Assembly (NCBI GenBank): GCA_024639125.1
Contig: JAHEJA010000012.1
Coordinates: 1 to 64,000, forward strand
Origin: Paracoccaceae bacterium
Lineage (GTDB): Bacteria; Pseudomonadota; Alphaproteobacteria; Rhodobacterales; Rhodobacteraceae
Direction: 5' to 3'
Length of the DNA stretch: 64,000 nucleotides
The notes below the pieces were generated by a model. It was not told the origin of the DNA. It searched no databases and was given only the letters and a program-made list of their open reading frames with translations. Every line of letters begins with the position of its first letter. Positions within the stretch are counted from its first letter, which is position 1. The translations under genes were made by a program, and so were the position numbers. Positions 1 through 64,000 of the stretch are shown here, piece by piece.

Positions 1-922
1 CGTTTATTGCGATAGCCGCGCCGATTGCGGGTGATAATTCGCCAAGCCCAAGGTCGCTTGGGCGAATGCGGAACACAGTAGAGCCTGCTTTTTCAAACCG
101 ATCCTGAGCAATATCCAGACTTTCCTGCGTCACTGCTTCGCCTGTGTCGATAATAATCACACTAAGCGGATTGGTCACCAACTGCAAAGGACCGTGCAAC
201 ACTTCGGATGCAGAATAGGCTTCGGCATGCAAAGCACAACATTCCTTGAGTTTAAGAGCGATTTCTTGGGCGGCGCCTAATCCAGCACCACGACCAATCA
301 CATATGTGTTGCTAGAACGCAAAAGACCCGCGATCAACGCGCGCTCCTGCGGATGTGCAACACCGTCGATTTGGTCAAAAGCTTTGGCCCCTGCATCGCA
401 GGTTTCGGCATAACTCGGCTTGATCGCCGCCAACAAAGCAAGACCTGCTGCAATACCACCAATCACCGTTTTCGTGGCAGGAACAGCTTTTTCGGGTCCT
501 GCATTTATGCCGAGTGTAAGCTCTGAAACAGCTTCGACAGCGGAGCCTTGGATATTGGTGATTGCCACAACGGTCCCACCTTGGGCGCGCGCGGTTTTTG
601 CCGATGCAACCAGATCGGCACTTGCACCGGATTGCGACACAACCAACGCCCCTGCTCCTGTCATGGAAACACCCTCGTGCAGGGAAAAAACAGACGGGGG
701 CAAAGACGTGACCGGAACCCGTAATTCACGCATGTACTCATAGGCCAAAACCGCCGCAACAGCATCCGATGATCCACGGGCGATTGTATAAATTGCTGTG
801 GCCCCTGCCAGACGTTTGAGCGCTGGATCAGATAACGGAAGTGTGCGCAAACGGGCCGCAGCAATTGCGGCTGCTTGGGCGGATTCAGCGGCCATAAGGG
901 TCCCTAGGGTTACATCGCTCAT
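1..922 (-). CDS. SIS-domain sugar-phosphate deaminase/isomerase (NagB-II/AgaS-like), C-terminus cut off
   Basis: Two-SIS-domain protein related to the isomerase half of GlmS. By family it would deaminate and isomerise glucosamine-6-phosphate to fructose-6-phosphate in the cytoplasm. Visible motifs are SQSGAS at residues 95-100, the phosphosugar loop GPEKAVPATKT at 141-151, and LHGPLQLV near 240. About 307 residues are present and the gene runs off the left edge; the family is about 340 residues long. I start at the ATG at 922, because the AAGGA sequence lies 8 bases from it and only about 2 from the ATG at 928. It is the last visible gene of the leftward sugar operon, 11 bases after the oxidoreductase. 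AgaS-type galactosamine isomerase is the main alternative; the amino-sugar role is supported by the GH20 enzyme and GntR regulator nearby. Confidence 0.85.
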   Translation of the reverse strand, partial: MSDVTLGTLMAAESAQAAAIAAARLRTLPLSDPALKRLAGATAIYTIARGSSDAVAAVLAYEYMRELRVPVTSLPPSVFSLHEGVSMTGAGALVVSQSGASADLVASAKTARAQGGTVVAITNIQGSAVEAVSELTLGINAGPEKAVPATKTVIGGIAAGLALLAAIKPSYAETCDAGAKAFDQIDGVAHPQERALIAGLLRSSNTYVIGRGAGLGAAQEIALKLKECCALHAEAYSASEVLHGPLQLVTNPLSVIIIDTGEAVTQESLDIAQDRFEKAGSTVFRIRPSDLGLGELSPAIGAAIAIN

Positions 923-933
923 GTACATATTCC

Positions 934-2076
934 TTAGCCTCGCAATCCGAAGGCATCAAATTTTTCCCAAGTGTCCGTTAGATCATAGACCTGACCACTT
1001 TGACGGGCTTGGTCGATAGCAAGCGCAGAAATCCCTGCTTCCAAGGCATCGACAATCGAAACGGGCAACTCTTGGATGTCACCATTTAGATAGGACAGGA
1101 TATCGCGCACCATCATGCGATCCGCACCATAATGCGCGCCCATAGTTTTTGCGTCACCGGCGGAATAGTCGTGATCCGAAAAACGGCTTCCGTCGCGGCG
1201 GGTGACTTTTAGGTAGCCACGTACAAAATCGCCTTCGGCCATGCCTTTGGCACCCATCACACAAAAGCGGCGATGTTCATCGGGTACATTCAAATTGGTA
1301 TGGAATGTCATCGATGCACCACTTTCAAATTCAAGCAAAGCGGTTTGGCAATCTATGATGTCCCCATCGCTGTGAAACGGATCATCGACAGAATTCCAAA
1401 CGGATTTCTTTACATGAAACAGCTCGGCTTCGGCATTGGTGGCTTGGGCATGTTGCGGAATAAACGATCGACGGGCCCCAAAGCTGGCGACACGTTTGGG
1501 ACGCGATCCAGTGATCATGTGGTATAGGTCAATGTCATGGCAACATTTTTCCAACATAAAGCCACCGGAATGACTATGCATGCGCCGCCAATCGCGCATA
1601 AAGAATGCACCGTGATACGGGGCGATATGTTCGTTTGCCTCAAGTGACGTGATCGGCCCCAAGACGCCTTGGTCCAAAGCAATTCGAAGATCGCGCATAT
1701 GCTGGGAATACCGCAAGACCAACCCAACCATCAGCTTGTCCGTACCAAATTCCTGCAACAAAGCGCCCAAGGTCATGGTGTCATCTATTGTGGTGACAAC
1801 AGGTTTTTCCGTCAAAATCCGCACACCCGCCCGCAAACCAATTTCGATATGTTCTAGGTGAAATTCATTTGGTGATCCCACAAAGAATAAATCTGGTTTT
1901 GTTTGCTCAAGCATGTCTTGAACGCTGTCATATCGGGGTGTATCGGCGCCGATCATATCAACATGGCTTGGCTGTGGATCGTAGAAACCCACAACCTCGG
2001 CCTGAGGCATTTCTTCTAAAATTAAAGACAAGACATGACCGGCTCTTAGGCCAATACCGGCGGTGACTATTTTCAT
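934..2076 (-). CDS. Gfo/Idh/MocA-family NAD(P)-dependent oxidoreductase
   Basis: 380-residue sugar oxidoreductase. The N-terminal Rossmann domain begins at residue 1 (MKIVTAGIGLRAGHV), followed by the EKP motif at residues 90-92 that positions the nicotinamide and the catalytic lysine. Further on, HDIDLYH near residue 180 matches the second catalytic region of the family. These enzymes oxidise or epimerise sugars, inositols and their derivatives with NAD(P). The start ATG follows the stop of the ABC ATPase by a single base, so the two genes are probably translationally coupled. The substrate cannot be read from sequence. Its place between an amino-sugar importer and a NagB-II-like enzyme suggests it acts on an imported amino sugar or sugar acid. 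The family call is firm, the substrate is not. Confidence 0.88.
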   Translation of the reverse strand: MKIVTAGIGLRAGHVLSLILEEMPQAEVVGFYDPQPSHVDMIGADTPRYDSVQDMLEQTKPDLFFVGSPNEFHLEHIEIGLRAGVRILTEKPVVTTIDDTMTLGALLQEFGTDKLMVGLVLRYSQHMRDLRIALDQGVLGPITSLEANEHIAPYHGAFFMRDWRRMHSHSGGFMLEKCCHDIDLYHMITGSRPKRVASFGARRSFIPQHAQATNAEAELFHVKKSVWNSVDDPFHSDGDIIDCQTALLEFESGASMTFHTNLNVPDEHRRFCVMGAKGMAEGDFVRGYLKVTRRDGSRFSDHDYSAGDAKTMGAHYGADRMMVRDILSYLNGDIQELPVSIVDALEAGISALAIDQARQSGQVYDLTDTWEKFDAFGLRG

Positions 2077-2077
2077 T

Positions 2078-3184
2078 TTAAACCCCTACTTCAGGTGTTT
2101 CCAAACGTCTTAGGACGCGATCGTCCGATCCAAAGACATGGCAATCTTGGGGATTAAAGGACAATGCAACAGTTCCACCTTCTGTGATGCGCGCATCCCC
2201 CGGAAGCGATGCACAGAATTTTGTCGCCGCATCCCGCACCGAGCCATAGGCAATCGAAACACCACCTAGCCGCTCAAGCACTTTGATGTGCACATCCAAA
2301 CCGCCCTCTGCGCCCAAATGCACATCTTCGGGGCGGATACCAACGTCAACTTTGTCGCCCACTTTGGCAGTGGATGTATCGACAGGTATAGTCATCGCAT
2401 AGCCCGTTGAAAATTTCACCTGAAGCTGACCATCAGCAACATTCGTGACGTCGGCCGGTAGCAAATTCATATTGGGTTGACCGATAAAGCCAGCCACAAA
2501 TTTTGTCGCCGGATGATGATACAGCTCCATCGGCGTGCCAAATTGTTCAATCCGACCACCGTTTAAAACCACGATGCGATCCGCCATTGTCATTGCTTCG
2601 ACTTGGTCATGAGTCACATAAACCATTGTCGCCTGAAGATCGCGGTGCAATTGGCTAAGTTCAACCCGCATATCCCCCCGCAAAGCAGCGTCAAGGTTGG
2701 ACAGTGGTTCGTCAAACAAGAAAATCTTGGGGTTGCGGACAATCGAACGTCCGATTGCGACACGTTGACGTTGACCACCCGATAATTGGCCCGGCTTCAG
2801 GTCAAGTTTGTCCGTTAACTGAAGAATATCAGCCGCGCGCATAACCCGTTCGTTCAATTCTTCTTTCGCGGTTTTTTGAACCCTTAATGGGAACGCGATG
2901 TTTTCATACACACTCAAATGCGGGTAAAGCGCATAAGATTGAAACACCATCGAAATACCACGATCAATGGGATGAGCGTCGCTCACGTCTTGGCCATCAA
3001 TGACGATCTGACCGCTTGTTGAACTTTCAAGTCCAGCAATGATCCGCAAAAGGGTGGATTTTCCACAACCCGATGGTCCAACAAACACGACAAATTCTTT
3101 GTCTTGGATTGCTAAATTGATGTCATGAATGACTTTGGCCTCGCCAAAGGATTTGGTGATTGATTGCAGCTCAAGCGTCGCCAA
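2078..3184 (-). CDS. Sugar ABC transporter ATP-binding protein (MalK/UgpC type)
   Basis: 368-residue ATPase of a carbohydrate importer. Walker A GPSGCGKST is at residues 36-44, the signature LSGGQRQRVAIGR near 134, Walker B FLFDEPLSNLDA near 155, and a C-terminal TOBE regulatory domain from about 240, as in MalK and UgpC. It would energise the two permeases encoded upstream. The start is a TTG at 3184 (MATLELQ), 8 bases after an AAGGA. An out-of-frame ATG lies just upstream at 3187-3189, so automatic start calls may go wrong here. It is separated from the binding-protein gene by a strong hairpin (3216-3235), which may lower its expression relative to the binding protein. Confidence 0.93.
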   Translation of the reverse strand: MATLELQSITKSFGEAKVIHDINLAIQDKEFVVFVGPSGCGKSTLLRIIAGLESSTSGQIVIDGQDVSDAHPIDRGISMVFQSYALYPHLSVYENIAFPLRVQKTAKEELNERVMRAADILQLTDKLDLKPGQLSGGQRQRVAIGRSIVRNPKIFLFDEPLSNLDAALRGDMRVELSQLHRDLQATMVYVTHDQVEAMTMADRIVVLNGGRIEQFGTPMELYHHPATKFVAGFIGQPNMNLLPADVTNVADGQLQVKFSTGYAMTIPVDTSTAKVGDKVDVGIRPEDVHLGAEGGLDVHIKVLERLGGVSIAYGSVRDAATKFCASLPGDARITEGGTVALSFNPQDCHVFGSDDRVLRRLETPEVGV

Positions 3185-3208
3185 GGCATGTTCCTTTGTA
3201 GTAAAAAA

Positions 3209-3235
3209 TTAGGGTGTGGCCCCCGAAGGGGCCAC
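3209..3235 (-). terminator. UUCG-loop hairpin with T-rich tail between binding-protein and ATPase genes
   Basis: Read on the minus strand, GTGGCCCC-TTCG-GGGGCCAC forms a perfect 8-bp stem with a stable UUCG tetraloop, followed by ACCCTAATTTTTTAC. It sits between the stop of the substrate-binding protein and the start of the ATPase gene. It may act as a partial terminator or as a 3'-end mRNA stabiliser, the usual explanation for high binding-protein levels in ABC operons. The five-base gap before the T-run makes it a leaky terminator at best. Confidence 0.7.
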
Positions 3236-3244
3236 GGGGAGGAA

Positions 3245-4456
3245 TTACATTGCGTCGTTCAATTCTTCGCCAGCAATTGTGACAAGGTTATCAACTGTGT
3301 CTTCTTTTAAGATGATGCCTTGAACCATGTTGGTGAAAACACTTTGAAGCGACTTGAAATCTTCTACCAATGGCTCTGGGCCACCCGTCGAAATACCACC
3401 TGTATAGACAGCCCAGAACGGATCGTTCGCATAGTAAGGCGCGTCAACACCAAGGGTTTCGTACTGAAGGATCGGGGTCAAACCCCAAGAGCTGTCTAGA
3501 TCGTATTGCGCATCACCAGACGACAAAGCTTGGGCTAGTTTTTGCGCCAACTCTTCGTGACCGCTGCCTTTGAACACAGCAAGGCTGTCTGTGATCAGGA
3601 TTGTTCCTGATTCACCTGATGGGCCGGCTGGTACCGGGGCAACCAGTTGGTTGATGCTTTCGTTGTGCTGACCACGACCCCAAGGACCGCTGATGTACAT
3701 GCCGATTTTACCATCATTAAAAAGATCTTTTAGCTGGTCACGTTCCCAAGCTGTTGGGCCTTCTTGTGCGACGTCAACAAGCTTGCCGTAAAACGCAAGT
3801 GTTTCACGTGTGTTCTGGCTATCTAACTTGTTTTCACCTGTCGCTGGATCGATCACGACACCACCGTTGGAATAGAGATAGTTCAGGAACTGGTGCATTG
3901 TGTTGTCGAAATCTTTACCCGCAAGTCCGACACCAGCTGCATCTGTATTGTCGTCGATTTTCTTGGCAAGATCGTACATTTCGTCCCAAGTTTTCGGCGC
4001 TTTACATTCTGCACCTGCTGCTTCAACGAGATCACAGTTGATATATAGACCTTTGGTCGAGAATGCATGTGGATACCCCCACTGCACGCCTTTGATTGTC
4101 ACTGTGTTCAAAACGCCGGGCTGATAGCTGGCTTTTGCGGCGTCGCTAATTTCAGCAGGAACAATCAAACCGTTGTTCGCCATTTGACGAAGCGTCCGTG
4201 ACCCCATGTATGCAACAGAGGGCGGATCGCCCGCTGCGGCCAATGTCAAAGATTTGTCTTGGCATGTACCCCAAGGCACAGCTTCCATGTTAACTGTCAC
4301 ACCTGGGTTTTCAGCAACGAATTGATCCACGACTTTTTGATCCGCTTCACGAACTTCGCCACCGCACATGATAAAGTGAATTTCTTCGGCCTGAGCAGCC
4401 ATTGCACCAGAGACAAGAATAGTCCCAGCAAGCGCAAGTTTTTTAAATTGTGTCAT
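3245..4456 (-). CDS. Extracellular sugar-binding protein of ABC importer
   Basis: 403-residue solute-binding protein of the type used with MalFGK-like importers. Residues 1-23 form a typical Sec signal peptide (MTQFKKLALAG to AMAAQA) with cleavage before EEIHF. The mature protein captures the sugar in the periplasm and docks on the two permeases. It is unusual that this gene is third in the operon, after both permeases, since binding-protein genes more often come first. It has a good GGGAG ribosome site. Paralogues bind many sugars. The chitooligosaccharide or GlcNAc specificity I propose rests only on the neighbouring GH20 hexosaminidase, NagB-II-like enzyme and GntR regulator. Confidence 0.9.
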   Translation of the reverse strand: MTQFKKLALAGTILVSGAMAAQAEEIHFIMCGGEVREADQKVVDQFVAENPGVTVNMEAVPWGTCQDKSLTLAAAGDPPSVAYMGSRTLRQMANNGLIVPAEISDAAKASYQPGVLNTVTIKGVQWGYPHAFSTKGLYINCDLVEAAGAECKAPKTWDEMYDLAKKIDDNTDAAGVGLAGKDFDNTMHQFLNYLYSNGGVVIDPATGENKLDSQNTRETLAFYGKLVDVAQEGPTAWERDQLKDLFNDGKIGMYISGPWGRGQHNESINQLVAPVPAGPSGESGTILITDSLAVFKGSGHEELAQKLAQALSSGDAQYDLDSSWGLTPILQYETLGVDAPYYANDPFWAVYTGGISTGGPEPLVEDFKSLQSVFTNMVQGIILKEDTVDNLVTIAGEELNDAM

Positions 4457-4479
4457 TTTAACTTCTCCCTATTAGACAC

Positions 4480-5322
4480 TTATTCCTTGACAGCGCCAGC
4501 CGTTAGACCAGCTACAAGGTACTTTTGTAGGAATAAAAAGATGCCCATAACAGGAAGCACACCAACCAAAGCAGCCGCCATCATTTCATTCCATGTCACT
4601 GACTGATAGCCAATGAATTCATACAGGCCAGCAGGCAGCGGTTGCAGCTCGCGGACTTGGTTAAAGGTAATCGCAAAAAGAAATTGCTGAGCGTAGGCTC
4701 CGATGAACACCGAGACGCCAACAACGATCAAACCCGGCACAGCCAAGGGGATCACAACGCGGCGCAATGTGTACATGCGCGTAGCACCATCTACATAGGC
4801 CGCTTCTTCTAATTCACGCGGAATTTTTTCCAGATATGTGCGTAGAAGCCAAATGCCGGTCGGGATCAAAAAAGCCACGCCAGGAACAATCATCGCCCAA
4901 TATGTATTCAGCAAACCCAAGGTCCGAAGCACACGGTACAACGGGATCAACAAGACCGCGCCAGTGAACATATTCACACCCAAAAACAAACCCAACGTCG
5001 CGGTTTTGAATGGGAACTCTAGCCGCGCAAAGGCATAGGCCGCCGGAATAACAAAGATCATCGTGATGCCCGTCACCATAGAGGCAATGTAAACCGAATT
5101 CCAAATATAGCGCCCAAGTAGCGGCACCGTTTCCCACATCTTGCTATAGGCATCAAAGCTGAAATCTTTGGACCAGAATACATAGGGTGACCGGAACAAA
5201 TGTTCCGTGGGGCGTAATGACGTCATGAACATTTCAAACAGCGGAAGCAGAACAAACGTCAGGAACACTGCGATAGCGGCATACAACCCAATTTTTTGCA
5301 AAAGCGTGTAGCGGTCCATCAT
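4480..5322 (-). CDS. Sugar ABC transporter permease (MalG-like)
   Basis: 280-residue inner-membrane permease with six predicted membrane segments. It has the EAA loop of binding-protein-dependent permeases (EEAAYVDGATRMYTLRRVV near residue 190), where the ATPase docks. I start at the ATG at 5322, because GGAGG lies 8 bases upstream; that Shine-Dalgarno sequence is itself the last codons of the preceding permease gene. A longer reading from a TTG at 5337 would overlap that gene and is less likely. It pairs with the MalF-like permease at 5324-6259 to form the channel of the amino-sugar importer. Confidence 0.92.
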   Translation of the reverse strand: MMDRYTLLQKIGLYAAIAVFLTFVLLPLFEMFMTSLRPTEHLFRSPYVFWSKDFSFDAYSKMWETVPLLGRYIWNSVYIASMVTGITMIFVIPAAYAFARLEFPFKTATLGLFLGVNMFTGAVLLIPLYRVLRTLGLLNTYWAMIVPGVAFLIPTGIWLLRTYLEKIPRELEEAAYVDGATRMYTLRRVVIPLAVPGLIVVGVSVFIGAYAQQFLFAITFNQVRELQPLPAGLYEFIGYQSVTWNEMMAAALVGVLPVMGIFLFLQKYLVAGLTAGAVKE

Positions 5323-5323
5323 C

Positions 5324-6259
5324 TTACTTACCTCCAAAGCGTTTGTTAACTTTGTTCAAGAAGAACAAATAAACGAGAGAAAAGATCGCCAGCAGGGTCA
5401 CGATAACCACAGCACGGGCTGCACCTTCTCCGAATTTATAGTTGCCGATTGCGACCTTGTAAGTGTCCACAATCAACGTCGTCGTTGCGCCGCGTGGTCC
5501 GCCTTGGGTCAGGATCCAGATGATCTCAAAGCTGTTAAATGTCCAAATCGCAGACAACAGCGCCATTGACACAAGCACCGGCATAATTTGCGGAAGCGTG
5601 ATGCGACGGAACCGATACCAACGCCCAGCGCCATCGACCCATGCCGCTTCGTACAAATCGCGGCTAACGCCTTGCATCGCTGCCAATAGGAACAGCGTGA
5701 CCATCGGCGTTCCAACCCATACATCCGTAACGATTGCAGAATAAAAAGCAGATGTCTTATGCGCCAAAAATTCGAAAGGCGCATCGGTAAGTCCCGTTTT
5801 TTGCGCCATACCAGATAGCAACCCGAAATACCCGTTATACAGCCATAGCCAGCCCATACAGCCAATGGCAATTGGAATGACCCAAGGTGGCATGACCAAT
5901 ACGCGAAATAGACCTTTGCCGGGGATCGCAGCATTCAAAAGCGTAGCGCCAATCAACCCTAAAACCAGCTTTAGACCGACTGACAGGAACATCCAGTAAA
6001 ACGTTCGGACAATGGTTGCATGAAACCGACGGTCCGTAAAAAGGTCATTATAATTTTCAAACCCGACGTAATTTTCACCGCCTAAACGGGCATCAGTAAA
6101 GGACAACCGAATGGTTTCAACCAAGGGCCACGCCACAATCAAAATGATAAAAAACAATGCTGGGGCAACAAGCATCCACGCAAAGACACCCTCGGGCAAG
6201 ACGCGTCGCTTTGTGCGGTCCACTTTTGGGGCAACATGACGGTCAATTGCTTCTGACAT
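5324..6259 (-). CDS. Sugar ABC transporter permease (MalF-like)
   Basis: 311-residue permease and first gene of the leftward operon. After a short cytoplasmic head (MSEAIDRHVAPKVDRTKRR) come hydrophobic segments from about residue 25, and an EAA loop (YEAAWVDGAGRWYRFRRIT) near 210. I start at the ATG at 6259, since GGAGG is 5 bases upstream. A longer upstream reading exists but has no ribosome site. It is divergent from the GntR regulator gene, with about 210 bases of shared regulatory DNA between them. It forms a heterodimer with the 4480-5322 permease. Confidence 0.92.
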   Translation of the reverse strand: MSEAIDRHVAPKVDRTKRRVLPEGVFAWMLVAPALFFIILIVAWPLVETIRLSFTDARLGGENYVGFENYNDLFTDRRFHATIVRTFYWMFLSVGLKLVLGLIGATLLNAAIPGKGLFRVLVMPPWVIPIAIGCMGWLWLYNGYFGLLSGMAQKTGLTDAPFEFLAHKTSAFYSAIVTDVWVGTPMVTLFLLAAMQGVSRDLYEAAWVDGAGRWYRFRRITLPQIMPVLVSMALLSAIWTFNSFEIIWILTQGGPRGATTTLIVDTYKVAIGNYKFGEGAARAVVIVTLLAIFSLVYLFFLNKVNKRFGGK

Positions 6260-6432
6260 TTTTTCCTCCCTCACATGGTTTTGGTAGGTGCAAAACCATG
6301 ACACTTTCTTACTTTCCAATCATGCACCAACTTATGACCTTTATGATACCTAAGGTGCTAAATTTTTTATTAATGGCTTAAATATATCTTTTTATTGATA
6401 AAACAGGCGTTTTTGATTAACATTGGGTTCAA

Positions 6433-6447
6433 TTGGTATTAAATCAA
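6433..6447. promoter_or_regulatory. Candidate GntR/NagR-type operator
   Basis: The inverted repeat TTGGT-ATTAA-ATCAA (one mismatch between arms) lies 23 bases before the GntR gene, in the shared upstream region of regulator and transporter. It resembles the TGGTNTAGACCA-like sites known for NagR/DasR-type HutC-family regulators, in particular its left half ATTGGTAT. Autoregulation and control of the divergent transport operon are plausible. No second clear copy is seen in 6260-6430, which is otherwise AT-rich and without an evident gene. Confidence 0.4.
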
Positions 6448-6470
6448 CAAATCCAGACGGTTGAGGCAAA

Positions 6471-7241
6471 ATGAAAGATTCTGATTACAAAATACTGCTT
6501 GCGACGGAACATTGGTTTCGCCCAGGGCGCGGTCCACGGTATCAACAATTACATCGGTATCTGTCGGAACAATTGGCATCTGGTCAGATCCCCGTGAACT
6601 CACAATTGCCTCCTGAACGGTTGCTTGCTGAAATGGCCGACGTATCACGGGTAACGGTTCGGCAAGCGGTGTCTCAGTTGGTTGCCGATGGGGTTGTTGA
6701 ACAGCGGCGTGGATCTGGATCCTATGTCCGCGCCCAACGCGTGCGACATGAACAATCGCTCTCAAGTTTGGTAAGTTTTAGCGAAACCATGCAAGAGCGC
6801 GGCCGCACATCAGAAAGCGTTGTCTTGTCTCATGGATTGTTTTCACCGTCACCCGAAGAAGTCGTCACATTGGGCATGGCGCCCGGCGCGCGTGTCGCCC
6901 GTATTGAACGGCTTCGGCTTTCTGATGGGGTGCCCATGGCGATTGAGCTTTCGACGCTTCCTGAAAACATCCTGCACCAACCCGAACGTGTGGAAAAATC
7001 GCTTTATGATGTTCTACGACAACAAGGCCGCGCCCCAGTACGCGCTATTCAGAGAGTGACAGCCATCAACGTCAGCGCCAAAGACGCAAAGTTGCTGAAA
7101 CTTAGCGAAGGGATGGCAGCCCTTAGGATTGTTCGCATCGGATATCTTGACTCTGGTCGCCCGATTGAATTCACCCAAGGCGTTTATAGATCTGACACTT
7201 ATGACTTTGTGTCCGAGCTGCGCATAGAGACCCGATCATAG
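6471..7241 (+). CDS. GntR-family regulator, HutC/NagR subfamily (HTH + UTRA)
   Basis: 256 residues. The N-terminal winged helix spans about residues 22-90 (RYQQLHRYLSEQLASGQIP, LPPERLLAEMADVSRVTVRQAV, then the wing VEQRRGSGSYV). A C-terminal UTRA effector domain runs from about 100 to 245 (LSSLVSFSETMQERG to FTQGVYRSDTYDF). HutC-subfamily members commonly sense amino-sugar phosphates such as GlcN-6-P or GlcNAc-6-P. It is divergent from the importer operon and 9 bases upstream of the GH20 gene, so it probably represses both in the absence of the sugar phosphate. The TTGAGG just before the ATG serves as ribosome site. The effector assignment is inference from neighbours. Confidence 0.9.
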   Translation: MKDSDYKILLATEHWFRPGRGPRYQQLHRYLSEQLASGQIPVNSQLPPERLLAEMADVSRVTVRQAVSQLVADGVVEQRRGSGSYVRAQRVRHEQSLSSLVSFSETMQERGRTSESVVLSHGLFSPSPEEVVTLGMAPGARVARIERLRLSDGVPMAIELSTLPENILHQPERVEKSLYDVLRQQGRAPVRAIQRVTAINVSAKDAKLLKLSEGMAALRIVRIGYLDSGRPIEFTQGVYRSDTYDFVSELRIETRS

Positions 7242-7250
7242 GACGCATCT

Positions 7251-9068
7251 ATGGCGATTTTACTAGAGACCACATTCACCAACGACCTCATGCAATGCAC
7301 ATTGACCCCACACCGGAACATGCCCGACACCACGTGGAGTTTTTCCCTAATGGCCCCCGTAGAGGTTTTGGATGGCGGCAAACTGATTGATCGTACAGGT
7401 GGCTATTGTCACATCGCGCTGCCCGCGTTGCAGGCAGAGATACCGCATGTTGTGACCCTGCGCCATTTAGGGCCAGCGCCGAATGCAATGAACCGTGCAT
7501 GGGTACCAAAAGGCAGCATAGTTAAACACGGCGATGCCTCATATGACGTCACAACCCAAATGCCTCTGGGCGCGATTGCGCGTCCTTGGCCAAACGACCT
7601 TGGCTGTGACGAGCTTGCTCTTATCCCTAGACCGACGCACTGGACCGCCACGACGGGAACGCTTCGGGGGCCGTTTGATGTTACCAAACTAGGCCCTGTT
7701 CAAAGCGTGCTTGATCTGGCGGAGCGACTCGGACAAAAGTTCCATTGCAAAAACGGCGTTCCGATCACCCGATCTATCGACACAAGCCTGTCGCCTGATG
7801 CATATCGTTTGGACATCACAGCGAACAATATCCAGATAACGTCTGCACATGACGTTGGAACGCATAACGCACTTGTTTCGCTTTTGTTTTTATCGATCAC
7901 CTATGATGCGATCCCCTGTGGCGTGATCCACGACGCCCCCCGTTTTGAATGGCGGGGTCAGCACCTTGATTGTGCGCGCCATTTTTTTGCACCTGACACC
8001 ATTTTGCGCCTGCTCGATGTCATGGCCTTGCTGAAAATGAACCGGTTTCATTGGCATTTCGCCGATGACGAAGCCTTTCGTATTCCGCTTGCGTCCTTGC
8101 CCGAACTCAGCGCTTTAACAACGCGCGGCAATGATCAGATTGTTCCAAATGTGTTTGGCGGCAATACCGTGGTCAATGGCGTCTATACCCACCACGATAT
8201 TGATCGCATTCAGCAGCACGCAGCATCTTTGCACATCGACATAGTGCCCGAAATCGAAGTCCCTGCCCATGCTTTGGGTCTATGTCGATTGTTTCCCGAC
8301 ACGCGTGATCCAAACGATACAGGCACCGAAGAAAGCGTCCAAGGCTACACTCAGAATGTATTGAACCCCGCAATGCCAGAAACATGGCGGATCATCGAAG
8401 CCATGATCAAGGATTTAGCCGATCTTTTCCCCGGTGCCATTTTGCACCTCGGAGGGGATGAGCTTCCTGATGGGGCTTGGGCCGGATCCCCTTTGGTTGA
8501 CGAGCTAAAGCGCGACCATGGCCTATTAGATCACTACGATGTTCAAGGTTGGACAATGGCACGAGCTGCCGAAATTGCCTGCCGTTATGGAATGCGACCA
8601 GCCGCTTGGGAAGAATCCCAATACGGGTGCCAAGGCGGAATAGGCCATAACGCAATATTGTTTAGCTGGACCGGTCAAGAAGCGGGAAACCGCGCGGCGC
8701 GGATGGGCCATAAGGTTGTGATGTGTCCTGCGCAACATACCTATCTTGATATGGCGCATAGCTACGCAACAGGGGACTGGGGCGCAAGTTGGGCCGCATG
8801 TTTCGACCTTGATAAGACCGTGGATTGGACACCTATTCATACCGACGAGCCGATGATGCAATCCAACGTTATCGGTGTTCAAGGTACATTTTGGTGCGAA
8901 TTTACCAACGAAGATTGGCAATTGGAAACCATGATTGCACCGCGTATTTTTGGCGTTGCAAGTATGGGATGGAGCCTGTCACCACCTGATCCAAAGGCGA
9001 TGATTGCGCTGGCCCAGCGCTGTTCCAAAATATGGACCGCGCTGGACTGGCAAAGTTTCTATACCTAG
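7251..9068 (+). CDS. Beta-N-acetylhexosaminidase, glycoside hydrolase family 20
   Basis: 605 residues. It contains the GH20 catalytic pair in HLGGDELPDG (Asp403-Glu404), preceded by the barrel motifs FEWRGQHLDCARHFF and MNRFHWHFADDEAFRIP. In this family the acetamido group of the substrate assists cleavage of terminal beta-linked GlcNAc or GalNAc. No signal peptide is visible (MAILLETTFTND), so the enzyme probably cleaves imported chitobiose or other GlcNAc disaccharides inside the cell. This fits an ABC importer that brings in oligomers. It is likely co-transcribed with the GntR regulator, 9 bases upstream, and converges with the molybdenum hydroxylase gene 6 bases downstream. Confidence 0.94.
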   Translation: MAILLETTFTNDLMQCTLTPHRNMPDTTWSFSLMAPVEVLDGGKLIDRTGGYCHIALPALQAEIPHVVTLRHLGPAPNAMNRAWVPKGSIVKHGDASYDVTTQMPLGAIARPWPNDLGCDELALIPRPTHWTATTGTLRGPFDVTKLGPVQSVLDLAERLGQKFHCKNGVPITRSIDTSLSPDAYRLDITANNIQITSAHDVGTHNALVSLLFLSITYDAIPCGVIHDAPRFEWRGQHLDCARHFFAPDTILRLLDVMALLKMNRFHWHFADDEAFRIPLASLPELSALTTRGNDQIVPNVFGGNTVVNGVYTHHDIDRIQQHAASLHIDIVPEIEVPAHALGLCRLFPDTRDPNDTGTEESVQGYTQNVLNPAMPETWRIIEAMIKDLADLFPGAILHLGGDELPDGAWAGSPLVDELKRDHGLLDHYDVQGWTMARAAEIACRYGMRPAAWEESQYGCQGGIGHNAILFSWTGQEAGNRAARMGHKVVMCPAQHTYLDMAHSYATGDWGASWAACFDLDKTVDWTPIHTDEPMMQSNVIGVQGTFWCEFTNEDWQLETMIAPRIFGVASMGWSLSPPDPKAMIALAQRCSKIWTALDWQSFYT

Positions 9069-9074
9069 GTCAGA

Positions 9075-11315
9075 TCACACAAAATCGATGAATTTGTTGA
9101 ACGGCATCTCTCTGATACGCTGACCTGTTGCGGCAAATATAGCATTCGCCAAAGCAGGGGCAGCAGGTGGCACAGGTGGTTCCCCAATGCCGCGGATTTT
9201 GCTGGCGTTTTCCAAACCTTTGACAAAGATCTCTGGGCACTGCGCGATACGCATGCCTTCGGCGTCCCAGAAATTGCGCTGGTCAGCATGACCCCCTGAA
9301 TAGGTAATCTCGCTATTGATTGCATGCCCAAGCCCATAGACCACCCCACCTTGAACCAAGTTTTCAAAGTTCACAGGATCCAAGACCTGACCGACATCAC
9401 AGGCAACCCAAACCTTGTCGATTTTGATCCCTTTAGATGTGTTCGTCACTTCGACAACTTCTGCGACTGGGACACCAAAACTTAGGACAAAGGCAACGCC
9501 GCGCCCTTTGTTTGGTCCCAGAGGCGCGCCCCAATTCGACATCTCGCCGACGGCTTCCAGCACTTTGACGGATGTGTCATGCCCCATCAAACGAATGCGT
9601 TCTTCTAATGGGTCTGCCCCTGCTGCGTGGATCAATTCATCCAAGAGACTGTCAAATGCGAACCCATTTGGCGCGGCACCAACCGAACGCCAAGACGACA
9701 CTGGCGCCAAGGCATCCGCCTTGTAGGATCGAATACGCAGATTTTCCAAATTGTGATAAGGGTTTTCCCAAGCACCAGAATGCAGCATGGCATCCGGCAT
9801 GGGCATATTAATCCCCATGCGCCCCATTTGGGACGCCATGACGGACGGTGCCGCCAATTCAAGATCCAGCGCAACAACGCGCCCCTGATCTACGCGTCCA
9901 CGTCCCCGACCCATAGTGATATGGCGCGGAAAATCTTGGGCAAAGTCTTCTTCACGCGAATAGGTCAATTTCACCGGAGTGCCACGCATTGCGTTCCCGA
10001 TTTCGGCCGCTTGCTCAATGTTTAGAAACTCTAAACGGTGCCCGAAGCTTCCGCCTATGAACATATTATGCAAATGTACATTTGACACATCATGGCCCGT
10101 TATGGCGGCGATCTTTTCCTCGACGGCTAGCTGAATTTGGTGACCGGTCCAGATATCAACGCGATCCTCTTTGACCAAGATCGTCGCACTCAGCGGCTCC
10201 AAAGGGGCATGCGCCACATAAGGCGACCGATATTCTGCGATAACTTCTGTACCTTGGGCTTGATCTACTGCGCCAACATCGCGCGGTGTACCGTTCAGCT
10301 TGTCTTCAACAAAAGACGCCTCAACGGCGGCCCAATGGTCGGCCTGTTCGGCTGGATAGGTCGATGGCTTCCAATCAAATTCGATGGCATTCACCGCTTG
10401 GATCGCGCGCCATGTATTATCTGCAACAACGGCAGCACCGTTTTTGATTTTCAGCACGCGAAGCACACCGCGCATTGATTTTGCAGTGGTATCATCAAAG
10501 CTATTGGCGCCGCTGCCTTTGGCAGGGTTCACACGCACAGTTGCATAGACCATGTCTTTGGCTTTGACATCGATGCCATATTCCTGTGTGCCTGTTGATT
10601 TGGCAACGATATCCGTCCGCTTCATTGGTTTACCAAGCAAGCGCCATTGGCTTGACGGACGCAAAGACACGTCTTGGACGGGATCCAATTCAGCAGCGCG
10701 TTTGGCCAAAGCAGTATAGGGGATAATTTCCCCATCCGGCAAATGTACGGCCCCATTTTTAGTGGTAATGTTGGACACTGGGACACCTGTCTGCGCAGAG
10801 GCAGCAGCCTTTAGGGTTTCCCGCGCCATTGCACCGGCTTGGCGTAATTTAAGATAGCTGTCAGGCACAGTCGACGACCCGCCTGTCATCATCATCGGCA
10901 TAAAGGCTTTTATAGCGCCGCCAGCAAATGAGCGCGCAAATTCGGCTGTTCGGCTATCATCCGTTGGCATAAAAGGAACCATCTCGCCAGAGATTCCGCC
11001 ATTGTAATAGGCTTTGTCAGGCGCGCCAAAGGTGGTTTGCACCTGATCTATTTCGATATCCAATTCTTCAGCAATCAGTGCCGCTTGCAACGAATGCACA
11101 CCCTGACCTAAATCAGCATGTGGCAGAACCAAGGTTACAGCGGTGGCATCAACCAATACCCATGGATTAAAGGTCGCTGATCCAATCGGTAGATCCCGCC
11201 CCAAGGGGTTTTCAAACGGCGTTTTGGCCCGATAAACCCCAAAGGCAACACCGCCGGCAATCGCTGCAGCACCAACCATGAATGTACGACGTGTATATTT
11301 ACCCAACTTGCTCAT
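9075..11315 (-). CDS. Molybdopterin-binding large subunit of an IorB-type aldehyde/N-heterocycle oxidoreductase
   Basis: 746 residues. It begins with a twin-arginine signal (RRTFMVGAAAIAGG, Arg-Arg at 9-10), which implies export of the folded cofactor-loaded enzyme. The rest matches the xanthine-dehydrogenase-family molybdenum subunit of isoquinoline 1-oxidoreductase type, with HADLGQGVHSLQAALIAEEL near the N-terminus, FIGGSFGHRLE in the middle and GIGEPPVPPAAPALANAIF at the end, the last holding the conserved catalytic Glu. It hydroxylates aldehydes or N-heterocycles. Its start overlaps almost directly with the end of the iron-sulfur subunit gene. The cytochrome c subunit often found with such pairs is not next to it. 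The substrate is unknown. Confidence 0.9.
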   Translation of the reverse strand: MSKLGKYTRRTFMVGAAAIAGGVAFGVYRAKTPFENPLGRDLPIGSATFNPWVLVDATAVTLVLPHADLGQGVHSLQAALIAEELDIEIDQVQTTFGAPDKAYYNGGISGEMVPFMPTDDSRTAEFARSFAGGAIKAFMPMMMTGGSSTVPDSYLKLRQAGAMARETLKAAASAQTGVPVSNITTKNGAVHLPDGEIIPYTALAKRAAELDPVQDVSLRPSSQWRLLGKPMKRTDIVAKSTGTQEYGIDVKAKDMVYATVRVNPAKGSGANSFDDTTAKSMRGVLRVLKIKNGAAVVADNTWRAIQAVNAIEFDWKPSTYPAEQADHWAAVEASFVEDKLNGTPRDVGAVDQAQGTEVIAEYRSPYVAHAPLEPLSATILVKEDRVDIWTGHQIQLAVEEKIAAITGHDVSNVHLHNMFIGGSFGHRLEFLNIEQAAEIGNAMRGTPVKLTYSREEDFAQDFPRHITMGRGRGRVDQGRVVALDLELAAPSVMASQMGRMGINMPMPDAMLHSGAWENPYHNLENLRIRSYKADALAPVSSWRSVGAAPNGFAFDSLLDELIHAAGADPLEERIRLMGHDTSVKVLEAVGEMSNWGAPLGPNKGRGVAFVLSFGVPVAEVVEVTNTSKGIKIDKVWVACDVGQVLDPVNFENLVQGGVVYGLGHAINSEITYSGGHADQRNFWDAEGMRIAQCPEIFVKGLENASKIRGIGEPPVPPAAPALANAIFAATGQRIREMPFNKFIDFV

Positions 11316-11316
11316 A

Positions 11317-11778
11317 TCATGCGTCCTTCATCAACGTTGAAGCCGCTTTAACAGCTGCGCGGATACGGGGATAAGTGCCACAACGACATAGGTTGCCATT
11401 CATCCAATCATCAATTTCCTGATCACTCGGGGCGGCGTTATTTGTCAAAAGCTCGGTCGCCTGCATGATCTGGCCTGACTGACAATAGCCACATTGCGCA
11501 ACCTGAAGATCAACCCAAGCCTGCTGCACAGCATGTAACGCATCAGGTGTTCCCAACCCTTCGATTGTGGTGATTTTAGCACCTTGAACATCAGAAACAG
11601 GCGTTTGGCAGGATCGCACTGCGACACCGTCCACATGCACCGTACAAGCCCCACATGCAGCAACGCCACATCCATATTTCGTCCCGGTTAATCCAAGCTC
11701 ATCGCGCAACACCCACAATAGGGGCATGTCACCTTCGACATCGATTGAATGCACTTGATTGTTAACTGTAATATCCAC
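11317..11778 (-). CDS. [2Fe-2S] small subunit of IorA-type molybdenum hydroxylase
   Basis: 153 residues with two iron-sulfur clusters. The plant-ferredoxin-like cluster uses [17 protein letters not shown] (around residues 38-54), and the second, helical domain uses CGYCQSGQ and [11 protein letters not shown]. It passes electrons from the molybdenum site of the adjacent large subunit to an external acceptor. It has no signal peptide of its own, so it is probably carried through the Tat system together with the large subunit. It is the first gene of the two-gene operon. Confidence 0.93.
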
Positions 11779-11878
11779 GATAATTTCCCTACCCTTACAT
11801 GTTACACAAGAATATAATCAGTAAATTCGAATTTAACACCGCAAGAGATCACTTTCTCTGCGTCACCTATTAACAAAG

Positions 11879-13057
11879 CTATTTCATGTTATCTTGGGCA
11901 AAGACATACAGAACAACGCCAAGCCCGATCAAAACCGCATAGAATAAGAAAAGCGATGAATACAGATCGCCCCCGGACAAACCCGCATTCAACGACGCCT
12001 GATGTATGCGCCCTGTTATGACTTGCATGATGCCGACACCGCCAATGGCAAAGAGGTTCATCAATGTCACCCCACGCCCCGACAGGTGCACCGGCGCAAA
12101 GGATTTTCCGTGCGCGACCATCATCGGATAGGACATCCCAAAGAAAGCAACAGCTGAGAAAAGCGCGACCGCTGTCCAATAGGACACATCAGTCATCGCA
12201 TAAAGCGCAACCAAACAGACAAAGCCAAGTCCGTTGCCGCCGATAATGACCCACTTGCGGGTTCCAAACAAACGATCCAATGGACCATAGGCAAAGGTGC
12301 CAACAATCATGGCAAGGCTCATTACCAATGTCGCGGTACCAACTGAGGCAGTGTCCGCCTGATAGGTATCAACCATATAAGGGCCAACCCAAAGACCACG
12401 CAGCCCCGCAGCAGGCGCATAATTCACCAACATCAGCGGCAAAATCGGCCAAAGCGCAGGCAATTTTAGCAGATCAAGAAACGACCCCTTTTCCGTCGTC
12501 TCAAGCGCTTTGGGGTTTTTCACCAAAAACAAGAGCCCCACAGAAATGATGACCGCAGCCACCGACAAAGACCCCATCGTTGCGCGCCATCCAATGGCTT
12601 CTACCAACATGGACAATGGGGTCGAGCCTGCCAAGTTCCCCAACGACCCAACCCCGATCATGATCGACGCCAAGGTTGCAAAAGCCGCGGGCGGATATTC
12701 ACGGGAAAAGATGTAATAGGACGCCATCAAAACGGGCGAACACCCAATTCCGATCAACATCATTGCGACGCACACATGCCAAGGAAGCGTCGCCATCGCA
12801 AACATCAATGCGCCGCCACCTGCGCCTAAAAAGAACAAAACGACAGCTGTGAATTTTGGCCCGATACGATCTAACGCTTCGCCAACTGGTATTTGCATCA
12901 ATGAAAACGCAAGAAACCACAGCCCCGACGCAAGGGCCAAATCATCCACAGACATACCAATATCAGCAGCCAAAGACGGCGCAAGCACCGCTAGGAAGCT
13001 GCGGAAAAATTGGCTAAGGATGTAAGCGATACATAAAAGGACAATTCCGAACTGCAT
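11879..13057 (-). CDS. Major facilitator superfamily transporter
   Basis: 392 residues with about 12 hydrophobic segments and the MFS loop signature between segments 2 and 3 in degenerate form (GEALDRIGPKFTAVVL near residue 65). It lies in the same orientation between the molybdenum hydroxylase genes and the NDUFA9-like gene, with short gaps on both sides. The substrate cannot be inferred. The proximity to an oxidising enzyme pair is at most suggestive of uptake of its substrate. It has no clear subfamily hallmark that I recognise. Confidence 0.85.
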   Translation of the reverse strand: MQFGIVLLCIAYILSQFFRSFLAVLAPSLAADIGMSVDDLALASGLWFLAFSLMQIPVGEALDRIGPKFTAVVLFFLGAGGGALMFAMATLPWHVCVAMMLIGIGCSPVLMASYYIFSREYPPAAFATLASIMIGVGSLGNLAGSTPLSMLVEAIGWRATMGSLSVAAVIISVGLLFLVKNPKALETTEKGSFLDLLKLPALWPILPLMLVNYAPAAGLRGLWVGPYMVDTYQADTASVGTATLVMSLAMIVGTFAYGPLDRLFGTRKWVIIGGNGLGFVCLVALYAMTDVSYWTAVALFSAVAFFGMSYPMMVAHGKSFAPVHLSGRGVTLMNLFAIGGVGIMQVITGRIHQASLNAGLSGGDLYSSLFLFYAVLIGLGVVLYVFAQDNMK

Positions 13058-13079
13058 CCGATTTGCCCCTTATCGTAAC

Positions 13080-14063
13080 TTAGCTACGAAGATTTTTAGC
13101 AGATGCTTTGATTGCAGCATATTGACCAGAGGGGCGGAAGCACCAAAGATAATCAGGCAACACTGCGTCAATTGTCACAGGATCAATACCAAGATCAGCA
13201 AAGGTTTTCACACCTTCGGAAACAACGTTGTCATGTCCAAGGTTACGCACTTGATCGCGTGTGATCACTGAATTCGAGAAAAGCCCCAAAGTGAGATTTT
13301 CCAACATATCAAACGTCCAGCCCATCAAACGGCCCATAAAGAAAGGCAAGCCAAGGATAAGCTTGCGGCGTTGAACAACAGTCAGCATCTTAGCAATGAA
13401 ATGCTTGAACGTCCCAATTTCTGGTCCGCCCAGCTCATAAACACCTGGTGTCGCCTTGCCCAAGACACCTGCAACAGCAGCTTGTGCAACGTCATCAACA
13501 TAGACAGGCTGAAACCGTGTTTCAGCACCGACCAAAGGAATTACCGGGCTTTTGGTGGACATATCCGCAAACCGGTTAAAGAATTCGTCTTCGGCGCCAA
13601 AAATCACCGATGGACGCAAAATCACCGCTGATGGGAAGTTTTCTAAAATAGCTGCTTCGCCTTGGGCTTTGGTCTGTGCATAGTCACTTGGGGAATTTTC
13701 ATCCGCCCCAATAGCAGAGACATGCACCAAATTCTGCACACCCTCGGCAGTGGCCAAGCGTGCAATACGCGCTGCACCCACCGTTTGCACGGCTTGGAAT
13801 TTGTTTTTGCCTTTTTCGCTTAGGATACCAACACAGTTCACAACCGCATCTGCGCCCTGCATCGCCAAGGCAACAGAGGCATCATCGCGAATGTTACAGA
13901 ACACTGGCTCGACTTGGCCAACTGCACCATATGGCTTTACAAAGATTGCTTCGTTTGGGCGACGAACGGCAACGCGCACGCGCCATCCTTCTTTTGCCAT
14001 GCGACGTGCAATATAACGTCCGACAAATCCAGACCCACCATAAATTGTGACCAGTTTCGACAT
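13080..14063 (-). CDS. NAD(P)-binding protein of complex I NDUFA9 / atypical SDR family
   Basis: 327 residues. The Rossmann motif GGSGFVGR is at residues 9-16 of MSKLVTIYGG, and the body resembles the NDUFA9-like atypical short-chain dehydrogenases (VVNCVGILSEKGKN, HVSAIGADENSPSDYAQTK). In alphaproteobacteria and mitochondria this family associates with or assists respiratory complex I and usually lacks real dehydrogenase activity. I choose the ATG at 14063, 7 bases after GGAGAAG; a TTG codon directly before it is a possible alternative. It is in the same direction as the MFS gene 22 bases downstream. Expression is probably constitutive; no operator is seen. Confidence 0.88.
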   Translation of the reverse strand: MSKLVTIYGGSGFVGRYIARRMAKEGWRVRVAVRRPNEAIFVKPYGAVGQVEPVFCNIRDDASVALAMQGADAVVNCVGILSEKGKNKFQAVQTVGAARIARLATAEGVQNLVHVSAIGADENSPSDYAQTKAQGEAAILENFPSAVILRPSVIFGAEDEFFNRFADMSTKSPVIPLVGAETRFQPVYVDDVAQAAVAGVLGKATPGVYELGGPEIGTFKHFIAKMLTVVQRRKLILGLPFFMGRLMGWTFDMLENLTLGLFSNSVITRDQVRNLGHDNVVSEGVKTFADLGIDPVTIDAVLPDYLWCFRPSGQYAAIKASAKNLRS

Positions 14064-14246
14064 CAAACTTCTCCGGCTACAGAAATCAAGAACTCCTTAC
14101 AGCTTCGTGACACAGGAAACAAGGAAATTAGCCGACCCACCGCCGCATTCAATAATCGCAATATCTAATCTTATTATGCCGCGGGCTCATTGCCCATGTG
14201 ATCCAGCGTTCTATCTAAATGGAACCAATGTAAGGGAGAATTTGTA

Positions 14247-14996
14247 ATGACCAAATTTGCACTACTACTTAGCACAACACTCTGCATGACTGCTGGACTT
14301 GCGACAGCAGGCGGGCATGCCAGCGCTGTGGATTACACGGTTAACGGAAAAACATTTCAAGGTTTCATCGCCACCCCAGAAGGCGACGCCAAAGGATCCG
14401 TCTTTATTATTCACGATTGGGACGGATTGAACGATTACGAAAAGAAACGGGCAGGCATGCTTGCGGAGCTTGGCTATAATGCTGTCGCGCTTGATCTGTT
14501 TGGCACAGAGGCAAAACTAGAAGGTTTCGAAGATTATCGGCGCGAAACAGGGGCGCTATATCAAGATCGCACAGAATTTCGGGCGCGTATCTCGGCTGGT
14601 GTTCAAGCCGCCACAGAGGCCATTGGCGATACGGGATCCGATTTCTTAATGGGGTACTGTTTTGGCGGTGCAGCGGTTCTAGAAGGCGCGCGCGCCGGTT
14701 TGGATCTTGATGGTTTTGTTAGCTTTCATGGCGGCTTAGGTACACCCGAAGGCCAAAGCTATGCAGACACCAAAGCGCCTGTTTTATTGCTTCATGGGTC
14801 TGCTGATCCCGTGTCAGGCATGGGCGACCTTGCGACTGTGCTTAACCAACTTCAAGAAGCCGGTGTCACACATGCCGCAGAAGTCTTTGGCGGGGCGCGT
14901 CATTCCTTTACCATCGAAGGATCACGCGATTACGACGCGGATGCGGACCAAAAATCATGGGCCGCTTTGGTGCGTTTCCTTGGGGAAAATAGCTAA
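14247..14996 (+). CDS. Secreted dienelactone-hydrolase-family protein
   Basis: 249 residues. A signal peptide (MTKFALLLSTTLCMTAGLATAGG, cleavage near residue 23) is followed by an alpha/beta hydrolase of the DLH family. The nucleophile elbow is MGYCFGGAAV (Cys), the acid is in LLHGSADPVS and the His in GGARHSFT, so the triad is complete. DLH enzymes open lactones formed in aromatic ring degradation, but the exported versions are poorly characterised and may act on other esters. GGGAG lies 8 bases before the ATG. The 180 bases upstream hold no other gene. It opens the rightward oxidative group, though the 109-base gap after it leaves operon membership open. Confidence 0.85.
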   Translation: MTKFALLLSTTLCMTAGLATAGGHASAVDYTVNGKTFQGFIATPEGDAKGSVFIIHDWDGLNDYEKKRAGMLAELGYNAVALDLFGTEAKLEGFEDYRRETGALYQDRTEFRARISAGVQAATEAIGDTGSDFLMGYCFGGAAVLEGARAGLDLDGFVSFHGGLGTPEGQSYADTKAPVLLLHGSADPVSGMGDLATVLNQLQEAGVTHAAEVFGGARHSFTIEGSRDYDADADQKSWAALVRFLGENS

Positions 14997-15105
14997 CTGT
15001 TTGGATCGCCATTGGCCTGACCATTGGCGATCCCCGTCTACACGTTGTTGTAGTTTTGGCAAAATGTCCGCATAACATATTGGAGAGTACACCAATGAGG
15101 ATGAC

Positions 15106-16020
15106 ATGCAGAGTGCCGCCAAGATTGCAGAGATCAAATCCAACCTGAAATTGCCCGCAATCTGCGCGCCAATGTTTTTGGTAACAACCCCAGAAATGGT
15201 CATCGCAGCAAGCCAATCTGGGATCATGGGATGCTATCCTGCCACAAACGCAAGGACCGCGGATGATCTAAGGGCGCATCTCACACAGATATCCAATGCC
15301 TTGGATGATCACACGTCGCAATGGGCGATGAATATGATCACGCACACAAGCTATGGCCGCTTTGAAGAAGAACTGGCGATGGTCCAAGACTTTAAACCAA
15401 GCATCGTCATCACGGCGCTTGGGGGTCCACATCGCGTCACAGAAGCAGTCCATTCCTATGGCGGATTGGTCTTTGCCGATGTGAATTCCCCAAAATACGC
15501 AAGAAAAGCCTTAGAAAAAGGCGCGGATGGGCTTGTTTTGGTGTGTTCAGGTGCGGGTGGACATACTGGCGAATACGCCATGATCCCGTTCATCGAAGAG
15601 GTTCGCCGGTTTTTTGATGGTCCTTTGATTGTTGGCGGAGGCATCGGAACAGGGCGCTCTATTCGGGCTGTGGAAACGCTTGGGGCGGATTTTGCCTATC
15701 TTGGGACACGTTTCCTGGCCTGTGAAGAATCCATGATCAACGATGCCTATCGTCAAATGGTCTGGGACAGCACAATGGAAGATTTGATCCAATCACGTGC
15801 CATAACAGGCGCTTTGGGAAATTGGATGCGTGCCAGCGTCGAAGCCGCAGGGCTAAGCGCCGAAGCCCTGCAAAGCAGCGCCAAGATAGATTTTTCCGCA
15901 GACATGCACGAAGGCGGCAAAGCGTGGAAACATGTCTGGAGCGCCGGTCAAGGCGTTGGCGGCGTGACGTCACGCGAAACCGTGGCGGATATTGTTGATC
16001 AATTGCGACAAGACTACTAA
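15106..16020 (+). CDS. Nitronate monooxygenase / 2-nitropropane dioxygenase-like flavoprotein
   Basis: 304 residues forming an FMN TIM barrel. Matching segments are ICAPMFLVTTPEMVIAASQSG at the start (FMN contact), VCSGAGGHTGE in the middle with the catalytic-region His, and VGGGIGTGRSIRAVETLGAD with YLGTRFLACEES for phosphate binding. The family oxidises alkyl nitronates such as propionate 3-nitronate, but many members act on other substrates or as enoyl reductases. The ATG at 15106 is chosen because GAGG precedes it by 6 bases; the two nearby upstream ATGs are in other frames. It lies 53 bases before the Rieske oxygenase gene and probably shares its transcript. Confidence 0.85.
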   Translation: MQSAAKIAEIKSNLKLPAICAPMFLVTTPEMVIAASQSGIMGCYPATNARTADDLRAHLTQISNALDDHTSQWAMNMITHTSYGRFEEELAMVQDFKPSIVITALGGPHRVTEAVHSYGGLVFADVNSPKYARKALEKGADGLVLVCSGAGGHTGEYAMIPFIEEVRRFFDGPLIVGGGIGTGRSIRAVETLGADFAYLGTRFLACEESMINDAYRQMVWDSTMEDLIQSRAITGALGNWMRASVEAAGLSAEALQSSAKIDFSADMHEGGKAWKHVWSAGQGVGGVTSRETVADIVDQLRQDY

Positions 16021-16073
16021 CCTTGCCCTAGAAAAACGGGGTCACCTAATCATAGCAAGGTGGGGCGAACAAC

Positions 16074-17237
16074 ATGAAGATAAGCGCAGAAGAACACCAT
16101 ATCATCCAAGATATCCTTGATTTAAATACCAAGGGATCAACACATATGCTGGATGCGGTGATGCACAATCCAGTGTCAAATTACGCCGACCCCGAAAAAT
16201 TGAACCAAGAAATCAATTCTTTGTTTCGGAATTTTCCAATCATCATCGCGCATAGCAGTGATCTGGCCGAAACTGGCGATTTCATGACGCATGACGCGAC
16301 GGGCATGCCGATCATCGTTGCCCGCACGAATGACGGCACGCTCAAAGCGTTTTTGAACGTATGTCGTCACCGTGGCGCACGTCTTACGGATGAACCCTGC
16401 GGCAAGGCGCGCACATTTTCATGCCCCTATCATGCGTGGACCTATGGATTAGACGGTAAATTGCGCGGTATTCCCCAAGCTTTTGGTTTTGATACCGAAG
16501 ACAAAGCGAAACTGGGCCTTGTCGAAGTTCCGGTATTTGAACGCTTTGGAATGGTATGGGTCGTGCCATCTGTCCAAGACCAGGATATGGATATCGATGC
16601 ATGGCTCGCCCCCATGGAAGAACAGCTAAACGGGTTAGATTTAGCAGGACATACGGTTTTCCAAAAATGGTCCCTTGACCGCAACATGAGCTGGCGTCTG
16701 GCACTAGAAGGGTTCCAAGAATCCTATCATTTCTGTTCTGCGCACCGTGACACGGCTTGTTCTGGGTATTTGGATAACCAAAGTGTTCATCTAAACTTTG
16801 ACCCGCATGTACGCCACGCCGTGCCATTGCCCAAGGTTCTTGAACTTAGGGATCAAGATCCCTCTGACTGGGACTATCGTTCAAATTTCATGACGCAAAA
16901 CTATCTGTTCCCCGCGAATTTTATCCAAGTGATGACAGATCATGTCTACGTCCATACAATCATTCCCACAGGCCCCGGAACCTGTGTGTTCCAATGCATG
17001 ATGCTAATCCCAGAAGCCCCCAAAACCGAAAAAGCCGAACGGTACTGGCAAAAGAATTTTGACCTTATTCGCGTCGTCTTTAACGAAGATTTTGTAATCG
17101 GTGAAGGCATCCAAAAGGGCTTGGACACCGGCGTCAATCAGCATTTCGTTTTCGGAAAATACGAAGTGGGACTGCAGCTTGGACAAAAATCCATAGATGA
17201 CGCGATCGCAGGAAAACTAAAAGTTCCGACACGTTGA
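16074..17237 (+). CDS. Rieske non-heme iron oxygenase, catalytic subunit
   Basis: 387 residues. The Rieske [2Fe-2S] site CRHRG (Cys97, His99) with CPYHAWTYGLDG (Cys117, His120) is complete. The C-terminal catalytic domain carries LEGFQESYHFCSAHRD, matching the mononuclear-iron ligands (two His) and the bridging acidic residue region of ring-hydroxylating oxygenases. It should insert oxygen into, or demethylate, an unknown substrate using electrons from a reductase, which is not encoded nearby. The FAD monooxygenase that follows 24 bases later is probably co-transcribed. Aromatic-ring dioxygenase and N- or O-demethylase are both possible. Confidence 0.9.
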   Translation: MKISAEEHHIIQDILDLNTKGSTHMLDAVMHNPVSNYADPEKLNQEINSLFRNFPIIIAHSSDLAETGDFMTHDATGMPIIVARTNDGTLKAFLNVCRHRGARLTDEPCGKARTFSCPYHAWTYGLDGKLRGIPQAFGFDTEDKAKLGLVEVPVFERFGMVWVVPSVQDQDMDIDAWLAPMEEQLNGLDLAGHTVFQKWSLDRNMSWRLALEGFQESYHFCSAHRDTACSGYLDNQSVHLNFDPHVRHAVPLPKVLELRDQDPSDWDYRSNFMTQNYLFPANFIQVMTDHVYVHTIIPTGPGTCVFQCMMLIPEAPKTEKAERYWQKNFDLIRVVFNEDFVIGEGIQKGLDTGVNQHFVFGKYEVGLQLGQKSIDDAIAGKLKVPTR

Positions 17238-17261
17238 TCCCACACCGCAAAAGGAGAAAAC

Positions 17262-18884
17262 ATGCGACCAGCAGGACGATCCGACACAGAGTCGCTCTAC
17301 TTCACATATCCTTCTTTTAACGCGCCCGATATCGATCAACGAAACACAACGACGTCTTCCCCCGTCGCAATCATAGGCGCGGGCCCTATCGGAATGACAG
17401 CCGCGCTCGCTTTGGCGAAAGAAGGTGTCAAAAGCGTTTTATTTGAAAAGAAAAATACCTTTAACGACGGCAGCCGCGCCATTTGCGTTGCGCGCTCTAG
17501 CTTTTACATTCTTGAACACCTTGGGGCTGTTGATCCCTTCTTGGAAAATGCGTTGGGATGGACCAAAGGACGCAGTTTTTATCGCGGCAAACAAATCCTT
17601 GAATTCGACATGCCCGACAGCAAGCACGATAAATATCGTCCGATGTATAACATTCAGCAACAGTTCATCGAACAATACCTCTGGGACGCAGTGGCCAAAA
17701 GCGATTTGATTGAAACACGTTGGCAAAGTGAAATTTTAGCAACCCATGATCACGACCAAGGTATCGCACTTAGCGTCGCTGATCCCAACGGTCACTATAC
17801 GTTCGATGCCGCTTGGGTCCTCGCCTGTGACGGCGCCCGAAGTCCCATTCGCAAGTTGCGCGGTCACCGGCTTAAGGGCGAAAATTTCGAAGGTCGCTAT
17901 GTGATTGCCGATATTCAAATGGATCACGACTATCCCACTATTCGCCGCGCTCTCTTTGATCCGGAGTGTCGGCGCGGTGGAACCGTATTGATCCACAAAC
18001 AACCGCACAATATCTGGCGCATCGATTACCAACTAGCCGATGACGAAGACGAAACGCAGGCCCTAAAAGAAGCCACTGTGCGCACAAGCGTCGCCGCTGT
18101 TTTGAAAGATATCGGCTATGATGGACCTTGGGATCTGGAATGGTGGAGCGTCTATTCCGCAAATACTTTGGCGCTTGATGATTATCGCGACGGACGCTTG
18201 TTTTTCGTCGGGGATAGCGCACATATCGTCCCTATTTTTGGGGTGCGCGGCCTGAACAACGGTCTAGCAGATGCAGCCAATATCGGGTGGAAACTTGGCT
18301 GGGTGCTTAACGGTCAAGCCGCCGAAACCTTGTTGGATAGCTACACCCCAGAACGCCGAGGCGCGACCTTGGACGTTTTCGCCAATGCAAGCAAAAGTGC
18401 GCGATTTATGACCCCAAACACCCACGGATGGACGCTCATGCGCGATGCGGCTTTGTCGCTGGCGTTGACCCATGATTTTGCGGGACAGCTCGCAAACCCA
18501 AGGCAAATGACACCTTTCACCTATGCCAATAGCCCTGCGGTTCTTCCAGACGATCCCGACTTTACCCAAGGGCCAAGCATCGGCGCATTTTTACCGGACT
18601 TCAAACTTGCACAGGGATATGTGACGGACCAACTGGGCCAAGGATTTAACCTGCTCTGTTTCGATACATCCCTAGCCAATGCTCTTTCAACCGCGGTGCC
18701 AAATCTGCACGTCACCTATGTTCCATGGTCACAGGCCCTCCACGATATATACAAAGCTGATCCGGACTCTGCCTTTTTGCTGCGCCCTGATATGCATATC
18801 GCGGGACGCTGGAAATCAGCCAATGCCCAGAAAATTGCCCAAGGGTTCCAATCGCTTCTCTCTTCGACAGGATCAAACCTATGA
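17262..18884 (+). CDS. FAD-dependent aromatic monooxygenase (MhpA/PheA-like)
   Basis: 540 residues. The FAD-binding fold starts with VAIIGAGPIGMTAALALAKEG (residues about 35-55), followed by the DG motif region (VLACDGARSPIRKLRGH) and the GD motif LFFVGDSAHIVPIFGVRGLN, as in NAD(P)H-dependent phenol and 3-hydroxyphenylpropionate hydroxylases. A C-terminal thioredoxin-like region (about 435-540) is degenerate. An AAGGAG ribosome site precedes the ATG. The stop overlaps the start of the next small gene by ATGA. Together with the Rieske oxygenase it points to breakdown of an aromatic compound; the substrate is unknown. Confidence 0.9.
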   Translation: MRPAGRSDTESLYFTYPSFNAPDIDQRNTTTSSPVAIIGAGPIGMTAALALAKEGVKSVLFEKKNTFNDGSRAICVARSSFYILEHLGAVDPFLENALGWTKGRSFYRGKQILEFDMPDSKHDKYRPMYNIQQQFIEQYLWDAVAKSDLIETRWQSEILATHDHDQGIALSVADPNGHYTFDAAWVLACDGARSPIRKLRGHRLKGENFEGRYVIADIQMDHDYPTIRRALFDPECRRGGTVLIHKQPHNIWRIDYQLADDEDETQALKEATVRTSVAAVLKDIGYDGPWDLEWWSVYSANTLALDDYRDGRLFFVGDSAHIVPIFGVRGLNNGLADAANIGWKLGWVLNGQAAETLLDSYTPERRGATLDVFANASKSARFMTPNTHGWTLMRDAALSLALTHDFAGQLANPRQMTPFTYANSPAVLPDDPDFTQGPSIGAFLPDFKLAQGYVTDQLGQGFNLLCFDTSLANALSTAVPNLHVTYVPWSQALHDIYKADPDSAFLLRPDMHIAGRWKSANAQKIAQGFQSLLSSTGSNL

Positions 18885-19060
18885 CGCAAACAGACGTTGA
18901 AGCCATTTATGCCGCACTTGCCGAAACCATTGATCGCGTAACACCGGAAAAATCCGAATTATTTTTGGCTAAATTGGCGTTATTGATGGCCCATGAATTG
19001 GACGATCTGGACCGTGTACGCGCATTGATCGAAAGTGCCGAACTCGGGTTAGAGGTTTAA
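18881..19060 (+). CDS. Small DUF2783-like protein coupled to the FAD monooxygenase
   Basis: 59 residues (MTQTDVEAIYAAL to ESAELGLEV), too short for many gene finders. The start overlaps the monooxygenase stop as ATGA, which strongly suggests translational coupling. The protein is acidic, probably all-helical, with Leu-rich segments (LFLAKLALLMAHEL). I recall DUF2783 proteins as small partners encoded next to FAD monooxygenases in this family; that identification is from memory and not verified. It could be a small subunit or chaperone of the hydroxylase. Its stop codon TAA overlaps, on the other strand, the stop codon of the thioesterase gene inside a shared TTAA. Confidence 0.72.
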   Translation: MTQTDVEAIYAALAETIDRVTPEKSELFLAKLALLMAHELDDLDRVRALIESAELGLEV

Positions 19061-19482
19061 CCCCTATAACCGACAGGAACCATTGTCCCCTGCATTACAG
19101 CGATCAATTTTTGTTCCCCGTTATCAATCGCAAAAACGTCAGCCGTCACAACACATAACCGCCGCCCCGGCTTGATAACCTTGCCCACGGCCAAAAGGCT
19201 TTGACCCTTGGCGGGGGACACAAGGTTCACTTTCATCTCAGCTGTCACAACTTCGACCTCTGGATCAAACAGGGTAAGCGCCGAATATCCAGCCGCACTA
19301 TCGCCAATCGAAAACGCAATACCCGCATGCGCAAACCCGTGTTGCTGTGACACGGCCTCGGAAATCGGGGCAGCAATTGAAACCTGCCCCTCAGTGACAT
19401 CCGCCAACCGCGCTTTCAACGTGTTCATAAATCCCTGACGCGCAAAGCTATCTTGAATGCGCTGGAATAGCTCATCCTTCAC
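19057..19482 (-). CDS. PaaI-family hotdog thioesterase
   Basis: 141 residues with a 4HBT/PaaI hotdog fold. Matching segments are the helix region QQHGFAHAGIAFSIGDSAAGYSA, with the HAG/GD residues that form the PaaI active site, and the beta strands VVTAEMKVNLVSPAKGQSLLAVGKV. Such enzymes hydrolyse aryl-CoA or acyl-CoA thioesters, often in aromatic degradation. The start is GTG at 19482, overlapping the stop of the HD-domain gene as GTGA, so the two genes are translationally coupled. It converges on the Rieske/FAD monooxygenase operon. Confidence 0.85.
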   Translation of the reverse strand: MKDELFQRIQDSFARQGFMNTLKARLADVTEGQVSIAAPISEAVSQQHGFAHAGIAFSIGDSAAGYSALTLFDPEVEVVTAEMKVNLVSPAKGQSLLAVGKVIKPGRRLCVVTADVFAIDNGEQKLIAVMQGTMVPVGYRG

Positions 19483-20099
19483 TGCGCCGGCATCCCCATC
19501 AAATCCGTCACCACGCCGTCACGCAAAACGGCCTCATCCCACGCCTTACGGCCAAACACGTCGCGAACCATTGGTTCAAAATGCTCAAGTGGTTTCGCAT
19601 CATAGTCAGGATCAAAAGACGACTGATCCCAGCGTTCACAAAATGCAGCACAGGCGTTAAAACAGGGATGATCCTTAAACTCTTCACGCGCATTAGGATC
19701 CCAGTTGTAATGCGTTGCGTAATAAACCATCTGGAAAATTCCATGATGCTCAACAACCCAAGACACCTCCCACCGAACAAAGGGGCGGATCACTTCTGCT
19801 GAAAATCGATCATGATTTTGCGGCGCAAGCCCGTCACCAATATCATGCAACAAAGCCCCAACAATCCAATCAATATCCGCGCCATCCCGCTCGGCACGTG
19901 TCGCCGCCTGTAAACCATGGACCATGCGATTGATTTTATAGCCGTCCAAAGATGTCTCTGCTTGGCGCCGCAACTCATCCAAAACGCGATCCGCCGTCAA
20001 TGCATGATGCGGCTTTTCCAGCTCAGCCAAAAGCGCGTAATCTTCTTTCGTGCCATGCTTCATTTCCGTAAATGAAACAGTTCCCTCATCATAGCTCAT
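19479..20099 (-). CDS. HD-domain protein of the mixed-valent diiron oxygenase (PhnZ/MIOX) type
   Basis: 206 residues. The metal-binding pattern of the HD superfamily is visible: His61 (MVHGLQAATRAE), His85-Asp86 (ALLHDIGDG), His96 and the pair His118-His119 (VVEHHGIFQMVYYATH). The spacing and the GLQAA and FQ...Y segments resemble the HD oxygenases PhnZ and myo-inositol oxygenase more than nucleotide phosphohydrolases. An oxidative C-C or C-P bond cleavage role is therefore possible. The substrate is unknown. I start at the second ATG (20099), where AAGGA is 7 bases away, rather than 20105. It is coupled to the PaaI thioesterase downstream. Confidence 0.72.
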   Translation of the reverse strand: MSYDEGTVSFTEMKHGTKEDYALLAELEKPHHALTADRVLDELRRQAETSLDGYKINRMVHGLQAATRAERDGADIDWIVGALLHDIGDGLAPQNHDRFSAEVIRPFVRWEVSWVVEHHGIFQMVYYATHYNWDPNAREEFKDHPCFNACAAFCERWDQSSFDPDYDAKPLEHFEPMVRDVFGRKAWDEAVLRDGVVTDLMGMPAQ

Positions 20100-20105
20100 G
20101 CGCAT

Positions 20106-20435
20106 TTCCTTTACTTAATCATCCGGGCAAGCATGAACCAAAGCAAATTGACACGCAATATTTTTGACACACGTCGCTTCACATTTGCCGAAATACTCAA
20201 TCACCCCGATTTCAAAGTGCATAAAATCAAGAAGGGGGTTCGGAGCGGATCCAAACCCCCAATCCCCTACAGCTCCCACAGCCCTCGGGTATTCAGGTTC
20301 AGCCATCCTAGCACGAACACGACCAACCTACCCAATCCAACCGATTTCACCAAGTTCAAAATATTTAGAAATGTATCTATTTTAGGCATAAAAAAACCCA
20401 CCGCTGGGGTGGGCTTTTGATCCAAGCTTACAACA
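20106..20435. other. 330-base gene-free stretch with paired TTGACAC repeats and a G5TT/AAC5 palindrome
   Basis: No credible gene lies here. It contains two direct TTGACAC repeats (20148-20154 and 20164-20170), a palindrome GGGGGTT...AACCCCC with an inner GGA/TCC (20234-20260) that would form a 10-bp interrupted stem, and at the right end the terminator of the DUF2853 gene. The promoter of the HD-domain gene must be in the left part, but no convincing minus-strand boxes are seen. Confidence 0.5.
20391..20417 (-). terminator. Rho-independent terminator of the DUF2853 gene
   Basis: On the minus strand, AAAAGCCCACC-CCAGC-GGTGGGTTTTTT forms a GC-rich stem followed directly by a T-run, 18 bases after the stop of the DUF2853 gene. 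This is a classical intrinsic terminator. Confidence 0.88.
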
Positions 20436-20777
20436 TTACTTGTAAACGGATTCTTTACCAAAGTGTTTGGCAAGCATGTAATAAACAACTGCGCGGTATT
20501 TATTACGTTCTGAGCGACCGTAAACTTCGATGACTTTGTTGATGGCTTCCATCAATTCTGGCCCATCAGCCAGCCCAAGCTTTTTGATCAAGAAACTGTT
20601 CTTTACCGTTTCAAGTTCACTTTCCTGGCTGCCCGCAACTGTGGATGCATCCGCATTGTAAATTGAAGGGCCACACCCGATTGTCACCTTTTTCAAAAGG
20701 TCCATATCTGGCGTCATGCCACATTTATTTTTCAAATCTTCTGCATATTTTGCAATTAGGTCGTCACGCTTTCCCAT
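20436..20777 (-). CDS. DUF2853 family protein
   Basis: 113-residue small soluble protein (MGKRDDLIAKYAEDLKNKCG to AKHFGKESVYK) that I recognise as the DUF2853 family, helical and of unknown function. It has two cysteines (residues 19 and 35) and no membrane segment. It has its own GGGAG ribosome site and its own strong terminator, so it is probably a single-gene transcript. The neighbours, a HD protein and AhcY, offer no functional hint. Confidence 0.82.
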   Translation of the reverse strand: MGKRDDLIAKYAEDLKNKCGMTPDMDLLKKVTIGCGPSIYNADASTVAGSQESELETVKNSFLIKKLGLADGPELMEAINKVIEVYGRSERNKYRAVVYYMLAKHFGKESVYK

Positions 20778-20984
20778 AGTAGCTCTCCCTTTTGGATATA
20801 TCTAAAATACTAAAGGATACCTTAACGGCTTTTGCAGACGTTACAATCCAGAATTTGCGGGGAAGTATTTCAAGGCGCCATCATATAAATCATGCGCTTT
20901 TGTGACATTTGTCTGTGACCGGTCGTCAAGCTGAATACCCTGACGTGGCGTGCAATCATCCAAAAGAAGAATAGTCCAGGGAAA

Positions 20985-21013
20985 CACTGCCGCAGAACAG
21001 GTCCGCGGCAGTG
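20985..21013 (-). terminator. Hairpin downstream of ahcY
   Basis: CACTGCCGC...GCGGCAGTG forms a perfect 9-bp stem with an 11-base loop, 8 bases after the ahcY stop on the minus strand. It is followed only by TTTCCC, so it may be a weak intrinsic terminator or a 3' stabilising stem. The remainder of 20778-20984 shows no gene. Confidence 0.6.
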
Positions 21014-21020
21014 GGCAGTA

Positions 21021-22406
21021 TTAGTAGCGGTAATGTTCTGGCTTAAAGGGTCCATCAGGTGTGACACCGATATAATCCGCTTGATCCTTGGCAAGTTTGG
21101 TCAGCTTGACGCCAATACGATCAAGGTGCAGGCGGGCAACTTTTTCGTCCAAATGCTTGGGCAGAATATAGACTTCGTTCTTGTAGTTGTCGCCATTGTT
21201 CCACAATTCCATCTGCGCCAATACTTGGTTCGTAAAGGACGCGGACATCACAAACGATGGGTGACCTGTTGCATTGCCAAGGTTCAACAAACGTCCCTCA
21301 GACAAAAGGATAATACGGCTGCCGGATGGCATTTCGATCATATCCACTTGGTCTTTGATGTTGGTCCATTTGTGGTTTTTCAATGCTGCCACTTGGATTT
21401 CATTGTCAAAGTGGCCGATGTTTCCAACGATCGCCATATCCTTCATTTCGCGGATATGTTCGATGCGGATAACGTCTTTGTTACCCGTGGTGGTGATAAA
21501 GATGTCAGCCGTATCGACAACATCTTCTAGTATGACAACTTCAAAGCCATCCATCGCCGCTTGCAGCGCACAGATTGGATCAACCTCGGTGACCTTGACG
21601 CGCGCGCCTGCGCCACGCAAAGATGCAGCCGATCCTTTGCCAACATCGCCATATCCACAAACAACGGCGACTTTACCAGCCATCATTGTATCTGTGGCGC
21701 GGCGAATACCGTCAACAAGGCTTTCTTTGCAGCCGTATTTATTGTCGAACTTGGACTTCGTGACCGAGTCATTCACGTTGATCGCAGGGAACGGCAACTG
21801 GCCTTGTTTTACCAATTCGTACAAGCGGTGAACGCCTGTTGTTGTTTCTTCTGACACACCTTGGATCGCATCGCGTGTTTTTGTGAACCAACCAGGGGAT
21901 TGGGCCATACGCTTTTTGATCTGCGCTTTGATGACTTCTTCTTCTTCGGACTGTGGCACAGGAATGATTTCCTCGCCTGCTTCGGCGCGCGCGCCCAAAA
22001 GCACGTACAATGTTGCATCACCCCCATCGTCCAAGATCATGTTGGGGCCATCCGCAAACATGAATGACTTGTCCAAGTAATCCCAATGCTCTTCTAATGA
22101 CTGGCCTTTGATCGCGAACACTGGAATGCCTGCTTCGGCAATCGCAGCGGCTGCGTGATCTTGGGTCGAGAAGATGTTGCACGACGCCCAGCGCACATCC
22201 GCGCCAAGTGACACCAATGTTTCAATCAAAACAGCCGTTTGAATGGTCATGTGCAATGACCCGACAATGCGCGCACCTGACAATGGCTTTGCCGCACCGT
22301 ATTCGGCACGCAGGGCCATGAGACCCGGCATTTCTGTTTCTGCAATATCCAACTCTTTGCGGCCGAAACCTGCTAGGTTGATGTCTTTGACAATGTAATC
22401 CGACAT
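21021..22406 (-). CDS. ahcY: S-adenosylhomocysteine hydrolase (adenosylhomocysteinase)
   Basis: 461 residues, the NAD-dependent enzyme that splits S-adenosylhomocysteine into adenosine and homocysteine and so relieves product inhibition of methyltransferases. Visible are the NAD motif [10 protein letters not shown], the substrate region [15 protein letters not shown] near the N-terminus and the C-terminal ending KPEHYRY, which places Lys and Tyr in the partner subunit's NAD site. The start at 22406 ([15 protein letters not shown]) has AAGGAG 6 bases upstream; an ATG at 22439 lacks one. The upstream region was checked for SAH-riboswitch features and none was seen. It is divergent from a SAM-dependent methyltransferase. 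Confidence 0.97.
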
Positions 22407-22511
22407 GGAATGCTCCTTAATTTGTGGGTCGGCTATCACAGAATAACCTTTTCAGCAATCACGTAGCGAGTTAGCTTGAATTCATAGTTTTTCAATTTCT
22501 TAGGTAAAGTC

Positions 22512-23300
22512 ATGGACAAAGAAATTTCTACACAACGCTGGCATGAAAATGCACAGACATGGACCACACTTTCCCGTGCCGGATATGACGTCTATCGGGA
22601 CGTTTTGAACACCCCTTGGTTTTTACGGTTTCTGCCAGATGTCACCGGACAATTTGGCATCGACATTGGCTGCGGAGAGGGCACAAATACCCGTCGTGTT
22701 GCCCAGCTTGGGGCGACAATCACGGGCTGTGATTTGGTTCAGACATTTGTTGATGCCGCCCAAGAATTAGAAGCCCACGACCCTGTTGGTGCATCCTTCA
22801 CCCAAGCAGATGCGCGCCATCTTCCTTTTGTGGATAACCATTTTGATTTTGCCACGTCTTTTATGTGTTTGATGGATTTTCCCAATCCAGATCAAGCCCT
22901 TAAAGAAGCATTCCGCGTGATAAAACCCACAGGATTCTTACAGTTTTCAATTTTGCACCCTTGCTTTGTAACGCTAAACAGCAAAAGGGACCAAGACCCC
23001 GTTACCGGCAAACTAGGACGCACCGTTCACGAATATTTCACGCATAGCAACGGCGCCGAGGAAACATGGACCTTTGGAACGGTTCCGCCCGAGCTTTTGG
23101 ACACGATACCAAAATTCAACGTCCCTAGGTTTCATCGCCCCCTTAGTGATTGGATCAATGACATTGTCACGACCGGGTTCACGTTAGAAGCCATCCAAGA
23201 ACCGCGCGCCACTGACCAAGAAGCGCGCGACCATCCCAGCGTTGCAGATACGCGCGACACCCCCTTGTTCCTTCACTTTCGATGCCGCAAGCCGGAATAA
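22512..23300 (+). CDS. Class I SAM-dependent methyltransferase
   Basis: 262 residues with the Rossmann-like SAM fold. Motif I is GIDIGCGEGTNTRRVAQLG near residue 50, the acidic loop ITGCDLVQTFVDAA follows, motif II is FTQADARHLPFVDNHFDFATS, and motif III is KEAFRVIKPTGFLQFSILHP. The methyl acceptor is unknown; the layout is that of the UbiE/Methyltransf_11 group acting on small molecules. It faces away from ahcY across about 105 bases. The co-location with the SAH-recycling enzyme is suggestive only. Confidence 0.87.
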   Translation: MDKEISTQRWHENAQTWTTLSRAGYDVYRDVLNTPWFLRFLPDVTGQFGIDIGCGEGTNTRRVAQLGATITGCDLVQTFVDAAQELEAHDPVGASFTQADARHLPFVDNHFDFATSFMCLMDFPNPDQALKEAFRVIKPTGFLQFSILHPCFVTLNSKRDQDPVTGKLGRTVHEYFTHSNGAEETWTFGTVPPELLDTIPKFNVPRFHRPLSDWINDIVTTGFTLEAIQEPRATDQEARDHPSVADTRDTPLFLHFRCRKPE

Positions 23301-23356
23301 CACTTGAACTAAGCTGCGATATTTTGTGTAAACAAAACGTGAACAAGGGGAATCGC

Positions 23357-23947
23357 ATGAAACAAACACGCGCTTGGCAAAGGATGCTTTCTGGTCGGCG
23401 GCTGGATCTGCTTGATCCGACCCCCATGGATATCGAAATCGAAGATATCGCCCATGGCTTGGCCTTTGTTGCGCGGTGGAACGGTCAAACCCGTGGTGAT
23501 TTTGCCTATTCAGTTGCGGAACATTCGCTCTTGGTGACTGAATTGTTCACACGCATGAACCCTGGGATTGCAGGTAAATGGAAATTGGCCGCTCTGCTGC
23601 ATGATGCGCCAGAATACGTGATCGGGGACATGATTTCACCGGTCAAGGCATCGGTAGGCGACGGATATGGTGAATTGGATGATCGCTTGACCGCAGCTAT
23701 TCACATCCGCTTTGGGCTTCCTGCGGTGTTACCTGCGATGATCAAGAAACAAATCAAACAAGCAGACCACATAAGCGCATGGATGGAAGCCGTTGAGGTA
23801 GCGGGTTTTGAAGCAGCCGAGGCTGACAAGCTGTTTGGTAAGCCAGACCGCACCTTTATAAAAGGATTGGGGATCACCCTGCGCCCCCCCAAAGAAACCC
23901 GCATAGATTTTATTGAAACCTTTGAACGGCTTTTGGCAACACTATGA
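23357..23947 (+). CDS. YfbR-like HD-domain hydrolase
   Basis: 196 residues. The HD metal site is visible as FAYSVAEHSLLVTELF (first His) and LAALLHDAPEYVIGD (His-Asp pair), with a downstream Asp in KQADHISAWMEA. The arrangement resembles YfbR-type 5'-deoxynucleotidases, which hydrolyse dNMPs with divalent metal. I start at the ATG at 23357, which follows AAGGGG by a normal distance; a longer reading would overlap the methyltransferase gene. It overlaps the following GNAT gene by ATGA. Confidence 0.82.
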   Translation: MKQTRAWQRMLSGRRLDLLDPTPMDIEIEDIAHGLAFVARWNGQTRGDFAYSVAEHSLLVTELFTRMNPGIAGKWKLAALLHDAPEYVIGDMISPVKASVGDGYGELDDRLTAAIHIRFGLPAVLPAMIKKQIKQADHISAWMEAVEVAGFEAAEADKLFGKPDRTFIKGLGITLRPPKETRIDFIETFERLLATL

Positions 23948-24438
23948 CCCAGATCACGATACGCCCAGCGCACATTACAGATGCACACGCCATGTGCGAC
24001 GTCATTAACCCCCTGATTGTCGAAGGCACGACAACGGCACATCGCACACTGTTTGACGCTAAACGCGCCGTCGCGCATTATCTCGAACCCGAGGATTATA
24101 TCTCTTGCCAAGTTGCTGTGTCCGCAAACCGACTTGTCGGATTTCAATCCTTGCAGTGGCGGGATCGAGATGGGCTTCCAGATCGTACCGCAGAGATTGC
24201 AAGCTTTGTCGCGCATGACCAACATGGTCGCGGCATTGGGCATTTGCTTTTTGCGGCCACACTTGAAGCCGCGCGCAAGGCGAAGGTTGTGGTCATAGAC
24301 GCCACCATTCGCGCCGACAATGTGCCGGGATTAGCGTTTTATTCCAAGCTTGGATTTATAGATCACACGCTCCATAAACAACGCCCTCTATCAGATGGCA
24401 CCTTGGTGGACCGTGTTCAAAAGCTGTTTTGGCTTTAA
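23944..24438 (+). CDS. GNAT-family N-acetyltransferase
   Basis: 164 residues with the GNAT fold. IRPAHITDAHAMCDVINPL opens the domain, EIASFVAHDQHGRGIGHLLF carries the acetyl-CoA P-loop (Q/RxxGxG/A), and NVPGLAFYSKLGFIDHTLHKQ closes it. It is similar to phosphinothricin-type acetyltransferases, which acetylate amino groups of amino acids or small amines. The start overlaps the preceding stop (ATGA), so expression is coupled to the HD hydrolase. The substrate is unknown. Confidence 0.87.
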   Translation: MTQITIRPAHITDAHAMCDVINPLIVEGTTTAHRTLFDAKRAVAHYLEPEDYISCQVAVSANRLVGFQSLQWRDRDGLPDRTAEIASFVAHDQHGRGIGHLLFAATLEAARKAKVVVIDATIRADNVPGLAFYSKLGFIDHTLHKQRPLSDGTLVDRVQKLFWL

Positions 24439-24451
24439 CCAGATACACCAG

Positions 24452-25003
24452 CTATTTAGGGCTACGCTTTGCCAATATCCGCTGCAAAGTACGGCGGTGC
24501 ATGTTTAGACGACGCGCTGTTTCGCTGACGTTACGATCACAAAGTTCATAGACGCGCTGAATATGTTCCCAACGGACGCGATCCGCGCTCATGGGGTTTT
24601 CAGGTGGCGGAGGAAGATCATCGCCCGTCGCCAACAACGCATTGGTGATATCCGTCGCATCCGCCGGTTTTGACAAATAATCCGTTGCACCAATTTTCAC
24701 CGCAGCAACAGCAGTCGCAATCGCACCATATCCGGTTAAAACCACAATACGGCTGTCGGGACGCTTGGTACGCAACACCTCGACCACATCCAAACCATTG
24801 CCGTCTTCTAGGCGCAAGTCCACCACGGCATAGGCAGGCGGGCGGGCCGTTGCAATCGCACGCCCCGCAGCCACTGATCCAGCCATTTCCACATCAAACC
24901 CGCGTTTTTCCATGGCTTTTGCAAGACGCCGCAAAAACGGTTCATCATCATCCACAAGAAGCAGCGTTTTATCTGGTCCGATGTTCGCAGTTTGGTCCGA
25001 CAC
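24452..25003 (-). CDS. regA: RegA/PrrA/ActR redox response regulator
   Basis: 183 residues. The receiver domain has the acidic pocket in LLLVDDDEPFL and the phospho-acceptor Asp62 in VVDLRLEDGNG. After a proline linker (LPPPPENP) comes a short Fis-type helix-turn-helix (VRWEHIQRVYELCDRNVSETARRLNMHRRTLQRIL split over about residues 138-175). This is the conserved DNA-binding partner of RegB that controls photosynthesis, CO2 and nitrogen fixation and respiration genes according to redox state. The start is GTG at 25003, with GGAGGG 6 bases upstream. It lies 78 bases downstream of the Sco gene in the same direction. Confidence 0.95.
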   Translation of the reverse strand: MSDQTANIGPDKTLLLVDDDEPFLRRLAKAMEKRGFDVEMAGSVAAGRAIATARPPAYAVVDLRLEDGNGLDVVEVLRTKRPDSRIVVLTGYGAIATAVAAVKIGATDYLSKPADATDITNALLATGDDLPPPPENPMSADRVRWEHIQRVYELCDRNVSETARRLNMHRRTLQRILAKRSPK

Positions 25004-25081
25004 GCGCGACCCTCCTATGAAATGATCATTTGCTTTTCAGTAGTTTAGACACGTCTATGAAATAGGTCAAACCCTCAGATT

Positions 25082-25708
25082 TCAACTATTTGCGATAAAA
25101 CAGGCTGTGGTTTTAGCCATTTGTTCCGGGGTTGTGGATTCTGGAAAGAATTCGACAAACCCGACCTCGGGTAGCACCAGATAGGTAAATACGGAATGAT
25201 CGACCAAATACATATCATCGCCGGTATTATGGATCTTGTAATAGGTGCGATAGGTTTTGCTGGCTGCGTCAACTTGCTCTTTGGTTCCCGTTAGGCCGAT
25301 TGCTTTGGGATGGATCAAGCTGGCAAATTCGCCCACGACCTCGGGGGTGTCGCGCGCAGGGTCAATGGAGATAAACACTGGCGTCACAGATTTTCCCATA
25401 TCCGCAAGCACATCAACCGCTTCGGCATTGCGCGTCATATCCAACGGACACACATCCGGGCAATAGGTATAGCCAAAATAAACAAGCGATGGTTCCGTGA
25501 TCACATCCAGATCCGTCACAGTGTCACCTTTGGCATTTTGCAACGAAAACGGCCCCCCAATCGCGGCGGTTCCACCAGCGATCACGCTCGTACGACAGCT
25601 TGCGAATTGGTCATCCGATTTATTGAAAACACCGCCCGTGACAGCCCAGCTAACCCCAAGCCCAACGACAACGGCGCCCCCTGCCAGAATGCTTAACATG
25701 CGCAACAT
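25082..25708 (-). CDS. Sco/SenC/PrrC copper-binding protein
   Basis: 208 residues. One N-terminal membrane anchor (about residues 4-24) is followed by a periplasmic thioredoxin-like domain. The copper ligands are Cys83 and Cys87 in YTYCPDVCPLD and a His in LVDHSVFTYL. Sco proteins deliver copper to the CuA or CuB site of cytochrome oxidases, and PrrC may link oxidase activity to the RegB kinase. It stands between regB (divergent) and regA (downstream), the canonical arrangement of these redox genes in Rhodobacteraceae. GGAGC precedes the ATG by about 6 bases. Confidence 0.95.
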   Translation of the reverse strand: MLRMLSILAGGAVVVGLGVSWAVTGGVFNKSDDQFASCRTSVIAGGTAAIGGPFSLQNAKGDTVTDLDVITEPSLVYFGYTYCPDVCPLDMTRNAEAVDVLADMGKSVTPVFISIDPARDTPEVVGEFASLIHPKAIGLTGTKEQVDAASKTYRTYYKIHNTGDDMYLVDHSVFTYLVLPEVGFVEFFPESTTPEQMAKTTACFIANS

Positions 25709-25794
25709 GAAAGAAGCTCCTTTACAAGTTTATTGATCGCTAGTCCTATGCCCCCTAATACAGGAAGGCAACGCGAATAAGAAGGTGCGACAGT

Positions 25795-27180
25795 ATGGCC
25801 GACGGAACAAAAAACCTATTTGCTGATCATAAACGCAGCAATTGGATCCGTCTGCGCACACTCGTGCTGTTGCGTTGGTTTGCTATCACCGGGCAAATTG
25901 CCGCCATTCTTGCCGCGCTATTTTACTTTGATCTGATCATTGAAATCGAATTTTGCATTGCCGCGATTGGGATCGCTATTGCGTTTAATCTATTTGCGAC
26001 CTTTGTCTTTCCCGAAAACAAACGACTGTCGGAACGGCAAAACGCATGGATGATCTTGTTTGACCTTGTTCAGCTGTGTTTCCTTTTGTTTCTGACGGGC
26101 GGCTTGAACAATCCCTTTGCGATGTTGGTTATCGCGCCAGTGGCCGTATCTGCATCCATCTTGCGCTTGCGTTCTACAATGGTGATTGGGGGCACTGCCA
26201 TCATTTTGATCACGGCAATGGTGGCGTTTAACATGCCCTTGCGCACCGAATACATGTTTATCCTGCGCATGCCTGATATCTTTATCTTTGGGAATTGGGC
26301 CGCGATTGTGATCGCGCTTATTTTTGTCAGCATCTATTCCTATCGTGTGTCCAGCGAAATGAACGCCATGAGCGATGGGCTTTTGGCGACGCAAATGGCC
26401 TTGGGGCGTGAACAGAAATTGACCGACCTGGGCGGCGTGATTGCCGCTGCTGCGCATGAACTTGGCACGCCTTTGGCGACGATCAAATTGACCAGTGCCG
26501 AATTGATGGAAGAACTGCGCGATGATCCAGAGCTGTTCGAAGACGCCGCGTTGATACGGGACCAAGCGGACCGGTGTCGCGATATTTTGCGGTCAATGGG
26601 GCGGGCCGGAAAAGATGATCTGCACCTGCGCAATGCCCCCATAGCCGAAGTCATCCGCGAAGCCGCAGACCCCCACAAAGACCGCGGCAAAGCCATTGAA
26701 ATGGTGTTTGAATCCGAACTTGATGACCTAGTGGATCACCCCGAGGTCATGCGAAAACCCGAAATCATCCACGGGCTGCGCAACATGATCCAGAATGCGG
26801 TCGACTTTGCCCGCTCGACCGTGTGGATCGAAGCGCTTTGGAATGATGATAAGATTACAATCCGCATCATGGATGATGGTCCGGGGTATCCACCGCATTT
26901 GATTGGGCGCATTGGGGATCCTTTGTTGAAACGCAGACGGACGCAGTCCGACTTGCAAACGCGCCCCGAATACGAAGGCATGGGGCTTGGGCTGTTTATA
27001 GCAAAAACGCTTCTAGAGCGCACCCAAGCGGATCTGACATTTGCCAATCTTTCCGAGCTTCCTAAACATCAACGCAGCCAAGGCGAACCAAACGGTGCTA
27101 TGGTCGAAATTGTCTGGAAACGCAGAGATATTCAAAAGCTTGGCCCCGTCACGGGCCAGAACCAAAATTTTTCCCTATAA
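25795..27180 (+). CDS. regB: RegB/PrrB/ActS redox-sensing histidine kinase
   Basis: 461 residues. About six membrane segments occupy residues 25-185, containing the quinone-binding motif GGLNNPF (102-108). The H-box is AAAAHELGTPLATIKL with the phosphorylated His221. Cys261 in ADRCRDIL corresponds to the redox-active cysteine of RegB. The ATPase domain shows N (HGLRNMIQNAVDFA), G1 (MDDGPGYPP) and G2 (GMGLGLFIAKTLL) boxes. It phosphorylates RegA when the quinone pool and oxidase flux signal low oxygen. It is divergent from the Sco gene across 86 bases. Confidence 0.96.
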   Translation: MADGTKNLFADHKRSNWIRLRTLVLLRWFAITGQIAAILAALFYFDLIIEIEFCIAAIGIAIAFNLFATFVFPENKRLSERQNAWMILFDLVQLCFLLFLTGGLNNPFAMLVIAPVAVSASILRLRSTMVIGGTAIILITAMVAFNMPLRTEYMFILRMPDIFIFGNWAAIVIALIFVSIYSYRVSSEMNAMSDGLLATQMALGREQKLTDLGGVIAAAAHELGTPLATIKLTSAELMEELRDDPELFEDAALIRDQADRCRDILRSMGRAGKDDLHLRNAPIAEVIREAADPHKDRGKAIEMVFESELDDLVDHPEVMRKPEIIHGLRNMIQNAVDFARSTVWIEALWNDDKITIRIMDDGPGYPPHLIGRIGDPLLKRRRTQSDLQTRPEYEGMGLGLFIAKTLLERTQADLTFANLSELPKHQRSQGEPNGAMVEIVWKRRDIQKLGPVTGQNQNFSL

Positions 27181-27186
27181 GAAGTG

Positions 27187-27202
27187 TTAACCAAACATTA
27201 AC
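27187..27202 (+). promoter_or_regulatory. CtrA-type site TTAA-N7-TTAAC
   Basis: TTAACCAAACATTAAC is an exact match to the TTAA-N7-TTAAC consensus of the alphaproteobacterial regulator CtrA. It lies 71 bases upstream of the PAS-protein start and 7 bases after the regB stop, in non-coding DNA. I saw no second copy when I looked over the other intergenic regions. Confidence 0.6.
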
Positions 27203-27272
27203 TATTCTTGAGTCAAAGTTCTAAGACAAGGGTCAGGCGGGTCAGGAATGACCGCGCCCAGAAAGGAATGGC

Positions 27273-28775
27273 ATGCAACTTTGGGCAGAAATCGCGCTAA
27301 GCGTCGGAATGTCAGTATCCGTTGCAGCGTTTCTGTTGTGGCCTTCGTTTACCGCCAACAAGGATACTGCCCGCCGCCCGCCCGGAACCCTAAAATTGAC
27401 ATTGGAAAACAATGGTGTGGTTGCCTGTTCCGACCCGCTGAACCTTTGGTTTCCAGAGCGGTTAGAGCCAAATTTTCAAGATGTTGTCGCGCTATTCCAA
27501 CACCGGTTTCCCGATCTGACACCCGCTGCATTTGCCACAACGTCCGAGATTGAATTTGTCTCGCCCCATCCGATGGATATGGGCAGATTAGTGGTTTCGC
27601 CCAGTGATGCAGGATGTATCGTAACACTGAACGATGCGGCGCATTCCCTGTCTGATTTGCACAAACTGCATCAATCTGCACTTCATGGGCGCGCCTTGAC
27701 GACCATGCTTGATGCGGCCCCCTATCCCATTTGGCGCGTAGATCAAAACAATGAAATTAGCTTTGGGAATGCGGCTTTTCACAATTTAAGCGGCCATGAT
27801 CCCGATCAAGCCAAGGCAATTTCCCAAACGCAATTCCCGATAAAACCCGAACCCACGCGCATGAAAATGACCGATGACAATCCTGCGGATACCAACTGGT
27901 ATGATGTGACATCAATCCAAGATAACTTGGCGCGGCTACATTATGCTTTGGATGTCAGCCCACTGGTCAAGGCCGAAGTCGCCCAGCGCAATTTCGTGCA
28001 AACACTCACAAAAACCTTTGCGCAATTGTCGATTGGACTGGCCATTTTTGACAAAAACCGACAACTGGTTTTATTCAACCCCGCTTTGGTGGATTTAACC
28101 GAATTGCCCGCCGAATTTCTAAGCGCGCGACCCAATTTATTGTCTGTGTTCGATAAACTGCGCGATAATCGCATAATGCCGGAACCCAAGGATTACGGAC
28201 ACTGGCGCGAAAAGCTGGCTGTTCTGGTCGCGGCCTCTGCCGAAGGCACCTATACCGAGGTTTGGAATTTACCAAATGGATCGACCTATCGCGTTTCTGG
28301 TCGCCCGCATCCTGATGGGGCTATTGCCTACCTCTTTGAAGATATCAGCGCCGAAATTTCTTTGACACGCAAGTTTCGCTACGAATTGGATTTGATGAAT
28401 TCTGTCTTTGATACAATCGACACCGCTGTTGCTGTGTTTTCAACTTCGGGGCATTTGGTTCTAAGCAATGACGCCTACGGCGTGCTATGGGGTCGCGTCG
28501 ATGAAACCAGTCTACAGGAACACACGATATTAGACGCGTCGAAAATTTGGCAAACCTCTTGTGCGCCCTCTCCGATTTGGGGGGACCTGCGGGATTTTGT
28601 TCTGAGCCTTGAAAATCGCGCGGAATGGGAAGCCGAAGCCAATCACAAATCAGGCCGTAAATATTTATGCCGTGTCTCGCCCATTGGCGGCAGCTCGACA
28701 TTGGTTCTTTTCTCTGAAATGTACGCAGCACCCAGTTTGGCTGAGCTAAATCATTTAGGAATAAGCGCAGAATAA
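27273..28775 (+). CDS. Membrane-anchored PAS-domain protein without a recognisable output domain
   Basis: 500 residues. One N-terminal membrane segment (about 5-25, ALSVGMSVSVAAFLLW) is followed by PAS-like modules. The clearest are LDAAPYPIWRVDQNNEISFGNAAF near 150, QLSIGLAIFDKNRQLVLFNPAL near 255 and FDTIDTAVAVFSTSGHLVLSNDAY near 385. The last resembles the PAS-7 repeats found in alphaproteobacterial kinases, but the chain ends without H-box, ATPase, GGDEF or EAL domains. It may modulate RegB or another kinase in trans, or be a decayed kinase. AAGGA precedes the ATG. A CtrA site lies upstream. Confidence 0.8.
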   Translation: MQLWAEIALSVGMSVSVAAFLLWPSFTANKDTARRPPGTLKLTLENNGVVACSDPLNLWFPERLEPNFQDVVALFQHRFPDLTPAAFATTSEIEFVSPHPMDMGRLVVSPSDAGCIVTLNDAAHSLSDLHKLHQSALHGRALTTMLDAAPYPIWRVDQNNEISFGNAAFHNLSGHDPDQAKAISQTQFPIKPEPTRMKMTDDNPADTNWYDVTSIQDNLARLHYALDVSPLVKAEVAQRNFVQTLTKTFAQLSIGLAIFDKNRQLVLFNPALVDLTELPAEFLSARPNLLSVFDKLRDNRIMPEPKDYGHWREKLAVLVAASAEGTYTEVWNLPNGSTYRVSGRPHPDGAIAYLFEDISAEISLTRKFRYELDLMNSVFDTIDTAVAVFSTSGHLVLSNDAYGVLWGRVDETSLQEHTILDASKIWQTSCAPSPIWGDLRDFVLSLENRAEWEAEANHKSGRKYLCRVSPIGGSSTLVLFSEMYAAPSLAELNHLGISAE

Positions 28776-28876
28776 ACCACAAACACGACATTTTCGATCC
28801 CCACGCATGAGCGAAAAGATTTCAGCGATCCGCAATCCGTCTTGTATCACCGCAAGGACACTGCCATCATTGCGGC

Positions 28877-29353
28877 ATGTCACATTTTTCGTTCGACCTT
28901 GCCCTTGCTTGTTTAGATGACACCGCCGAGCTTGCTCAGCGGTTTTCTAAGGTGCTGAAACCTGGGGATGTGATCCTTTTGGATGGTGACATTGGCATGG
29001 GCAAAAGCTTTTTCGCGCGTTGCCTTATTCAATCCTCACAAGACATTCCCGAGGATGTCCCGTCGCCCACATTCACCATTGTCCAAACCTATGACACCGA
29101 AATTGGGGAAATTTGGCACACGGACCTATATCGACTAAGCGGCGCTGACGACATCATTGAATTGGGATTGTTGGACGCGTTTGAAACGTCCATTTGCTTG
29201 GTTGAGTGGCCCGATAGATTGGAAACGCTCGTGCCGCAGTCGGCCCTAAGATTAAGGTTTTCACCTGGCCCAACAGAAGACGCGCGACAGGTTCACGTCA
29301 CGTGGACCCAAGCCGCATGGACCACCAGATTAGAGCCATTTACCCATGCGTGA
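28877..29353 (+). CDS. tsaE: tRNA t6A37 biosynthesis ATPase TsaE
   Basis: 158 residues. The P-loop GDIGMGKS is at residues 37-44 (a variant of the usual GxLGAGKT), followed by SPTFTIVQTY and HTDLYRLSGADDIIELGL, both typical of TsaE, and VEWPDRLE. With TsaB and TsaD it makes the threonylcarbamoyladenosine modification of ANN-decoding tRNAs. It heads a chain of overlapping genes with amgK and murU. The ribosome site is weak. The gene order is the usual one for Rhodobacteraceae. Confidence 0.93.
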   Translation: MSHFSFDLALACLDDTAELAQRFSKVLKPGDVILLDGDIGMGKSFFARCLIQSSQDIPEDVPSPTFTIVQTYDTEIGEIWHTDLYRLSGADDIIELGLLDAFETSICLVEWPDRLETLVPQSALRLRFSPGPTEDARQVHVTWTQAAWTTRLEPFTHA

Positions 29354-30290
29354 AGCAGCAAAAGAGACCTTTTTGGCCTTGTCCGGTTGGGATAGTATCC
29401 CACGTGTGGCCCTAAAAGCCGATGCGTCGTCACGTAGCTATGAGCGACTGCTTGGACCACGACCCGCCATTTTGATGGATGCGCCGCCGAATACAGGGGA
29501 GAGTACTGAAACATTTGTACGTGTCGCCAAGCATCTTGCCGATATTGGCATTCGAGTGCCCGAAATTATAGCCGCTGATCATGATCAAGGGTTTCTGCTG
29601 ATGGAAGATTTCGGGGATGGATTGGTCGCCACTATCACAACCGAATTCCCAAACCGTAAACCCGAAATATATCGCAATATCATCGACGTTTTGATCCACC
29701 TAAGTCGCCAACCCTTGCCGGTTTGGGCGGGCGCAACTAGCCCCGAAACCTTGGCGCAGATGGTGGCCCCTGCGTTTGAGTATTTTATCAAAGATGAAGC
29801 CCAAAAGCACGCAATTCATACCGCGCTTGAAGCCGTTTTGTCCAAAACTTTGAGCAATCCGCAGTGTCTGTCCCTGCGCGATTGTCATGCTGAAAATTTA
29901 TTGCTTTTGCCGGATCAAACAGGAATCAATTCGATTGGAGTATTGGATTTTCAAGACGCCTTTGCTTGCGATCCTGCGTATGATGTCATGTCTTTGTTGA
30001 TGGATGTGCGCCGTCCGTTTGACGCGCATTTTGAAGCGCAGATGTTGGGTTATTATATCGCACAAACCGGTGTCGATCGGGACGACTTTCTAGCGCGGTA
30101 TCATGTGTTGGGGTTTCAGCGGAATTTCCGCATTCTTGGTCGCTTTGAAGAGCTGGCACATGTCCATGGCAAAGCAAATTATCGCGTATTTATGCCAATT
30201 GTACGCGACATCGTTTTGCACACGTTAAAGCATCCTCATCTGGTCAATGTGCGGTCTTTGGTGTTGCCTGTGATCGAGGGCATCGGATGA
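29346..30290 (+). CDS. amgK: N-acetylmuramate/N-acetylglucosamine kinase AmgK (aminoglycoside phosphotransferase fold)
   Basis: 314 residues of the APH kinase fold. Visible are the nucleotide-region segment PRVALKADASSRSYERLLG, the catalytic loop SLRDCHAENLLLL and the metal-binding VLDFQDAFACDPAYDV. AmgK phosphorylates the anomeric position of MurNAc or GlcNAc in the cell-wall recycling route that bypasses de novo synthesis. It overlaps tsaE by 8 bases and murU by ATGA. The identification relies on the adjacent murU gene and on the typical length; on sequence alone only the APH family would be certain. Confidence 0.9.
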   Translation: MREAAKETFLALSGWDSIPRVALKADASSRSYERLLGPRPAILMDAPPNTGESTETFVRVAKHLADIGIRVPEIIAADHDQGFLLMEDFGDGLVATITTEFPNRKPEIYRNIIDVLIHLSRQPLPVWAGATSPETLAQMVAPAFEYFIKDEAQKHAIHTALEAVLSKTLSNPQCLSLRDCHAENLLLLPDQTGINSIGVLDFQDAFACDPAYDVMSLLMDVRRPFDAHFEAQMLGYYIAQTGVDRDDFLARYHVLGFQRNFRILGRFEELAHVHGKANYRVFMPIVRDIVLHTLKHPHLVNVRSLVLPVIEGIG

Positions 30291-30994
30291 TTTCGCCGCG
30301 GGATGTTCCCTTAATGTTGTTTGCCGCAGGGTTGGGGACGCGCATGGGGGCGTTGACACAGACACGACCCAAGCCGTTGATCCCCGTGAAAGGGCGCGCA
30401 TTGATTGACCACGCGCTGGATATTGTCGACGCTTTTGGCCCAAAAACCTGTGTGATCAATACACATTATCTTGCCCCGCTTTTGGAAGCGCATCTTGCCG
30501 AGCGCACCGTGACTTTGGTGCATGAAACCACGCTGTTGGAAACGGGTGGTGGAATTGTAAACGCAGTGGATCAATTGGGCGGATCACCGATTGTGACATT
30601 TAATTCGGATGCGATTTGGCGCGGACCCAATCCATTGCGCGCGGTTGCCGATGCCTGGGATGAGGATGAGACCGACGCTTTGCTGTTGTGTATTCCCACA
30701 GACAGAGCCATTGGCCACAAGGGCAAGGGTGATTTCAGCATCGATCAGGCCGGTCAAATTTCAAGGCAGGGTGATTTTGTCTATACTGGTGTTCAGATCA
30801 TCAAGACAGCGCCAATCTTGGCCATTCACGAACCTAAATTTTCATTGAACCGTGTTTGGGATACCTTGATCCCACAGGGCCGCGCCAAAGCTGTTGTTTA
30901 TGACGGGCAATGGGTTGATGTTGGCACGCCAGAGGGCATTGATTTAGCAGAAACACTTTTGGACAAAGGAGGCGCAAATGGCTCCGCAGGATAA
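30287..30994 (+). CDS. murU: N-acetylmuramate-1-phosphate uridylyltransferase MurU
   Basis: 235 residues of the sugar nucleotidyltransferase fold. The signature LFAAGLGTRMGALTQTRPKP near the N-terminus binds the nucleotide, with Lys in PKPLIPV. VTFNSDAIW holds the metal-binding Asp, and WVDVGTPEG is at the C-terminus. It makes UDP-MurNAc from MurNAc-1-P, the step after AmgK. It overlaps amgK by ATGA and addB by 17 bases. Annotation as mannose-1-phosphate guanylyltransferase is common for this family but the context favours MurU. Confidence 0.9.
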   Translation: MISPRDVPLMLFAAGLGTRMGALTQTRPKPLIPVKGRALIDHALDIVDAFGPKTCVINTHYLAPLLEAHLAERTVTLVHETTLLETGGGIVNAVDQLGGSPIVTFNSDAIWRGPNPLRAVADAWDEDETDALLLCIPTDRAIGHKGKGDFSIDQAGQISRQGDFVYTGVQIIKTAPILAIHEPKFSLNRVWDTLIPQGRAKAVVYDGQWVDVGTPEGIDLAETLLDKGGANGSAG

Positions 30995-33914
30995 ATTGTT
31001 TGGCGTCGGATTAGGCGTGGATTTTCCCGTCGCATTGGTGGACGGATTGCTGGCGAGATTTCAGGGCCAGAAACCCGAAGACTTGGCCCGTGCGCATGTG
31101 ATTGTAAACACCGAACGAATGGGCCGGCGGATCAAGCAGATCCTGACCCAAAAAGGTGCGCTGCTACATCCTAAAATCATTCTTTTGTCGGACTTGTTTG
31201 ACCTAACAGGTCCGTTGCCCTTTGCGGCCCCTCAGTCACCCCTGATAAATCGGTTCGAGCTGATTTCATTGGTGTCCAAATTGCTTGATCAACAAAAAGA
31301 TTTTGCCGCGCGGGCGTCTTTGTTTGACCTAAGTGACAGCTTGGCAAGTTTGATTGACGAAATGCAAGGCGAAGGCGTCGATCCTGAAACAATTGCCCAA
31401 CTGAATGTGTCTGACCAATCCGGACATTGGCAGCGGACGCAATCCTTTTTGGGCATCGTGCAAAGCTATTTAGAAAGCCGTGACACCAACCCAGACAAGG
31501 AAAGCTTTCAACGACAAAAGATTGCCTTTCTTGCGGATAAATGGGTCAAAAACCCCATATCAGAGCCTGTTTTTTTGGCTGGCTCGACTGGATCGCGCGG
31601 GACCACGTTGCTTTTGATACAGGCGATTGCACAGCTGGACCAAGGCGGCATTATCCTGCCCGGAATGGATTGGGACATGCAGCAGCATTTGCGCAGCGCC
31701 ACGGCACAGCACGCAATGCAAGAAGATCATCCCCAGTATCGCTTTATCAAGGTAGCCGAGGCCATAGGCGCGGATATTGCCGACATTCGGCCTTGGCATG
31801 CTGAAACACCGCTTCACCCTGATCGCAATCGGTTAATATCGCTTGCCTTGCGACCTGCGCCAGTCACCGACAGTTGGCTACGCGAAGGGCCAAGTTTACA
31901 AAATTTGGACAGCGCAACCCAAGACATCACATGGGTTGAAGCGCCGTCGAAACGGTCAGAGGCGCTGAGTATTGCGCTGCGTCTGCGTAAAGCCGCACAA
32001 GACGGTGTAACAGCCGCATTGATTACACCGGATCGACAGCTGACGCGTCAGGTGGCGGCGGCTTTGGATCGGTGGGATATTGTGCCTGATGATAGCGCGG
32101 GTGTGCCGCTTCAATTGACGCCACCAGGTCGTTTCCTACGTCAAGTATGCGCGTTGATTCATAGGACCGTGACCTCTTCTACGCTATTGGCATTGCTGAA
32201 ACATCCGCTGACACATTCGGGAGGCGCGCGAAATGAACATTTGCGGCTGACGCGGGATTTGGAATTGTGGCTGCGGCGCAAGGGCATTCCCTATCCCACA
32301 GCCGACATTTTAACCATATGGGCCGCCAAACAAAAGGACCCGATGGCCGAGGACTGGACCGCATGGATTGTTGAACATTCCGCTGGTATCGTTCGGTCCG
32401 GCGATCACTCTTTGGCTGATCTTTTGGCACATCATTTGACAATAGCCCAAGGTTTGGCCAATGGCTGCAAGCCCGACGCAGATGCAGTATCCGGTGGGTT
32501 GTGGAAGGAACGCGCAGGGATCAAAACGCGTGATGCGATCCAGCGATTGCAAGACGCAGCACCCACCGCCCAAAAGATCAGCGCCCGTGACTATGGGGAT
32601 ATTTTCGGGGGTGTGTTGTCCCAAGATACCCTTCGAGATCGGGATGCGCCTTATCCCGGGATATTGATCTGGGGCACGCTTGAAGCACGGGTTCAAGGCG
32701 CTGACTTGGTGATATTGGGCGGCCTGAACGAAGGCAGCTGGCCCGAACCTCCGACCCCGGATCCATGGTTAAACCGAAAAATGCGTGCGGATGCGGGTCT
32801 GTTGCTGCCCGAACGCCGCATTGGATTGTCAGCGCATGATTTTCAAATTGCCATCGCTGCAAAAGAGGTTTGGATCACGCGCTCAATCCGCTCTGATGAT
32901 GCGGAAACGGTCGCATCACGGTGGATCAACCGGCTGCAGAATTTGCTAAACGGCTTGGACGGTCAAGGCGGGCCAAAGTGTTTTTCCGACATGATTGCAA
33001 AGGGAAATAAATGGTTGGCCATGGCGGATAAGCTAGAAGAGTTTGCACCTGTCCCCCCGGCGCCCCGTCCCTCGCCGCGCCCTCCGCTCGCTGCGCGCCC
33101 CAAAGGGTTGTCAGTAACCGAAATCAAAACCCTAAGCCGCGACCCCTATGCAATTTATGCCAAGCACGTTTTGGGGCTTAAACCGCTAGAGTCGATTGAA
33201 AAAACACCTGATGCGGCCTTAAAGGGAACGATCATTCACGCCACTCTTGAAAACTTTGTCAAACAATGGGACAGCGTCCCACCCGAGACCCGAAAACAGG
33301 CTCTATTACAGGAAAATTTGACGAATTTATCGGCAGATGCTCCTTGGGCCGTGACCCAAATTTTCTGGCAATCCAAGCTAGAAAAATCTGCTGACGACTT
33401 TATCACGGCAGAAACGGAACGCCGCCAAACCGCTATGCCCATCGGCTATGAAAAAGACGGTGAACGGACATTAGGCGCGCTTGATTTCACATTAAAAGGC
33501 AAGGCCGATCGCATAGATCAAACCAGCGATGGACAGCTGATCATTTATGATTACAAAACGGGGAAAATCCCGACAACGGCCCAGCAGATCAACTTTGATA
33601 AACAGCTTTATTTGCTTGCCGCCATAGCAGAAGAAGGCGGTTTCAAAGACATCGATCCAGCCCCCGTTTGCAACGCCGAATTTTTGGGCGTTACCAGTTC
33701 GGACAAAGATACCAAAGCCCCCTTGGACAAAGAAAGCGTTTCCGATGTTTGGGCAAAATTCATCCATCTGATCCAGAAATACCACTTGGTTGAAACGGGG
33801 TATACACCGCGTCGCGCAATGTTCGATATCAAAGACATTTCAAACTATGATCAACTGTCTCGCTTTGGCGAATGGCAGATCACACAAGCCCCCGAGCCAG
33901 AGGATTTGACATGA
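30978..33914 (+). CDS. addB: Double-strand break repair nuclease AddB
   Basis: 978 residues, the helicase-like/nuclease partner of AddA in the alphaproteobacterial RecBCD substitute. The N-terminal half has helicase-like folding without a working Walker A. The C-terminal PD-(D/E)xK nuclease shows GKADRIDQTSDGQLIIYDYKTGK near residue 855. A Pro/Arg-rich linker (VPPAPRPSPRPPLAARPKG, about 690-715) precedes the nuclease domain. GGAGG lies 6 bases before the ATG, inside murU. The stop overlaps the addA start as ATGA. Confidence 0.94.
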   Translation: MAPQDKLFGVGLGVDFPVALVDGLLARFQGQKPEDLARAHVIVNTERMGRRIKQILTQKGALLHPKIILLSDLFDLTGPLPFAAPQSPLINRFELISLVSKLLDQQKDFAARASLFDLSDSLASLIDEMQGEGVDPETIAQLNVSDQSGHWQRTQSFLGIVQSYLESRDTNPDKESFQRQKIAFLADKWVKNPISEPVFLAGSTGSRGTTLLLIQAIAQLDQGGIILPGMDWDMQQHLRSATAQHAMQEDHPQYRFIKVAEAIGADIADIRPWHAETPLHPDRNRLISLALRPAPVTDSWLREGPSLQNLDSATQDITWVEAPSKRSEALSIALRLRKAAQDGVTAALITPDRQLTRQVAAALDRWDIVPDDSAGVPLQLTPPGRFLRQVCALIHRTVTSSTLLALLKHPLTHSGGARNEHLRLTRDLELWLRRKGIPYPTADILTIWAAKQKDPMAEDWTAWIVEHSAGIVRSGDHSLADLLAHHLTIAQGLANGCKPDADAVSGGLWKERAGIKTRDAIQRLQDAAPTAQKISARDYGDIFGGVLSQDTLRDRDAPYPGILIWGTLEARVQGADLVILGGLNEGSWPEPPTPDPWLNRKMRADAGLLLPERRIGLSAHDFQIAIAAKEVWITRSIRSDDAETVASRWINRLQNLLNGLDGQGGPKCFSDMIAKGNKWLAMADKLEEFAPVPPAPRPSPRPPLAARPKGLSVTEIKTLSRDPYAIYAKHVLGLKPLESIEKTPDAALKGTIIHATLENFVKQWDSVPPETRKQALLQENLTNLSADAPWAVTQIFWQSKLEKSADDFITAETERRQTAMPIGYEKDGERTLGALDFTLKGKADRIDQTSDGQLIIYDYKTGKIPTTAQQINFDKQLYLLAAIAEEGGFKDIDPAPVCNAEFLGVTSSDKDTKAPLDKESVSDVWAKFIHLIQKYHLVETGYTPRRAMFDIKDISNYDQLSRFGEWQITQAPEPEDLT

Positions 33915-36900
33915 TCCGTAACGACGCCACCCAACGCCAAATTTCGGCCGCCGACCCGTTGCGATCAACCTGGCTATCCGCGAATGCTGGCTCTGGCAAG
34001 ACCAAGGTGTTGACCGATCGCGTAGCGCGGCTTTTGCTAAACAACGTATCACCGGAAAACATCCTTTGCCTCACCTATACCAAGGCCGCTGCCTCGGAAA
34101 TGCAGAACCGCCTGTTCAAAACCTTGGGCGCATGGGCAATGAAGGAAAACCCCGCCCTTAAAAAGGAACTGACCGAACTTGGCTTTGATCGCGACATCAC
34201 AGAGGCCGAACTCAGCGACGCACGCACATTGTTTGCACGCGCGATTGAAACACCGGGTGGGTTGAAAATTCAAACCATTCACTCGTTCTGTTCCAGCCTG
34301 CTACGCCGCTTCCCAAGAGAAGCAGGCGTCAGCCCACAGTTCAAAGAAATAGAAGACCGTGCAATCGAACTTCTCTGCACCGATATCCTAGAAGACATCG
34401 CCTTGTCGGACCAAGCGGAGCTATTGGATGGCATCACCGCCGTCATTTCGGACGTCAATATTGCATCTCTGCTCAAGGACCTAATCCGCAAACGCAAGCT
34501 GATCCAGTTGAACCCAACCCAAGCAGACGTGTTTGGTTGGTTCAACGTAGATCCCGATTTTAGCGAAACCGATTTGCTGGATCTGGCGTTTGAACCCGAT
34601 GACTTGGACCTGCTGCATAGCTTTATCACGCCCTGCCGTGAAAGCAGCAAGCCAACCGATCACAAGGTCGCTGACCTGTTCGCTCAGATCACATCTCTGG
34701 ATGTCTCTGCGTTGTCCAAGCTCGAAAACCTGTTTCTATTCGGCGCAAAGACAAAAGCCCCTTTCCAAGCCAAAATAGACGCGGTTCCAACGGCTGAAAC
34801 ACGCAAGCGGATGGCGAACTATATGCCTCAGCTGAACGATCTAATGGAACGCATCCAAGCCGTACGCGCCCACCGTATCAACTTTGAAAGCGCGGCCAAG
34901 ACATGGGGTATTTGGAAATTCGCCACCTATTTCTTGCCCGAATATGAACGTCAGAAACAGCTGCGTGGTTGGTTGGATTTCGACGATTTGATCCAAAAAA
35001 CACAACACCTGTTGACCTCGCCCGAAGTGGCGCAATGGGTTCTGTTCCGGCTTGACGGTGGGATTGATCACATCCTCGTTGACGAAGCCCAAGACACCAG
35101 TCCAACGCAATGGGATGTAATCGAAAAGCTCGCCCAAGAATTCACATCTGGCCAAGGGGCGCACGCCGATAAAGAACGCACGATTTTTGTTGTCGGTGAC
35201 AAAAAGCAATCGATCTATTCCTTCCAAGGGGCCGATCCACGCGAATTTGACCGTATGAAAGCAGAATTTGCCGAACGGTTAGAAAATGCGAACCGCCCGC
35301 TTCAGGATATGACGTTGGAATATTCGTTCCGATCCTCGCATGCGATTTTGTCATTCGTTGACGAAGTTTTCCTAAACCGTGATGCGTCCGGATTTGCCGC
35401 AGGGAACCGGCATATGGCGTTTAAATCCAACATGCCGGGCCGCGTTGATCTTTGGCCTGCTTTGGACAAAGTCGAAGACGACAAAGACAAAAACTGGGAA
35501 GACCCCGTAAACTTGTTGGGTCAGCATAATCACAACGTTCAATTGGCTGATAAAATTGCGACAGAAATTCAACGCATGTTATTGGAACAGGCGCCAATTC
35601 CAATCGAAATTGACAAAACCGGCCACTACCTGATGCGCCCCGTCCAAGCTGGTGATTTTCTGATACTTGTCCGCAAACGGTCACATATCTTCCAAGAAAT
35701 CATTCGCGCCTGTAAACGCCTAGAGCTGCCGATTGCAGGGTCTGACCGGCTCAAGGTTGGGGCGGAAATCGCCGTCAAAGACTTGGCCGCATTGCTGGCT
35801 TTCCTTGACACACCAGAAGACGATCTTGCCCTTGCGGTGGCTTTGAAATCCCCGCTCTTTGGATGGACAGAGCAATCCCTGTTTGCCCTCGCTCATAACC
35901 GCAAAGAACCCTACTTGTGGCGCGCGCTCTTTGGTCAACGCGATGCCTATCCAACCGAAGTTGACATGCTTCAGGATCTCCGGCGGAACGCTGACTTTTT
36001 GCGCCCCTATGACCTGTTGGAACGCATTCTCACGCGATACGACGGGCGCCGTAATCTGCTTGCCCGCCTTGGCTCCGAAGCCGAAGATGGCATCAACGCA
36101 CTTTTATCCCAAGCCTTGGCCTATGAACAAACCGAAGTTCCCAGCCTAACGGGTTTTCTCGTTTGGATGGAAACCGATGATCTGGAAATCAAACGCCAAC
36201 TGGATTCCGCAAGCGATCAAATCCGTGTCATGACAGTGCATGGCGCCAAAGGCCTAGAAGCGCCAATCGTGATTTTACCCGACACCGCCGAGGCACGGAA
36301 AAATGATCGCGATTTGGTAATATCAGATGTCGATAAACTGGTTTGGCGCGCCAACGCCGAAAATGCGCCCGACCTGACGACCGACCTAAAACAGCAAAAA
36401 TCTACAGAAAGCGATTATGAAAATGATCGGCTTTTATATGTTGCCCTGACACGTGCCGAAAAATGGCTGATCATAGCAGGCGCAGGAAACACCACGTCGA
36501 AAACCACATTGACGTGGTATCAACAACTGGAAATCGCCATGGGTCGGGTTGGCGCAATAGACTGCCCCACACCGCTTGGCGTGGGCATGCGCTACGAATT
36601 TGGCGATTGGTCCCTGCCAATCACACTCCCCGAAAGATCCCAACCAACAAAAACAGACCACCTTGATGCCTGGGCTGCACAACCTGCAGTGCCCCCTGTT
36701 GTTCCCAAAACCACCTTCGCCCCAAGCGATCTCGGAGGCGCCAAAGCACTTGCCTCTGACCAAGGCCTTGACGAAGACAGCGCCAAACTTCGGGGGTCTC
36801 AAATCCATCGCCTTTTGGAAATGCTTCCGCATTTACCCGAAACCGACTGGGCCGCTCAGGCTCCTATGATCCTAGACCACGCAGGGCTTACCGCGCAGCC

Positions 36901-37315
36901 AGACCACCTTGCGGACCTGCTCCAACACGCGAAACGCGTCCTGCTTGCACCAGAGTTGGGCTTTCTTTTTGCCAAAAATACTCATGCCGAAGTCGGGATT
37001 TCCGCGCCGATCGCTGAACTTGGGGGCCGCACCCTGAACGGGATCATCGACCGTTTGATCATTACGGACGACTCAGTTCTGGCTGTGGATTTCAAAACCA
37101 ATGCCTCGGTGCCCCAAGACCCCCACTCAACGCCCTTGGGTCTCTTGCGGCAAATGGGCGCTTATGCCGCCGCGCTTGCACTAATTTATCCGGATAAGCC
37201 TGTGAAAACAGCCATTCTTTGGACCGCTACTGGCACTCTGATGTACCTCCCCCAAGAGAGTGTGGCCCAAGCTCTTACCGACACATGTCTTGACCTTTCT
37301 TCCCCTGCTGCATAG
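33911..37315 (+). CDS. addA: Double-strand break repair helicase-nuclease AddA
   Basis: 1134 residues. UvrD-type helicase with Walker A SANAGSGKTKVL at residues 22-33, motif II VDEAQDTSPTQWD, motif III FVVGDKKQSIYSFQGADP, motif VI YVALTRAEKWL, and a C-terminal nuclease with NGIIDRLIIT and LAVDFKTNAS. With AddB it resects DNA ends for RecA loading. I start at the ATG that overlaps the addB stop (ATGA); the reading 39 bases upstream would run inside addB without a ribosome site. It is probably co-transcribed back to tsaE. Confidence 0.96.
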   Translation: MIRNDATQRQISAADPLRSTWLSANAGSGKTKVLTDRVARLLLNNVSPENILCLTYTKAAASEMQNRLFKTLGAWAMKENPALKKELTELGFDRDITEAELSDARTLFARAIETPGGLKIQTIHSFCSSLLRRFPREAGVSPQFKEIEDRAIELLCTDILEDIALSDQAELLDGITAVISDVNIASLLKDLIRKRKLIQLNPTQADVFGWFNVDPDFSETDLLDLAFEPDDLDLLHSFITPCRESSKPTDHKVADLFAQITSLDVSALSKLENLFLFGAKTKAPFQAKIDAVPTAETRKRMANYMPQLNDLMERIQAVRAHRINFESAAKTWGIWKFATYFLPEYERQKQLRGWLDFDDLIQKTQHLLTSPEVAQWVLFRLDGGIDHILVDEAQDTSPTQWDVIEKLAQEFTSGQGAHADKERTIFVVGDKKQSIYSFQGADPREFDRMKAEFAERLENANRPLQDMTLEYSFRSSHAILSFVDEVFLNRDASGFAAGNRHMAFKSNMPGRVDLWPALDKVEDDKDKNWEDPVNLLGQHNHNVQLADKIATEIQRMLLEQAPIPIEIDKTGHYLMRPVQAGDFLILVRKRSHIFQEIIRACKRLELPIAGSDRLKVGAEIAVKDLAALLAFLDTPEDDLALAVALKSPLFGWTEQSLFALAHNRKEPYLWRALFGQRDAYPTEVDMLQDLRRNADFLRPYDLLERILTRYDGRRNLLARLGSEAEDGINALLSQALAYEQTEVPSLTGFLVWMETDDLEIKRQLDSASDQIRVMTVHGAKGLEAPIVILPDTAEARKNDRDLVISDVDKLVWRANAENAPDLTTDLKQQKSTESDYENDRLLYVALTRAEKWLIIAGAGNTTSKTTLTWYQQLEIAMGRVGAIDCPTPLGVGMRYEFGDWSLPITLPERSQPTKTDHLDAWAAQPAVPPVVPKTTFAPSDLGGAKALASDQGLDEDSAKLRGSQIHRLLEMLPHLPETDWAAQAPMILDHAGLTAQPDHLADLLQHAKRVLLAPELGFLFAKNTHAEVGISAPIAELGGRTLNGIIDRLIITDDSVLAVDFKTNASVPQDPHSTPLGLLRQMGAYAAALALIYPDKPVKTAILWTATGTLMYLPQESVAQALTDTCLDLSSPAA

Positions 37316-37352
37316 GTTTTGCGCAACACTCTAACCTTATCAGGAGAAACCC

Positions 37353-37673
37353 ATGGCAACCGTTGCTGTAACCGATGCTACTTTCGACGCCGAAGTCGTT
37401 AATTCAGATATTCCAGTGGTCGTAGACTTCTGGGCGCCATGGTGTGGGCCATGTAAACAAATCGGCCCCTCTTTGGAAGAATTGTCTGACGAACTTGGTG
37501 GGCGCGTGAAAATTGTAAAAGTAGACGTCGACACCAACCCAAATTCGGCGGCCTCAATGGGTGTTCGCGGTATTCCTGCGCTCTTTATCATCAAAGATGG
37601 TCAAGTCGTTTCCAACCGCGCAGGCGCCGCCCCAAAAGCCGCTTTGCAAAGCTGGATCGAAGACTCGATTTAA
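37353..37673 (+). CDS. trxA: Thioredoxin
   Basis: 106 residues with the redox motif WCGPC at residues 30-34, the conserved cis-proline region [14 protein letters not shown] and the usual length. It reduces protein disulfides in the cytoplasm using electrons from thioredoxin reductase. It has its own AGGAG ribosome site 37 bases after addA, and a strong terminator follows, so it may be both the end of the add transcript and a separate unit. Confidence 0.97.
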
Positions 37674-37696
37674 GGTCACATAAACCTGTAAAATGC

Positions 37697-37722
37697 GGGC
37701 GCTGTTTACAGCGCCCTTTTTT
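37697..37722 (+). terminator. Rho-independent terminator of trxA
   Basis: GGGCGCTG-TTTA-CAGCGCCC, a perfect 8-bp stem with a 4-base loop, is followed by TTTTTTATT, 23 bases after the trxA stop. Confidence 0.93.
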
Positions 37723-37740
37723 ATTCGCACAGCCCTAGAC

Positions 37741-37769
37741 CTTGCCCCTGTCAGCCGGATACCCCATAT
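37741..37769 (+). promoter_or_regulatory. Heat-shock (sigma-32/RpoH) promoter of hslVU
   Basis: CTTG (37741-37744), a 17-base spacer and CCCCATAT (37762-37769) match the RpoH promoter consensus CTTG-N17-CCCCATNT. It lies 25 bases before the hslV start, between the trxA terminator and the hslV ribosome site GGAGA. hslVU is a known heat-shock operon in other proteobacteria. Confidence 0.75.
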
Positions 37770-37794
37770 ATGTTTCAAGTCGTAGGAGATCACA

Positions 37795-38349
37795 ATGTCA
37801 GATAACAATTTCCCCGGATGGCATGGCACAACGATTATAGGCGTCAAGAAAGACGGCAAAGTCGTGATTGCAGGGGATGGCCAAGTCAGCCTTGGCCAAA
37901 CCGTCATCAAAGGCACTGCGCGCAAAGTGCGTCGTTTGTCACCGGGCGGATATGACGTGGTCGCTGGCTTTGCTGGGTCCACTGCGGATGCGTTCACGCT
38001 TCTTGAGCGGCTCGAAGCCAAACTCGAGGCAACACCGGGGCAATTGGCTCGTGCTTCGGTCGAATTGGCCAAAGATTGGCGCACAGACAAGTATCTTCAA
38101 AAACTCGAGGCGATGTTAATTGTGACAGATGGCTCTGCGCTATTTGTGATCACTGGTGCCGGTGATGTGCTTGAACCCGAACATGATGTCGCTGCGATTG
38201 GGTCGGGCGGTAATTTCGCATTGGCCGCTGCGCGCGCTATGATGGATACCGACAAAGACGCCGAAACCATTGCCCGCGACGCAATGGCGATTGCGGCTGA
38301 TATTTGCGTTTATACCAACGGTAAACTGACCGTTGAAAGCATTTCCTAA
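37795..38349 (+). CDS. hslV: ATP-dependent protease peptidase subunit HslV
   Basis: 184 residues. After the propeptide [11 protein letters not shown], Thr12 becomes the N-terminal nucleophile ([25 protein letters not shown]). HslV forms a dodecameric proteasome-like chamber capped by HslU, and degrades misfolded and regulatory proteins. GGAGATCACA precedes the ATG, and an RpoH-type promoter lies at 37741-37769. It is followed by hslU after 15 bases. Confidence 0.97.
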
Positions 38350-38364
38350 GAGTGGTGATTCAAA

Positions 38365-39672
38365 ATGACTGACCTAACACCCCGCGAAATCGTATCTGAA
38401 TTGGATCGATATATCATTGGCCAAAACGATGCAAAACGTGCTGTGGCGGTTGCGCTTCGGTCGCGGTGGCGTCGCAAACAGCTTCCTCCTGAATTGCGGG
38501 ACGAAGTATACCCAAAAAATATCCTTATGATCGGACCAACAGGTGTCGGGAAAACCGAAATCAGCCGTCGTTTGGCGAAACTGGCCAAGGCTCCCTTTAT
38601 CAAGGTCGAAGCCACGAAATTCACCGAAGTGGGATATGTTGGCCGCGATGTTGAACAAATCATCCGTGATTTGGTGGACTCTGCCATCAATCAAACGCGC
38701 GAACAAATGCGCGAAGACGTCAAAGCCAACGCCCAGCGCGCCGCAGAAGAACGCGTGTTGGATGCGATCACCGGTGAAAATTCCCGTGAAGCCACCCGTG
38801 AAATGTTCCGCAAGAAGCTTCGCGCGGGGGAATTGGATGATACGGAAATCGAACTGGATGTTGCCGATACATCAAACCCGATGCCGATGTTTGACATGCC
38901 CGGACAACCGGGATCGCAAATGGGAATGATGAACCTAGGCGATATATTTGGCAAAGCCTTTTCCGGTCGCACAGTAAAACGCAAAATGACCGTCCAACAA
39001 AGCTATGGCGTGCTAATCGGCGAAGAAGCCGACAAGTTGTTAGATGACGAAATCGTAACGCGCACAGCCATCGAAGCGGTCGAAGAAAACGGCATCGTGT
39101 TCTTGGATGAAATCGACAAGGTTTGCGCCCGTGCCGATGTGCGCGGTGCAGACGTAAGCCGCGAAGGTGTGCAACGCGATCTTCTGCCCCTCATCGAGGG
39201 CACAACCGTCAGCACGAAACATGGCGCCATCAAAACGGATCATATCCTTTTCATTGCGTCGGGGGCTTTTCACGTGGCAAAGCCATCTGATCTTTTGCCT
39301 GAACTTCAGGGGCGCTTGCCAATTCGTGTGGAATTACGCGCCCTCACCGAAGATGATTTTGTGCGAATCCTAACCGAAACCGACAACGCCTTGACGCTTC
39401 AATACAAAGCCTTGCTTGGCACCGAAGGGGTGGATGTGACATTTACCCAAGACGGCATCAAAGCCTTGGCGCGGACTGCCGCAGATGTGAACCAATCTGT
39501 TGAAAACATCGGGGCGCGTCGTCTGTACACAATCATTGAACGTGTCTTCGAAGAATTATCATTCCATGCACCGGATCGTTCCGGCGAAGCCATCATTGTC
39601 GATGCTGACTTTGTCGAGAAAAATATCGGCAGCTTGGCACAAAGCGCAGATCTAAGCCGTTACGTGCTCTAG
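38365..39672 (+). CDS. hslU: ATP-dependent protease ATPase subunit HslU
   Basis: 435 residues. AAA+ unfoldase with Walker A GPTGVGKT at 57-64, Walker [12 protein letters not shown], sensor [17 protein letters not shown] and the C-terminal tail ADLSRYVL that docks into HslV. The I-domain (about residues 110-240) is Met-rich ([17 protein letters not shown]). Second gene of the hslVU operon, followed by a terminator hairpin. Confidence 0.97.
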
Positions 39673-39677
39673 GTCTA

Positions 39678-39702
39678 TTTGGGCGCTATAAATGCGCCCA
39701 AA
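39678..39702 (+). terminator. Terminator hairpin of hslVU
   Basis: TTTGGGCGC-TATAAAT-GCGCCCAAA is a perfect 9-bp stem, 5 bases after the hslU stop, followed by the pyrimidine-rich CTTCTTTCTATCTTTT. Confidence 0.78.
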
Positions 39703-39772
39703 CTTCTTTCTATCTTTTGACAATGTCTTGATTTACACAGTCCCCAAAGTCCTAGCGTGACAGGGTGAACCG

Positions 39773-40984
39773 ATGGGTACATTGGAATTTTTGCGGAAAA
39801 ACGCCCGTTGGCTCAGCGCGGGAACGCTGCTTACGTTTTTATCCAGCTTTGGTCAGACTTTTTTCATCGCCATTTTCGCGGGTGAAATATCACAAACCTT
39901 TGACCTAACTCCGGGGCAATGGGGTGGTATTTACACGTTAGGCACAACCGCCTCGGCTATTGTTATGATCTGGGCTGGGGGGCTAAGCGATGTCTTTCGG
40001 GCGCGAAACCTGGGGGCAATTATACTTGCGTCCCTTGCTTTGTCCTGTTTGGCAATGGCCTTTAACCCGTCGGTTTATTTGCTACCGCTCGTCATTTTCG
40101 CGCTCCGCTTTACGGGCCAAGGAATGGCGGTTCATTTGGCCTTTGTTGCGATGGCGCGGTGGTATGTTGCCACACGGGGCCGCGCGCTGGCGGTAGCGGC
40201 GCTTGGGTTTTCCATTGGCGAAGCGATCCTGCCATTGGTCTTTGTTTTCTTGATGACTGTCTTTGCATGGCAAAGCCTTTGGATCGCTGTCGCGCTTGTT
40301 ATGGTTGCCGCCATTCCGGTGTTTCGATGGCTTCTCAAGACAGAGCGCACACCAAAATCAATGGCAGAAGAAAACCAATCCACGGGGATGCAAGGCCGCC
40401 ATTGGACACGCGCGCAAGCGCTTCGGCACCCTTTGTTTTGGTTCATGATCCCAACACTTTTGGGGCCACCAACCTTTAACACTGCTTTCTTTTTTCATCA
40501 GGTGCATTATTCGGACATCAATGGGTTCAGCCATATGTATTTGGTCGCCCTATTTCCTATTTACACAACAGTTGTCATTCTTTCGATGATGCTTTCTGGG
40601 TGGGCCTTGGATCGGTTTGGCACCGCAAGGATGTTGCCCTTGTTCCTTTTGCCAATGGCGGTTGGATTTAGCATTTTTGGACTGGCTCATAGTTTGACAT
40701 TTGTGATGATCGGCTTGATCTTTACCGGTCTGACAAACGGGGCAAATTCGACCCTAATCAACGCGTTTTGGGCGGAATTCTATGGGACCAAACACATCGG
40801 ATCAATCAAAGCATTGGCGACGTCTGTCATGGTTTTTGGGTCTGCTATTGGTCCGGGTTTAACCGGGCTTTTCATTGATTTCGGGTTCGAACTTTGGGGT
40901 CAGTTTTTGTTGGCTGGCGGGTATTTCGTTTTTGCAAGTGTCCTGACATGGTTGGGACTTCGCACGCTACAATCACCCGCTTAG
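39773..40984 (+). CDS. Major facilitator superfamily transporter
   Basis: 403 residues with about 12 hydrophobic segments. The loop GGLSDVFRARNLGAI (after segment 2) is the MFS signature region, with a second related loop GWALDRFGTARMLPLFL in the C-terminal half. A central hydrophilic loop (LLKTERTPKSMAEENQSTG) divides the two halves. The substrate is unknown; the overall look is that of the oxalate/formate or monocarboxylate-type carriers, with low certainty. Its last 12 bases overlap the convergent thiQ gene. Confidence 0.87.
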   Translation: MGTLEFLRKNARWLSAGTLLTFLSSFGQTFFIAIFAGEISQTFDLTPGQWGGIYTLGTTASAIVMIWAGGLSDVFRARNLGAIILASLALSCLAMAFNPSVYLLPLVIFALRFTGQGMAVHLAFVAMARWYVATRGRALAVAALGFSIGEAILPLVFVFLMTVFAWQSLWIAVALVMVAAIPVFRWLLKTERTPKSMAEENQSTGMQGRHWTRAQALRHPLFWFMIPTLLGPPTFNTAFFFHQVHYSDINGFSHMYLVALFPIYTTVVILSMMLSGWALDRFGTARMLPLFLLPMAVGFSIFGLAHSLTFVMIGLIFTGLTNGANSTLINAFWAEFYGTKHIGSIKALATSVMVFGSAIGPGLTGLFIDFGFELWGQFLLAGGYFVFASVLTWLGLRTLQSPA

Positions 40985-41665
40985 GTAACCTGCCAACGGA
41001 CCGCCTGTCGCCAAGGCCGTTTCCGTTGGCATCGGCGGCGTTGCGGTGCCCCGATCAACGACGCTGATCTTGTGCGCAATCCGTTTGGCATCGTTTGGAT
41101 CATGGGTGACCATGATCACGGTTGCACCCCGTTCAGCAGTCAGATCCGCCAATAGATCCAACATGTCCTGTTTCATAGCCGGACCAAGGGCGGAAAACGG
41201 TTCGTCCAACAAAACGATGGGCTTGTCCTGTAATAAAACCCGCGCCAATGCAGCGCGGCTTTGTTGACCACCGGAAACATCCGATGGGCGTCGCTCGCCC
41301 ATGCCGGCAAGCCCGACACGGGACAATGCCTGTTCGACCAGCTCTGCCTGTGGGGCAGGTAATCGGGTCTTTGATGACACCGCCAGCGCCACATTGCGAA
41401 AGAGGCTAAGGTGCGGAAACAAATTGTTATCTTGAAACAAAACCGCCATAGGGCGTTTGGACGGTGGGTATTGCGAAATATCCACTCCCTCCCAAAACAA
41501 GCTGCGCTGACGCAGCGCAATAAAGCCCCCAATCGCGGCCAAGACCGTTGATTTCCCCGCACCCGAAGGCCCCATAATCGCCGTCACCCCGGGATCAAAA
41601 GCAAGATCGGGAAGCTGAATGTGAAACGTCCCTTGGGTGACTACGGTCTTTTTCAGTTCAAGCAT
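40973..41665 (-). CDS. thiQ: Thiamine ABC transporter ATP-binding protein ThiQ
   Basis: 230 residues. Walker A GPSGAGKST near residue 27, signature SDVSGGQQSRAALARVLL and Walker B PIVLLDEPFSALG. The start is the ATG at 41665 (MLELKKTVVTQ), which overlaps thiP by 8 bases; an upstream reading would lie inside thiP. It drives uptake of thiamine or its phosphate with ThiP and ThiB. Its role is assigned with confidence because a TPP riboswitch precedes the operon. Confidence 0.94.
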   Translation of the reverse strand: MLELKKTVVTQGTFHIQLPDLAFDPGVTAIMGPSGAGKSTVLAAIGGFIALRQRSLFWEGVDISQYPPSKRPMAVLFQDNNLFPHLSLFRNVALAVSSKTRLPAPQAELVEQALSRVGLAGMGERRPSDVSGGQQSRAALARVLLQDKPIVLLDEPFSALGPAMKQDMLDLLADLTAERGATVIMVTHDPNDAKRIAHKISVVDRGTATPPMPTETALATGGPLAGYLSG

Positions 41666-43166
41666 AACGCCGCCCCAATCGCTCAAAGAGCCAAAATAAG
41701 CCAAGGCTGATCCCCACCAAAAGCACCGCCGCCGCCGCCGCTTGGGACATTCGATACGCCCCCATTAGCTGATACAGTTTGAGCGGCAACGTGGCATGCT
41801 CAGCCGTTCCAAACAGGGCAATCACCCCTAAATCGCCCATAGCAAGTGCCGCAACCAAGCCCGCAGCAAATCCCAATGTGCGCGCCATGCGTGGCACCAA
41901 CACCCAGCGCACCCAAGCCCAAGGCGACAAACCCAAAGACTGTGCCAAACGTCCATAATGCGCGCGTGTATCCTCGGCTGCAGGACGCAGAATGCGCAAC
42001 ACAAAAGGCAAAGCCATAAGAGCATTCACACATAGCGTAACAACCAGCGCATATTCAAACGGGTTGCCAATCTTGCGCAGCATTAGAAACACCCCCGTTC
42101 CCAACACCAAAGGCGATATGGCGATCCCCAAGCTACCGATCACTTCGCCCCATTTATGCATCAAACACAACGCAATCCCAAGGCAAAGAACCGTAGACGC
42201 CAAAGCCATCAAAATAGATCGACCAGCCGCGATCCAGACATCGCCGCCCAATGACGAAATACCCCATAGGCCATAGGCCATCACCATCCCAAGCGGCACC
42301 AACAAAAACGCGGCAGCCCACATGATATGAAAGACATCCAAAATAATCCGCCAAACCGGATCCCCAATGCGCAACACAGGACGATCCAGTCCTTGGCCCA
42401 AATCGGTGCGCACCCCAATCAAGGTCAGTGCAACCGCTGCTGATCCGGCAAGACCCAATTGGATCATTCCCAAACTTGCCGCCTTGCCCAAGTCAAAATC
42501 AAATCGAAACGCTTGGTAAATTGCCAATTCCAAAGTCGTCGCCTTGGGGCCACCGCCTAATGTTAAAGCCACCGCGAAACTTGACAGGCAAATAACAAAA
42601 ATCACCGCAAAAGCGGCGGGAATAACACGCAGCAACATGGGCGCTTCGATGATGCGAAAAAGCGCAAGCCCCGACAACCCCAAACTTTGGGCTAGGCGCA
42701 AGCGCTCTGTCGGAATTGCGCCCCAAGCCGCCAAAACCATACGTGTTGCCAACGGTAAATTGAAAAAGACATGGGCCAATAAAATACCCTGAAGCCCATA
42801 TATAGAGACTGTTTTTACTCCGAAATATCCCAGAACCCCATTCACCAGCCCGTTCTGACCAAAGACAGAGATCAACCCAAGCACAGCAACAATCACGGGC
42901 AAAATAAAAGGTGCGCCCATCAACATGACAACAACGTCACGCCCCCAAAAGTGCCGATAAAATAACGCACGTGCAACGGGGATTGCCAAACCAACCGAGA
43001 TAACCGCCGATAGGCTGGCTTGATACACTGTAAATCGGATCGACGCCCAATCGTCGGCCGTTGGACGCACCAATCCATCAGAGGCGGACCAAACCGCCCC
43101 CAATGGCAATAGGATCGCAGCCAGCACGGCTGCGCCCATGATTATTGCGACAACGCGCGACGCCAC
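41658..43166 (-). CDS. thiP: Thiamine ABC transporter permease ThiP
   Basis: 502 residues, a fused double permease with about 12 membrane segments and two EAA-type loops (RLAQSLGLSGLALFRIIEAPML and RLAQSLGLSPWAWVRWVLVPRM). This two-in-one layout is typical of ThiP. The likely start is GTG at 43166, overlapping thiB by 25 bases; an ATG at 43139, directly after the thiB stop, is an alternative and would shorten the first segment. Neither has a strong ribosome site. It works with ThiB and ThiQ. Confidence 0.93.
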   Translation of the reverse strand: MASRVVAIIMGAAVLAAILLPLGAVWSASDGLVRPTADDWASIRFTVYQASLSAVISVGLAIPVARALFYRHFWGRDVVVMLMGAPFILPVIVAVLGLISVFGQNGLVNGVLGYFGVKTVSIYGLQGILLAHVFFNLPLATRMVLAAWGAIPTERLRLAQSLGLSGLALFRIIEAPMLLRVIPAAFAVIFVICLSSFAVALTLGGGPKATTLELAIYQAFRFDFDLGKAASLGMIQLGLAGSAAVALTLIGVRTDLGQGLDRPVLRIGDPVWRIILDVFHIMWAAAFLLVPLGMVMAYGLWGISSLGGDVWIAAGRSILMALASTVLCLGIALCLMHKWGEVIGSLGIAISPLVLGTGVFLMLRKIGNPFEYALVVTLCVNALMALPFVLRILRPAAEDTRAHYGRLAQSLGLSPWAWVRWVLVPRMARTLGFAAGLVAALAMGDLGVIALFGTAEHATLPLKLYQLMGAYRMSQAAAAAVLLVGISLGLFWLFERLGRRYA

Positions 43167-44122
43167 TCTGCAATCGCCTCATCCCGAAGCTGGGCCGCCG
43201 TTACATCGTCATAAAAAATCGCCTTGTCCGGCATTGGAAGATCAGCAAAAACCGCAGGCCACGCGCTTGCCGGTTGCGCCGCTGGATAAGACCAGTTTGT
43301 TTCTGGGATCAACGATTGAAACGCATCTGACATCACAAATGACATGAATTGATCCGCCAACTCTGGCTGATCTGTCCCTGCCACTTTGGCGACCAATTCA
43401 AAGAACGCATAATGCCCTTCGTCAAAAATCGCCGCCTTTTTGGTCAAATCACTTTCGGCTGCGATGTGATAAGCGGGCGAAGTATTGAAGGACAACACAA
43501 CATCCGCTTCACCAGACGTGAACAGCCCATAGGCTTCGGACCAACCTTTGGTGACGGTCAAAATCTTGGGGGCCAACCGCGCCCAATAGGCTTCGGCTTG
43601 ATCGCCATAAACCGCCTTGACCCACAAAACCAACGCCAAGCCAGAAATCGAACTGCGCGGGTCTTGGATCACAATCTTTGATCCCTCTGGCAAATTGACC
43701 AGATCTTCGAACCCACTGGGGGCAGTCGCCAAACGCGTTTCGTCATAAACAAACGACACATAAGCCCAATCAAAGGGCAAAAACACATCGTCCGCCCAGG
43801 CAATTGGCAAATCCAAATCGGCATTATTCTGACCATGCGCCGCAAACAATCCCGTTTCACGCGCCTTTTTGGTGACATCCGTGTTTAACCCGATCACGAT
43901 ATCCGCATTGGTGCTGCTGCCCTCTAACATAAGACGTGGCAACACATCCCCTGCGGAAAATTCAAGATCACAGGCACAGGTCGCTTCGAACGCCTGTTCA
44001 ATCGCAGGACCAGGCCCCCATTCCGACGTAAAATAATCAGGGGCATAGATAGATAACACAGGGGTTTCAGCCACAACTGAAGTTGCTGCTAATAAGCCCG
44101 CTGCAAGTGTAAGATGTTTCAT
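43142..44122 (-). CDS. thiB: Thiamine-binding periplasmic protein ThiB
   Basis: 326 residues. A signal peptide MKHLTLAAGLLAATSVVA with cleavage before ETPVLSIYAPD is followed by a type II binding-protein fold related to iron and thiamine binders (YFTSEWGPGPAIEQAFEATC; PRSSISGLALVLWVKAVYGD; FMSFVMSDAFQSLIPETNW). It binds thiamine, TMP or TPP in the periplasm. First gene of the thiBPQ operon. Its GGAGAG ribosome site can be sequestered by the hairpin of the upstream TPP riboswitch. Confidence 0.94.
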   Translation of the reverse strand: MKHLTLAAGLLAATSVVAETPVLSIYAPDYFTSEWGPGPAIEQAFEATCACDLEFSAGDVLPRLMLEGSSTNADIVIGLNTDVTKKARETGLFAAHGQNNADLDLPIAWADDVFLPFDWAYVSFVYDETRLATAPSGFEDLVNLPEGSKIVIQDPRSSISGLALVLWVKAVYGDQAEAYWARLAPKILTVTKGWSEAYGLFTSGEADVVLSFNTSPAYHIAAESDLTKKAAIFDEGHYAFFELVAKVAGTDQPELADQFMSFVMSDAFQSLIPETNWSYPAAQPASAWPAVFADLPMPDKAIFYDDVTAAQLRDEAIAEWRRALSQ

Positions 44123-44126
44123 TCAA

Positions 44127-44258
44127 CTCTCCTTTTGCAAGCGGAGAGTAAGTATCAGGAATTGTTCCAGACCTTCCCTCCGCCGGTTCTAACCGGTTCA
44201 GGTTCAACGGGTCCGCAACTGCGTCTCAGCCATTTTTGGTGGCACCCCGAGGTAGGGC
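44127..44258 (-). ncRNA. TPP (THI-box) riboswitch with Shine-Dalgarno-sequestering stem
   Basis: Read on the minus strand, the leader holds the THI-box landmarks in order: CTCGGGGTGCC, GGCTGAGA, GGACCCGTTGAACCTGA and CCGGTTAGAACCGGCGGAGGGA (aptamer about 44172-44258). Between aptamer and ATG, ACTCTCC and GGAGAGT (44143-44149 and 44126-44132) can pair over 7 bp, and the second arm is the thiB ribosome site. This suggests translational repression when TPP is bound; no T-run follows, so transcription termination is less likely. Confidence 0.95.
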
Positions 44259-44260
44259 TG

Positions 44261-44288
44261 AATTTAGAGGAATTTTGGAAATGATCAA
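44261..44288 (-). promoter_or_regulatory. Candidate promoter of thiBPQ
   Basis: On the minus strand, TTGATC (44283-44288), a 16-base spacer and TAAATT (44261-44266) precede the riboswitch so that transcription would start near 44254. A plus-strand promoter for the retron region (TTGGAA 44275-44280, 17 bases, TAATTT 44298-44303) would overlap it. Confidence 0.45.
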
Positions 44289-44565
44289 TAGCTTGCATAA
44301 TTTAATAATGAGACCAAGGCACACCTCGAAAACTGGACTTAAGTTTACAAAATATGACTTTATATGTACCAATCACTTGTGTTCAAATTCACAATCACTT
44401 AACTTCAATTTGGCATCAAGTGTTGGGATTAACTAAGTGTTGTGTACCTGCGACACCTGCGACAAGGTTATTTTCAAGCACCTACGCGATCTACATTATG
44501 CTAATAATATGTCTGACTTTAAACAAACTATGGAAAAGCGAAATTCCAACATTTGATGCTAAAAA
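44289..44565 (+). ncRNA. Candidate retron msr-msd non-coding RNA
   Basis: About 280 AT-rich bases upstream of the retron-type RT hold no credible gene, but they have paired structure. AATCACTT occurs twice (44371-44378, 44393-44400), and its partner AAGTGTT occurs twice (44418-44424, 44435-44441), so they can nest into a long two-tier hairpin. The best single stem is CACAATCACTTA with TAAGTGTTGTG (44390-44401 / 44434-44444), 11 bp with one bulge, a plausible msd. Longer-range pairs are GCATAAT/ATTATGC (44295-44301 / 44495-44501) and GGAATTTTG/CGAAATTCC (44269-44277 / 44539-44547), candidate a1/a2 arms. TAGC at 44289-44292 could hold the branching G. The exact boundaries are inference. Confidence 0.4.
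44447..44464 (+). repeat. Perfect 9-base tandem repeat in the retron leader
   Basis: CCTGCGACA is repeated twice head to tail with no mismatch, just after the candidate msd stem. Such a direct repeat could arise by slippage or be part of the msd structure. Confidence 0.75.
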
Positions 44566-46269
44566 ATGACCTTAAAATCGTTTAAAACAATAAAAGAACT
44601 CTCGACAGCACTTAACCGAAAGCATCGCGATGAATTTTTGTTTATTGCCTATGGGACTAATCCTAGCAACCGATACAAGTTGTTTAAAATTCCTAAGAAA
44701 AGTAGCGGACTTCTTAGCATATGCGCACCTAACAAAGCCCTATTGAACTTACAGCGTGAGATCCTAGCGTTATTGCAAAACGACTACTATCCTAAAGCCG
44801 TTGTACATGGATTTGTTAACGGCAAGGATCGTAGCATAAAAAGCAACGCTGAAAGTCATATCTGCAAAAAATGGGTCTTGAATATCGATCTAAAGGATTA
44901 CTTCGAAACGATTCATTTTGGGCGAATTAAGGGTCGACTTATCAGCTCGCCTTACAACTACCCTCCTGATATTGCGCAGTTCATCGCTCATATCTCTTGT
45001 TTCGAAAAAATCACAGACACGGAAGGAAAAAAACACAAAACAAGCGTGTTGATGCAAGGAAGTGCACTATCTCCCATCCTCGCAAATATAGTTTCAGACA
45101 AATTAGATGCCGAACTCTTTCGCTTTTGTAATCAACTCGGCTGCACATACACTAGGTATGCAGACGACATAACAATATCGTCTGATCGTTCAAAATTTCC
45201 CGCAAAAATCGGGACGTCCAAAAATAATGAAGATCTAAAGAGTTTCAATTTATCAGAAACTTTCCAAGAAATATTCGAAAATAATGGCTTTAATATTAAT
45301 CACACGAAAACTCGTTTGCGCGGTAGGTCATTCCAACAAGAAGTCACTGGCTTGGTTGTAAACGAAAAGCTAAACGTAAAACGAAAATTTGTGCGGAACG
45401 TCAGAGCAATGCTGCATGATTGGGAGGCAAATGGATTAGATGCTGCGACATCTCGCCATTTTGACGAAAAACGACCAACTCGGGGTCGATTACCCCAACA
45501 GGAAGTCCGAAAATTCGAATGGGTCGTGCATGGCAAGATTGAACACATTCGAAACATTAAAGGGCCAACTGATCAAGTATTCAGAAGACTAGCGGCAAAA
45601 TATAACGACGTATGCTCAAATGGCTCAAAGTTCAAAATTCCACTAGTAGAAGATCGCGAAGTTCTGGAAGCTACGGTTTGGTATTTAGAAAATGATGATG
45701 ATGCAGGTTCTGTTGGAACTTGCTTCGCAATTGAAAATAATCTCTTTGTGACTTGCGCCCACTGCATCGGTGACAATTTGCGTATTTTTTCACCTCTAAA
45801 CCGGAATTTTGCACTGAAAGCCGAATTGGTCAAAAAAGATGATCACAACGATTTGGCTCTAATAAAAATAACAGATCCGTTTCCAGCATACGCTCCTACA
45901 TGCTGTTTAAAAATAGCCGATAAAAACGACACTGCCAAATTCGTTGTCGACTCTTACGTCCTAGTAGCCGGATATCCGCAAAATTCGGACTCGAATTCAT
46001 TAACAATTAGGGAAAGCAAGTTCACCGGGCATTCACGTAAAAGTTTTGATAGAAAACCTGTCAATAACGATAATGTAATAGAACTTGTCTCTGGTACTTG
46101 GGCTGGTATGAGCGGCGGTCCTATTTTGTTTGGGGGAAAAGTCGTGGGAATCATTGTAAGGGGACCTAACGATGACGATCCGACCATCCCTTGTTTAGCA
46201 ACAAAGTCCGAACTGCTAGAAGAATTACTCATTCGCCACCCCCCAAATACCGACGCAATACCGACGTAA
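44566..46269 (+). CDS. Retron-type reverse transcriptase fused to a trypsin-like serine protease
   Basis: 567 residues in two parts. Residues 1-340 are a reverse transcriptase with the retron-specific NAxxH motif as NAESH (94-98), the catalytic YADD (198-201) in YTRYADDITISS, and the VTG motif (260-262) in QEVTGLVVNEKLNV. QGSALSP replaces the more usual QGxPTSP. Residues 365-560 are a chymotrypsin-fold protease with His399 (TCAHC), Asp429 (HNDLALIKI) and Ser516 (GMSGGP), so the triad is intact. No signal peptide or membrane segment is seen. The gene is visibly AT-rich with many AAA, ATA and AAT codons, unlike its neighbours, which indicates transfer. There is no clear ribosome site. Retron defence with the protease as effector is inference. 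Confidence 0.9.
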   Translation: MTLKSFKTIKELSTALNRKHRDEFLFIAYGTNPSNRYKLFKIPKKSSGLLSICAPNKALLNLQREILALLQNDYYPKAVVHGFVNGKDRSIKSNAESHICKKWVLNIDLKDYFETIHFGRIKGRLISSPYNYPPDIAQFIAHISCFEKITDTEGKKHKTSVLMQGSALSPILANIVSDKLDAELFRFCNQLGCTYTRYADDITISSDRSKFPAKIGTSKNNEDLKSFNLSETFQEIFENNGFNINHTKTRLRGRSFQQEVTGLVVNEKLNVKRKFVRNVRAMLHDWEANGLDAATSRHFDEKRPTRGRLPQQEVRKFEWVVHGKIEHIRNIKGPTDQVFRRLAAKYNDVCSNGSKFKIPLVEDREVLEATVWYLENDDDAGSVGTCFAIENNLFVTCAHCIGDNLRIFSPLNRNFALKAELVKKDDHNDLALIKITDPFPAYAPTCCLKIADKNDTAKFVVDSYVLVAGYPQNSDSNSLTIRESKFTGHSRKSFDRKPVNNDNVIELVSGTWAGMSGGPILFGGKVVGIIVRGPNDDDPTIPCLATKSELLEELLIRHPPNTDAIPT

Positions 46270-46272
46270 TAC
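46246..46272 (+). repeat. 11-base tandem repeat at the end of the RT-protease gene
   Basis: AATACCGACGC is followed by AATACCGACGT and then AATAC. The repeat contains the stop codon of the gene and marks the right edge of the AT-rich island. It could be a slippage product or an insertion scar. Confidence 0.65.
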
Positions 46273-46286
46273 AGATGTGAATTTTC

Positions 46287-46301
46287 AGGGGTCTTGCCCC
46301 T
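46287..46301 (+). terminator. Small hairpin between the RT-protease gene and aroC
   Basis: AGGGG-TCTTG-CCCCT forms a 5-bp GC stem 17 bases after the RT-protease stop. No T-run follows, so termination is uncertain. Confidence 0.3.
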
Positions 46302-46350
46302 CGGCGAACAAGGCTTTATCCAAGGGCAACCATGGATCGGAGCAACACAA

Positions 46351-47454
46351 ATGAGCCTCAATACATTCGGACATCTTTTCCGCGTCACCACTTGGGGCGA
46401 AAGCCACGGTCCCGCCCTTGGCGCAACGGTCGACGGGTGCCCGCCTGGTGTCGATATCACCCCCGAGATGCTGCAACACTGGCTAGACAAGCGCAAACCG
46501 GGGCAGAACAAATTCACAACCCAGCGCCGTGAACCCGACGAAGTTGAAATTCTGTCAGGGGTGTTCGAAGGCCAATCCACAGGCACTCCGATTCAGCTAA
46601 TGATCCGCAATACCGATCAACGATCCAAAGATTACGGCAATATTTCCGAAACATTCCGGCCCGGCCACGCAGACATAACCTATTGGCAGAAATACGGAAT
46701 TCGTGATTATCGCGGCGGCGGTCGCTCATCTGCCCGCGAAACAGCAGCCCGCGTCGCCGCAGGCGGTGTGGCACGCGCAGCAATCAAATCTCTTGTGCCG
46801 AACCTTGATATCAAAGGCTACATGACCCAAATCGGTCCCCACGGCATCGACCGTGCAAATTTCGACTGGGATCAAATTGATCAAAACGCCTTCTGGACAC
46901 CAGATGCAACAGCCGCGACAAACTGGGCGACTTATTTGGACGACATCCGCAAGACCCATAATTCCGTCGGCGCAATCATCGAAGTCGTCGCCCGCAACGT
47001 CCCCGCTGGCCTCGGCGCCCCCATCTACGGCAAACTCGACACCGATCTCGCCGCCGCAATGATGTCCATAAACGCCGTCAAAGGCGTAGAAATAGGCGAA
47101 GGCATGGCCGCCGCCGCCCTCACCGGCGCAGAAAACGCTGACGAAATTTTCATGGGCAACGACGGCTCACCAGTCTACTCATCGAATCATGCAGGTGGTA
47201 TATTGGGCGGTATCTCAACAGGCCAAGACGTCGTCGTTCGCTTTGCTGTTAAACCTACGTCCTCAATCCTAACACCCCGTCAATCAATCACAAAATCAGG
47301 CGAACCAATAGAAGTCGTCACCAAAGGCCGCCACGACCCCTGCGTCGGCATCCGCGCTGTGCCAGTGGGCGAAGCTATGATGGCCTGCGTTATCCTTGAT
47401 CACATTCTTCTTCACCGTGGACAAGTCGGTGAAAACCGCGGCAAAATCGGCTAA
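46351..47454 (+). CDS. aroC: Chorismate synthase
   Basis: 367 residues. Signature segments are [18 protein letters not shown] at the N-terminus, RYRGGG-type [21 protein letters not shown] and the C-terminal [18 protein letters not shown]. The enzyme converts EPSP to chorismate with reduced FMN, the last common step of aromatic amino-acid synthesis. I start at the ATG at 46351, 9 bases after GGAG; a longer upstream reading lacks a ribosome site. The retron island lies directly upstream. Confidence 0.97.
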
Positions 47455-47491
47455 ACATACCACTTCAGCTTTGTCAAAAAACTCTGGGGGA

Positions 47492-47543
47492 GCCGCGCAA
47501 GCGGCGGGGGCAACGCCCCCATTGGTCGGATCGCAAAAGCGAT
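47492..47543. terminator. Three consecutive hairpins between convergent aroC and DMT genes
   Basis: GCCGC-GCAA-GCGGC (47492-47505), GGGGGC-AAC-GCCCCC (47506-47520) and ATCGC-AAAA-GCGAT (47530-47543) follow one another in the 98 bases between the two convergent stops. They probably act as a bidirectional terminator or mRNA end protector. No strong T-run is present. Confidence 0.6.
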
Positions 47544-47552
47544 ACGAAACGC

Positions 47553-48422
47553 TTATGTTTTTGACTGCTTAGCCAATTGCACTGCTAAAATACCCGCAGC
47601 AATAATCACGACACCGACGATGTCCAAAACACCAAGCGCCTCGCCTAACAAAGCAGATGCAATGACGACCCCAAAGAACGGGTTCAAGAAATGGAACGTC
47701 GATGCTTTAATTGTTCCGATTTGATTTACCAAAGTGAACCAAACGAATGTGGCCGCCAAACCGGGAACAAGTGTTGTGTAAGCGAACGCAACTCCCAAGG
47801 ACCAATGCCATTCTATATGAAAGGGTTCGAATAATACGGCCACAAAGCCCAATGCCACAGACCCGACCAGCATTTGCATACCGACAATCATCATGACATT
47901 TCCGCCAGAGCTCGCGCCGCGCACAGACAGGGTTGCAATCGTCAATGCGATAGCAGCGACAAAGCATAAAACCAACCCAAGCGGGTCCACGCCGGCGTTA
48001 AGACGTGCCCCCATAATCAACCCAACCCCAAGGATACCAAGCACCAATCCAACAATCCCCAACGGAGCCAGCTTATCTTTGAAAATGACCCATCCAGCAA
48101 ACGCCACGAGCAGTGGCATTATAGAGGCAATAATTGATGCAAGCGACGCTTCGATCCATTGCATCGCAACAAAGTTCAAACCCAGGTAAACCGCATTTTG
48201 ACACAGGCCAAAAATAATGGTCGCACACCATTGTGATCGTGTCAGTACAAAGCTTTGCCCCATCATACGGGCGATAAAAATCCCCAAGAGCCCACTGATC
48301 AAAAACCGCAAAGACAAAGAAGCAATCGGCGAGGCATATGCCACAATAATCCGAGCAGATGTAAAAGCAGAGGACCACATTAGAGCAAAGGAAAGCCCCA
48401 TAACGATTGCTTTAATATTCAT
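47553..48422 (-). CDS. DMT-superfamily (EamA) transporter
   Basis: 289 residues with ten predicted membrane segments and two EamA repeats (LMWSSAFTSARIIVAYASPIASLSLRF at the start, FTLVNQIGTIKASTFHFLNPFFGVVIA near 230). Members export amino acids, nucleotides or other small metabolites. I choose the ATG at 48422, which has GAGG 6 bases upstream; a longer reading lacks this. Substrate unknown. Its start is 87 bases from the convergent-side terminator of HU. Confidence 0.87.
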   Translation of the reverse strand: MNIKAIVMGLSFALMWSSAFTSARIIVAYASPIASLSLRFLISGLLGIFIARMMGQSFVLTRSQWCATIIFGLCQNAVYLGLNFVAMQWIEASLASIIASIMPLLVAFAGWVIFKDKLAPLGIVGLVLGILGVGLIMGARLNAGVDPLGLVLCFVAAIALTIATLSVRGASSGGNVMMIVGMQMLVGSVALGFVAVLFEPFHIEWHWSLGVAFAYTTLVPGLAATFVWFTLVNQIGTIKASTFHFLNPFFGVVIASALLGEALGVLDIVGVVIIAAGILAVQLAKQSKT

Positions 48423-48468
48423 CTGAAACCTCATGAACCTATTGCAAAGTGATGGCATGGGTTGAGGC

Positions 48469-48496
48469 AAAAGAAAAGGGCCGCAAACAGCGACCC
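48469..48496 (-). terminator. Rho-independent terminator of the HU gene
   Basis: On the minus strand, GGGTCGC-TGTTT-GCGGCCC (7 bp, one G-T pair) is followed by TTTTCTTTT, 25 bases after the HU stop. Confidence 0.87.
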
Positions 48497-48521
48497 TCAA
48501 AACTTTTACAGTCGTTCGGAC

Positions 48522-48809
48522 TTAACCGTTCACGCTGTCTTTCAAAGCTTTTGCAATTGTCATTTTGACAACTTTGTCTGCTTCTTTTTTGAACTGTTCG
48601 CCAGTCGCTGGGTTACGAACCATACGCTCTGGACGCTCACGGCATTGGATTTTTCCGATACCAGGAAGTGTGACCGCGCCGCCGCCTGCGACTTCGCGTG
48701 TGATCAAGTTGCAAACCGCATCAAGAGCTGCCCCAGCAGTTTTCTTGTCTGCGCCCATTTCTTCCGCAAGTGCAGCAACCAGTTGTGTTTTCGTCATTGG
48801 TTTAGACAT
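48522..48809 (-). CDS. HU/IHF-family DNA-binding protein
   Basis: 95 residues with the histone-like fold. MTKTQLVAALAEEMGADKKTAGAALDAV is the helical dimer part, and VTLPGIGKIQCRERPERMVRNPATGE forms the beta arm. The arm lacks the standard GRNPQTG start and reads RMVRNPATGE, a common alphaproteobacterial form. It bends DNA and organises the nucleoid. I start at 48809, because AGGAG precedes that ATG by 6 bases. It is a single-gene transcript with its own terminator. An inverted repeat TTGTTG/CAACAA (48868-48886) lies 58 bases upstream. Confidence 0.93.
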   Translation of the reverse strand: MSKPMTKTQLVAALAEEMGADKKTAGAALDAVCNLITREVAGGGAVTLPGIGKIQCRERPERMVRNPATGEQFKKEADKVVKMTIAKALKDSVNG

Positions 48810-48867
48810 TGTATTCTCCTTCAACTGCCCAACTATTGGGGCCTCATTTCAAAGTTTTAACTGAATG

Positions 48868-48886
48868 TTGTTGTAAAACACAACAA
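48868..48886. repeat. Inverted repeat upstream of the HU gene
   Basis: TTGTTG-TAAAACA-CAACAA has perfect 6-base arms, in the region between the AMP nucleosidase end and the HU start. It may be a regulator site or a leader stem of the HU mRNA. Confidence 0.4.
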
Positions 48887-48938
48887 ATAGAGTGCGCTTT
48901 TCCATGCGAAACATCCTTTTTTTCACGTTTTTTTACTT

Positions 48939-50402
48939 TTAGAGGAACGCCGTTTCAGAAAAGCTGCGTAATTTCCGGCTTTGAAGACGTTCCAAGGGCA
49001 TTTCACGCAGTTCTTCCATTGCACGAATTCCTATCATCAAATGGCGCGACACTTGGGTTTTATAGAAATCCGATGCCATACCAGGAAGCTTTAATTCGCC
49101 ATGCAATGGCTTGTCGCTGACGCATAAAAGCGTCCCATATGGCACACGGAACCGATAGCCATTGGCGGCAATTGTCGCGCTTTCCATATCTAATGCAACA
49201 GCACGGGATTGCGACAAGCGCTGAACCGGACCTGTATGTTCGCGCAATTCCCAGTTTCTATTATCAACAGTCGCCACAGTCCCCGTTCGCATAATCCGCT
49301 TTAGCTCAAACCCTTTTAGCTCGGTAATATCCGCAACCGCATTTTCCAATGCAATCTGCACCTCGGCCAAGGCGGGAACAGGCACCCATGCGGGCAAATC
49401 ATCATCCAGTACCTTGTCCTCTCGAAGGTACGCATGAGCTAGGACAAAGTCGCCCAAGCTTTGCGAATTGCGCAGACCTGCACAGTGACCAACCATCAAC
49501 CAAGCATGGGGTCGCAGGACGGCGATATGGTCCGTTGCAGTTTTCGCATTGGACGGCCCGACCCCGATGTTCACCAAAGTGATCCCGTTCCCATCGGCAC
49601 GCTTAAGGTGATAGGTCGGCATTTGCGGCATCTTCGTAGGTGTGGGAATGTCTTGGATCGGATCCGTTAATTCAAAATTTCCAGTGGACACAAAACTAAC
49701 ATATCCGCTTGTTGGATCCGCGATCATCTTGCGGGCATAAGCTTCGAATTCAGACACATAGAATTGATAATTGGTAAACAGCACAAAGTTCTGAAAATGT
49801 TCAGGAGCTGTTGCTGTATAATGTGACAACCGAGCCAATGAATAATCGATCCGCTGCGCCGTAAACGGAGCCAAGGGTTCGGCCCCATCTGCAGAGGGTT
49901 TTGCAACGCCATTAACGATATCATCATTCGTCGTTGCCAAATCAGGCACATCAAAAATATCCCTAAGCGCAAAATTGATAGAACCCTCATGGGGCAACAC
50001 AATCGTGTCATCATTTAGCATCGCAAAATGAACCGGGATTGGCGTTTGTGAAGGTCCAATATAAATCGGCACATTATGGTTGGCGATCAAAAGCCCGATT
50101 TGCTGTTCCAGATAATTCGCGAATAAATCTGGATGCGTGACCGTCGCAACATATGTTCCCGGTGCAGAGACATGTCCAAAACTAAGGCGGCTATCAATGG
50201 CGGCATAGGATTTCGTGATCAATCGGATTTCTGGATAAAACGCACGATATTTTTCCCCATTAGGTCCATGCTCCATCGTCTCACTAAAGCGGTCGCGCAA
50301 AAACTGAATGGATTGCGTATAGAGCGTTTTTAGATGCTCAACCGCATCTTTGGCCGATGTGAACGATTTTGACTGGCCTGCGTCAGGGGTAAAATAAGTC
50401 AT
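48939..50402 (-). CDS. amn: AMP nucleosidase
   Basis: 487 residues. It cleaves AMP to adenine and ribose-5-phosphate and so regulates the adenylate pool. The N-terminal regulatory region (about 1-170) is followed by a nucleoside-phosphorylase-like catalytic domain with LVNIGVGPSNAKTATDHIAVLRPHAWLMVGHCAGLR split across about residues 275-315, and RAVALDMESATIAANGYRFRVPYGTLLCVSDKPLHGE later. It has a short AT-rich leader. It faces away from the VOC gene. Confidence 0.94.
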   Translation of the reverse strand: MTYFTPDAGQSKSFTSAKDAVEHLKTLYTQSIQFLRDRFSETMEHGPNGEKYRAFYPEIRLITKSYAAIDSRLSFGHVSAPGTYVATVTHPDLFANYLEQQIGLLIANHNVPIYIGPSQTPIPVHFAMLNDDTIVLPHEGSINFALRDIFDVPDLATTNDDIVNGVAKPSADGAEPLAPFTAQRIDYSLARLSHYTATAPEHFQNFVLFTNYQFYVSEFEAYARKMIADPTSGYVSFVSTGNFELTDPIQDIPTPTKMPQMPTYHLKRADGNGITLVNIGVGPSNAKTATDHIAVLRPHAWLMVGHCAGLRNSQSLGDFVLAHAYLREDKVLDDDLPAWVPVPALAEVQIALENAVADITELKGFELKRIMRTGTVATVDNRNWELREHTGPVQRLSQSRAVALDMESATIAANGYRFRVPYGTLLCVSDKPLHGELKLPGMASDFYKTQVSRHLMIGIRAMEELREMPLERLQSRKLRSFSETAFL

Positions 50403-50567
50403 TTTCTATTTCCTTTTACTTATCTTTCGGCACAGCGCATCCAGACTTTGATTTTGTAACAAAGGCATGACAGGTTAGGCTGTGACGTGATGGTTTTTCC
50501 ATGTCCTAGACTGACATGACACTTAGTCATTATCAAGCATCGTCCTATTTAGAATGAAAGAATAGCT

Positions 50568-50987
50568 ATGGATTATAATACTGTTTCACCCGAGGAATTT
50601 GGCGCGTCGCTTCGGGGTATCGGGTTCAATATTATTGTATCAGATGTAAAACGCACCGCTCAGTTTTTGATTGATGTCTTTGACATGACTGCATTTCGGA
50701 TATCCAATGACTTTGCAATTATCCGCCATCAAGATCATATTTTTCAACTTCATGGTGATGGGGCGTATCACTCTAATTCATTGCTGTCCCTAATTCCGGA
50801 AAACCCACCGCGTGGTGGTGGCATTGAAATTCAAATTTATAATGCTGATCCGGATCTGGCTGCTGAAAAAGCGATCAAGGCGGGCGGACATGTGCTTCAA
50901 CAACCAAATGACAAACCGCATGGGCTTCGCGAATGTTATATCTTGTGTGCTGATGGCTATGCTTGGGTCCCGTCACGGCCCACTTGA
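50568..50987 (+). CDS. VOC (glyoxalase/bleomycin-resistance) family protein
   Basis: 139 residues with the paired beta-alpha-beta-beta-beta folds of the vicinal oxygen chelate family (GIGFNIIVSDVKRTAQFLIDVFDM; then AEKAIKAGGHVLQQPNDKPHGLRECYILCADGYAWVP split over the second half). Possible metal ligands are a His in FQLHGDG and a Glu in GIEIQIY. The reaction is unknown. A class II aldolase gene follows in the same direction after 51 bases, so they probably share a transcript. Confidence 0.85.
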   Translation: MDYNTVSPEEFGASLRGIGFNIIVSDVKRTAQFLIDVFDMTAFRISNDFAIIRHQDHIFQLHGDGAYHSNSLLSLIPENPPRGGGIEIQIYNADPDLAAEKAIKAGGHVLQQPNDKPHGLRECYILCADGYAWVPSRPT

Positions 50988-51038
50988 CGCAGAGACATTT
51001 ATCCCGTCAAACTTGGGCCACACAAAAGGGGTACTTAG

Positions 51039-51779
51039 ATGACATCGAATATGGATCACTGGCAAGAACGCGTTGATTTGGCGGCTGCGTTTCGTTGGAC
51101 CGCACGGCTCAACATGCACGAAGGTGTGGCCAATCATTTTTCACTGGCCATCAACGAAGATGGAACGCGGTTTTTGATGAACCCCAATCAAATGCATTTC
51201 TCGCGCGTCAAAGCCAGCGATTTGATTGTGGTTGATGCAAATGATCCAGACACCTTGAGCGGCCCGAATGCCCCCGATCCCACGGCTTGGGGATTGCATG
51301 GTGGGCTACATCGCCACTGTGCGCATGCGCGGTGTGCAATGCATGTTCATTCCGTTCACGCCACGGTTTTGGCCAGCCTTGCCGATAGCCGCCTGCCGCC
51401 GATAGACCAAAACTGTGCCACGTTTTTTAATCGCTATGTGATTGATGACAGCTATGGCGGCCTTGCCTTCGAAGACGAAGGCGTGCGCTGTGCATCACTT
51501 CTGACCGATCCCAAGAAAAAAGTGATGATTATGGGTAATCACGGCATCATGATCATTGGGGAAACCGTGGCTGAAACCTTTAACAGGCTCTATTACTTCG
51601 AACGCGCAGCCGAAACCTATATTCGTGCCTTACAAACCGGCAAACCCTTGCGCGTCTTGTCCGACGAGATCGCGGAAAAAACGGCGCACGAACTGGAAAC
51701 CTATCCCGAACAGGACGCACGCCACCTAAACGAACTTAAGGCGATCCTTGACGAAGAAGGATCAAATTACGCGGGTTAA
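51039..51779 (+). CDS. Class II aldolase/adducin family protein
   Basis: 246 residues. The zinc-site pattern is visible as HCAHARCAMHVHSVHATVLASL (the HxH pair) and a downstream His in IMGNHGIMIIGET, with a Glu in the catalytic region VANHFSLAI. Members include fuculose-phosphate aldolase, ribulose-5-phosphate epimerase and 3-oxo-4-phosphate decarboxylases. The closest substrate cannot be assigned. It is co-directional with the VOC gene. Its stop codon overlaps that of the convergent permease gene within TTAA. Confidence 0.88.
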   Translation: MTSNMDHWQERVDLAAAFRWTARLNMHEGVANHFSLAINEDGTRFLMNPNQMHFSRVKASDLIVVDANDPDTLSGPNAPDPTAWGLHGGLHRHCAHARCAMHVHSVHATVLASLADSRLPPIDQNCATFFNRYVIDDSYGGLAFEDEGVRCASLLTDPKKKVMIMGNHGIMIIGETVAETFNRLYYFERAAETYIRALQTGKPLRVLSDEIAEKTAHELETYPEQDARHLNELKAILDEEGSNYAG

Positions 51780-52690
51780 CTGTTTGATTTGCGGTGTGAA
51801 CCGAACAGCGCAGCAAGCGCAAGGAACACACCGCTCACTGTTGCGATCATGCCAGCGGCACTTAGGCTTTCTTCGAACCCGACAACCAAGGGTCCATAGG
51901 CCGCAAGGTAATACCCGATCACAGTCGACACCGATGCGATGACCAAGCTCAGCCAAACCTGACGTTCAAGCGAATTGGTCATCAATCGCGCCGTGGCAGG
52001 TGGGCATATGAACATGGCAATCACAATAATTGATCCGACGGCGTCAAATGCCGCAATTGCCGCCAAAGCCGACAACCCAATCAAAAGCGTGGACATCACA
52101 TTGGTGCGCATGCCTTGGGTGCGGGCAAAGCCTTCGTCAAAACTGATCAATGTGAGGGGGCGCCAAAACAGCACCACAAAGATCACGATCACACTACAGA
52201 CGCCAACCATGCGCCATAGCTCAACAGGCATATACGAAAGATCCTCGATCGATAGCAATGACTGCCAGCCATAGGAATCGATCCAAATCAGGCTTTCCAA
52301 ACTACCATAAAGCGCGTGTTCTACATCGAGATGCACTTTGCTTGTGTCCGTCATTTCCAACAACAGAACCCCAAGTGCAAACATCGTGGTAAAGACGACG
52401 CCCATCGCCGCCCCTTGTTCAATGCGCCCAATGCGTTGCACAGCCTGGATCAAGGCGATCGCCAAGAACGCAGCACTGAGCGCACCAAGCATCATAGGCC
52501 ATGTTGTAATGGCGCCAGTAATCACGAACGCCACAACAATTCCCGGCAAAACAACATGGCTTAGCGCATCACCAATCAAGGCTTGCTTGCGCAGGATCAG
52601 AAAATTCCCCGGCAAAGCACAGGCAATAGAGGCAAAGATACCGATAACCAGCGGTGGAAAACTGAGAACAAAGAATTCTTGTCCCATCAT
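51776..52690 (-). CDS. Metal ABC transporter permease (SitD/ZnuB family)
   Basis: 304 residues, with eight or nine hydrophobic segments of the cluster IX metal permease family. Typical segments are ACALPGNFLILRKQALIGDALSHVVLPG near the start and FDEGFARTQGMRTNVMS in the loop before the coupling helix. It is the second permease of a SitABCD-like importer and overlaps the preceding permease by ATGA. With the binding protein at 54674-55636 it would import manganese, iron or zinc; manganese is preferred for the reasons given there. Confidence 0.92.
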   Translation of the reverse strand: MMGQEFFVLSFPPLVIGIFASIACALPGNFLILRKQALIGDALSHVVLPGIVVAFVITGAITTWPMMLGALSAAFLAIALIQAVQRIGRIEQGAAMGVVFTTMFALGVLLLEMTDTSKVHLDVEHALYGSLESLIWIDSYGWQSLLSIEDLSYMPVELWRMVGVCSVIVIFVVLFWRPLTLISFDEGFARTQGMRTNVMSTLLIGLSALAAIAAFDAVGSIIVIAMFICPPATARLMTNSLERQVWLSLVIASVSTVIGYYLAAYGPLVVGFEESLSAAGMIATVSGVFLALAALFGSHRKSNS

Positions 52691-53898
52691 GACGTCGCCT
52701 CATTCAAAAGTGCGTTATCAATCTCGGCAATTTGATCAGCCGTCAAACGGGATTCAATATCAATCAAACTATGCACCATCGATGTGTCTGCTGACAAAAC
52801 ATCCCCTTCAAGATGCTGTTTCCAAAAACTCCAGCGACGCTCGTTCTGCAACGTCTTGAACGCCTGTTCCCGTCCGTCATCGGTCGCCACCCCATCAGCC
52901 CGAATATATCCTGAACGCTGCAACAAGCGCCGCGTTTTCGGTTCATAAATTGGGCGATCCTGCGCCAGCGCCAAAAGACCTTGGGTCAAATGTACACGCG
53001 TCTGAAACGACCAAAACCGCAAAGTTGCCGCGAGCACACCGCGCTCTGGAGCCAAGAGAAACGATATGACGAAAATTACAAACGCCACCAAAACAATGAT
53101 CGGTCCAGCCGGAAGATTGGGGGCAAATCCAGACAAGGCCGCGCCAATATATCCAGACGCCCCACCAAAGATACCGGATAGTGTAAAGATGACATCGCTT
53201 TTCTCGCTCCAAAAGCGCGCAGCGACTGTTGGAATAATCAACAATGCAACAATAAGGATCAATCCGACCACACTCATGCCAATGACAGTCACAGTAAGCG
53301 TTACGCCCAAAATCACCGCGTCAATCGCACCGACGCGATACCCCAATGCTTGGGCATAGGACGCATCAAAGGCCACCAACCGCATTGGACGCCGAAAGAC
53401 GATCAAAACCAAAGTGACCGCTAATGCCAAACCCGTTATCACCATCGCATCATTCCAAAGCATCCCAGCCGTGGACCCAAGCAAGAAATTCTGTAATCCG
53501 GCCTGATGTCCAATTGGCAACGCTTGGATAAAGGTTAACAACACAACACCGAACGAAAAAAACGTCGATAGCACGGCGCCGATCGCTGCATCTTGGGACA
53601 AGCGCGTTTTGCGGGTCAAGAGGGACACGCAATACAGCCCCAAAGCGGCACTAAGGGTCGCCCCTGTTAATAATCCCACTAACAAACGACCGTCGCCCCC
53701 AAAGGCCACCATAACCAAAAACGCAATCACCAACCCAGGCAGGGTCGCATGCGATATGGCGTCACTAACAAGGGAATTCTTGCGCAGATACAAATAGGTT
53801 CCAGCCAATCCAGCAGCGATCCCAAGCAGGGTCACACCAAAGCTGACAAGCGTGGCGTTATATCCAAGCTGAAGTGTTAGGCTTTGCCACAGCATCAC
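52687..53898 (-). CDS. Metal ABC transporter permease with a DtxR/MntR-like C-terminal domain (SitC-like)
   Basis: 403 residues, about 110 longer than the usual permease. Residues 1-280 hold the membrane segments and the motif YLRKNSLVSDAISHATLPG. The extra part (about 285-403) is hydrophilic. RRLLQRSGYIRADGVATDDGREQA looks like a winged-helix fragment, and ADTSMVHSLIDIESRLTADQIAEID resembles the metal-sensing helix of DtxR/MntR regulators with only part of the ligand residues kept. Permease-DtxR fusions are known in some cluster IX transporters as far as I recall. It overlaps the neighbouring genes by 4 bases at both ends. The fusion is the notable point. Confidence 0.88.
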   Translation of the reverse strand: MMLWQSLTLQLGYNATLVSFGVTLLGIAAGLAGTYLYLRKNSLVSDAISHATLPGLVIAFLVMVAFGGDGRLLVGLLTGATLSAALGLYCVSLLTRKTRLSQDAAIGAVLSTFFSFGVVLLTFIQALPIGHQAGLQNFLLGSTAGMLWNDAMVITGLALAVTLVLIVFRRPMRLVAFDASYAQALGYRVGAIDAVILGVTLTVTVIGMSVVGLILIVALLIIPTVAARFWSEKSDVIFTLSGIFGGASGYIGAALSGFAPNLPAGPIIVLVAFVIFVISFLLAPERGVLAATLRFWSFQTRVHLTQGLLALAQDRPIYEPKTRRLLQRSGYIRADGVATDDGREQAFKTLQNERRWSFWKQHLEGDVLSADTSMVHSLIDIESRLTADQIAEIDNALLNEATS

Positions 53899-54677
53899 AA
53901 ACCTACGACGTCTAGCTGCGTGGCCGCCAATCGGCCTCCGTATGCTAATTGAAGGTTCTCGGTGGTAAAGACGTCTTGTGTCGGGCCGGCGGCAATGATC
54001 GATTTATTGATCAAAATGACCTGATCGAAATAATCAATGACAGTTGCCAGATCATGATGCACCACAACAACGGTTTTCCCTGTGGATCGCAAGTCATGCA
54101 AAACGGTAATGATTGCCTTTTCCGTCGCCGCATCGACACCCGCAAAGGGTTCATCCAACAAATAGACTTGGGCGTCTTGGACAAGGGCGCGGGCCAAAAA
54201 GACACGCTGTTGTTGCCCACCTGACAATTGTCCGATTTGGCGTTTGGCAAAATCCAACATTCCGACCCGATCCAAAGCAGAGGTGACTTGGGCTTTGTGA
54301 TTGGCATTAATACGACCCAACAAACCCAGTTTCGGATAAAGACCCATCATGACCACGTCTTGGACTGTGGCGGGAAAATCCCAATCTATGGATGCACGCT
54401 GTGGCACATAGGCAATCGCACTGCGCTGTTCTTCTAATGGGCGCGAAAGCACTTGGATCTGGCCAGATAGGCGCGGAATAATCCCCATGGCTGCTTTGAG
54501 CATGGTGGATTTACCGGCCCCATTTGGCCCGATAATAGCGGTCATTGTGTCTGGATATACATCTAGATCAACAGAAAACACCGCAGGATCGGCCCCGTAA
54601 GAAACGGTCAAACCGCGAATTGTCAGCGAACTTGGTCTCTGGTCTTTGCCTTGAACGACGTGCAAGCCTTTGCTCAT
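53895..54677 (-). CDS. Metal ABC transporter ATP-binding protein (SitB/MntB-like)
   Basis: 260 residues. Walker A GPNGAGKST, signature QLSGGQQQRVFLARALVQ and Walker B VYLLDEPFAGVD are clear. It belongs to the ZnuC/MntB/SitB class of metal importers, energising the two permeases downstream. The start overlaps the stop of the binding-protein gene by ATGA. The family cannot tell Mn, Zn and Fe apart on its own. Confidence 0.93.
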   Translation of the reverse strand: MSKGLHVVQGKDQRPSSLTIRGLTVSYGADPAVFSVDLDVYPDTMTAIIGPNGAGKSTMLKAAMGIIPRLSGQIQVLSRPLEEQRSAIAYVPQRASIDWDFPATVQDVVMMGLYPKLGLLGRINANHKAQVTSALDRVGMLDFAKRQIGQLSGGQQQRVFLARALVQDAQVYLLDEPFAGVDAATEKAIITVLHDLRSTGKTVVVVHHDLATVIDYFDQVILINKSIIAAGPTQDVFTTENLQLAYGGRLAATQLDVVGL

Positions 54678-55636
54678 GACAGAGCCTCCAATTTACCCAA
54701 CCGACCCCGATCAGGCGGCGTTCCCCCCAAAGCACGGGTGATTGTTGTAACGTTATGATCAATCATTCCCAGGTATGTCCCCGTATATGTTCCATCCAAT
54801 CCCATCGCATCCGAATACAGCTCGCCCCCCAAGGCAAGCGAATGCCCACGGGCAGCTGCCCCTTCGATCAGGGCGCGTAAATTGCGCGACGACACCGAGC
54901 TTTCGACGAAAACGGCGCCTATATTGCGGGTCACCAAAGTATCGACAAGCTCAGATATACGAAATACGCCAGCTTCTGAATTTGTAGACATACCCTGAAG
55001 CCCAATCACCTCTATTCCATATCGCTTGCCGAGATACCCAAAGGCATCATGCGCGGTAACCAAAACGCGTGATTGTTCTGGAATGGACGCAAAACAGGTC
55101 TGCGCGTAGCGGTCTAAATCGATTAACTCTTTTCGATAGCTGCCAAGGTTATGCACCAAGTCATCAGCATGATCTGGCAACGCCTTGGTTAAAACGTCAG
55201 CCATGTCCTCTGCCACGAACACCCAAAGCGACGGATCCATCCATACATGCGGATCAAAGCGTGAGGATTGACCGTCATAGGGGCGCAACAGGTTCTTGGG
55301 AATCGTATCTGTCGCCGCCACAACAGACCGCTTGCGCGATAGCTTGGAAAAGAAATCCATCATCTGCATTTCCAGGTGCAGTCCATGGCGCACTGTTAAA
55401 TCTGCGCGGATCATAGCAACGATTGCGCTGCGGGTATGGCGGTATGAATGCGGATCAACGCCGGTTCCCATTAGTCCTTTGACCTGAACCAACGATCCGC
55501 CCAGATTGCGCATAAGATCAGCCAGCATCCCCGTTGTCGCAACAACGTTGTAGCGGTCCGCAGCCAGAACCGGCGCCGCGGTCAAACATGTTGCCGCCAT
55601 AAAGAGTTGTGCGAAAGATCGACGAGAATACACCAC
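54674..55636 (-). CDS. Periplasmic metal-binding protein (SitA/MntA/ZnuA family)
   Basis: 320 residues. The signal peptide begins MVYSRRSFAQLFMAATCLTAAPVLA, with an Arg-Arg that gives it a Tat-like look. Metal ligands of the A-I family are visible as His in GVDPHSYRHT, His in DPHVWMDP, Glu/His in TVRHGLHLEM and an Asp region. It lacks the His-rich loop typical of ZnuA, which favours manganese or iron over zinc. The start is GTG at 55636 after CTGGGGAC. The operon order SBP, ATPase, permease, permease is that of SitABCD, and a Fur-family palindrome lies upstream. Confidence 0.9.
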   Translation of the reverse strand: MVYSRRSFAQLFMAATCLTAAPVLAADRYNVVATTGMLADLMRNLGGSLVQVKGLMGTGVDPHSYRHTRSAIVAMIRADLTVRHGLHLEMQMMDFFSKLSRKRSVVAATDTIPKNLLRPYDGQSSRFDPHVWMDPSLWVFVAEDMADVLTKALPDHADDLVHNLGSYRKELIDLDRYAQTCFASIPEQSRVLVTAHDAFGYLGKRYGIEVIGLQGMSTNSEAGVFRISELVDTLVTRNIGAVFVESSVSSRNLRALIEGAAARGHSLALGGELYSDAMGLDGTYTGTYLGMIDHNVTTITRALGGTPPDRGRLGKLEALS

Positions 55637-55658
55637 ATTTGTCCCCAGGTTTCTTTAT

Positions 55659-55686
55659 AAAATAGGGGAATCTTTGATTTTGTCAA
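55659..55686 (-). promoter_or_regulatory. Promoter of the sitABCD-like operon
   Basis: On the minus strand, TTGACA (55681-55686) and TATTTT (55659-55664) are separated by 16 bases, a near-consensus housekeeping promoter ending about 23 bases before the GTG start. Confidence 0.7.
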
Positions 55687-55692
55687 TGCAAT

Positions 55693-55707
55693 TGCGAATT
55701 ATTCGCA
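55693..55707. promoter_or_regulatory. 7-1-7 palindrome, candidate Fur/Mur-family operator
   Basis: TGCGAAT-T-ATTCGCA is a perfect inverted repeat of 7 bases around one centre base, the geometry of Fur-family boxes. It ends 6 bases upstream of the -35 box of the metal-importer operon. Manganese-responsive Mur control is the best guess given the operon; Fur and Zur remain possible. Confidence 0.6.
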
Positions 55708-55724
55708 TTTAGATTGGTTGCGAG

Positions 55725-55745
55725 TTGCGCCTTGCCTTGGCGCAA
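55725..55745. promoter_or_regulatory. Perfect inverted repeat upstream of deoC
   Basis: TTGCGCC-TTGCCTT-GGCGCAA has perfect 7-base arms and a 7-base centre, 44 bases before the deoC start. It could be an operator for a deoxynucleoside regulator, or a leader hairpin. No T-run follows. Confidence 0.45.
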
Positions 55746-55789
55746 ACCTCGTGTCAGGGTCATGGAAATCTTAAATGTTTAGGTAGAAC

Positions 55790-56758
55790 ATGGGTAGTTT
55801 GAAAAACCACGCTGATATTCAGCGCAATCCGGGTATGGATCTGGACCTTGATTGGGTGATGTCTGCTCAGGCAAACACATCCGCCATTGAACGCCGCGCT
55901 GCATCTTTTGGTGCGCGGCGGTCCGTAAAGAAATCATATCAAGCCGCTTGGCTCCTTAAGGCGATCACCTGCATCGATCTGACCACCCTGTCCGGCGACG
56001 ACACAAATGGTCGTGTGTTGCGTCTGTGCGCCAAGGCAAAAACACCGGTGCGTGCCGATATTATGGCCGCCTTGGGCATGGACCCGATTACAACAGGTGC
56101 AGTCTGTGTCTATCACGACATGATTGCACCCGCCGTCCATGCACTCGAGGGCACAAATATTCCAATAGCAGCGGTATCAACTGGTTTTCCTGCGGGTCTT
56201 TCGCCTATGCCATTGCGCATTGCAGAAATCAAAGCCAGCGTCGAAGCCGGCGCGCGTGAAATAGATATCGTCATTTCACGGCGGCATGTTCTGACTGGTA
56301 ATTGGCAAGCCCTTTATGACGAAATGAAAGCCTTTCGCGCAGCTTGCGGAGACGCCCATGTCAAAGCCATCCTTGCCACAGGGGAATTAGGCAGCCTGCG
56401 CAACGTAGCGCGCGCTTCAATGGTTTGCATGATGGCTGGGGCTGATTTCATCAAGACATCGACTGGCAAAGAAAGCGTCAACGCCACGCTTCCGGTATCT
56501 TTGGTAATGGTCCGCGCTATACGCGACTATTATCAAGCAACAGGCTACAAGGTCGGTTACAAGCCTGCTGGCGGAATATCCAAAGCCAAAGACGCGCTGG
56601 TCTACCTAAGCTTGATCAAAGAAGAGCTTGGCAATGACTGGCTCTGTCCTGAGTTATTCCGCTTTGGCGCATCAAGCTTGCTGGGCGATATAGAACGACA
56701 ACTCGAACACCATGTGACGGGGGCTTATTCCGGCACATATCGTCACGCTTTGGGTTAG
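55790..56758 (+). CDS. deoC: Deoxyribose-phosphate aldolase
   Basis: 322 residues, a TIM-barrel class I aldolase. The Schiff-base Lys is in GADFIKTSTGKES, and a second catalytic Lys in VGYKPAGGIS. VKAILATGELGS and EIDIVISRRHVL are further family hallmarks. It splits 2-deoxyribose-5-phosphate into glyceraldehyde-3-phosphate and acetaldehyde. The N-terminal extension of about 60 residues is common in this lineage. The aldehyde dehydrogenase gene 9 bases downstream could oxidise the acetaldehyde formed. Confidence 0.95.
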   Translation: MGSLKNHADIQRNPGMDLDLDWVMSAQANTSAIERRAASFGARRSVKKSYQAAWLLKAITCIDLTTLSGDDTNGRVLRLCAKAKTPVRADIMAALGMDPITTGAVCVYHDMIAPAVHALEGTNIPIAAVSTGFPAGLSPMPLRIAEIKASVEAGAREIDIVISRRHVLTGNWQALYDEMKAFRAACGDAHVKAILATGELGSLRNVARASMVCMMAGADFIKTSTGKESVNATLPVSLVMVRAIRDYYQATGYKVGYKPAGGISKAKDALVYLSLIKEELGNDWLCPELFRFGASSLLGDIERQLEHHVTGAYSGTYRHALG

Positions 56759-56767
56759 GAACATCAC

Positions 56768-59116
56768 ATGACACTACAAGAGATTTTTGACACCATGGAC
56801 TATGGAACCGCCCCTGAATCCGCAAGCGCCGCATTAGAGTGGATCGCCAAACATAATGGTACGTTCGGGCATTTCATCAACGGGTCGTTTACCAAAGCCA
56901 AGGATGGTTTTGACACAAAGAACCCTGCGACGGGCGAACGCCTTGCCGCTGTTAGTCAAGCCAACGCAGATGACATCAACACAGCCGTAACTGCCGCGCG
57001 TCATGCTCAGACAGAGTGGTGGGGATTGGGCGGCCATGGACGGGCCAAGGTACTTTATGCACTTGCGCGGTTGCTGCAAAAACATGCTCGCCTCTTCGCA
57101 GTGCTAGAGACATTGGACAACGGAAAACCCATTCGTGAATCGCGCGACATCGACATCCCCTTGGCCCAGCGCCATTTCTATTATCATGCAGGCATGGCGC
57201 AATTGATGACAGCCGAGCTTGCGGATGCAGAACCCATTGGCGTCTGTGGTCAAATTATTCCTTGGAATTTTCCGCTACTCATGTTGGCATGGAAAATTGC
57301 ACCTGCTTTGGCTATGGGCAACACCGTTGTTTTGAAACCTGCCGAATATACATCGCTTACGGCACTTTTGTTTGCTGAAATCTGCCAAGAGGCCGGTGTG
57401 CCCAAGGGTGTGGTCAACATCGTCACAGGCGACGGAGCCGTTGGCGAACTGATTGTAGCGCATCCTGATATCGATAAAATCGCCTTTACCGGATCAACCG
57501 AAGTCGGGCGCAAAATCCGCCATGCAACCGCAGGAACGGGCAAAGCGCTTACCTTGGAGTTGGGCGGAAAATCCCCATTTATCGTTTTTGAAGACGCTGA
57601 TCTAGATAGCGCCGTCGAAGGAATCGTTGATGCCATTTGGTTCAACCAAGGCCAAGTTTGCTGCGCAGGATCACGGCTGTTGGTGCAAGAAGGCATCGCA
57701 GATAAATTTCATAGCAAACTCAGATCGCGCATGGATCGTCTTCGCGTTGGCGATCCAATGGACAAATCCATTGATATGGGCGCAATCGTCGATCCTGTTC
57801 AGCTAGAGCGCATCACACACATGGTTGCCGCCTGTAGCGATGGCACCTGCTATCAAGCGACGTTGGATCACACGTCATCCGGTTGTTTTTACCCACCAAC
57901 ATTGATCACAGGTTTGACCGCCGCTGATCCATTGATGCAAGAAGAAGTGTTTGGCCCCGTATTGGCGTCCATGACCTTTCGCACACCGGCAGAAGCCATT
58001 CAGTTGGCCAACAACACGCGCTATGGGCTTGCTGCCTCAATATGGAGCGAAAACATCAACCTGTGCCTTGGGCTTGCCCCCAAGGTCAAAGCAGGTGTGA
58101 TCTGGATCAATGGCACGAATATGTTTGATGCGTCCGCAGGCTTTGGCGGCCTCCGCGAAAGCGGCTTTGGTCGCGAAGGCGGCTGGGAAGGGCTGCGCGC
58201 CTATACCAAGCCCAAGGTCCAAGGCATCAAGATACCACAGATTTCACCAAAAACAGGCTCTAACACAGTAGAAAATGGCCTAGACCGGACAGCAAAGCTA
58301 TATATTGGTGGCAAGCAAACCCGCCCAGATAGCGGCTATTCCAAACCTGTTTTCGCCGCCAATGGAAGCTTTCTTGCTCACGTTCCAGAGGGCAGCAAAA
58401 AGGATATACGAAACGCGTCAGAAGCGGCTCAATCCGCGTCCAGCTGGTCTGGAACAACGGGTCATCTACGCGCGCAGATCCTTTATTACATTGCCGAAAA
58501 CCTATCAGCCCGAAGCCAAGAATTCGCAAACCGAATTGATGCCATGACAGGACAAGCCACAGGTCACAGCGAAGTCAACACAGCAATTGACCGGCTGTTT
58601 ACCTATGGGGCATGGGCAGATAAATTCGACGGACGCATCTGCAACACACCCGTTCGCGGCGCCACCCTTGCGATGAACGAACCGGTTGGCGTTATCGGCG
58701 CACTTTGTCCAGACGAAGCACCACTTCTTGGTTTGGTTTCGGTTATGGCGCCAGCCATTGCAATGGGTAACCGCGTGATATTAATTGCCTCGGAACCCTA
58801 TCCTTTGACCGCGACCGATTTTTATCAAATTCTAGATACTTCGGATGTGCCAGCAGGTGTCGTGAACGTCATAACCGGTTCACACCAAGCACTGGCCCCC
58901 ACGCTTGCATCCCATATGGATATCGACGCAGTTTGGAGCTTTTCATCGTCAGATGTGTCCAAAGCCATCGAAGCGGGATCCGCGACCAACCTGAAACGCA
59001 CATGGGTAAATCATGGAGTAAATCCCGACTGGCACAGCCAAAACGCCCAAGGCCGCGGTTTTCTAAACGCAGCAACCGACGTAAAAACCGTTTGGATTCC
59101 CTATGGCGAAGGTTGA
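56768..59116 (+). CDS. Aldehyde dehydrogenase with a second, degenerate ALDH half
   Basis: 782 residues. The first part (about 30-490) is a complete NAD(P)-dependent aldehyde dehydrogenase: PWNFPLLMLAWKIAPALA (160s), Glu264 in LELGGKSP and the nucleophile Cys298 in GQVCCAG. The second part (about 505-782) repeats the ALDH N-terminal domain (NEPVGVIGALCPDEAPLLG, VPAGVVNVITGSH) but stops before the catalytic Cys domain and lacks ELGG, so it cannot be active alone. It probably stabilises the oligomer. It is next to deoC and is likely to oxidise its acetaldehyde product. The last 16 bases overlap the convergent transglycosylase gene. Confidence 0.9.
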   Translation: MTLQEIFDTMDYGTAPESASAALEWIAKHNGTFGHFINGSFTKAKDGFDTKNPATGERLAAVSQANADDINTAVTAARHAQTEWWGLGGHGRAKVLYALARLLQKHARLFAVLETLDNGKPIRESRDIDIPLAQRHFYYHAGMAQLMTAELADAEPIGVCGQIIPWNFPLLMLAWKIAPALAMGNTVVLKPAEYTSLTALLFAEICQEAGVPKGVVNIVTGDGAVGELIVAHPDIDKIAFTGSTEVGRKIRHATAGTGKALTLELGGKSPFIVFEDADLDSAVEGIVDAIWFNQGQVCCAGSRLLVQEGIADKFHSKLRSRMDRLRVGDPMDKSIDMGAIVDPVQLERITHMVAACSDGTCYQATLDHTSSGCFYPPTLITGLTAADPLMQEEVFGPVLASMTFRTPAEAIQLANNTRYGLAASIWSENINLCLGLAPKVKAGVIWINGTNMFDASAGFGGLRESGFGREGGWEGLRAYTKPKVQGIKIPQISPKTGSNTVENGLDRTAKLYIGGKQTRPDSGYSKPVFAANGSFLAHVPEGSKKDIRNASEAAQSASSWSGTTGHLRAQILYYIAENLSARSQEFANRIDAMTGQATGHSEVNTAIDRLFTYGAWADKFDGRICNTPVRGATLAMNEPVGVIGALCPDEAPLLGLVSVMAPAIAMGNRVILIASEPYPLTATDFYQILDTSDVPAGVVNVITGSHQALAPTLASHMDIDAVWSFSSSDVSKAIEAGSATNLKRTWVNHGVNPDWHSQNAQGRGFLNAATDVKTVWIPYGEG

Positions 59117-60168
59117 TTTTTGATCTGATCCAGCAAAGTTGCAGAGGGGTATCCATCTGCGACCAACCCAACCGATTTTTGATAGGCCCGCAACGCTGCA
59201 TACGTGTTCGGGCCGAAAATACCATCGGCGCCAAAGGTATCAAACCCAAGCCGCGTCAGATGTTCCTGCAACGCAACCCGATCCACACGCAACAAAGCCG
59301 TATGTCCCTCTGGCCACGTAGGAAGCGTCCCACGCTTGGCAATTGCATCTGCCAAAAGACACACAGCAAACACATAGGTTTCAGAACGATTATAAGTTTC
59401 GACACATGCGAAATTTGACCCAACTAGAAACGCCGGACCCGACACACCCATGGGCAAAATCAAGGAAAGCGCATCCTGATCCAATGTCGTTTCAATGCCG
59501 ATGTCAGCCCAGTCTTGTTTAGATTTCTGAATATGCCGCCCTACGGTGGTCACATCAAAATCAGGGGCAAGCCACACATTTTGTCCCCACGCATAACCCG
59601 TTTTCCAACCATGTTTGCTAAGGTAATTTGCACTAGAGGCCAAGGCATCCAATGGATTGTCCCCCCACAAAATCGGCACACCCGAATGATCAAACCCAAC
59701 CGCAAAATCCCGATATGATGTGGGCATAAATTGCGTATGACCAAAAGCACCGGCCCAGCTTCCACATATCGCGGACACGTCAATATCAGTGTCTAACAAG
59801 GGCAAAAACGCCTCTAACTGACCGTTAAACAATGCTGCTCGGCGTCCATCATAGGCCAATGTTGCCAAGGCGTCGATCACGGGGATATCGCCTCTAATGT
59901 CACCATAGCGCGTTTCGACACCCCAAATCGCAACGATAACTGCTGGATCAACGCCATAGAGCGTTTCTAATTTGGCCAACTCACAGGCAAAGGTCCTCAA
60001 ATGCTCTTGCCCTGTTGTGATCCTGTCGGGTGTTAAAACCCGTTCTAAATATTGAGCCAGGGTCAGAGTGAATTCCGCCTGTGACCGGTCCTTTTCGATC
60101 ACATCTCTGCGATATTCTGCTTGAATGCCGCGACTATCACACCAGTGTTTAAACCCGTTATTGCTCAT
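59101..60168 (-). CDS. MltB-type lytic murein transglycosylase without visible signal peptide
   Basis: 355 residues. The catalytic Glu85 sits in VAIWGVETRYGD, followed by AGAFGHTQFMPTSYRDFAVGFD and GSWAGAFGHTQFM, and a peptidoglycan-binding domain (about 295-350, RLGFDTFGADGIFGPNTYAALRAYQ). The chain begins MSNNGFKHWCDSRG with no hydrophobic leader, and the region before the QAEFTLTLAQY segment is shorter than usual. The frame closes at a stop 36 bases upstream, so no longer start exists. It starts inside the rnr stop (ATGA). How it reaches the periplasm is unclear. Confidence 0.88.
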   Translation of the reverse strand: MSNNGFKHWCDSRGIQAEYRRDVIEKDRSQAEFTLTLAQYLERVLTPDRITTGQEHLRTFACELAKLETLYGVDPAVIVAIWGVETRYGDIRGDIPVIDALATLAYDGRRAALFNGQLEAFLPLLDTDIDVSAICGSWAGAFGHTQFMPTSYRDFAVGFDHSGVPILWGDNPLDALASSANYLSKHGWKTGYAWGQNVWLAPDFDVTTVGRHIQKSKQDWADIGIETTLDQDALSLILPMGVSGPAFLVGSNFACVETYNRSETYVFAVCLLADAIAKRGTLPTWPEGHTALLRVDRVALQEHLTRLGFDTFGADGIFGPNTYAALRAYQKSVGLVADGYPSATLLDQIKNQPSP

Positions 60169-62414
60169 CTGGCTTTGCGTTGTACCTTGCGTTTGACTTT
60201 GTCAGTTTTGCGCTTGTGTTTCACGAGCTTGCGCTTGGATCCTTTTGAAAACTTGCGCGGCCCACGCGGCAATGCTGCGTCTTCTACGGATAGCAATTCA
60301 AAGGCGATCCCGCCAGCCACTGGTTCAGCTTCAGTCAATCGAACTGTTACGCGCTGCCCTAACTTCAAAAGCAAACCAGTTTCAGATCCCATTAAGGAAT
60401 TCGATTGCTGATCATAGTGAAAGAATTCACGCCCCAAGGACCGCACGGGCACGATACCATCCGCTCCGCTTTCATCTATCCGCACAAACACGCCGAATTT
60501 CGCAACGCCACTGATGCGCCCCGTGAATTCATCGCCCATGCGCTCTGACAGATAAGCGGCCAAATAACGATCCGTTGTGTCACGTTCTGCCATCATTGAC
60601 CGGCGCTCTGTCTCGGAAATATGCTTTGCTGTTTCGTCCAGACGTTCGACGTCTTGCGGGCTTAGACCGTCTTGGCCCCAACCATGTGACGACACCAAGG
60701 ATCGATGCACAACCAAATCGGAATAACGTCGAATGGGCGACGTAAAATGTGCATAATTCTTAAGCGCCAACCCAAAGTGACCAAAGTTTACCGGACTGTA
60801 ATAGGCCTGCGTCATCGCGCGCAACGTTGACATGTTTATCAACTCGGATTCTGGGGTATCTGCAGCCTGTTTCAATAGTTTGTTCAAATGCTTCGTCTGA
60901 AGCACTTGCCCCTTGGCCATCACCAACCCAGCAGCCTGCGCCACCTCGCGCAAGGATTCCAGTTTTTCTTGTGATGGTTCTTCGTGCACGCGATACAACA
61001 ACGGTGATCGCTTTGCCCCCAAGGTTTCGGCGGCTGCAACATTAGCAAGGATCATGCATTCTTCGATCAAACGGTGCGCGTCTAGACGATCGCGAAAGTT
61101 AACGGATGCAACCTTGCCTGCATCTGTCAAAACAATCTTACGTTCGGGTAAATCTAAATCAAGCGGCTGACGCGCATTTCGCGCAGTCACCAATGCAGCA
61201 TAGGCCGCATACAACGGCTTAATAACAGTGTCTAACAAAGGAGAAACCTTGTCATTCACATGCCCATCTATGGCGGCTTGCACCTCTTCATAATTCAGCG
61301 ACGCTTTGGATGTCATCAATCCACGGTGAAAACTATGGTCAATCTTTTCACCATCCGCCGTGATCCGCATCCTAACGGCGATACAGGCCCGTTCAACACC
61401 CTCATGCAAGGAACATAAATCACCTGAAAGCCTATCCGGTAGCATAGGCACAACGCGATCTGGAAAATAGGTGGAATTGCCCCGTTTCCAAGCTTCCTGA
61501 TCTAGGGCGCTCCCTGCTGTGACATAATGCGCGACATCTGCGATCGCGACCCAAATCACATGCCCCCCGGGGTTATCTGCTGCGTCGTCCGGATGCGCAT
61601 AGCATGCGTCATCATGATCGCGCGCGTCATGTGGATCAATCGTAACCAATGCCATTTCCCGAAGGTCTTCGCGTCCATCCAAACCAGCGGCCTGGTAGCG
61701 ATCCGCTTCTGCAACCACATCATCGGGGAAATCATCCGGGATATTATGCTGATGTATCGCAATCAAAGACACCGCTTTTGGCGCAGATGGATCCCCAAGA
61801 CGCTCAACGACCTTAGCCCGAGGCAACCCCATGCGCCCCTTTGGTCCACTCTGCTGTGCCTCGACCAATTCACCGTCCTTGGCACCCGCCACACCAGCTT
61901 CGGGAACCAGCCACTCTTTACCAGACTTATCAATCGGAATAATCCGCCCACCTTCGGCTGTTTTACGAAAAACACCCAAAACGCGTGTCGCACTAGCGCC
62001 GATTTTACGAATAACGCGCCCTTCATATTGATGCACGTCATCATCCACCAAGCCGACCTTGCACAACACGCGATCCCCGTAACCAACAGCAGGATCGCTC
62101 GACTTGAACACCATCAAAACCAATGGCTCTTGTCCTGAACCGTGCCATTCAACGGGACGCGCATACATGTCACCATCACTGGTTGGGTGCATCATTTGCA
62201 AAACCGACACAGGCGGTAAACGGTCAGGGTCGCGATAGCTCTTATCCCGTTTACGTAAATGGCCTTCGTCTTCTAACTGTTTAAGCAACTGCTTTAAATC
62301 AATCCGCGCAGCACCTTTGATCCCAAAGGCTTTGGAAATATCACGTTTCGAACTTAGGGTCGGGTTCGCGGAAATCCACTCAAGGACTTCGGCTTTAGAA
62401 GGAAGCTTGCTCAT
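60165..62414 (-). CDS. rnr: Ribonuclease R
   Basis: 749 residues. An N-terminal winged helix (SKLPSKAEVLEWISANPTLS region) is followed by cold-shock-type domains, the RNB catalytic domain with VTIDPHDARDHDDACYAH (metal-binding Asp residues) and FPDRVVPMLPDRLSGDLCSL, then an S1 domain (FTGRISGVAKFGVFVRIDESGADG) and a very basic tail. It degrades structured RNA 3' to 5' and takes part in rRNA turnover. It is translationally coupled to the transglycosylase gene downstream. Confidence 0.96.
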   Translation of the reverse strand: MSKLPSKAEVLEWISANPTLSSKRDISKAFGIKGAARIDLKQLLKQLEDEGHLRKRDKSYRDPDRLPPVSVLQMMHPTSDGDMYARPVEWHGSGQEPLVLMVFKSSDPAVGYGDRVLCKVGLVDDDVHQYEGRVIRKIGASATRVLGVFRKTAEGGRIIPIDKSGKEWLVPEAGVAGAKDGELVEAQQSGPKGRMGLPRAKVVERLGDPSAPKAVSLIAIHQHNIPDDFPDDVVAEADRYQAAGLDGREDLREMALVTIDPHDARDHDDACYAHPDDAADNPGGHVIWVAIADVAHYVTAGSALDQEAWKRGNSTYFPDRVVPMLPDRLSGDLCSLHEGVERACIAVRMRITADGEKIDHSFHRGLMTSKASLNYEEVQAAIDGHVNDKVSPLLDTVIKPLYAAYAALVTARNARQPLDLDLPERKIVLTDAGKVASVNFRDRLDAHRLIEECMILANVAAAETLGAKRSPLLYRVHEEPSQEKLESLREVAQAAGLVMAKGQVLQTKHLNKLLKQAADTPESELINMSTLRAMTQAYYSPVNFGHFGLALKNYAHFTSPIRRYSDLVVHRSLVSSHGWGQDGLSPQDVERLDETAKHISETERRSMMAERDTTDRYLAAYLSERMGDEFTGRISGVAKFGVFVRIDESGADGIVPVRSLGREFFHYDQQSNSLMGSETGLLLKLGQRVTVRLTEAEPVAGGIAFELLSVEDAALPRGPRKFSKGSKRKLVKHKRKTDKVKRKVQRKAR

Positions 62415-62493
62415 ACGCTCCGCCTATCATGGAAAAGAAAAGCAGTCATCGGCAATCTCACTCCAACTCTGTCTTTCTTTTTGCCAAAAATAC

Positions 62494-63087
62494 TCACTTA
62501 CCAAGATCGGCAACACTATCCACGTCGGATAATCTTGGCCCATAGCCAATACGCTTGTCTCCAAGCCGGGCCACAGTATCGGCTAGGGCATATTTTGTTG
62601 ACCACCGGACACCGTCAAAAACACGCTCTGACATCTTTGGCCATCCCTTAGCACCAATCAACCAAAACCCCCCGTCAAAAGCTGGTCCAAACACCACATC
62701 ATGCGACCCAAGCAGACGAAAACAATTTTGGATATGGCGCTTTTGAATATCGGGTATGTCACCCCCAATTACACAGACCGGACCCAAGGTATGCGCAAAC
62801 TGGCGCACCATACGTTGACCCAAGTCACCTTGCCCCTGTGGTCGCCGCGCGACATCAGCAGGCCAGATACGGCTTGTGAGCCCTTCTTTATCGGGGGATA
62901 CTGCAATTTCAATACGCCAACGAGGATCCTTGAGACGGCGTAAAAGTGAAGCGGTTTGATGACGAAACCACCACGCGGACGCCGTCATTCCGATATCACG
63001 TCCAAGCCGCGTTTTAACCCTTCCGGGGCGCGGTTCCTTGACCATCACAACAAGTGTCGGGCGTGATTTAACCGAAATATCCACCAA
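62494..63087 (-). CDS. DUF2064/TIGR04282-family nucleotidyltransferase-like protein
   Basis: 197 residues. [22 protein letters not shown] at the start and [14 protein letters not shown] in the middle are hallmarks of this GT-A-like family, in which the Asp of the second motif binds metal. Its members are annotated as glycosyltransferases, including arsenosugar-related ones, without firm evidence here. The start at 63087 overlaps the end of dapE by 20 bases, and an internal ATG at 63045 is possible. It lies 80 bases before rnr. Confidence 0.8.
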
Positions 63088-64000
63088 GGATCCGTGTATA
63101 GATTGCTTTCAACTGTCCTATTTGCGCAACCTCGACGCGCTCGTCTACAGAATGCATCGTTTTGCCAACCAACCCAAATTCGGTCACTGGGCAGTGTTGT
63201 TTCACAAAGCGCGCATCCGACGTCCCGCCCGTTGTCGACATCTCTGGCGTAACACCCAATTCATCTTGGACAGCTTTGGCAATAAGATCAGACAGCTCCC
63301 CAGGAGGCGTGATAAAGCTTTCGCCCGAAACTTTGATCGTCATCTCAAACGAGATGCCAGTTTCAGCGGCTACCTTGTCAACTTCGGCCTTGATCCAGTC
63401 CGTCAAACTGTCACCACTATGCGCATCGTTAAAGCGAATGTTGACCGTTGCCTTGGCAAATGCGGGGATAACATTTGTTGCTGGGTTACCAACATCTACT
63501 GTCGTTATCGCCAAGGTCGATTGATCGAAATGTTCTGTCCCTTGGTCCAATTCGTGCTGCGCCACACGATCGAGCAACCGAACCAGTGCCGTCACAGGAT
63601 TGTTCGCACGATGTGGATAAGCAGAATGGCCTTGAATACCCGTTGCTTTGAAAAAGACCGTCATCGACCCACGGCGACCGATCTTCATCATTTCACCCAT
63701 GGTATTCGGGCTTGTTGGTTCACCGACCAAACAATGGTCTATCTTTTCCCCATTGGCATCCATCCAATCTAGGATCGCGGTAGTGCCATCCAACGCGTCG
63801 CCTTCTTCGTCACCGGTGATCGTAATCACAATTGACCCGTCGGGCGGCGTATCTTTTACAAAATCAATTGCAGCAGCCACAAAAGCAGCGACACCGGATT
63901 TCATATCCGTCGCGCCGCGACCATACATAAAACCGTCTTTTATTTCGGCTCCAAAAGGGTCCACTGACCAAGCCGCCGCATCCCCAATTGGCACAACATC
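63068..64000 (-). CDS. dapE: Succinyl-diaminopimelate desuccinylase, N-terminus beyond window
   Basis: About 310 residues of the C-terminal part. M20 metallopeptidase motifs are visible: [17 protein letters not shown] (bridging Asp), [12 protein letters not shown] (catalytic Glu pair), and [16 protein letters not shown] at the dimerisation lid. [17 protein letters not shown] contributes the last ligand region. The reading continues beyond the right edge ([11 protein letters not shown]), so the first 60-70 residues are missing. It makes LL-diaminopimelate and lysine. It overlaps the DUF2064 gene. Confidence 0.93.

What the first reader, a model, noticed from the sequence alone, without database searches (positions are those of the whole stretch)
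44289..44565. Candidate msr-msd RNA upstream of the RT-protease gene
The region has doubled AATCACTT and doubled AAGTGTT elements that nest into a long hairpin (best stem 44390-44401 with 44434-44444), plus outer pairs GCATAAT/ATTATGC and GGAATTTTG/CGAAATTCC as possible a1/a2 arms, and TAGC at 44289-44292 for a branching G. No reading frame here is convincing. The architecture is what a retron RT needs directly 5' of its gene.
Basis: partly seen in the sequence, partly recalled or inferred. Interest (0 to 1): 0.7.

Follow-up and report, generated by a model that had tools for sequence, protein, structure and literature searches.

The report
Type XI retron with its RNA

Summary
The gene (44566-46269, +) is a type XI retron protein (PADLOC RT-Protease_XI, E 9e-148), with NAxxH, YADD, VTG and an intact protease triad. 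The RNA is 44409-44563. A 22-pair a1/a2 stem (44409-44430 with 44542-44563) ends 2 nt before the start codon; the longest stem in 200 shuffles was 14. In nine sequences (this and eight relatives) the stem shows compensatory changes at 7 pairs, with a covariation score above all shuffles. Next comes a near-invariant stem-loop (44437-44456). The same plan recurs at RT-protease loci across phyla, and the linker motif follows the RT tree. The cassette is a low-GC insertion between thiB and aroC. Two textbook features are absent here: a priming G in an AGC context and a stable msd hairpin. msDNA, defence and protease target are untested. It is a new member of a known kind, with an open question about how type XI primes DNA synthesis.

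The parts
44409..44430 (+). a1: 5' arm of the terminal inverted repeat TTTGGCATCAAGTGTTGGGATT
   Evidence: 22 uninterrupted pairs with 44542-44563; longest in 200 shuffles 14; pair probabilities 0.78-1.0; compensatory changes at 7 pairs in 9 sequences
44431..44436 (+). single-stranded linker AACTAA between a1 and the first hairpin (clade motif AACYWA)
   Evidence: clade-specific motif that follows the RT tree
44437..44456 (+). SL1, first msr stem-loop GTGTTGTGTACCTGCGACAC (7 bp, 6-nt loop); G44437 is the invariant G of the AG at the linker end, one of two candidate priming Gs (the other is G44427)
   Evidence: all 7 pairs invariant in 9 sequences; a hairpin of the same shape at the same place at most RT-protease loci; TGCGR motif in 28 of 40 loci against a 6% background
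44464..44474 (+). weak second msr hairpin AAG-GTTAT-TTT
   Evidence: conserved block, helix 3; weak in this sequence
44476..44541 (+). putative msd template (variable 3' half), inferred from its position
   Evidence: diverged between relatives while the msr half stays about 90% identical; no stable DNA hairpin here
44542..44563 (+). a2: 3' arm of the terminal inverted repeat AATTCCAACATTTGATGCTAAA, 2 nt before the RT start codon
44566..46269 (+). retron RT fused to a trypsin-like protease, 567 aa
   Evidence: PADLOC RT-Protease_XI E 9.3e-148; Pfam RVT_1 and Trypsin_2; best solved relative retron Ec67/Eco2
44845..44859 (+). region X motif NAESH (NAxxH)
   Evidence: N94 and H98 invariant in an alignment of 29
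45157..45168 (+). RT active site YADD
   Evidence: invariant in an alignment of 29
45343..45351 (+). region Y VTG triplet
   Evidence: T261 invariant, V260 and G262 at least 90%
45715..46152 (+). trypsin-like protease domain; triad H399 (45760-45762), D429 (45850-45852), S516 (46111-46113)
   Evidence: Pfam PF13365 E 8e-16; triad invariant in 29 proteins; predicted fold matches DegP/DegS/Rv3671c proteases

Best explanation
44409-46269 is a complete type XI (RT-protease) retron. Its RNA, 44409-44563, is the msr-msd: the a1/a2 stem closes the molecule, a conserved 5' half (linker, SL1, second hairpin) is bound by the RT domain, and a variable 3' half of about 65 nt is the template. Inferred steps: the RT uses a 2'-OH near the a1/SL1 junction to start copying just 5' of a2, giving a short msDNA that stays bound; in that complex the fused protease is held inactive, as the fused Toprim is in Eco2; a phage product that cuts or alters the msDNA frees the protease, which cleaves host or phage proteins and stops the infection. 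Shown here: RNA structure, conservation, co-evolution with the RT, intact RT and protease motifs, insertion as a unit. Not shown: transcription, msDNA, defence, trigger, substrate. The confidence given is for the retron assignment; the protease-release mechanism alone I put at about 0.6.
For: Family and motifs. Terminal stem. Covariation: (98.1% of cells paired, 7 pairs and 11 cells with compensatory change, 0/500 shuffles reach the covariation score; slid controls 32-51% paired). Recurrence: a significant terminal stem at the expected place in 30 of 42 RT-protease loci against 12 of 190 control positions, p about 1e-18. SL1 at most of these loci. RNA linker classes follow the RT tree, 7 changes against 28.3 shuffled. 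In 395 genomes of the order the RNA model hits only two, the two with the close RT-protease genes; it also hits the right spot upstream of a Parcubacteria RT-protease gene at E 0.002. Positive control: the same stem finder, run on RT-Toprim (Eco2-type) loci, puts G directly after a1 (..NA|GAT, mostly GATTT) as published for Eco2 (PMC6868368). Insertion: relatives have thiB-riboswitch-aroC without the cassette, which is 40% GC in a 51% GC window. Mechanism by analogy with Eco2, an RT-effector fusion held inactive with msDNA and linked to phage DenB (PMC12405507).
Against: No AGC-type priming site at the end of a1 and no G shared by all type XI linkers. The putative msd DNA folds no better than shuffles here (188 of 200 as good). 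Covariation rests on a1/a2; SL1 is invariant within the clade, so it is neither for nor against by covariation there. No expression data. The protease-release mechanism is inference.
Confidence: 0.88

Rival explanations
1. The RNA is bound by the RT-protease as a structural or regulatory RNA but is not the template of a canonical 2'-5' branched msDNA; priming is protein-, 3'-end- or A-dependent, as in some defence-associated RTs.
For: No AGC and no universal G in the linker. In clade A the G in GATTAAC (44427) is A in most relatives, and Pseudomonas L020/L151 have A where the near-identical L054 has its linker G. The msd hairpin is weak.
Against: RT motifs are retron-type including NAxxH and VTG, nearest structures are retrons, and one RT-protease clade has a G immediately after a1 (TC|GCATAC). 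Retron-Sen1 also lacks an apparent priming G (PMC6868368).
Confidence: 0.15
2. One reading: a1/a2 from GCATAAT/ATTATGC or GGAATTTTG/CGAAATTCC, hairpin 44390-44401/44434-44444, branch G in TAGC at 44289.
For: The strings are present; the hairpin is -11.4 kcal/mol alone.
Against: Chance-level inverted 7-mers, pair probability under 0.01, no conservation upstream of 44409, and overlap with the real arm and SL1.
Confidence: 0.02
3. Decayed or non-functional retron: the RNA is a relic.
For: GC-poor insertion in an otherwise housekeeping region; relatives include broken copies (L017 cut short by IS3, L026 split, L028 apparently frameshifted).
Against: Here the gene is intact with all motifs, and the long a1/a2 stem is kept by compensation.
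Confidence: 0.05

Closest known systems
Type XI retron (RT-Protease_XI in PADLOC-DB; classification of Mestre et al. 2020, known here only by citation)
   Same: RT-trypsin fusion in one gene; profile E 9e-148 over 535 residues
   Different: No description of its ncRNA was found in the papers available here; this report supplies a defined RNA with covariation
Retron-Eco2 (Ec67), type I-C RT-Toprim fusion
   Same: Closest solved structure by sequence (E 9e-42) and fold (E 4e-26); single fusion gene, ncRNA of similar length directly 5' of the gene, a1/a2 stem, hairpin shortly after the linker
   Different: Effector is a protease instead of Toprim; Eco2 and its relatives have the priming G right after a1 (CAGA in Eco2..NA|GAT in relatives), which is absent here
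Type XII retron (RT-TIR fusion)
   Same: Next-best profile for the RT part (E 9e-104)
   Different: TIR effector instead of protease
Nuclease-protease gene pairs of antiviral systems (PMC12799240)
   Same: Trypsin-like protease used in antiviral defence
   Different: There the protease activates a paired nuclease; here it is fused to a retron RT and the adjacent genes are thiB and aroC

Membership tests
Retron (general) | Retron-type RT with YADD, region X NAxxH and region Y VTG | tested here: met
   NAESH 94-98, YADD 198-201, VTG 260-262; N94, H98, YADD and T261 invariant in an alignment of 29
Retron (general) | ncRNA directly 5' of the RT, closed by an inverted repeat a1/a2 of about 8-30 bp | tested here: met
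   22 bp, 44409-44430/44542-44563, with covariation
Retron (general) | msr half with stem-loops, conserved and RT-specific | tested here: met
   SL1 44437-44456; conserved block about 90% identical to the Phaeobacter plasmid copy; linker class follows the RT tree
Retron (general) | Priming G in TAGC/AGC-like context at or just after the inner end of a1 | tested here: not met
   After a1: AACTAAGTG. Candidates G44427 and G44437 are not in AGC; 44427 is A in most close relatives. Not strictly universal among retrons: Retron-Sen1 lacks an apparent one and Eco2 has CAGA (PMC6868368), so this alone does not exclude membership
Retron (general) | msd that folds into a stable hairpin | tested here: not met
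   Window msd DNA -1.2 kcal/mol, 188 of 200 shuffles as stable; the msd boundaries are inferred. A clear hairpin exists in another RT-protease clade, e.g. L053 z -3.7
Retron (general) | Production of branched RNA-DNA msDNA | not testable with these tools
   needs nucleic acid from cells
Type XI retron | RT fused to trypsin-like protease, single gene | tested here: met
   triad H399/D429/S516 invariant
Type I-C retron (Eco2) | C-terminal Toprim effector | tested here: not met
   the C-terminus is a trypsin-like protease by sequence and fold
Anti-phage defence system | protection against phage | not testable with these tools
   no assay available

The most novel reading that the evidence does not exclude
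Type XI retrons do not use the canonical AGC priming guanosine: different clades start DNA synthesis from different nucleotides around the a1/SL1 junction, some possibly from A, and make a short, weakly folded msDNA that controls a fused protease.
Probability: 0.15. Interest if true: 0.7.

Novelty: new member of a known kind. Interest (0 to 1): 0.42.

Why it matters
RT-protease retrons are a catalogued type for which I found no description of the ncRNA or effector action in the papers available. A precisely bounded RNA with covariation, clade by clade, gives the construct needed to test msDNA production, the priming nucleotide and whether msDNA holds a protease in check, and natural G/A variants at candidate priming sites make that test direct.

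Tried and rejected
A genome-contig scan with the single protein found nothing; the alignment query worked. Rfam gave only the neighbouring TPP riboswitch and chance hits. RNAduplex scoring of arms was too permissive (timed out) and was replaced by ungapped stem scoring. DNA patterns of the RNA core in viral contigs found one relative and none for the window's own variant. No + strand promoter consensus was found. A peptide encoded by the region was rejected because frames are not conserved. A stable msd hairpin was looked for and not found here. The 2020 classification paper and the 2024 experimental census were not in the library, so whether they describe a type XI RNA could not be checked.

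Full report
What the gene is. The ORF 44566-46269 (+) encodes 567 aa with an RT domain (Pfam RVT_1, E 5e-18) and a trypsin-like peptidase domain (PF13365, E 8e-16). PADLOC's best profiles are RT-Protease_XI, E 9.3e-148, then RT-TIR_XII and RT-Toprim_I-C. NAESH, YADD and VTG are present. In an alignment of 29 proteins N94, H98, the YADD residues and the triad H399, D429, S516 are invariant. The closest solved chain is the retron Ec67/Eco2 protein by sequence (E 9e-42), and also by fold for an AlphaFold2 model of mean pLDDT 85; the C-terminal part matches DegP/DegS/Rv3671c-type proteases.

All quoted strings exist, but GGAATTTTG starts at 44269, outside the stated interval. Inverted 7-mers are no more frequent than in shuffles (3 against 4.1). 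The proposed main stem has negligible pairing probability in the folded region. The sequence 5' of 44409 is not conserved among relatives.

What is really there. The longest uninterrupted stem in 44269-44565 is 22 pairs, 44409-44430 with 44542-44563; the longest in 200 dinucleotide shuffles was 14. Its 3' arm ends 2 nt before the start codon. In nine sequences (the window and eight relatives, the readable ones 51-64% identical in protein) the corresponding stem is kept despite sequence change: 98.1% of cells paired, seven pairs with changes on both sides, covariation score above all 500 shuffles, and only 32-51% paired when the partner is slid by one to three columns. Inside lies the most conserved DNA of the locus, AACYWAGTGTTGTG-(T)-ACCTGCGACACCTNCG: 50 nt at 90% identity to the Phaeobacter plasmid copy, whereas the gene, compared with the close relative L023, is 61% identical. 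It forms a 7-bp hairpin, 44437-44456. The 3' half, 44476-44541, is variable.

How general it is. The stem finder, applied to 42 RT-protease loci from Alpha-, Beta- and Gammaproteobacteria, Myxococcota, Bacillota, Parcubacteria and viral contigs, among others, finds a significant terminal stem at the expected place in 30, against 12 of 190 control positions (p about 1e-18). A hairpin of the same size follows the linker at most of the 37 loci examined; it was chosen by energy there, so the independent evidence is the shared sequence: TGCGR occurs in that stretch in 28 of 40 loci against 6% in background. Linker motif classes, which I assigned by eye, follow the RT tree: 7 changes against 28.3 in shuffles. 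In 395 genomes of the order, the RNA model hits only the two with close RT-protease genes. The model also finds the right spot at a Parcubacteria RT-protease locus at E 0.002. The RNA and the enzyme therefore evolve as a pair.

Positive control and the priming site. On RT-Toprim loci of the Eco2 type, the same method places a G directly after a1 in the form ..NA|GAT, mostly GATTT. This matches the published Eco2 priming site CAGA (PMC6868368). In RT-protease loci no such single rule holds. One clade has G right after a1 (TC|GCATAC). The window's clade has an invariant G at the first pair of SL1 (44437), while the G in GATTAAC (44427) is A in most relatives. One Pseudomonas pair differs G/A at the only linker G while the a1/a2 stem is kept by compensatory changes. 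The priming nucleotide is therefore unknown, and the canonical AGC is absent. The putative msd DNA of the window folds no better than shuffles, unlike that of another clade.

Where it sits. In relatives thiB, its TPP riboswitch and aroC are neighbours with no retron between. Here the cassette lies between the riboswitch (44158-44259, - strand) and aroC. It is the lowest-GC 2-kb stretch of the window (0.40 against 0.51). This points to acquisition as a unit.

How it most likely works. By analogy with Eco2, where the Toprim effector is fused to the RT, held inactive in an msDNA-containing trimer and linked to the phage nuclease DenB (PMC12405507), the RT part would make and hold a short msDNA that keeps the protease off until a phage product disturbs it. 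I give this mechanism about 0.6; the retron assignment itself 0.88.

Known or new. Type XI is an existing class. The contribution is the exact RNA, its support by covariation and co-evolution, and the finding that two textbook features (AGC priming site, strong msd hairpin) are missing in this clade. Whether a type XI RNA is already modelled could not be checked, because the classification paper and the census were not in the library.

Noticed in passing
44158-44259 (-) and 43142-44122 (-): TPP riboswitch (Rfam RF00059, 70 bits) in front of the divergently transcribed thiB-like gene; relatives have it next to aroC without the retron.
   Followed up: yes
L017 (Phaeobacter inhibens plasmid NZ_CP081276.1, 99405-100949): A close relative with the RNA intact but the protease part cut short by an IS3 element, and a second IS3 copy upstream.
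   Followed up: partly
L026 1-4200 (Paracoccus sp. MKU1): The 3' half of the RNA and the first RT codons lie about 3.9 kb from the rest of the RT gene, with other ORFs between: a retron split by an insertion.
   Followed up: partly
L028 4001-5370 (Epibacterium ulvae): RNA well conserved, but the straight in-frame translation from the start of the matched RT-protease stretch meets many stops, suggesting a frameshift.
   Followed up: no
L054 3757-3890 versus L020 2275-2409 and L151: Near-identical Pseudomonas RT-protease retrons that differ G to A at the only linker G (CACGATTTAAC versus CACAATTTAAC), with compensatory changes in a1/a2: a natural test of the priming nucleotide.
   Followed up: partly
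44447-44464: Tandem direct repeat CCTGCGACA CCTGCGACA inside the RNA, spanning the SL1 loop/3' arm and the bases after it; relatives have CCTGCGACA CCTGCGAGA.
   Followed up: no
L103 (IMG/VR contig 2880567409_000004): A close relative of this retron is carried on a contig classed as viral, so the cassette may travel with prophages.
   Followed up: no
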